Shown here piece by piece: positions 1 through 27,906 of a stretch of DNA of 27,906 nucleotides (position 1 is the stretch's first letter; the number at the start of each line of letters is the position of its first letter). A model generated the notes under the pieces. That model was not told the DNA's origin, made no database searches, and was given only the letters and a program-made list of their open reading frames with translations. The DNA comes from a virus, in the IMG/VR virus record IMGVR_UViG_3300032214_001061, positions 1-27,906 of that record; one strand, given 5' to 3'. Made by a program: the position numbers and the translations under genes.

Positions 1-951
1 AGCTCTCAATTCCTCAGCACCTGTATTCTTTTTAATATCTAATAAATCAAAGATGTCTTTGTGCCAAGGCTCAAGATAGATCGCCGCTGAACCTGGTCTA
101 CGTCCTTGTTGATTGAAGAATCTTAACGATTCATTTACAATCTTAAGATATTTTAATAAACCGCCAGCATAACCACCTGATGTTGAAATACGGCTTTCTT
201 TACTACGGATATTTGATAATGATAATCCAATACCTGCCGCGTCTGATGAGAAAGTGGAAATGTCATTTAACGTATGTAATAATCCTTCACGAGAGTCAGA
301 ATTGTTATAGTGAAGAACACAAGAAGCAAGTTGTGGAACTTTTGTACCAGCGTTGATCATAATAGGTGTTGCCTTTGAGATCAACTGATTAGATAATGAT
401 TTGTAGTATTCAAATGCATCCGCCATATTGGTTGTAACCCAAAGAGCAACTCTCATATACATATGTTGTGGTCTTTCAACTACCTGACCATTAGGTCTCT
501 TAAGTAGATACATTTCTTGTAATGATCTCCAAGCAAAGTAGTCGAAATTGTAATCATTATCATGATTGATTACCTCATCAATAGTATCTTCACCATATTC
601 TTTGATAGTATCAATTAACGCTTTGTTTACCACACCGTCTTCGTACAACATCATCATTGTTTGTGAAAAACTTTCATTTGTTTCCTTGTGATAAGAAGAA
701 ATTGCAACTGAAGATGCCAATCTTGAGTAGTCATGATGACTACCAGTGTAGGAAGCGGCAATCTCATAGATAAGTTTATCTAATTCTTTTGTTGTAACTT
801 CACCTTCAGTTGGAACCGAAGTAATTACCTTGATGAATATTTCGTCTGAGTTTACGTTCAAACCTTTTGATGATCGTTTTACACGATTGTAAATCTTTTG
901 TGGGTTAAATGATACTACCTCTCCCCCTCTTTTAATTATTTTTAATGACAT
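1..951 (-). CDS. nrdA: Ribonucleotide reductase class I large (alpha) subunit, C-terminus cut by window edge
   Basis: I translated this from the ATG at 949-951; the frame stays open for 317 codons to base 1, so only the N-terminal part is present. Residues about 1-90 look like an ATP-cone allosteric domain (opening MSLKIIKRGGEVVSFNPQKI). They are followed by the start of the catalytic barrel, with ATPIMINAGT at about 194-203 and a Cys in LASCVLHY (C211) that aligns with the redox-active C225 of E. coli NrdA. The segment GRRPGSAAIYLEPWH is also typical of class I alpha subunits. The enzyme reduces ribonucleoside diphosphates to deoxy forms in the host cytoplasm for phage DNA synthesis. It lies 8 bases after nrdB and is probably co-transcribed and translated with it. 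The thiyl-radical Cys and C-terminal Cys pair would lie beyond the edge and cannot be checked. Confidence 0.95.
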   Translation of the reverse strand, partial: MSLKIIKRGGEVVSFNPQKIYNRVKRSSKGLNVNSDEIFIKVITSVPTEGEVTTKELDKLIYEIAASYTGSHHDYSRLASSVAISSYHKETNESFSQTMMMLYEDGVVNKALIDTIKEYGEDTIDEVINHDNDYNFDYFAWRSLQEMYLLKRPNGQVVERPQHMYMRVALWVTTNMADAFEYYKSLSNQLISKATPIMINAGTKVPQLASCVLHYNNSDSREGLLHTLNDISTFSSDAAGIGLSLSNIRSKESRISTSGGYAGGLLKYLKIVNESLRFFNQQGRRPGSAAIYLEPWHKDIFDLLDIKKNTGAEELRA

Positions 952-959
952 ATCCTATT

Positions 960-1907
960 TTAAAAATCCTCTGTAAATGTTATAGTTTCGTTTAATTTCG
1001 CTTTTTGGTATTCCATCGTTCTTGACTCAAAGAAGTTACCTTTAGTTTCAACAGCAATTTGTTCCATGAACTTGAATGGTTGTTCGACATTGAATTCTTT
1101 ACTACATCCCAATTTAAGTAATAGTCCGTCAACAACAAACTCAAGATATTGTTTCATTAAGTTTGAGTTCATACCTATCAATGATACTGGTAATGATTCA
1201 GTAATAAATTCTTTTTCGATCTCAAGTGCAGATAACAAGATCTCTTTGATTCTTTTTTCTGATGGTTTTTCTTCCAAATGGTTATTTACCAAATGAATTG
1301 CGAAATCACAATGAAGGTTTTCGTCTTTGAAGATCAGTGAGTTTGCGTTACACAAACCTTGCATAATCCCTCTTGACTTCATCCAAAAAATAGAACAGAA
1401 AGAACCTGAAAAGAAAATACCTTCAACTGCCGCGAATGCTACTAATCTTTCCGCAAAGGATGAGTTATCAATCCATTCCAAAGCCCATTTTGCTTTTTTC
1501 TGAACTGCGGGTAATCTATCAATCGCATTAAAACATTCGTCTTTCTCTTTTGGATTACTGATGTATGTATCAATTAACAATGAATACATAAGTGAGTGTA
1601 TATTTTCCATCGCCAATTGCATTCCATAGAAAAACTTCGCCTCAGGATATTGTACCTCACGGTAGAAATTTTCCGCCAAATTCTCATTAACAATACCATC
1701 AGAAGCCGCGAAGAATGATAATACATTTTTAACAAAGTACTTTTCATTTTCGGTCAATGATTCCCAATCTCTAATGTCATTTGTTAAATCTACTTCCTCT
1801 GCCGTCCAAAATGCTGCTTGGTGTTGTTTGTAAAACTCCCATATATCATTGTGTTCAATAGGGAAGATGACAAATCGACCAGGATTTTCTGTTAATATTT
1901 TTTCCAT
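960..1907 (-). CDS. nrdB: Ribonucleotide reductase class Ia small (beta) subunit
   Basis: This 315-residue R2 protein houses the di-iron site and tyrosyl radical that starts catalysis in NrdA. The full ligand set can be read: D40 (in FWTAEEVDL), E101 and H104 with radical Tyr Y108 in the ExxHxxxY pattern (MENIHSLMY), E162 (AAVEGIFF), then E196 and H199 in DENLHCDF. The C-terminus TFTEDF is the kind of flexible tail that docks on the alpha subunit. It is shorter than E. coli R2 (375) and closer to compact R2 proteins. Retention of Tyr argues for class Ia rather than the Tyr-less Ic type. The upstream sequence is almost pure A/T with no Shine-Dalgarno site. The gene sits 18 bases after the helicase stop, and the nrdB-nrdA order means both are read from the same transcript. 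Confidence 0.97.
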
Positions 1908-1925
1908 ACTAAAATTTTATTTAAT

Positions 1926-3308
1926 TTAATTTTTTTGTGTTTCTCTTTCTTTACGTTTCTCGAGTAATTCTTTTACTCTCTGACGCTGTCTTTCTTCTTT
2001 CTGTTCTTCAAGACCTAAGAACGTAGTTGTACTTTCCGTATCAATATCAATCATCGCATTATCAAACTTACAGTTTTCAAATACAACCCCATCATCACCT
2101 ATTCTCGACTTAGTGATCGCAATTGTTGCCAATTTTAATTCTTTCTGTTGTAATGTCTTAGCAACTGAAATAATTACGTGTCCAACTTGTGCCTTTTTAA
2201 TCGATCCTCCCATTTGGTCTGTAGTCACAACCTCAGATGAGATTGATGATCTATTACCTTGTGTTGCGGTCCAACCAACAAGATTCATTTCGTGACACAT
2301 TGCCTCAAATGCTCTCATTACAGACCCCTCACTCTTCCATTCATCACCCAAGTTCTTATCGGGAACAACACAATCAATATAGTCTAATACAATCATATCA
2401 ATCTTAGTTCCATCAGCCACAATCTTTCTAATCTGATTTTTAATTTGTAACATCGTCATAGTATCAGATGGTAACTTTTTCAATATCAACTTGTTTGGCA
2501 TTGACTCTTCAATCTCAATAACCTTTTTCATTACTTCATCTTTTTTATCTGACAAATCGTCGGGGTGAACTTTAGTCCAAAGAATAAAATGTTTTCTTTG
2601 TATCACCTTTGGGTTGTCCTCAAAAAATACCTGAAGTACGTTAAATCCAAGGTTAAATGCGTGGTTTGAGATTTTTGTTAAAACCGTTGATTTACCTACA
2701 CCTGTTGGTGCTAAGATAACACCAATTTCTCCTTTTGCCAAACCACCCTTTAACAATTTATCAATACCTGGTATTCCCATTGGAATTGGATGTCTATAAT
2801 CTTCTTCTAATACTTGGTCTAAATTAGAGAATACATCCAACATAGAAGTATCTTTATTCCCCACAAGTAACGCTTCTCTAACAAGTTCTTCAAGAGTATC
2901 GTAGTTCTCAAACTCACCACCGTCGATGATCTTTTGAGCTTTACCCATTACTTTTTGAAGCTCCTGTTGTTTACAGAATTTCAACGCTTTTTCTTGTACG
3001 AAAGATACGCCATCAATAGTTACATCCTTAATTTTCTTAATTGTGTCCAATACAATTTTGGATGCAATCTCTTGTTGAAGTTCGGATTTTGTGATTTGTT
3101 CTAATGTCTCAAAGGATGGTGTGTGATCGTATTTTTGATAATACTCTCGAATCATTTGAATTAAAATTTTGAAATACTTGTTTTCAAAATAATTATTCTC
3201 AATTACATCGATGATTGATGTTGAAAAGTCCCTATCTACAATGATTTGATTTAATAATTGTAGTTGGAACTGTTGTCCGAGGTACTCAAAATTTTTACTT
3301 GCCGCCAT
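1926..3308 (-). CDS. 41: DnaB-family replicative helicase, T4 gp41-like
   Basis: A 460-residue RecA-fold hexameric helicase that would unwind the phage replication fork 5' to 3'. Residues about 1-150 form a DnaB-like N-terminal helical domain. The motor domain follows, with Walker A at 200-208 (APTGVGKST), a catalytic Glu at 230 in VFFED, Walker B at about 304-309 (DMIVLDY) and a sensor-like GWTATQGNRSS at 345-355. The C-terminal 30 residues are strongly charged (repeated Glu/Arg/Lys). Walker A and the length fit gp41-type phage helicases better than host DnaB; that family assignment comes from motifs, not a search. The start is supported by an AAAGGA-like ribosome site about 8 bases upstream of the ATG, and a TATTTAT motif lies 22 bases before it. 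No primase (gp61) or helicase loader (gp59) is recognisable in this window. Confidence 0.9.
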   Translation of the reverse strand: MAASKNFEYLGQQFQLQLLNQIIVDRDFSTSIIDVIENNYFENKYFKILIQMIREYYQKYDHTPSFETLEQITKSELQQEIASKIVLDTIKKIKDVTIDGVSFVQEKALKFCKQQELQKVMGKAQKIIDGGEFENYDTLEELVREALLVGNKDTSMLDVFSNLDQVLEEDYRHPIPMGIPGIDKLLKGGLAKGEIGVILAPTGVGKSTVLTKISNHAFNLGFNVLQVFFEDNPKVIQRKHFILWTKVHPDDLSDKKDEVMKKVIEIEESMPNKLILKKLPSDTMTMLQIKNQIRKIVADGTKIDMIVLDYIDCVVPDKNLGDEWKSEGSVMRAFEAMCHEMNLVGWTATQGNRSSISSEVVTTDQMGGSIKKAQVGHVIISVAKTLQQKELKLATIAITKSRIGDDGVVFENCKFDNAMIDIDTESTTTFLGLEEQKEERQRQRVKELLEKRKERETQKN

Positions 3309-3330
3309 ACTTTTTCCTTTCTTTAGTAAA

Positions 3331-3338
3331 GATAAATA
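3331..3338 (-). promoter_or_regulatory. TATTTATC motif before the helicase gene
   Basis: The coding strand reads TATTTATC here, 22 bases before the helicase ATG, in the short gap after the 149-residue gene. It is the only copy placed directly before a replication gene; the others precede tail genes. Promoter function is inferred from recurrence only. Confidence 0.35.
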
Positions 3339-3341
3339 CTA

Positions 3342-3791
3342 TCAATTTTTAATAAGTTGTGGGTAAAAATAAATTAAATTTTTAGCTGAAAAAATGTCAG
3401 TTAGTTGACTTAGTATAGATTTTAACTTTGGGCGTAGGTCTACGGTATATCTGACCTTTGGGGGGTATACTTTAGCATCGAACTGTCTCTGACAAATTGT
3501 CATATCACCAATCCTAATTATGAGATTAAAATTCTCAGGTCCCTCTGTAATTGAGGTGTTAAGTACTTCAGGACTCTCAGAAATTTCAAACTGATTATCC
3601 AACATATACACAACAGATCTCATCTTCAAATCGTACATCATTTCGTTACATAAATCCGTAACATAGTTATGAAGTGATTCAGATTTAGAAGTGGTTTTAT
3701 TAAACCCTCTTACATTAAAAAACCTTTGAACTACTATGTTCTCATTACACATTAACAAAAACTCTACTTTTGTTATATCCTGCTCTTTCAT
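3342..3791 (-). CDS. Conserved-position hypothetical protein, 149 residues
   Basis: I do not recognise this protein. It starts at an ATG and lies 8 bases downstream of the nuclease gene. It has a mixed alpha/beta composition, no membrane segment and no signal peptide. It contains two Cys near the middle and N-terminal parts (MCNEN, DLCNEM), one in ICQRQFDA, and a hydrophobic C-terminal stretch (NLIYFYPQLIKN). The central segment NFNLIIRIGDMTICQRQF looks like paired beta strands. Its place between the Rnh-type nuclease and the helicase suggests a replication accessory role (T4 places small fork proteins near such genes), but nothing in the sequence proves this. It could equally be an anti-host protein carried in the replication operon. 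Confidence 0.75.
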   Translation of the reverse strand: MKEQDITKVEFLLMCNENIVVQRFFNVRGFNKTTSKSESLHNYVTDLCNEMMYDLKMRSVVYMLDNQFEISESPEVLNTSITEGPENFNLIIRIGDMTICQRQFDAKVYPPKVRYTVDLRPKLKSILSQLTDIFSAKNLIYFYPQLIKN

Positions 3792-3799
3792 TCGTTTTT

Positions 3800-4840
3800 T
3801 TAGTTTTGTTTGTTTCTAAATTTTGTTTTTTCTTTTCTTGTTAACTTAAGAAATGGTTTCAAAAAACTTACCCAAGCGTCGTCACCCTTTGGTAGGTATT
3901 TGAAGAACCCGTCTTCCATCATCATTCTAATTAGATTTCTATGTCCTCTTCCGTCGGGATCCATCGACTCAGTGTGATATAGTCTAACTAATTCTTTGTC
4001 CTCATCACTTAAGAGTGGTTCATCCAAGTCGACAAGTTTTTGGTTGATTACAAAAAATTCATCACCAAAAATACCTTCTTTAGTTTTACCACTTAATAGA
4101 TTCTGAAGAGCTACGTTCCCCTTTTCCTCCTTAAGTAAATTAGTACTTCTACCCAAAATATAGGGTATTTGTACTATTTCTTCAAGTAGTTCAGGAAATA
4201 ATTTAACTAAAGTTTTCTCACCAAGATAAAAGATCCCGTCAATGTTGTCGGAACTATCACCAGTGAGTATCTTTACAGTTTTAACATTAAAGTGGGGAAC
4301 TTCAATATCATGTAATTTAATCTTGTCCCCCAACTTGTAATATTGTTTTGTGGATGGCGAATAAATAGATACTTTCTCAGAGATAAGTTGAGTTAAATCC
4401 CTATCACTTGAGAATATAGTTTTTGTCTCATCTAAGGACACTTGACAGTAATAAGCTATCAAGTCATCAGCTTCTGAGTGTTCTGTCTCCAGTTGTCTCA
4501 CAAACATCTCCTCGAGGTATTGTCTAACCCTCTGTTTTTGTTCCAAGAAAGCATCTTCTTTTTGTTCTGATTCGGAAGGTCTCCGATTCAATTTGTACTT
4601 TGGGTAAATCAATCTTCTTTGTGAAGATGAGGTTTTAGAATCCCAAAATACCACAACCTTATCATAGTTGTGTTCTTCCAAGAATTTACGAAGAGTATTT
4701 AGAAAGTGCCAAACACCACCAACGTGTCTCCCATTGTGATAGAACTCTCTAACACCGTGAAACCCAATTTTCAATAAATTATTTCCGTCTACTAATAATG
4801 TTTTGGACACTTCCTTTAATCTTGAATGATTTCTACTCAA
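3800..4840 (-). CDS. rnh: 5' nuclease of the FEN family, T4 RNase H-like
   Basis: A 346-residue structure-specific 5'-3' nuclease that would remove RNA primers and flaps from lagging-strand fragments. The acidic residues of the family are all visible: D18 in LLVDGNN, D67 in VVVFWDS, E123/D125/D126 in SEADDLIAYY, D146/D148 in SSDRDL, and D195/D198 in TGDSSDNI. The last of these leads into the helix-3-turn-helix DNA-binding region (YLGEKTLVKLFPELLEEI). The start codon is TTG, overlapping the last 8 bases of uvsX. No in-frame ATG exists before the first catalytic motif, so a non-AUG start is required; GGAAGAGG just upstream can serve as ribosome site. The arrangement implies translational coupling to UvsX. 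Pol I 5' nuclease domains share the motifs, but size and context favour T4 Rnh. Confidence 0.9.
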   Translation of the reverse strand: MSRNHSRLKEVSKTLLVDGNNLLKIGFHGVREFYHNGRHVGGVWHFLNTLRKFLEEHNYDKVVVFWDSKTSSSQRRLIYPKYKLNRRPSESEQKEDAFLEQKQRVRQYLEEMFVRQLETEHSEADDLIAYYCQVSLDETKTIFSSDRDLTQLISEKVSIYSPSTKQYYKLGDKIKLHDIEVPHFNVKTVKILTGDSSDNIDGIFYLGEKTLVKLFPELLEEIVQIPYILGRSTNLLKEEKGNVALQNLLSGKTKEGIFGDEFFVINQKLVDLDEPLLSDEDKELVRLYHTESMDPDGRGHRNLIRMMMEDGFFKYLPKGDDAWVSFLKPFLKLTRKEKTKFRNKQN

Positions 4841-5840
4841 CCTCTTCCTTTTCCGTTTTCAAATCAAAGTCACCATCAACTCCGATTATGTCTTTCCAAT
4901 AGTCCGCATATTCTTTCTTATACTTCTCTATTGATGCTTTCTCCTCTGTTGTATCTTTACCTGGCAAGAAACCGTGTGGTGTTACAATAATTCTTCCGTC
5001 TTCAAAACCAAGACCATTGATGTGGTTTTTCATAACCGACACTTTTGTTCTTTGAGCAAACTTTACAGTTCTCTTGTCTTTTGTTGCCGTGATCTTTGTT
5101 GTTCCTGCACCTTTTTGGTTACCAAATAAGAATACCAAAGAAGAGTTTAACCAAATCGCTTCACCACCTTTTGCTTTAATCTTTGGTTGACCAAATGGAT
5201 TGTCAGGTAATTCTACCCAAGGTTGATTAACAATGATTAAGGTATTCTCATGTTTAGAATCTGATTTACGTGAACCTGAAATTCTTTGGTTAATACCCAT
5301 ACCAATTTTATCTGCTAATGTTGAGGCATTATGTTGTTTACCACCCTTACCTTCATAAGTCATTTTACAAGGAACTGATCCAACTGAATCCCACATAATA
5401 CAAAGTGAGTAATCTAACTCACCTTTTTGTTGTGCGTCCAATAGTTCGTTAATATAATCTGTGATCTGTTCAATGTAACTGAAGTTGTTATTGAATAGGA
5501 AGAACCCGTCCCAAGTTAACTCACCTGTTTCTTCATCAACTACTTCCTCACATTCAAACCCCATAAGTTTAGCATGTTCAAAAGACCATTTTTGTTCTGT
5601 AATAATGAACACAGGTAGGATACCTTTCTTTTGAGCATCAACAGCCGTTTTTACTAATGCCGTTGTTTTTCCTGTATCGGAGTGACCTAAATACATGTTA
5701 AGGTGTCCAATTGCAGGACCAGGTAAACCTACCGCATCTAAGAAGTCGGAACCAAGATCAAAAAATCTTTGTGGTTTGTATTTTGCATCTGAAGAGAATT
5801 TTTTCTTCAGTGAACTAAAGTCGTTTTTTTTAAGTGCCAT
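4833..5840 (-). CDS. uvsX: RecA-like recombinase, UvsX
   Basis: A 335-residue strand-exchange recombinase for recombination-dependent replication and repair. Walker A is at 52-60 (GHSDTGKTT); a Glu in IITEQK (E82) sits where RecA has its catalytic Glu; Walker B ends at D151 (LCIMWDSVGS). A DNA-binding loop region with INQRISGSRK follows, then a VNQPW segment and GGEAIWLNSS. The C-terminal tail is acidic, as in UvsX, which tunes displacement of gp32 from DNA. The length is somewhat below T4 UvsX (391). The gene lies just downstream of gp32 and a terminator, so it needs its own promoter or read-through. It overlaps the following nuclease gene. Host RecA is excluded by the divergent motifs and phage context. 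Confidence 0.93.
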   Translation of the reverse strand: MALKKNDFSSLKKKFSSDAKYKPQRFFDLGSDFLDAVGLPGPAIGHLNMYLGHSDTGKTTALVKTAVDAQKKGILPVFIITEQKWSFEHAKLMGFECEEVVDEETGELTWDGFFLFNNNFSYIEQITDYINELLDAQQKGELDYSLCIMWDSVGSVPCKMTYEGKGGKQHNASTLADKIGMGINQRISGSRKSDSKHENTLIIVNQPWVELPDNPFGQPKIKAKGGEAIWLNSSLVFLFGNQKGAGTTKITATKDKRTVKFAQRTKVSVMKNHINGLGFEDGRIIVTPHGFLPGKDTTEEKASIEKYKKEYADYWKDIIGVDGDFDLKTEKEEVE

Positions 5841-5870
5841 ATTTTTTGTATTACTATATAAAATATAAAC

Positions 5871-5901
5871 AAAAAAACGGGAACAATAAACTGCTCCCGT
5901 T
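5871..5901 (-). terminator. Intrinsic terminator after gp32
   Basis: Coding strand: a 7-base stem (AACGGGA pairing with TCCCGTT, arms 5895-5901 and 5876-5882) with a 12-base loop, followed by a T run from the A tract at 5871-5877. It sits about 20 bases past the gp32 stop and separates gp32 from uvsX. Confidence 0.85.
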
Positions 5902-5920
5902 CATTTAATTTGATAATAAA

Positions 5921-6787
5921 TTAGAATGGTAATTCTTCATCAATCTCAGCGTTTGCTTGTGGGTCAGCAACTTCATTGATTGATTTTGGTGTTGGTGTTC
6001 CTCCCATAGAAACTTCTGATGTTTCAGTGTTAGAGTAAACATAACCACCTTTTTCTGAGTCCCAACGTGGAGTTTCTCCTCTTGCGATTGCCTCTAAATA
6101 CTCAACCGCTTTTTTAGAATATACATCCTCCCAAGTCAATTCATCACCAACCCAATCGGACATTTGTGTTTCGTCTTCTGAAATTGGGGATGGATCATCA
6201 TACATTACAGTTTGAATTACTGTGTAAGTTGCTCCTTTTGGGGTTTTTGCTTTGGTTAACTCAAGGATTAAATCACGTCCTTTGTCAGGGTCAGTAACGT
6301 CACCTTTAGCTTTCCAAATTGGAATAATTTTATCAAGGATCCCTTCTTGTTTGTAGTTGTGTTTGAATCTCCAAAACTTAACTCCGTCTTGTTCGTTATC
6401 ACGGTCGATAACTTTAACAATATAGAATTTACGTGCTTTGTATTGTTTAGCAAGTTCTTTGTCAGACTCTTTTCCTGTTGACATCAATTCTTCATACACT
6501 TCATTAAGTGGTGAACGCTCGTTGTCATTCTTAGCAGGGTCGTAGAACTTTTGCCATTTTCCATCTACAAAAACTTCATGGAACCATACTTCTTTGAAAG
6601 GTGATGATCCGTCCGTTGTTGGTAGGATTCGGAGCTTTCTTTGTCCTTGTTTTTCTGTGTCTTTTAGGATTGCCGCGAAATACTTTTTCATTCGGTCTTC
6701 AGAAGACATTTTTGAGTTTGAGTTTGTAAAACTCTGAGTGGATTGTTCGTACTGCGCTAGTACTGCATCTAAAACATTTGTCGCCAT
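5921..6787 (-). CDS. 32: Single-stranded DNA-binding protein, gp32-like, without zinc site
   Basis: This 288-residue protein coats single-stranded DNA during replication and recombination and would coordinate UvsX, helicase and nuclease. Residues about 1-45 form a basic/helical N-terminal arm (SSEDRMKKYFAAILK). The core follows with gp32-like landmarks: RKLRILPT, PFKEVWFHEVFVDGKW, FYDPAKND, ARKFYIVKVIDRD, FWRFKHNY and GRDLILELT. The C-terminal 60 residues are acidic and flexible. T4 gp32 binds zinc through one His and three Cys; this protein contains no Cys at all, although H69 remains, so the zinc knuckle is lost. The last residues are DEELPF, like the tip of bacterial SSB rather than that of T4 gp32. 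A strong promoter and a terminator flank the gene, making it a monocistronic, probably abundant transcript. Confidence 0.9.
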   Translation of the reverse strand: MATNVLDAVLAQYEQSTQSFTNSNSKMSSEDRMKKYFAAILKDTEKQGQRKLRILPTTDGSSPFKEVWFHEVFVDGKWQKFYDPAKNDNERSPLNEVYEELMSTGKESDKELAKQYKARKFYIVKVIDRDNEQDGVKFWRFKHNYKQEGILDKIIPIWKAKGDVTDPDKGRDLILELTKAKTPKGATYTVIQTVMYDDPSPISEDETQMSDWVGDELTWEDVYSKKAVEYLEAIARGETPRWDSEKGGYVYSNTETSEVSMGGTPTPKSINEVADPQANAEIDEELPF

Positions 6788-6816
6788 ATATTAAATTATT
6801 TAAAGTTTATGATATA

Positions 6817-6845
6817 AGTATAGTAGTTAAAAATTGTAATGTCAA
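6817..6845 (-). promoter_or_regulatory. Sigma70-type promoter for gp32
   Basis: The coding strand has TTGACA at 6845-6840, exactly 17 bases of spacer, then TATACT at 6822-6817. This is a near-consensus bacterial housekeeping promoter. The ATG of gp32 lies 29 bases after the -10 box. The -35 box begins just after the T run of the preceding terminator. Transcription is predicted to start near 6810. Confidence 0.7.
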
Positions 6846-6850
6846 CATAC

Positions 6851-6877
6851 AAAAAAAGGTCTCAAATGAGACCTTTT
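6851..6877 (-). terminator. Intrinsic terminator after the Pro/Ala-rich gene
   Basis: A perfect 10-base stem, AAAAGGTCTC with GAGACCTTTT (6854-6863 and 6868-6877), with a 4-base loop. The coding strand continues into a T run at 6857-6851. It starts a few bases past the stop at 6880 and closes the tail transcription unit before the gp32 promoter. The symmetric A/T flanks could allow some activity in the other direction. Confidence 0.9.
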
Positions 6878-6879
6878 AA

Positions 6880-7536
6880 TTATATGTTATAGTCTGTTGC
6901 CTTTGGTAGATATTCGTCAAAAGAATCTTCAACATCTTTAGAACTAAAGTTTTGAACGTCGTCTGCCGTTAAAACGTATTCTTTACCTGTTTTTTCCATG
7001 TCTTCCATTTTATCTTGGAAGAAATCTGAAAGTTTTTGTTTGAATGGTCCTGAATCTAATGATCTAAGTTCTAGTTTTTCTTGTGCTGTTTTAGGTCTCA
7101 TCTTTTCAATTTGAGCATCTAATGCGTCGATCTTAGTCACTAACTGATCCATTTCACCAAGTTTTTCTTGCATTTTATTAAGTTGGTCAAATAGGTTGTT
7201 AAAATATTCTTCTTGTTTGTCAGCAATACTTGTTTGAGTATCAACTAAATCAGTAATATCTAATTCTTCAACTTCCTCTTCACCTTCACCGCCAATTTCT
7301 TCCACGTCCGGATCTGTAGCAACATCTACAGGTTTGTTTTCTTCAGCTGGAGGTGCTGGTGGTGCCGGAGCAGCTGCTGCTGCCGCAGGATCTGCCGGTG
7401 GAGCCCCTGCCGCTGCAGGATCTGCAGGTGGAGCCGTGGGGTCTACAGGTGGTAATGGTTCCTCTTGTTCCATGATATACTTATTGATACGATTGTATCT
7501 ATCTAATTCTTTTAATATTTTTTGATCAATTGCCAT
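6880..7536 (-). CDS. Pro/Ala-rich coiled-coil protein, probable virion component
   Basis: I do not recognise a named family. Residues 1-25 form a charged helix. About 26-75 is a flexible linker built from repeats of the type PPADPAAAGA, encoded by a locally GC-rich 30-base direct repeat that stands out from the AT-rich surroundings. Residues 76-100 are very acidic (EEIGGEGEEEVEEL). About 105-150 is predicted coiled coil (QEEYFNNLFDQLNKMQEKLG, then EMDQLVTKIDALDAQIEKM). The C-terminal part contains ELRSLDSGPFKQKLSDFF. There are no Cys residues. It is the last gene of the tail unit, one base after the 74-residue gene, and is followed by a strong terminator, so a structural or assembly role in the virion is likely. 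That role is inferred from position only. Confidence 0.8.
   Translation of the reverse strand: MAIDQKILKELDRYNRINKYIMEQEEPLPPVDPTAPPADPAAAGAPPADPAAAAAAPAPPAPPAEENKPVDVATDPDVEEIGGEGEEEVEELDITDLVDTQTSIADKQEEYFNNLFDQLNKMQEKLGEMDQLVTKIDALDAQIEKMRPKTAQEKLELRSLDSGPFKQKLSDFFQDKMEDMEKTGKEYVLTADDVQNFSSKDVEDSFDEYLPKATDYNI
7340..7436. repeat. GC-rich 30-base direct repeat in the Pro/Ala linker
   Basis: Two close copies of a 24-base block containing GCAGGATCTGC and GGTGGAGCC, beginning at 7382 and 7412 on the plus strand, give a 30-base period that encodes PPADPAAA-type units. Alanine GCN tracts extend the repetitive zone to about 7340. Slippage could change linker length. Confidence 0.7.
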
Positions 7537-7537
7537 T

Positions 7538-7762
7538 TTATCCGTTCAATAATGTTTTTATACCTTGGTTGGTCTCTACTTGTATTTTTTTGAATGTCTT
7601 CATGGTGTTGTCAACTCTTTCGATCAAACCGTCTTTCATTCTAACAGTATAACAATCACCTGTGTCGAGATCACAAACTTGTTTAGTACCGTCACCCATG
7701 TCTTTTTCAGAAACTCTTGTGTTTTTACCCAAGTAGTTATCCAATATTAGTTTTGTGTTCAT
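7538..7762 (-). CDS. Small protein with a Cys pair, 74 residues
   Basis: I do not recognise this protein. I chose the ATG at 7762 (protein starting MNTKLILDNYLG). A longer reading from 7822 would add 20 residues and overlap the previous gene by 29 bases, whereas the TATTTATA motif and an A-rich leader lie just before the 7762 ATG. The centre has CDLDTGDC, two Cys six residues apart around an acidic turn, then YTVRMKDGLIERVD, which looks like a small beta hairpin. There is no signal peptide or membrane segment. It is sandwiched between the giant hub gene and the Pro/Ala-rich gene, with one base separating it from the latter, so it probably belongs to the tail or baseplate transcription unit. 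Function unknown. Confidence 0.65.
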   Translation of the reverse strand: MNTKLILDNYLGKNTRVSEKDMGDGTKQVCDLDTGDCYTVRMKDGLIERVDNTMKTFKKIQVETNQGIKTLLNG

Positions 7763-7776
7763 GTTATTTTTTTTTA

Positions 7777-7784
7777 TATAAATA
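7777..7784 (-). promoter_or_regulatory. TATTTATA motif before the 74-residue gene
   Basis: Coding strand TATTTATA, 14 bases before the ATG at 7762, followed by an A-rich stretch. It lies immediately before the stop codon end of the giant hub gene and supports the shorter start of the small gene. Confidence 0.4.
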
Positions 7785-7793
7785 TCTGGTTTA

Positions 7794-10700
7794 TTAAAAA
7801 GATACATTTGTTTGGATATCATTTTGACTTCTGAACGAATCTAAAGCCTCTCGGAACTTATTTCCTAATTCAGTTCTTCCGGCTTCATCTAATTGTGTCC
7901 AAACATTTTCATTTCTTTGGATTGGGTATTTCAACACATAATTTTTAGCTAAGGCCACTATCACGTCAAGCCCTAAGTTATTTACTTCAGTAACAAATTG
8001 TGATTTTATAGGTGGTAAAACGCTAATCACATAATCAATAAAATTATCGAATGTTGGGAAAGACGCTATCGGTATATTTTTTTCGTTTTGACCTCTATTG
8101 ATACAGAAAAACGTTCTTTCGGTATTAACCAAGAACGATGTACTATAATACTCTTTAAGATCAATAGTACTGTAGTTATTTTGATATGACGAAATTCCCC
8201 CTGAATTATTTACAGAATCAACATAAATGTACGTATAACCTATAAGAGTATAATATATAAGATCCGGACTAGTACCACCTGTATAACCTAACCCAACAAA
8301 TTTATTTTTTAATGTTGTATACAATACTTTTAAACTTTGAGTTGTTCTTTGTGGTGTTTCTACTGGCGTGTAATTTCTATAATTTGGGTTGATTAACGCA
8401 CCACAATCTTGACTACCAGATAACGAATCTGTACCTGTCACATTTTGTAGTACTTGTGTTCTTTGACTAATAATGTTATTTGGGTCCGATTGTAATTTAG
8501 TTTCTCGTTCCTTAATTTCCTGTTGGATTGTATTCAAAATATTAACATTCAAAGATTGTATGAACCCGTCAACCTTAGGTAAACTACTAAATGATTGTCT
8601 TGTTCCCGTAATCGTGGTTTCAAATCCCTCTTCGTTTATTCTATGTGAAACTTTGGTAACCAAATAAGGGCCTGAAAACATTGGTATATTTCTTAAATTA
8701 AAATACATTGTAGGTTGCATCAAAGCATTACCCATCATATCTATAGAACATTCGTAACTTCTATTTTTATACAAGTTATATAAAGAAACATTTTGACTAG
8801 TTGACGCTCTATTTCTACCTTGATTTGCCATTTGATTCAATGCTTCTAACGATTCCGATGTAGGTTTACCAGGATCTTGATTCAAGTCAAGTTGTTTGAA
8901 TATTTGTTGATTTTGTTGTGTGATATCCACATTGAACCCAACAACCTTGTTTGATCTCGCCCAATCTGTTTTATTTTGTTGACTCTCAATTAAAGGATTA
9001 TCACTAGATCTTCTTAGATCAAATGCATCATCCCTAAACCTATAATCAACATTTTCATTCATATTGAGGTGTTCACTTGGTTTTGATACATACATACAAA
9101 GATATTTTGGTGAACTATTTCTGTAATCCACATTTAAGAATGTCCCAAATAAACTATTAGCAAATTCTAAAGAACCATCAGGTCTTGGTATTGGGTTTTT
9201 TTCGGCGTCCTGTACGTTATAGAAATTAACATAAGATGGTAACATAAAAGACTGGAAGTTGTTAGTCTTAACTATGGTTTCAACCGTATCCAATAAAGAG
9301 TTTTTATATGAATATGATTCAATTAAATCTTTGATTTTAAAGATGTCTACGTAAACTTTATCACCAACATCTCTACTTGCTCTGTCAACTAACATTACAT
9401 CCTCAAATAATGTTCTATTACTCAAATCAAAACCAGCAATCCAAGCGTCATTTAAGGCTTTAAAAGTTTCCCAAAGTTCAACTCTAGTTTGTTCAGTGAA
9501 CTCAGCCTCTAAAGGGGCTCTTACATTTTTTATTTCTTGATCCACAAAGAAGGTTGGTAGTTCAGCTCTAACGCTCGGCATTAAGACACTAATAACGTTA
9601 TTCGCATAAGTTAAACAGTTCTGTAAATAAACATCATTCAACTCATAAAACTCATTTCTTGTAAGATTAGGATTGTTAAGTTTTAACGTAGCAAAAATCT
9701 TAATCAGTGGAGCTAAATTAACAATATCATTTTCTTCAAAAGCAACATTCATGGTTGGGAAGAAGTCCGTTATGTATGACCCACTATTACTATATTGTAA
9801 TTCAGGAATGTCTGAAAACCCCACATATGTTTCTAACGCCTTCCATGCGGTTGGATTATTACTTTTGGATGTTGATAAATTTATCGATCCTCCGTTGGTT
9901 GGTACTGTACCTGATACATAAGGATTCGCGACATATCGATCTTCAATAAATTGGAATGAATATGAATTAAATATTCTTCTATTAAATGAAGATGGGTTAC
10001 CGTACTTGAACACACAATTGTAGTTGATAAAATTAGTTAACACAGTTTGGAACCTTATGTTTTGTTTTGTGATAACATCATTCAATAATAATTCACCGCT
10101 GTTTCCAACTGGCGTTTCTATCTTCAATAGTTCTCTCATCAAACCTTGGAAATTTTTGAAGGTTAGGTCATTTGAGTTTGTGTCTGTCGAAGTTGGTGTT
10201 ACAAAACTTGAGGGTAATGTATCCTCAAAATCGTAAACCGCCCTACTAAAGTTTAAGAATTCACTTTCAAATAAATCTAACACGCTCTTATCAAACGTAG
10301 TGAATAGTTCTGATATGTTAGTATACTCATTAACATCCCCGTTTATTGAGAAGTTTTGTTGAGTCTTTTTATCATTCAATATTTTTTTAAAGTATTCGTC
10401 AGGAGAATTTTTTGATACTTGTGAGTTGTTAAACCACCCGTAATTAGGTGCATTCCAATATAACCTAACAGATCCATTATACATTGCAGGATTATTAGAT
10501 ATTTCAGTTGTCATGACATTACCAACAAAACATTCAGATTTTGTTTGATTAACATCGGCACCAAATGAAGGTAATACATAATAACCTGCAAGATCATTTG
10601 TTCTTGACAAGACAGACCAAGTTGTAACTCTTAAAGTTCTTGTTGGGTTATTAGGGTCAAATGTCGGAGCCCCTTCTATTTTTGATCCTGAAGTTGTAAA

Positions 10701-13700
10701 TAATTTTAATTTATTGGTGTTGATTAGATTTTGTATCGTTCCACTCCCAATCCCTTGTGTAAAAGCACCCGCCACTTCAAAAGTACTTGTTGTTGGTGTT
10801 TGACTTGGTGTTACAGAGTAAACACCTGGTCCTGCCGTGGTACCTGAAACTTGGAACCCGATTGTAATACCTGTCATTAAAGTTCCTGTCAATTGGGATC
10901 CATTAGTCAATACGTTTGAATCTACATTATTCACAATTAAGAATTTACCTCCCGTGGAAAAACTTGTATTTCCACTTGTTGTTCCGGTAGATAATTGGTA
11001 AAGACCATTACCACCGGTAGGTCCTGTAATTTGATTTCCTAATACAAAAGGTGTGGATGTAAAATTATTACTTAATAATTCTACCCCACCATAAAGGAAA
11101 GGATAATTTAATGCCGAAATTGTTGTAAAATTCCCAAAACTACAATCTAAAAAGTTTCCAATCGTACCTGGTGGTATGTTAGAAACAAAATAAGTTCCTG
11201 GTCCTGATGGTGCAACTATTGTCCCCGTAATACCTAAGGATGGGAAAGTAACCACAGTACCATTCTGTAACACATTACCGTTAGTTACGGACAAGAAAGT
11301 GACAAAACTACTATTGACGTTACAAGTACCAGTAACCGTAAATGATGATGAGCAATCACCTGTAACCTCAACAATTTGCCCATTACCCGTAACTTGAGTT
11401 TGACCTGAAAATAATAACCTTCCTTGTAAGAAGACATTAAAGTCCTCCATTAACTGAGGATAGAATCCTACATTTATATTATTTAATGGTCCAACACCAG
11501 TATTTGTATTTAATACAATAGTTTGGGGGGTGTTGTTAATAGTTAAATTAAATGTTAACGTTGACGCAGAATTTACCGGATCATAATTCTGTAAATAGTT
11601 AAAATTATTCCAAACAGAATCCAACATGTCAGTTCCCGTATCTAACCACGTCTTATATCTATTCCAAATAGAACCATATTTTAATACCCAAGCGTAAGGT
11701 AATCTATGAATTGCGCCGAACTTTTTGAAGGTGGAGATTAAGTAATCCAAATCTTCCGCCTCATTTGAGGTTCTGTATTTTTCTCTAAGTGTTGCTAAAG
11801 GCAAAGAATTCAAAAACAAATACGCAGCGTTCTTATATGGTGAAGTCTCATTCTGTTTGTACCTAAAGTTTTTAACACCCTCCTGTATTGCATTCATGAA
11901 GTAAGGTGTGTTCAACATAGAAGTTGTCTGATCCGCAACTAACTTTCCTGTGTAACCAGAGTAATTTAAATTTCCTTCTGTAACAAATTGTTTCTCAATA
12001 GTTCTTGTAAGATAAAATTCTTTTAGATCACTTTTATTAGGTGTAACAATTAAGTTTTCAAAATTAAAATTTGTGAAAGGTCTTATCGCATCATTGTTGT
12101 TTGCAATAATAGCATCAAAATTTGTTATTGTTTTTTGTAGATCATTATATCTTAATACTTTTTTCGTATCGTAAGCCACCTGAGCACTTTGTAATGATTG
12201 TCCATCGGCTAAGTTTAATTTGTCCCAAGTTAAATTAGTTATTGGGTATAAATCTGTAAAATCAAATTGATTTGACATCGTAGAGTCACCAACATATTTT
12301 TTAATGTTAATAATATTTGTCTCATTCTTAGTTGTAACACCCGGTTGTGTCTTACCCTGATTGATTATTTCAAAGTTGAATAATTTGTTTGGGTTATTTA
12401 CCTCACTTCTAATGTAAGGTGTTGTAAACTCACCTCTAATATATCTCTGCCAACTTTCACCCTGACCTTGATTTGAGATATGTCTTAAAAATGGAATAAA
12501 GTTATTTTGGTCAATCAAATACTCTTTAAGTATTTTAGAAAGGAAGGGATTATCTCCACCCAAACTTTCAATAATATTGATCGCTTCATTTTCCGCCTCA
12601 ACATTATATATACCCAACTGATAACTTGTTTGTCTTCCAAGTTTACTATAGAAACTATTTAATAAAACTCTTTCATAAATTTCATAAAAGTATTTTGCCT
12701 GTTCTTTGTTTTGGAAAATTTCATTTGATACCGGAAAATCAATTGAATTCAACGACATCCTTTTAGGTTTCTCAACGGGATCCACTTCTATTGTATCACC
12801 CTCTGATTGATCTTCTTGTCTCAAAACGTAACCGTTAATAAATTGTTCAACAAACTCCACCTCAGGCCAAACATCGGGATTAAACGCATTGTAAGATGAT
12901 GCAACACTTAAGTCACCAGGATATATTATTTCAAATTTTTCTTTATTATCGTCAGTCGTACTTTCCTTTAACACTTGTGGCCAAGGATAAATAGGTTCAT
13001 CGTTCTGAGTTGAGGTTTTAATATCAACACTTGGTGCAGTACTTTGATTACCAAATATTGCGGCTCTTCTATAACGATTGTTTCTTTGATCCCAAGACTT
13101 ACGATGCACCTCATCCATTAACCTTAAGAATGCCTCACCTTGACAGTAAAATATTGCTAATATGTTTCTTATGGAAGGTATAAATCCTAACCCAGTCGAT
13201 TTACTTGTAAATTGTTCCGCTAAGTTATCAGTAATTTGTTGTTCAATTTTTTTTCTAGTTTCTGTTGCAGTTTTAGATATTCTGTTTGTTACATCAATAA
13301 ATTTATCAGTACCCTCAAAAATAAAAAACAAAGAATTATTTTCTAATATTGAAGTATTATATTCAGTCAGAAACGTAATATAATTAGTATCTCCCGTTAC
13401 ATTTACAGTTTGTACGTTGGTATTTCGTTCTTTATATGTTCTTATTGGATCAAATAAGGGAACTCCTTTTGGTGATATTAAACCTAATTCAATAGTCTTA
13501 GGGTCGTCAATGTTTGATTTAAATGGTTTACCTCCAACACTATAGGTTCCATTTGTACCAAATACGCTATTAGACAATAATATCTTATTATATTTTTCAA
13601 TGATACCAGTTGATAACTTACTAACCGCATCAATTTTTTGAGCTGGTGTTGTATTTTTTTTGAATGTGTAGTAAGTAGTTCCGTCAGCCATCACAAACGG

Positions 13701-14810
13701 TTTTGTGCGATCTAAATTTTGATTATACCAAGAACTAGACGCAGTATAAACATCCAATCTATAAGAATTTAAAGTAGTAAGATAATTTGATATTTCTGTT
13801 ATCACCCCTAAATTCTCCTTACTATATTTGTCCAATATATCCTTAATGAAGGAATCTAATCTATATCTTAACTGGTTCAATGTAATCTCAGGAAAATCAT
13901 CATCTATCAATCCTTTAGATTTATAGTCAGAATAAATTTCCCTCATTTTTTGATATCCACGATAAACTATATTTTTTTTCTGAGCGGTTTCTGATTGAGT
14001 GCTTGGGGTATTTTGCGTTGTTGCAGGACCAGTTATTACATTCGGATACATATAAGGTACCGACATTAACATCCCAAAGTTTATATACGATAATAATGTA
14101 TACTTGTATCCGTAGAATTTTAGTTTAATAATGAAGTTATGTGATGAAGGGTCAAACGACGATGTGAATGATTGTAACATTATCGGTAGTTTGATAGCCT
14201 TACCGTAATAACCTTTTATTGTTAATTGGAACTGCGGATATGGTAATTGGAAAAACGCGGCGTAAGGTGAGTTGTTACCACCCTCAAATAAAGCTCTACC
14301 TTTCACATCTTCTAATGTAATATCAATTACAGGTAAAAAACTTGAGTCGATATTAATATTAATATCCTTCATACCCAAAAGACCAGTGTCAGTAGCGCCT
14401 GGTTTACCATTTGATAATAAATTTTGAGTAATATAATAATCTGAGGACCTGCTTGGACTTTGTACTTCGGGAGCGTTTAATTTAATTTGATTAACTCCTT
14501 CACCTTGTAAACTACCTTTACCTGTAATCTCATCGGACCACGCCGTGTCCATGAATTTTTTATTACCGGGATTAAGGAAGTTTATCTTCCCAACCGAAAT
14601 AGTTCTTTGTGAATCGTTTAAAGCATTCCCAACAGCTAACTTAGTTCTTGGTAATACGTTACACTCAAGATTTGCGTAATATACCAAATCTTCTTGCCTA
14701 ACTAATCTGTCTTTAACATTACCATTAGGATCTATAGTTTTATTAGGATCAATAAGGGTGATGTTATCATAGTCAAATTCAACAAGTATGTTATCTGTGT
14801 TATCTACCAT
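7794..14810 (-). CDS. Giant baseplate hub-like structural protein, 2338 residues
   Basis: By far the largest gene here. Residues about 157-245 look like a tube/hub beta domain (PYPQFQLTIKGYYGKAIKLP). Near residues 2040-2075, MFSGPYLVTKVSHRINEEGF followed by ETTITGTRQ resembles the closing domain of gp27/gpD/VgrG-type hub proteins. Between them is a long region of unknown fold. At about 1155-1360 lies a Gly/Thr/Asn-rich insertion with three imperfect beta repeats containing GPGTYFVS, GNGLYQLS and GPGVYSV. No lysozyme catalytic pattern of the T4 gp5 type is evident. It follows gp53 with an 11-base overlap, as expected for baseplate genes. It may fuse the functions of several T4 baseplate proteins. 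Hub identity is an inference from the terminal domains and gene order; the remainder is unassigned. Confidence 0.8.
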   Translation of the reverse strand: MVDNTDNILVEFDYDNITLIDPNKTIDPNGNVKDRLVRQEDLVYYANLECNVLPRTKLAVGNALNDSQRTISVGKINFLNPGNKKFMDTAWSDEITGKGSLQGEGVNQIKLNAPEVQSPSRSSDYYITQNLLSNGKPGATDTGLLGMKDININIDSSFLPVIDITLEDVKGRALFEGGNNSPYAAFFQLPYPQFQLTIKGYYGKAIKLPIMLQSFTSSFDPSSHNFIIKLKFYGYKYTLLSYINFGMLMSVPYMYPNVITGPATTQNTPSTQSETAQKKNIVYRGYQKMREIYSDYKSKGLIDDDFPEITLNQLRYRLDSFIKDILDKYSKENLGVITEISNYLTTLNSYRLDVYTASSSWYNQNLDRTKPFVMADGTTYYTFKKNTTPAQKIDAVSKLSTGIIEKYNKILLSNSVFGTNGTYSVGGKPFKSNIDDPKTIELGLISPKGVPLFDPIRTYKERNTNVQTVNVTGDTNYITFLTEYNTSILENNSLFFIFEGTDKFIDVTNRISKTATETRKKIEQQITDNLAEQFTSKSTGLGFIPSIRNILAIFYCQGEAFLRLMDEVHRKSWDQRNNRYRRAAIFGNQSTAPSVDIKTSTQNDEPIYPWPQVLKESTTDDNKEKFEIIYPGDLSVASSYNAFNPDVWPEVEFVEQFINGYVLRQEDQSEGDTIEVDPVEKPKRMSLNSIDFPVSNEIFQNKEQAKYFYEIYERVLLNSFYSKLGRQTSYQLGIYNVEAENEAINIIESLGGDNPFLSKILKEYLIDQNNFIPFLRHISNQGQGESWQRYIRGEFTTPYIRSEVNNPNKLFNFEIINQGKTQPGVTTKNETNIINIKKYVGDSTMSNQFDFTDLYPITNLTWDKLNLADGQSLQSAQVAYDTKKVLRYNDLQKTITNFDAIIANNNDAIRPFTNFNFENLIVTPNKSDLKEFYLTRTIEKQFVTEGNLNYSGYTGKLVADQTTSMLNTPYFMNAIQEGVKNFRYKQNETSPYKNAAYLFLNSLPLATLREKYRTSNEAEDLDYLISTFKKFGAIHRLPYAWVLKYGSIWNRYKTWLDTGTDMLDSVWNNFNYLQNYDPVNSASTLTFNLTINNTPQTIVLNTNTGVGPLNNINVGFYPQLMEDFNVFLQGRLLFSGQTQVTGNGQIVEVTGDCSSSFTVTGTCNVNSSFVTFLSVTNGNVLQNGTVVTFPSLGITGTIVAPSGPGTYFVSNIPPGTIGNFLDCSFGNFTTISALNYPFLYGGVELLSNNFTSTPFVLGNQITGPTGGNGLYQLSTGTTSGNTSFSTGGKFLIVNNVDSNVLTNGSQLTGTLMTGITIGFQVSGTTAGPGVYSVTPSQTPTTSTFEVAGAFTQGIGSGTIQNLINTNKLKLFTTSGSKIEGAPTFDPNNPTRTLRVTTWSVLSRTNDLAGYYVLPSFGADVNQTKSECFVGNVMTTEISNNPAMYNGSVRLYWNAPNYGWFNNSQVSKNSPDEYFKKILNDKKTQQNFSINGDVNEYTNISELFTTFDKSVLDLFESEFLNFSRAVYDFEDTLPSSFVTPTSTDTNSNDLTFKNFQGLMRELLKIETPVGNSGELLLNDVITKQNIRFQTVLTNFINYNCVFKYGNPSSFNRRIFNSYSFQFIEDRYVANPYVSGTVPTNGGSINLSTSKSNNPTAWKALETYVGFSDIPELQYSNSGSYITDFFPTMNVAFEENDIVNLAPLIKIFATLKLNNPNLTRNEFYELNDVYLQNCLTYANNVISVLMPSVRAELPTFFVDQEIKNVRAPLEAEFTEQTRVELWETFKALNDAWIAGFDLSNRTLFEDVMLVDRASRDVGDKVYVDIFKIKDLIESYSYKNSLLDTVETIVKTNNFQSFMLPSYVNFYNVQDAEKNPIPRPDGSLEFANSLFGTFLNVDYRNSSPKYLCMYVSKPSEHLNMNENVDYRFRDDAFDLRRSSDNPLIESQQNKTDWARSNKVVGFNVDITQQNQQIFKQLDLNQDPGKPTSESLEALNQMANQGRNRASTSQNVSLYNLYKNRSYECSIDMMGNALMQPTMYFNLRNIPMFSGPYLVTKVSHRINEEGFETTITGTRQSFSSLPKVDGFIQSLNVNILNTIQQEIKERETKLQSDPNNIISQRTQVLQNVTGTDSLSGSQDCGALINPNYRNYTPVETPQRTTQSLKVLYTTLKNKFVGLGYTGGTSPDLIYYTLIGYTYIYVDSVNNSGGISSYQNNYSTIDLKEYYSTSFLVNTERTFFCINRGQNEKNIPIASFPTFDNFIDYVISVLPPIKSQFVTEVNNLGLDVIVALAKNYVLKYPIQRNENVWTQLDEAGRTELGNKFREALDSFRSQNDIQTNVSF
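10740..11345 (-). other. Inserted beta-repeat region within the giant hub protein
   Basis: Three imperfect repeats of about 60-70 residues, rich in Gly, Thr, Ser and Asn with few charged residues. Each carries a pattern of NG, then TG or SG, then GPG/GNG followed by Tyr and a short strand ending in Ser. Composition differs sharply from the Asn/Lys/Glu-rich flanks. Similar GxGxYxVS repeats are known in phage fibres and adhesin-like structural proteins. It was probably acquired as a module. Confidence 0.55.
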
Positions 14811-15123
14811 AATAGAATAAATAATTATCTAAGGAGTTTTTGTAGTCCTGTAAAGAAGTTATTAACGGAAATGGTATTGTCAATACTGCCCCGTCAGGTA
14901 TTACAAATTCGAATCCCGAATATTGTGGATTTGCTTGTTGGATCAACCATCCAAACAAAGGTGTCCCATAATATTGTTGGGAAATCTTATCTAATCTTGA
15001 TTGACCCACTTTATATATTAATCTTTTATCAGAACTTTTAGATGGTAATAACAAGTAAGGTACAACAGTTTGTTGACCGTTTATTAAAAAATCTTGGTAT
15101 CGGTTGTAATATTGATTAGCCAT
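14800..15123 (-). CDS. 53: Baseplate wedge protein with LysM-like domain, gp53-like
   Basis: A 107-residue protein whose residues about 35-90 form a LysM-like fold: KRLIYKVGQSRLDKISQQYY, then GTPLFGWLIQQANPQ, then FVIPDGAVLTIPFP. This is the pattern of T4 gp53, which joins wedges of the baseplate to the hub. T4 gp53 is longer (196), so this is a minimal version. It begins right after the stop of the 1669-residue gene and overlaps the start of the giant hub gene by 11 bases. That places it in a typical baseplate cluster and suggests coupled translation. A cell-wall LysM enzyme is unlikely because no catalytic domain is attached. Confidence 0.85.
   Translation of the reverse strand: MANQYYNRYQDFLINGQQTVVPYLLLPSKSSDKRLIYKVGQSRLDKISQQYYGTPLFGWLIQQANPQYSGFEFVIPDGAVLTIPFPLITSLQDYKNSLDNYLFYYGR
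14816..14823 (-). promoter_or_regulatory. TATTTATT motif before the giant hub gene
   Basis: Coding strand TATTTATT lies 5 bases before the giant gene ATG but inside the last codons of gp53 (Asn-Tyr-Leu-Phe), so it may be explained by protein coding alone. It is the weakest member of the motif set. Confidence 0.2.
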
Positions 15124-15124
15124 T

Positions 15125-18100
15125 TTAGTTAAGTGTTACTTTACCGTTAAAACTATCGGTTGTGTTTAGGTTCTGATTAGCATAAAGATCTTTCAATCGT
15201 TTTTGCTTTGTATCCACATCGGTTGTTGCAGGACTAACAAACCCTAACTTAGCAGGAATCACAGGTAATGTAAGTGTTGTAAGTTGAGTATAGATAGGAT
15301 CCAATTTAGCGTTATCAAAGTTTTTAACTTCGGCATCAAACTCTCCTTTAAAAATCGTTTTTAGATTGTTACAGATTTCTTCAATTTTTAATTTCATAGA
15401 TTCTATCTTTTTAACCTCCTCTAACGTGGTTAATGCGTTTACAAAATCTCTAAATTTACCTTCATCTAAGAAAATGTTTGAGTTACACACGTAGAATCGG
15501 TTCTCCTGTATTGTAATAAAATTACCGGTAAATGGATCGTTTATAGTGTATTGTGTGGTATCAAATTTAGAAGGTTCTGTAATTAAAGTACCACTCATGA
15601 ATGTATTTAACTTTGTTAAATAATCAGGTACTCTATCTAATAAAACATATTTTAAACTGTCTTGACTTGTTATGTCACCAAAGAAAGTATCGCCACTCAA
15701 ATCAAACGTTACTGTTCCGTTTGAAGCGTCCATATACCCGTCCAATTTACCATCAACAACGTTCAATTTTCTAAACGTATATATCAATTCTTCTTGGGAG
15801 TTTACTAAATCAGCAAACCCATTATTAACAATATTTCTCAATTCAGTTTTTTGAGGTTCAACTAATGTTTTAAGTCTGTCTTTAACTTCTCTTAAAGCTT
15901 TATTTGGGAAATTTGCGGGGTCCGCCTTTAATCCCGCAGATATCGGATCCGTTTGATCATCAATATCAGTTATTATTTGATTAACCAAACCATCGATTAA
16001 ATTTTCATAATCACTTGGTTTTCCATAAAGTTCAACTTCTTTAATCGGAGTACTAAATTCACCTAAAGATCCTTTCGAATACTTACGTTTGTTGTTCATT
16101 ATTTGTAATATACCGTAATTACTTTGTTGTTGGACTTTTAATTCACCATTAAAATAAGTATCAAAATATCCTTTTAATTGATCTTGTAGTTCTGTTAGAA
16201 CAGGTGTATAATCTAATACATCACCGACTTGCGTACCAATGGTTTGTTGTCCTCTTTTCGGATCAGTATTTTGAACCGCACTTGCTTGAGCAGAACTTAC
16301 AGGTGTAATTCCACCTGTGATCTTTTCAACAACATATTTGTCAATTGCTGAAGTATCTTCAGTTGCTGTTGCTCTTTCGTCGTAAATCTCAGTGTTTGCG
16401 TAATAGTTGAATGATAATGCATTTTGTAATTCCTGTACTGGTCCTGCTAATCCATGTCCTCCGATAAAGTTAAATCCTAATGTGACATTTGCAACCATAG
16501 GTTGAATGCCGATTCCTTCAGGGTTCATATCAAGTTGTAATGGATCATAAGTAATACTTAAGTTTTGAGGTACAATTTTAGTATGGTAAAAATCCCCCAC
16601 TCTTAATACCAATATTGGTGGAGCACCAAATGCGGTATTTAAAGCATCATTATACTTTGGTTTACCATCTGTATCAATAACAGGTATTGTTTGACCTGGT
16701 CTCATACACTGATTTAAAAATGTCAATCTCGCATTTAAACCTTCAGGTGTCATTGAGTGGAAAGCGGGGTTGAAATATTTGACCTTGTCTTTAATACTAT
16801 CAAAAATCATTGGGTTTGATTCTTTAATCACCTCAAAGTAATCGCACTCTGTAAATAAATTTCTTAAAATCTTTTTAGATATACCCTCTTTAATCTTAGT
16901 AATAACATCAACTCTACCTTGTGGTTTTATAGTTTGTGTTATACCTGTTTTGGGTACTGATTGTTCGGTTTGTTTGTTATCATCAATTACCGTTTGTTCA
17001 GGTGGTGTTTCTTGAGGTTTTCTAGTTACCGTTATTTTTTTAATCGCGACCCTTCTACAAGCCATAGCTGGAATACTGTATTTTTGAGATACAGAAGTGA
17101 CAGGTCCATTAACCGCGTTCTGTCTAATATCGACTGTACAATTTACCTCTTCATTTAAAACCTCTGTACCACCAGACGTAGTTACGGTAATACCTGAAGT
17201 ATTTACGGCATCTGCTTTACTTTTTGGGATTACAAGATTTTCTCCTCTTGGGGTTGTAACATATTTAATTCTACCAATACTACCGGCAAAATCACCAATT
17301 TTATTACCCGTTGGTAATGGTTGGGCATTGATCCATTGAATTACAGAATCTATTCTTCTTTCAGATAGATTGGTATTATACTCGGGTGAGTTTGGGGCAG
17401 ATGCTGATCCAACTAACTCTATTTCAACAGTACCATCGTTTGTTAATGTATCCGCAATCTCTTTTAATAAGTTTTTTTGGATGAAACTAAAGTTCCCTTC
17501 AATAACATCGGTATAGAAGTTTCCTATACCATCCCTTTTAAATTCTTTATTCCCAACAAATACTTTTGCCGGTGCTGTATTACCTTGGTAAGTTGTTTTA
17601 ACTCCCGGTGCGGTGTACTGATCATACCACACATTATATGGTTGTGTTGCTGTTGTTCTTCTTGTTCTAGGGTCAGGATAATCATTGTCAAAATAAAACC
17701 CATAACCAACGTATTGATCTAATACTGTTGTGACTGGCTCTTGAGTTGTTGTATTCGCCTCAGGCCCAGTTTGATTAGGAATTGCATCCACCCCTGTTGC
17801 GGATTTTGGTGTATTACCTTCAGGATTAACAGGTATATCAACTAAAGTACTTGTTAATTCTTCAGGTGTTAATCTTGGGTTATTTAATATTTCTTGATAT
17901 GTAAATAAATCACTTGGTGATATAGTGTTAAACTTGATTGCCAACTCATAGATATCGTATTTAACACATCCCGCAAAGAACGAATCCATTATAGAGTCAA
18001 TTCTTTCTTTAGGTGTATTAGCTAATTGTTTTTCTATGATTGTATTCATCATAGAAGGGTGATCCACAATTATACTCCAAGAAATTGAACCTGATCTACT

Positions 18101-20134
18101 TGTATTTTTATATGTGTAAATTGGTTCAGGTCTACCGATAAAAGTTGTTTCGTTGAAGTTAGGTTTTGAATCGTCATTAAATTTTAAGTTATATGGTGGG
18201 AACCACATAATTCTACCTCCGTTTGGTCCTTTCTCACAAACAGGTAAATCATCATAGGTAAATCCTGGTCTATCCGACGTTCTCCAAGCTAAATTCTCAA
18301 TCGAGAACATATATTTTTTTACCTTACCATCCACAATATTTGTTGACCCTGGGTTTCTTAACGGAGCAATGTTTAAGTTGTAAGTATTGTCTAACACAGA
18401 GAACCCAAATCTCCTTCCGTTTTGAGTAATACCATCAGTTTTTTGTAAATCACCATAAAAGAAATAAGGTGTGTCTTTAGTGAACAATCGACAATATTCA
18501 ATACCAGCCTCTTGTCCCGATGTTTGGTCTGTATATGAAAATACTTGAGAACCTTTAGTGATTTCTTTATACCCGTCGTTGAATACTTTAGATACTTGGT
18601 TAATTGCCGTACCTACGTGTTTTAATCTTGTTTGTCCTTGTACTTGGTCCGCAGATTCAACTAATCTTTGTGTGTTATCAAGAATAGACCCCGGTCTAAA
18701 ATCAATATCCGTCGATTGATATTTGTTGTAATCACTTTGTAGAGTTGGGAACTCTTGATCGTAACTTTTAACTTCACCACCTTTACCAACATTAAAACCT
18801 GCGTTGTCTTTATATTTTGGAGATGTCCAAACAAACTGCCCTGAAATACCCCCATCATTTGAGTAAGATTTACCCGCTAGTCCGTTTTGGATTCTTCCGA
18901 TATTTCCCTCATATAAAATACCAAGTTCTTGTGGTCCATATACTATTGTCGCAACTTGTTCACCAAATTCATTCACAGGGACTTGATTAGCCGGTGAATC
19001 AATCATACTAGGTTCCGCGTTCTTACTACCCACATAGTATCCACCTTGAGATGGTGTGTCTTGATCAATAAAATTATTTATCAATGTCTCAGCACCACCA
19101 ATAATACCTCTATTGTACGATGGTCGATATTTGTTATAGTCTAAACTAGCAAATAAAACAGATCTTTGTCCATTACCTGTATTCGCAACAAATATCTCGG
19201 AAGGGTTCCTTGTTTTATTTAGAATTGGTGAAATTAAACCACCTGTTAGATTATTTACAAGGTTAAGAGCGTTACTAGTTTGACCTGGGTTTGTGTAAGG
19301 ATTAACCTCATCAAAATAATCACCAGGTATAAATGATGCTGGAAAATATGTACCAGATATTCTGTTAGCCAAAGATACTGTTGCCAACACAATACTTTCA
19401 GGTTGTGAAATTTTCCAATTTCTATCAAAGAAAGGTTGTTGTCCCGTCGCTAATTGAGATGCGGTAAAAGGGTCCGTTAGCGTATCTAAGTTAATAGATC
19501 CAACGGTTGCTTGTGCTATCTCGGCAGCAATTCTTTCTTCAAATAATCCTTTTAATTGAGCGGCACCAATCTTCGCTAAATATGTATCCTGAGATAATAA
19601 ACCGTCAGAACCAAGTGGGTCTATTTGGAACACGACATCAAAAGTAGAGTAAGATGAACTAACAAAATAAGAAGGATCCCAATAAGGTTGGTAAATACTA
19701 TTATTGTTTTGAATGTCGGTAATAATAACTAAATCCTTATACCCTCCAGATGGTCCAAAAATGTTTTTAATATATGCCGCATCAATAAAGAATTCATTTA
19801 ATAAATCAATTTGTGCCGAATCTTGTGTGTAGGGTCCTTGATTTGACCCATTTGGTAATTGTGATGATGATAGTGGACCAATACCGATAGGTTCGTTAAA
19901 TCCTCCCTCAGGTCCAAATACGTTTAATGGATACTGAGCGTTAGCAAATGTATTAGTTGATACAAATGTGTTTGGGGAATCAATTACAGAATAAACCGAT
20001 AAGTTAGTTTCATAATTAACCGCTGGTTGTCTTGCGGATAATACTCCTTGAACCGAATATGGTTCTAAATTTTTTGTCAAAAGGTTTTTTCTAAAAAACT
20101 CTGAACTACCGAATGAAAGTGCGCTTTCTGCCAT
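15125..20134 (-). CDS. Large baseplate/tail-tube protein with OmpA-like domain, 1669 residues
   Basis: Its position between tape measure and gp53 is where T4-like phages keep the tube-baseplate connectors gp48 and gp54. Two segments look like tube-fold domains. One is at about 638-695 (GGRIMWFPPYNLKFN, then ETTFIGRPEPIYTYKNTSR and SWSIIVDHPSMM). The other is at about 1170-1225 (ILVLRVGDFYHTKIVPQNLS, then NVTLGFNFIGGHG). Between them, at about 870-1040, is an OmpA/MotB-like segment with IELVGSASAP, EYNTNLSERRIDSVIQWIN and GRIKYV. In other proteins that fold binds peptidoglycan. The first 600 residues are Asn/Gly/Pro-rich with no recognised fold, and the C-terminal 350 residues are more helical. 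An 1100-residue excess over T4 gp48 plus gp54 indicates fusion and insertions. The overall role is inferred; the OmpA-like motif is read directly. Confidence 0.8.
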   Translation of the reverse strand: MAESALSFGSSEFFRKNLLTKNLEPYSVQGVLSARQPAVNYETNLSVYSVIDSPNTFVSTNTFANAQYPLNVFGPEGGFNEPIGIGPLSSSQLPNGSNQGPYTQDSAQIDLLNEFFIDAAYIKNIFGPSGGYKDLVIITDIQNNNSIYQPYWDPSYFVSSSYSTFDVVFQIDPLGSDGLLSQDTYLAKIGAAQLKGLFEERIAAEIAQATVGSINLDTLTDPFTASQLATGQQPFFDRNWKISQPESIVLATVSLANRISGTYFPASFIPGDYFDEVNPYTNPGQTSNALNLVNNLTGGLISPILNKTRNPSEIFVANTGNGQRSVLFASLDYNKYRPSYNRGIIGGAETLINNFIDQDTPSQGGYYVGSKNAEPSMIDSPANQVPVNEFGEQVATIVYGPQELGILYEGNIGRIQNGLAGKSYSNDGGISGQFVWTSPKYKDNAGFNVGKGGEVKSYDQEFPTLQSDYNKYQSTDIDFRPGSILDNTQRLVESADQVQGQTRLKHVGTAINQVSKVFNDGYKEITKGSQVFSYTDQTSGQEAGIEYCRLFTKDTPYFFYGDLQKTDGITQNGRRFGFSVLDNTYNLNIAPLRNPGSTNIVDGKVKKYMFSIENLAWRTSDRPGFTYDDLPVCEKGPNGGRIMWFPPYNLKFNDDSKPNFNETTFIGRPEPIYTYKNTSRSGSISWSIIVDHPSMMNTIIEKQLANTPKERIDSIMDSFFAGCVKYDIYELAIKFNTISPSDLFTYQEILNNPRLTPEELTSTLVDIPVNPEGNTPKSATGVDAIPNQTGPEANTTTQEPVTTVLDQYVGYGFYFDNDYPDPRTRRTTATQPYNVWYDQYTAPGVKTTYQGNTAPAKVFVGNKEFKRDGIGNFYTDVIEGNFSFIQKNLLKEIADTLTNDGTVEIELVGSASAPNSPEYNTNLSERRIDSVIQWINAQPLPTGNKIGDFAGSIGRIKYVTTPRGENLVIPKSKADAVNTSGITVTTSGGTEVLNEEVNCTVDIRQNAVNGPVTSVSQKYSIPAMACRRVAIKKITVTRKPQETPPEQTVIDDNKQTEQSVPKTGITQTIKPQGRVDVITKIKEGISKKILRNLFTECDYFEVIKESNPMIFDSIKDKVKYFNPAFHSMTPEGLNARLTFLNQCMRPGQTIPVIDTDGKPKYNDALNTAFGAPPILVLRVGDFYHTKIVPQNLSITYDPLQLDMNPEGIGIQPMVANVTLGFNFIGGHGLAGPVQELQNALSFNYYANTEIYDERATATEDTSAIDKYVVEKITGGITPVSSAQASAVQNTDPKRGQQTIGTQVGDVLDYTPVLTELQDQLKGYFDTYFNGELKVQQQSNYGILQIMNNKRKYSKGSLGEFSTPIKEVELYGKPSDYENLIDGLVNQIITDIDDQTDPISAGLKADPANFPNKALREVKDRLKTLVEPQKTELRNIVNNGFADLVNSQEELIYTFRKLNVVDGKLDGYMDASNGTVTFDLSGDTFFGDITSQDSLKYVLLDRVPDYLTKLNTFMSGTLITEPSKFDTTQYTINDPFTGNFITIQENRFYVCNSNIFLDEGKFRDFVNALTTLEEVKKIESMKLKIEEICNNLKTIFKGEFDAEVKNFDNAKLDPIYTQLTTLTLPVIPAKLGFVSPATTDVDTKQKRLKDLYANQNLNTTDSFNGKVTLN
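17240..17540 (-). other. OmpA-like domain inside the baseplate protein
   Basis: Residues about 865-965 contain a beta-alpha-beta pattern: a strand VEIELVGSAS, a helix with LSERRIDSVIQWI, and a later strand GRIKYVTTPRGE. The LSxRRxxxV helix matches the peptidoglycan-binding helix of OmpA C-terminal domains. The classical Asp of that site appears to be replaced by Asn/Glu in SPEYNTN. Confidence 0.6.
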
Positions 20135-20140
20135 GTCTTC

Positions 20141-20148
20141 TATAAATA
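20141..20148 (-). promoter_or_regulatory. TATTTATA motif before the OmpA-like baseplate gene
   Basis: Coding strand TATTTATA, 6 bases before the ATG at 20134 and within the 21-base gap after the tape-measure stop. The close spacing would leave almost no leader if it were a -10 element. Confidence 0.35.
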
Positions 20149-20155
20149 CACTTTA

Positions 20156-21985
20156 TTATGGTTTCTTAGGGTTCATACTTAATTGGGATGATCCTGCAGC
20201 TTCTTTTATTGTTTGTCGTATTACCGTGTTATTTTCCATTAATTCTTGTATTTTTTTTGCTAACTCAGTGTCGGAAACTTGCACGTTTTGTCCGCCTTTC
20301 ACATCAAGACTCATATTTACGTTAATATCATTTTTAGACTCTAATTTTTGAGTGAGTGGTTCATATTGTTTCCCAGCATTTCCTATAGCGGATTCAAATT
20401 TAGTCGTCACGTTTGTTGCCACTTCACCTATATTTTTCGTGATATTGTCCACAGCACTTCCCATTCTACCCACCGCCTCTTCAAAACCCTGAGCGTTGTT
20501 TTGTAATAAGGAAATTACGGCATCTTCAGCCACTCTAGCAGCAGGTGTAAACGTTTCTCTAACTCTACTTGCAGTATATTCAGTTGTTGCTGCTCTGGCG
20601 GCGCCTCTTGTAGTTTCTCTTGAGGTCTCTAATAATCTTTGAACAGGCCCTAAAGATGCCATACCTAATTGACCCCCCAATCTAATTGATTCAAGTTGAC
20701 TATTCATGAATGTCGCCTGATCTAATTGTTCAACCGCAATCTCTTCAATACTTTTATTATTCTGATCTTGTGATTGTTTTAATTTTTCAATATCCTCAGG
20801 TGTTAATTGGTCAGGTTGTTTCAATTCAACTTTACCAGTTTGTATATTTTTAATTGTTACAGTCGCAACCCCGTCTTTTATTTGGGACATCGATGCAATA
20901 AGTTCTTTAGTCTCTTTATCGTCAGCGAAACTTGGTAATTTAATTTGGGATAACTTTCTGTCAAATTCAGCGGCTTGTATACCCATTTTAGCAAATTCAC
21001 TAGCATCAATGTTTAATGCCGATGCAACTTCTCTCATTCTTCTTTGAGCACCAGGCATAATTTCAAATTTATTGTTCGCCTCACTAAACTTCACAAAGTC
21101 TTTAGTTAAGTTAACAATTTCATTTTGTAATGCTTCAGGATCATTTTGGGCCATATCCATCGCCTTTAATGGATCCAATAACCCATTTGCAGTAACACCT
21201 AATCTTTGTAAAGATGCAGCATAATCAATTGCTTTTTCAGGTGAGAATAAATCATCAGCAATTCTAAATACATCACTCATACTAACTCCAAGACGTGCGG
21301 CTTGAGTTGCCATTTTGGTAAGTCCTTGTACCCCTCCTTCAAAATTATATAAGTTAATTTTTCCAAGATTTTCAGTAACACCTTTAGCAACCGCTTGTAC
21401 TGGTACCCCCACATTTCTTGCATAATTTGTTACTTCAGCCATTCTGTCACCAACGTCATACATTGATATACCAACCTCTCTAAAGTTAGCGGCTAAAGCC
21501 CCAACATCTTGTCCGGTCACTTTTGCTGCCGCCGCAATTTCAGTAACGGCTTCCGTACCTAAACTTGCGGCAGTCCCTAATTTATCTGTTATACTTGTTA
21601 TTGTGGATGCAAATTCAGTTTCAGAAATACCCATTTGAGCTAATATAGGTCCAACATCCGCAATTAATGTCTTAAATTCTTCAATCCTGTCTCTTGAGAC
21701 TCCGAATGATTGTTGTATTTTGGTCCCTTCAGCTTCTAATATACCAATACCTCTAGTTAAACCACCTATGGACTCAATTACCGCGGAACCAAATTGTTTT
21801 GCAATTTCAGGGATATTATATAAAGAATCGGCAACCGCAGTATATTGATCAGCAGAAACTTTAACATCCTCAGCGGTTTTTTTAGATAACTGACCTTCTA
21901 AATCTTGATTTTTTGATACAGCATCGGCCAAACTTGCTTCGAGTGTGTTTACTCTTTTTTCTAATTGTTCTATTGTTGCTGCCAT
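20156..21985 (-). CDS. Tail tape-measure protein
   Basis: A 609-residue helix-rich protein, Ala/Glu/Thr-rich, with no Cys. Residues 1-40 form a heptad coiled coil (IEQLEKRVNTLEASLADAV). About 45-300 is a long helical region with Gly-Ile/Gly-Val-rich turns (SIGGLTRGIGILEAEGTKIQ; NFREVGISMYDVGD) as seen in phage tape-measure cores. A central variable part is at 330-430, and the C-terminal region has repeated helices (GFEEAVGRMGSAVDNITKNI). The protein sets tail length and would occupy the tube lumen. Its length is close to T4 gp29 (590), so the tail should be T4-sized, about 90-100 nm by the usual 1.5 angstrom per residue rule. It follows the gp26-like gene and the small +1-frame ORF, the normal tape-measure position. 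An AAAAGGA ribosome site precedes the ATG. Confidence 0.85.
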   Translation of the reverse strand: MAATIEQLEKRVNTLEASLADAVSKNQDLEGQLSKKTAEDVKVSADQYTAVADSLYNIPEIAKQFGSAVIESIGGLTRGIGILEAEGTKIQQSFGVSRDRIEEFKTLIADVGPILAQMGISETEFASTITSITDKLGTAASLGTEAVTEIAAAAKVTGQDVGALAANFREVGISMYDVGDRMAEVTNYARNVGVPVQAVAKGVTENLGKINLYNFEGGVQGLTKMATQAARLGVSMSDVFRIADDLFSPEKAIDYAASLQRLGVTANGLLDPLKAMDMAQNDPEALQNEIVNLTKDFVKFSEANNKFEIMPGAQRRMREVASALNIDASEFAKMGIQAAEFDRKLSQIKLPSFADDKETKELIASMSQIKDGVATVTIKNIQTGKVELKQPDQLTPEDIEKLKQSQDQNNKSIEEIAVEQLDQATFMNSQLESIRLGGQLGMASLGPVQRLLETSRETTRGAARAATTEYTASRVRETFTPAARVAEDAVISLLQNNAQGFEEAVGRMGSAVDNITKNIGEVATNVTTKFESAIGNAGKQYEPLTQKLESKNDINVNMSLDVKGGQNVQVSDTELAKKIQELMENNTVIRQTIKEAAGSSQLSMNPKKP

Positions 21986-21999
21986 TTAATCCTTTTGAA

Positions 22000-22007
22000 G
22001 ATAAATA
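22000..22007 (-). promoter_or_regulatory. TATTTATC motif before the tape-measure gene
   Basis: Coding strand TATTTATC, 14 bases before the tape-measure ATG and directly after the stop of the small +1-frame ORF. An AAAAGGA site lies between the motif and the ATG. Confidence 0.4.
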
Positions 22008-22009
22008 TT

Positions 22010-22192
22010 TTAAGTATTGTTTTTAGAAGATTCTATGATCTTTTCTATAATATATCTTCTCACATAAGTTGGCATGCTTAAGAATTCAGAATATTGCATT
22101 CTCATTATTTTGGCGAGATAGTAAAACTCGTCGATTAGACTTACACTGTAACTAGAAGAAAGGCCGAAAAAATTCCACCCCAAAAGCAATGT
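22010..22192 (-). CDS. Small tail-assembly ORF overlapping gp26-like gene in +1 frame, candidate frameshift product
   Basis: This frame is open for 60 codons from the stop at 22193-22195 to TAA at 22010-22012 and overlaps the last 41 bases of the gp26-like gene. The peptide includes GLSSSYSVSLIDEFYYLAKI then MRMQYSEFLSMPTYVRRYII and ends EKIIESSKNNT. The pattern YYLA-x(5)-Y-x-E-x(3)-MP-x(3)-RR-x-IIEKI resembles the small protein that follows tail-assembly chaperones in contractile phages and injection systems. The only ATGs lie inside that motif, so an ATG start would remove its first helix. The alternatives are a TTG at 22187-22189 or +1 slippage on TTT TTT CGG (22164-22172) in the upstream gene, giving a fused C-terminal extension. 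The ORF fills an otherwise unexplained 140-base gap. Confidence 0.6.
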   Translation of the reverse strand, partial: TLLLGWNFFGLSSSYSVSLIDEFYYLAKIMRMQYSEFLSMPTYVRRYIIEKIIESSKNNT

Positions 22193-22916
22193 TTACCACT
22201 GCTTTTTCTCCTGACGGGGCTATAATTTCTTTTGATAGATCTAATCTTGGTTCATTTTCAATAAGAAAATTTCTTACAAATTTGGAGTCTTTGATTGGCA
22301 TCTGTTCAACAAAAGTCGAAATTTTAACTCTGTCTGTAGAACCATTTAATTCTACAATATTTTTAATGAGTCTTGTTGTTACAACGGGAGCATTTCTTTC
22401 TGAGGGATAAGAACTAATAATCCTTTCAATTTCTAACTTATCACCCATAGTTAATAATTTAAGTTTAACCTTATGTTTTGACACAGGTAACTCAACCTCA
22501 AAATAACCTTCTTGATTTGGTTCTTGTTTTGGTTTAATAATATTTAATTCACTTAAATCAACAACAGCGGTAAAATATTCACCTGTCTGTGGGTCCACCG
22601 CAGAAACACTATATTCAGATCCAAAAGATGTGTTTCTCAAAAATATCAATATTGCTTCTGTATCGCCTTCTAATAATTCTTCAGGTCTCAAATCTCTTTC
22701 ATACAATCTGTTTCGTAATAAAGGAAGAACTATTGATTCGTTAATTGTTTTTTTCCTATCGATAGATGAAATGATATTCTCATCAGCGGCAGTTAAATAA
22801 CCAACTTTAACACTTCTCTTTTTACTCTTGTAAAATAGACCCTCAGACGGAAGTGATACTACGTCATGTGGTAAATTAAATTCTGCTTGTCCAGCGTTAT
22901 AGATATCTTGTTCCAT
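22152..22916 (-). CDS. 26: Baseplate hub/tail assembly protein, T4 gp26-like
   Basis: A 254-residue protein with the layout of T4-type gp26/gp51 baseplate assembly proteins. It opens with an LPSEGLFYK motif at about 22-30 (phage relatives have LPSKGxFY), then SVKVGYLTAADENIISS, an inner helix with VLPLLRNRLY, EELLEGDTEAILIFLRNTSF, and GSEYSVSAVDPQTGEYF. A later beta region is FEVELPVSKHKVKLKLLTMG. No Cys residues. Such proteins act in the cytoplasm as chaperones during tail or baseplate initiation. The gene lies between tube and tape measure, where lambda keeps its frameshifting G/GT chaperone. The last codons overlap another ORF at a TTT TTT CGG site. The family call comes from motifs and position. 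Confidence 0.75.
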   Translation of the reverse strand: MEQDIYNAGQAEFNLPHDVVSLPSEGLFYKSKKRSVKVGYLTAADENIISSIDRKKTINESIVLPLLRNRLYERDLRPEELLEGDTEAILIFLRNTSFGSEYSVSAVDPQTGEYFTAVVDLSELNIIKPKQEPNQEGYFEVELPVSKHKVKLKLLTMGDKLEIERIISSYPSERNAPVVTTRLIKNIVELNGSTDRVKISTFVEQMPIKDSKFVRNFLIENEPRLDLSKEIIAPSGEKAVVNIAFGVEFFRPFF

Positions 22917-22943
22917 AGTATATAATGTTTCAACTTATATGAT

Positions 22944-22976
22944 AAAAAAAAACCGTAAACTGTAAAGTCTACGGTT
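22944..22976 (-). terminator. Intrinsic terminator after the tail tube gene
   Basis: Coding strand stem AACCGTAGAC with GTTTACGGTT (10 pairs including one G-T; arms 22967-22976 and 22951-22960), a 6-base loop, then a run of nine T from the A tract at 22944-22952. It lies 20 bases after the tube stop. Confidence 0.9.
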
Positions 22977-22998
22977 CCGATGATACGTTATTTTTTTA

Positions 22999-23487
22999 TT
23001 AGTATACTAAGATACATCTGTCCATTTGCATTTGACAAGTGATACCCGCAATATTATCTGAGTTGTACGCTAATGAACCACCATCATACCCTAAAAGGAA
23101 TGTACCCTCTAAAATCCATTTCTCAACAACTACTCCCGTTGGGTCCAACATTTCAAGGTCAACATTCTTTTTGTAACCCGCAGCATAACCCATACGTCCT
23201 GTTACTGATTCCGCACATAAACGAATCCATTCCATAACCGCTTGTGACGCTGAAGGTCCGATTGGATCACGGAATTTTACTGAAAGGGGGTCCCATTTGA
23301 ATCGTCCCGCAACAAAAGTAGACGTATTTAAGAATTCAATTTCTTTTGAAGTAATAGACAATTTTGGTCTTGCAGTACTCTCAACATACCACTCGTTAAT
23401 ACCAAGTGATGATGGGAATCTCAAGATCCAACGGTTTTCCCTTTTCGGTTCGTAAGGGATCGGCATTTTCATTAGTAAATCAGCCAT
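22999..23487 (-). CDS. 19: Tail tube protein, gp19-like
   Basis: A 162-residue protein matching the T4 gp19 tube family in length (163) and in landmarks. There is an N-terminal ENRWILRFPSSLG segment at about 16-28. It is followed by WYVESTARPKLSITSKEIEF, the beta hairpin FKWDPLSVKFRDPIGPSASQ, VMEWIRLC, and a C-terminal QMQMDRCILVY strand. It polymerises as hexameric rings inside the sheath and conducts DNA. It is followed at once by an intrinsic terminator, and a TATTTATC motif lies 32 bases upstream of its ATG. This suggests a separate transcript, as suits a highly expressed virion protein. The leader is an A-rich tract without a clear Shine-Dalgarno site. The tube and sheath genes are separated by the HAD gene, unlike T4 where they are adjacent. 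Confidence 0.92.
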   Translation of the reverse strand: MADLLMKMPIPYEPKRENRWILRFPSSLGINEWYVESTARPKLSITSKEIEFLNTSTFVAGRFKWDPLSVKFRDPIGPSASQAVMEWIRLCAESVTGRMGYAAGYKKNVDLEMLDPTGVVVEKWILEGTFLLGYDGGSLAYNSDNIAGITCQMQMDRCILVY

Positions 23488-23519
23488 ATCTTATTTTTTA
23501 AATTTTGTTTTATTTTTAT

Positions 23520-23527
23520 GATAAATA
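23520..23527 (-). promoter_or_regulatory. TATTTATC motif before the tail tube gene
   Basis: Coding strand TATTTATC, 32 bases before the tube ATG, followed by a long A-rich leader. Of all copies this one has the most promoter-like spacing. It lies in the 110-base gap after the HAD gene; a second copy at the end of the HAD coding region (about 23630-23640) is probably codon-driven. Confidence 0.45.
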
Positions 23528-23580
23528 TATCGTATTATTTTTTTTTCTATTTACTTCTACTTTTTTTCGAAATATATTGT

Positions 23581-23593
23581 ACTAGGCCCTAGT
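23581..23593. repeat. Short palindrome in the HAD-tube gap
   Basis: ACTAGG and CCTAGT flank a single C, giving a near-perfect palindrome in an A/T-rich gap, a few bases past the HAD stop. No T run follows on the coding strand, so it is not a standard terminator; it could be a protein-binding site or chance. Confidence 0.3.
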
Positions 23594-23597
23594 TTAA

Positions 23598-24425
23598 TTA
23601 AAATTTAGTTTTCTTTCCTCCTCCAGTATGATAAATATCTAAACCAGATTCATCATCAAAATGTCTTTTCATAGCCTGTACATTTCGTAGGTCGTCATCT
23701 GAAAAACCTATGTATGGGATAAAATAATTACTTATTTTGTTTTTCATAAATGCCTTTTCTTGTAACCTTCTTGATAAATTCTGAACATAAGTCATAAATT
23801 CTTTCATCGCATCTACTTTTAATTGTTCAGGATTAGCGGCGGATCCTTGTCCGAAACTTACTGGGTGATATTTGTTCATATCTAAATAAGATCTAACTAA
23901 CTCATCATCAGTTAAATCATCTTCATCGGCTAACTCTCTATATTTTCTTAAATTTTTAACAAGTTCTTTTTCACTCAGACCATGCTTATTTCTTTTAATT
24001 AGATTGTAAATTGCACTTTTAAGAATAGATGGGGTATGTCCTCTAGCTGTGACGATTGCAAATACGGATCCATTATTGACCGCCTCAACAAAGTCACTCC
24101 ATGCAGGTCCTGTTGGGGCTTTCATAGCATCTCTTAAAAAACCTTTGTCCCCTAAAACGTTGAAGTCTCTGAAGGGGTTATCATCAAAACCAACAATAGT
24201 GTGTCCTTCATATTCGAAAGGTTCTTTACCTACCTCTGTTCTATATTCTGCAAAATCTTCAGTAGACATACCAACAACCTTATCATCTTCATCTTTTAAA
24301 TAAATTTTTGTTGGCATATACATAAGATTGTCGTCCCAGTCAAAAGCATAATACTTCATCGTTGGTTTCATCTGATCATCAATAATCTCAGAAATAATTT
24401 CTCTAACAACATTTTTGTAATTCAT
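23598..24425 (-). CDS. HAD-superfamily phosphatase-like protein
   Basis: A 275-residue protein with the HAD signature. Motif I is at 29-33 (YAFDWDDNL: nucleophile D29, acid/base D31), motif II is Thr126 in AIVTARGHTP, a candidate motif III Lys is near K204 (EQLKVDAMKEF), and motif IV is the acidic SDDD at 242-245 in IGFSDDDLRNV. All catalytic positions appear intact, so phosphatase or related phosphotransfer activity is expected. The substrate is unknown. Residues 1-18 form an amphipathic basic/acidic helix (NYKNVVREIISEIIDD) before the domain. M19 and M23 are alternative starts, since the TATTTATA motif lies only 3 bases before the ATG used here. It is placed between sheath and tube genes, where T4 has no enzyme. 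Polynucleotide 3'-phosphatase is one possibility, but no kinase domain is present. Confidence 0.85.
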   Translation of the reverse strand: MNYKNVVREIISEIIDDQMKPTMKYYAFDWDDNLMYMPTKIYLKDEDDKVVGMSTEDFAEYRTEVGKEPFEYEGHTIVGFDDNPFRDFNVLGDKGFLRDAMKAPTGPAWSDFVEAVNNGSVFAIVTARGHTPSILKSAIYNLIKRNKHGLSEKELVKNLRKYRELADEDDLTDDELVRSYLDMNKYHPVSFGQGSAANPEQLKVDAMKEFMTYVQNLSRRLQEKAFMKNKISNYFIPYIGFSDDDLRNVQAMKRHFDDESGLDIYHTGGGKKTKF

Positions 24426-24428
24426 ATA

Positions 24429-24436
24429 TATAAATA
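24429..24436 (-). promoter_or_regulatory. TATTTATA motif before the HAD gene
   Basis: Coding strand TATTTATA, only 3 bases before the ATG at 24425 and just after the T run of the sheath terminator. If it is a -10 element, translation would have to start at an internal Met (M19 or M23) or be leaderless. Confidence 0.35.
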
Positions 24437-24443
24437 TTAGAAT

Positions 24444-24473
24444 AAAAAAAAGGTGCCATTTCTGACACCTTTT
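24444..24473 (-). terminator. Intrinsic terminator after the tail sheath gene
   Basis: Coding strand stem AAAAGGTG with CACCTTTT (arms 24466-24473 and 24448-24455), an inner C/A mismatch, CA/TG pairs and a TTTC-type loop. It is followed by a T run from the A tract at 24444-24450. It lies about 25 bases past the sheath stop. Confidence 0.9.
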
Positions 24474-24497
24474 ATTTTTCGTTTTGTTTTAAGTTAA

Positions 24498-27400
24498 TTA
24501 AACATCATCAAAAGACGCTCCTGTTGGAGTGATATAGAATGTAATGTCGATAAATTCTAATGAACGAGTTGGTTTGATGTAAATCTTACCAGTCATTTGA
24601 TTTCTATCGATATCTTCAGGGTCACTTGAAACCGTTACTCTAAAGTCATACAAACCTCTATCTCTTCTGATCGCATCTAAGATTGGGTTAACCGCATTTA
24701 AGAAGTCTTGTCTTACTTGTGCGTCGTTTTGTTCAAACAATAATCTTACAGACACCGCTGAAATCAATTTACGAGCTTGTAGTAATAATCTTCTTACGTT
24801 AATTCTATCAAGAGCACTTTCTCTAATTTGAAGAGTCTTGTTACCCCAAATTACAGTTCCTACGTCTGCGAAAGTTGCGATTGGGTTGATTCTTCCTGTA
24901 TAAAGAATATCTCTATCCTCTTGAGTTAACTTCTTACGTGCTTTAACCGCATTTACGATACCACGAGTGTAACCCGCCGCTGCGAACCAAGGATAAGCGA
25001 TATTATCTGTTAACGCTAAGTTTCTTGTTACTTCAGCAGTTGCTGGTATGTAAATTTGAGTGTTGTTCTCAGTATCGCGAGTTAATACCCAAGGATAGTA
25101 AGTAGCCGTATAGTTAGAGTCAAGTCCAGTTGCCTCTAATATATCAACCGCTTCAGTTGGGTAGATAAAGAAGTCAGCACCTGTTGTTGTAGGTGTATAC
25201 AGATTGTAATCTGCCGTTGTTACAACGTAAAGTGAATCCGCTCTATCAAACTCGATGATGTTAACAACATCTTCAACAAGATCATCATTATTCATTGTGT
25301 CAATACCTGGAGATACAAACACATTGATGTTTACTGCTTCAGGGTTGGCAAAAGTTTGATAACCTAATAAGTAAGCATAGTAGTCAGTATTTGCGAAGTC
25401 AGTAGTTCCATCACTTATTGCAATTTGTTTAAATGCTCCCCATCCTGTTGCGTTAGGGTATCTTGTTGATGGACATGCTCCTCTTAAGAAACCTGTTCTA
25501 CCGATTACATATTCATTTGTGTTAGTTCTCCACTCTCTGTAGATATCCCATCCATCAAAACCACCTTGTACCAAGAACGTAAATTTACGAGCAAATAATC
25601 TGTAATATACGTTAGTTGGGTTATCAGGGTCTGTAATAAATGAATCAGAACCTACTACGAATCTTGGTTGTCCTGCAGTTGAGAACTCATTACCGATAGT
25701 GATACCGCTGGCATTTTTATCCATGTGGAAACCAGTTGATCGATAATTAAATGGTATTGATTCGATGTTACAACTATCGTTAGGGTTTCTTTTACCAACA
25801 TATTCATAGTATGCCGAGTCATAACCAATAGTGTTTGAGATACCAAGATAAGTTCTTCTGATATTATCACCAGGGCTAGTTGTTGAATTATCGTTTCCTG
25901 TGCTTAATCCGAAAGGAGGGTTGTAAATAACTTCACCAGGGAAATCGTATCTTGATTTAATGATTGGGAAAGGTGAACTTGCTCCCGCATATAGTCTAAA
26001 ATTAAACCCGTTGAACCCACAAGGTACTGCGTCTACCGGTGCGTCCTCATTAATCTCAACCATTACAAATTTAGAATTTAAAGTATATTCACCATCTAAT
26101 GTACCAATTTTAACACCAATAAAGTTGTTTTGTGCCGGGTTCATACTACAGTTAGTGAATTTCTCAAGAACCACAGGATTTGCATCTGTGTCGAAATAAT
26201 CTCTAATTAATACCGTAAATGTTGAGTTTGCGAATGAAATATCCGCGATTGAGATTTTAATTAATGTGTTTGCAGCATCTCCATCGGATACAGTGTAGAA
26301 TCTAAATAGGTCAAATACTTTGTTACCTCTTAATTCTGAAACAACATAAGGTGAACTTGGTGTTTGCCATCTATCTAAATACCAACCGATTGAATTGACA
26401 TCTCCACTTTGAGCTGAATCTAATTCGATCAATTCAGGATTTAATCCTCTAATATAACCTTTGTTATACGCGAAGTTTAAGAATGATTGGAAACTTTCTT
26501 CACAGAATAATGGTGTTTCTAATCTTGGTTTTTGGAAGTTAGTTATACCAAATACTTTTGTAACGTAATTTGCGTTTGACAATTGGAATGATGTTTCAAA
26601 TGTGAAGTTCTGTCCATCTTTATTTGTTACATTTACCGCAAACGGTGAATAAGGGTTTTTCAAAGCATTTGCATACTGACCTGTCATACTTAAAGAAACA
26701 TCAGTTAAACCTGTAACTTCCCATGCTGGATTTCTAGTGTTAGGTCCGTATGTTGATATACCTCTTGATCTTAATGTACCAATAACTACGTTGTCGTAAT
26801 CAGAGTAAGAAGTTCCAGTATAAAAATACATACCTAAATTTACTGAGCCTGAATAACAAGTGGTAATACCGCCAACATTTTGACTTCCTGAGTTACCTGA
26901 GAATACACAAATGTTACAAGGATCGTACGGATGAACATTCACAGTATAAGTTGTAGATACTGTACCATCTTGAGATGTTAAACTATAAACAATACTTCCT
27001 GATGTGAAATCATTCGAGGTAACACCACTTACTTGTACTACCGAGGCAACTGTAATTGCTGTGGTACAAGCACTGAAGTTAGCAATCAAACTACTTAATG
27101 ATCCTGTAAATCCTTGTGGTAAACAAACATCTATAGTTTGATTTGTATAATTAATTGATCCGGAATTTCCACTAATGCTATAATTGTAGAAAGAAGCACA
27201 AGTACTGGATGAAGATATTTCTGTTAAACCTGTTACAATTGATGTAAATGAAACACCCGAATATTCGTTGTTTCCATTGTTATCAAATAATGAATAGTAC
27301 CAAGGATCATTCTGAGCATCTGTTAAGTCATTAAAATCTAAAGACACAGAAGGAACGTTATATACATTTGTTGATGCGGTATAACCTAAAGATTCTAAAC

Positions 27401-27906
27401 TATAATAATCTGTTGTTGGGATTGAACCAAAATAGTAAATTGTTTCCGCTTCTTCAGTTGCCGGTGAAGTTGCTGTGATCATATCGAAAACTAATGTTTG
27501 TAAGTTTTCTTGAATTGTACTTGTTGACCCGTTGAATAACTGATATTCTTCTGTAAGAATGCTTTGTAAGTTTGCTGGAAACGCACTTGTAAATCCTACG
27601 CTTGTTATATCATCAGTACATCCTGTAAATGTAACAATATAATCTTCTTCTTTAAATGTAACACAAGTAGTGTCACAAGTTGCAGATGAGGTAACAGCAC
27701 TTAAACAATATAGATCAATTGTTGTTGGGTCTACGTTAGCCACAGTTCTTATTGACCAAGATGGTCCTGCATCATAACCTGACAATCCTAAGATTCTGGT
27801 TACAAATAATTGATTTGATTGTTGGAGATAAGCCTTTGCTATATATCCTGCCTCGTATTTAGGTATCTGAGTGTTAACAAACTTTTCAGGTGAAGTACCA
27901 CCAAAA
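24498..27906 (-). CDS. 18: Contractile tail sheath protein, gp18-like, N-terminus cut by window edge
   Basis: The frame runs from the TAA-side end at 24498 to the window edge, so at least 1135 residues are present against 659 for T4 gp18. The first visible residues include SPEKFVNTQIPKYEAGYIAK and NQLFVTRILGLSGYDAG, a typical sheath N-terminal region. The last 165 residues carry the strongly conserved sheath core (WFAAAGYTRGIVNAV; DRDILYTGRINPIATF; ALDRINVRRLLLQARKLIS; FDFRV-type strand YDFRVTVSS; IDRNQMTGKIYIKPTRSLEF). The sheath contracts around the tube to drive injection. Between these parts is a long Ser/Thr/Cys-rich insertion with ten Cys in its first 280 residues and an Ig-like domain. 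A reading that starts at TTG 27785 is not the real start. The gene is closed by a strong terminator. Confidence 0.95.
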   Translation of the reverse strand, partial: FGGTSPEKFVNTQIPKYEAGYIAKAYLQQSNQLFVTRILGLSGYDAGPSWSIRTVANVDPTTIDLYCLSAVTSSATCDTTCVTFKEEDYIVTFTGCTDDITSVGFTSAFPANLQSILTEEYQLFNGSTSTIQENLQTLVFDMITATSPATEEAETIYYFGSIPTTDYYSLESLGYTASTNVYNVPSVSLDFNDLTDAQNDPWYYSLFDNNGNNEYSGVSFTSIVTGLTEISSSSTCASFYNYSISGNSGSINYTNQTIDVCLPQGFTGSLSSLIANFSACTTAITVASVVQVSGVTSNDFTSGSIVYSLTSQDGTVSTTYTVNVHPYDPCNICVFSGNSGSQNVGGITTCYSGSVNLGMYFYTGTSYSDYDNVVIGTLRSRGISTYGPNTRNPAWEVTGLTDVSLSMTGQYANALKNPYSPFAVNVTNKDGQNFTFETSFQLSNANYVTKVFGITNFQKPRLETPLFCEESFQSFLNFAYNKGYIRGLNPELIELDSAQSGDVNSIGWYLDRWQTPSSPYVVSELRGNKVFDLFRFYTVSDGDAANTLIKISIADISFANSTFTVLIRDYFDTDANPVVLEKFTNCSMNPAQNNFIGVKIGTLDGEYTLNSKFVMVEINEDAPVDAVPCGFNGFNFRLYAGASSPFPIIKSRYDFPGEVIYNPPFGLSTGNDNSTTSPGDNIRRTYLGISNTIGYDSAYYEYVGKRNPNDSCNIESIPFNYRSTGFHMDKNASGITIGNEFSTAGQPRFVVGSDSFITDPDNPTNVYYRLFARKFTFLVQGGFDGWDIYREWRTNTNEYVIGRTGFLRGACPSTRYPNATGWGAFKQIAISDGTTDFANTDYYAYLLGYQTFANPEAVNINVFVSPGIDTMNNDDLVEDVVNIIEFDRADSLYVVTTADYNLYTPTTTGADFFIYPTEAVDILEATGLDSNYTATYYPWVLTRDTENNTQIYIPATAEVTRNLALTDNIAYPWFAAAGYTRGIVNAVKARKKLTQEDRDILYTGRINPIATFADVGTVIWGNKTLQIRESALDRINVRRLLLQARKLISAVSVRLLFEQNDAQVRQDFLNAVNPILDAIRRDRGLYDFRVTVSSDPEDIDRNQMTGKIYIKPTRSLEFIDITFYITPTGASFDDV
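26920..27185 (-). other. Ig-like domain inserted in the tail sheath
   Basis: About 85 residues with the sequence pattern of Ig-like beta domains common in Bacteroidota surface proteins (DUF5018-like). Strands are YSISGNSGSINYTNQTIDVC and LPQGFTGSLSSLIANF, then VQVSGVTSNDFTSGSIVYSL, then TSQDGTVSTTYTVNVHP. The strand-turn SQDGT-x-TYTVNV is the most telling part. The family name is from memory of the pattern. Confidence 0.55.

Follow-up and report, generated by a model that had tools for sequence, protein, structure and literature searches.

The T4 proteins gp26 and gp51 were reportedly assigned to the tail chaperone (TAC) proteins by Vladimirov, Gautam and Davidson in 2022. Frameshifting of the lambda type is widespread in TAC genes, for which T4 is given as the exception, while the myovirus HSTV-2 was called a very likely case of a +1 shift (PMC5009743). 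PMC10885494, citing Vladimirov 2022, reports a short gene and a fused long gene in T4-like phages, in place of a frameshift. The TAC genes of Adele and the Vandenendeviridae/Andersonviridae contain a -1 shift at GTTTTT (PMC12846349). Shifts in the +1 direction at UUU_CGN were demonstrated for PA-X of influenza A (PMC3498833) and deduced for plant amalgaviruses, in which all four CGN codons are present (PMC5052127); for the haloviruses of the HF1 group a +1 shift at TTT-CGC was proposed (PMC7230728). Our literature search, itself incomplete, did not reveal a paper on +1 frameshifting in gp26-family genes.

The DNA analysed here (the window) is the virus record IMGVR_UViG_3300032214_001061 of 27,906 bases, which is a fragment. 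On its minus strand, a tail tube gene, a gp26-like gene, a short ORF in the +1 frame and a gene for 609 amino acids follow each other in this order. The features discussed below are:

22999-23487, minus strand: tail tube protein, the upstream neighbour (phrog_4542, E=2.2e-18)
22152-22916, minus strand: gp26-like gene, zero-frame product the putative TAC-N of 254 aa (PF12322, E=3e-8; phrog_150, E=4.2e-14; Foldseek)
22209-22220, minus strand: upstream conserved element GCCCCGTCAGGA, a possible stimulator (RCCCC kept in 143/143 distinct sequences)
22158-22184, minus strand: conserved nucleotide block TTTGGGGTGGAATTTTTTCGGCCTTTC (synonymous conservation)
22177-22181, minus strand: GGGGT within this block, similar to a Shine-Dalgarno (SD) sequence and complementary to the upstream RCCCC (anti-SD duplex energy, RNAalifold)
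22164-22172, minus strand: candidate slip site TTT TTT CGG, whose codons would occupy the E, P and A sites during the shift (conservation in relatives)
22010-22189, minus strand: small ORF in the +1 (= -2) frame relative to the gp26-like gene
22010-22168, minus strand: +1-frame C-domain, TTC GGC CTT ... ACT plus the stop TAA (open and conserved in 128 relatives)
20156-21985, minus strand: downstream gene for 609 aa in the tape-measure position (by position)

The gp26-like gene ends with GGG GTG GAA TTT TTT CGG CCT TTC TTC TAG. When sequence and frames were rechecked, the codons GAA TTT TTT CGG CCT and the small ORF in the +1 frame were found as a sequence-only reading of the window had described them. 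Shifting by +1 at the second TTT would give ...GVEFF-GLSSSYSVSLIDEFYYLAKIMRMQYSEFLSMPTYVRRYIIEKIIESSKNNT, a product of 301 residues in total (TAC-NC). The stop codon of the +1 frame lies at 22010-22012, so counted after Phe250 the extension comprises 51 residues; the 54 codons given earlier are right if counted from NFF. The earlier placement between tube and tape measure was also confirmed, for the tube by phrog_4542 and for the tape measure by position and by Flavobacterium phage immuto, whose gene at the same position is annotated as tail tape measure. Searches with PHROG and Pfam profiles gave no family match for the 609-aa product. Within the 27.9-kb fragment, one match to the N-domain and one to the C-domain were obtained, and a second gene of the T4 type, comprising N-domain plus C-domain, was absent. 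Elsewhere on the minus strand, a very long ORF of 2,338 aa with a repetitive low-complexity middle occupies the baseplate region (7794-14810), and the protein encoded at 6880-7536 has a long low-complexity N-terminal stretch rich in Pro, Ala and Asp.

The family PF12322 is common to the N-domain of the window, T4 gp26 (8.8e-64) and T4 gp51 (3.9e-52). Because it also holds the two T4 proteins, the N-domain is homologous to proteins reported as TACs. Of the T4 pair, gp51 alone possesses an extra C-terminal tail. A confident AF2 model of the 301-aa fusion (pLDDT 85, pTM 0.74) predicted C-domain helices at residues 247-250, 254-271, 275-280 and 283-298. Foldseek matches of the fusion in BFVD were entries named as T4-like baseplate hub assembly protein, as baseplate hub subunit of SP-15 and as Aeromonas gp26, as well as single-ORF proteins aligned over 286-304 columns; among solved structures, no credible match was found by sequence or fold. 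A single-HMM search of the C-domain against the gp51 tail remained without a match, and the profile-profile comparison with hhalign gave P=0.0096. Homology of these two sequences is suggestive only.

Relatives were collected from IMG/VR with the window protein (28), with an alignment (80 kept of 575) and with a distant alignment (20). The sequence-only reading had proposed to align homologous phages to see whether TTT TTT CGG and the +1 overlap are kept, and this was the case. In the 85 distinct genes of the main clade, codons 245 (TTT), 246 (GGG), 249 and 250 (TTT each), 252 (CCT) and 253 (TTC) were all identical (85/85), and the codon of R251 was always CGN (CGG 77, CGC 8). A +1 extension that stays open for 40 codons or more was retained in 128 relatives. 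The mean normalised synonymous conservation amounted to 0.68 for codons 244-253, versus 0.157 for codons 1-239. Beyond the overlap, the +1 ORF showed a median dN/dS of 0.41. An exact motif scan of IMG/VR with TTTGGGGTNGANTTTTTTCGNCCTTTC yielded at least 120 sites, a set partly overlapping the earlier loci. In 120/120 of the matches listed the +1 frame stayed open over 40 codons or more, or as far as the contig reached, and each of the four CGN codons was found in the A site (CGG 59, CGT 29, CGC 28, CGA 4). The features of the UUU_CGN motif, i.e. UUU in the P site, CGN in the A site, both in phase, and re-pairing to UUC, were present in 85/85 genes and in the 120/120 matches listed. Judged from these alignments, the +1 frame is open across the relatives far beyond chance. 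Every main-clade relative has kept site and overlap, and most of the very distant ones have done so with TTT-C or TTT-T as the site. A search for relatives among GTDB genomes, made to obtain a clue to the host, found none. Public records contain the C-domain as short hypothetical proteins beginning at internal starts, or leave it unannotated (L036, 3330-3440; L033, 3240-3359; L030, 3240-3476).

The codon CGG, previously suspected to be rare, accounted for 2 of the 8,730 codons of the window, compared to 238 for AGA, and the slip site is the single place in all window genes where TTT is followed by CGN. In the alignment of the 85 genes, 77 of 78 CGG codons reside at this site. Across 119 related loci (approximately 218,000 codons) TTT_CGN was encountered 125 times, 111 of them as TTT_TTT_CGN, and AGR followed TTT 253 times. 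In the relatives, CGG and CGC are very rare and CGT is moderately rare, making up about 9% of the Arg codons. That CGT stands at the slip site of some relatives despite being only moderately rare is a point against the +1 reading given below.

From the comparison of these sequences we consider it highly probable that programmed ribosomal frameshifting by +1 takes place at UUU_CGN and yields a TAC-N/TAC-NC tail chaperone pair. Most ribosomes would read the zero frame up to the stop of the gp26-like gene and release the 254-aa TAC-N. Occasionally, the Phe-tRNA in the P site would let go of UUU and re-pair with UUC, one base further on, with CGG in the A site, and translation of the +1 frame would then result in the 301-aa TAC-NC with its extra helical C-domain. 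If lambda gpG/gpGT is taken as the model, the tape measure would be coated by TAC-N in large and TAC-NC in small numbers, and these would also bring in tail tube subunits. The position of the gene, its homology, the frame, the conservation of site and C-domain and the lack of another start in some relatives were observed directly; from them we infer that the ribosome slips, how efficiently it does so and that the products act as chaperones. At the T6 run the slip in vivo presumably proceeds in the +1 direction. The sequence-only reading had placed the slip at the second TTT while CGG waits, and this was the interpretation best supported by our data, as site and overlap are conserved and starts are missing in some relatives. 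Its remark that a +1 shift here would be unusual did not hold: +1 is the rule for the clade of the window, and +1 shifts at UUU_CGN have precedents among viruses of eukaryotes and were also proposed for haloviruses.

The +1 ORF might instead be a separate small protein, initiated independently at a conserved TTG (TTG GGG TGG) or at some other codon than ATG; translational coupling may be involved. The window indeed contains an in-frame TTG at 22189, and at 116 of the 129 tallied loci some ATG, GTG or TTG precedes the site in the +1 frame. In the remaining 13, none of these codons was found upstream; therefore, a separate start cannot yield the conserved peptide there, and for these relatives a gene starting at TTG is refuted. 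The overlapping C-domain lies in another frame, lacks its own start in 13 relatives and accompanies a conserved slip site, as in frameshifted TAC genes. The 13 include L003-L005, whose proteins are 95-96% identical to that of the window; there GTA replaces GTG and creates a +1-frame TAG directly before AAT TTT TTC GGC, downstream of the TTG and ahead of the site. In L120-L128, too, a stop of the +1 frame immediately precedes the site. Despite these stops the +1 peptide is conserved from FF(G/A)LS or SFGL onward. To the former statement that no usable ATG gives the whole motif, the TTG at 22189 of the window has to be added, though in the near-identical phages L003-L005 a stop intervenes. A separate start would also leave the invariant TTT TTT CGN CCT TTC unexplained, and SD sequences are mostly missing from the window genes. 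Two loci, L130 (3727-3760) and L135 (3715-3745), do carry an ATG of their own for the C-domain directly after the gp26 stop, and their slip site is degraded. A normal ATG in relatives that lack the slip site had been named beforehand as evidence against frameshifting; this combination is confined to these two distant loci, where the ATG appears together with the loss of the site. On balance, we regard independent initiation as very unlikely.

Phage Mu uses a -2 frameshift. A -2 shift would lead to the same frame with one extra Phe, and the T6 run of the main clade allows re-pairing two bases back, whereas the sites of the L120 type (GGC TTC TTT TGG), L031 (AAC TTT CTA) and L032 (TTC TTT CGT) pair with the Phe-tRNA at +1 and not at -2, which makes this explanation slightly less probable still. 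Slippage of the RNA polymerase on the T6 run, by which an edited mRNA would join the two frames, is hardly credible: the main clade possesses the run, but it is short, and the arrangement is kept in L031 with TTT only and in L120-L128 with TTTT. Both the -2 shift and transcriptional slippage are incompatible with the sites of L031, L032 and the L120 type. A -1 shift of the lambda type (X_XXY_YYZ) was dismissed, since in the nearest relatives the -1 frame closes after 3 codons.

The arrangement was followed further in distant phages; for those found with the window protein, the N-proteins are only 25-33% identical to that of the window. The C-domain was in the +1 frame in Microcystis phage Mel-JY01 (AAC TTT TTT TGG), jumbo LR756508 (AAC TTT CTA), Streptococcus phage GXN1 (GAA TTC TTT CGT), Bacillus phage SP-15 (GAA TTT TTT CAC), Pseudomonas phage QdP_Psa3 (GAC TTC TTT CCC TAA) and Flavobacterium phage immuto (AGC TTT CTT TGG), and likewise in Listeria phage LIS04, which has TTT TTT AGT at the candidate site. 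At LR756508 and GXN1, as in the L120 group, the Phe-tRNA can pair at +1 but not at -2, and the T6 run required for polymerase slippage is missing. According to the sequences of L130 and L135, in which the C-domain starts at its own ATG, fusion by frameshifting is not universal in the family. In Agrobacterium phage Atu_ph07 (L039, 3260-3290) and LR756511 (L037, 3185-3275) a canonical T_TTT_TTC is followed by a helical ORF in the -1 frame; Atu_ph07 gave no score with the profile of the C-domain. From these two sequences, the direction of the shift seems to switch within the family.

We also looked for elements which may stimulate the shift. GGGGT is invariant, and GGGGTG forms a duplex of -9.4 kcal/mol with the anti-SD. 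It resembles an SD sequence, but most window genes are without one, and its spacing to the slip codon differs from that in prfB. Most minus-strand genes of the window have A-rich leaders without SD sequences, as in Bacteroidota phages. Located 36 bases upstream of the slip block, the element RCCCCNTCNGGA is conserved at the nucleotide level, and in all of the distinct sequences (143/143) its RCCCC and GGGGU are complementary to each other. Pairing of the two was predicted by RNAalifold. In 28 sequences a change of Ala GCC to Thr ACC leaves CCCC untouched and converts the first pair from G-U to A-U; the arms are otherwise invariant and thus offer no covariation by which to judge the pairing. 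While the ribosome is at the slip site, GGGGU lies inside it. The upstream RCCCC element is a possible stimulator. Downstream of the site RNAalifold predicted no stimulatory structure (0.0 kcal/mol). Tentatively, one may imagine a previously undescribed two-part cassette, in which an upstream RCCCCNUCNGGA pairs with or competes for the GGGGU beside UUU_UUU_CGN and thereby drives the +1 shift in hosts that make little use of SD sequences. The +1 shift might then be the older mode of the gp26 family, and -1 sites, split genes and the two genes of T4 might be later replacements. We consider this scenario, cassette included, less likely than not.

According to earlier reports, no frameshift is involved when T4-like phages produce their tail chaperones, and T4 figures as the exception in a review of 2016. 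By their sequences, relatives of gp26 would use frameshifting after all, in the +1 direction and across a large, mostly uncultivated group, and one gene appears to provide both chaperone forms in a large family of bacterial viruses that have not been cultivated. In public records the long product is absent or cut short. UUU_CGN has now been encountered in bacterial, archaeal and eukaryotic viruses, so that simple bacterial reporters can be used to test what CGN in the A site does. Since a single assembly problem is solved in this family by +1 shifts, by -1 shifts, by split genes and by two genes, the switches between these solutions can be traced.

Compared with known systems, the signal is by its sequence of a known kind (UUU_CGN, +1), here in a tail chaperone gene of the gp26 family. 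Like lambda gpG/gpGT, the gene is located between tube and tape measure and would give a short product and a rare frameshifted long one with a small helical C-domain; unlike lambda, which shifts by -1, the window would shift by +1 and has an N-domain of the T4 gp26 family (PF12322). With T4 gp26 and gp51 it shares this N-domain, present in all three proteins, and the gp51 tail takes the position of the C-domain, but T4 has two genes on opposite strands, whereas the window has one gene and a putative frameshift. The Adele TAC gene is similar in its poly-T site at the TAC-N end and its conserved downstream frame and differs by the -1 shift at GTTTTT. In the HF1-group haloviruses the proposed TTT-CGC +1 site lies near the TAC-N end inside a conserved block (PMC7230728), and at the HF2 site we read AAG TTT CGC AGA TAG; in contrast to the window, their hosts are archaeal, and the HF2 TAC-N of 157 aa has no visible similarity of the gp26 type. 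Influenza A PA-X and the amalgaviruses share with the window UUU_C in the P site, CGN in the A site and the +1 direction, although they involve eukaryotic ribosomes and different genes. The E-site codon is UCC in influenza and UUU in the window, while all four CGN codons occur in the amalgaviruses as well as in the window family.
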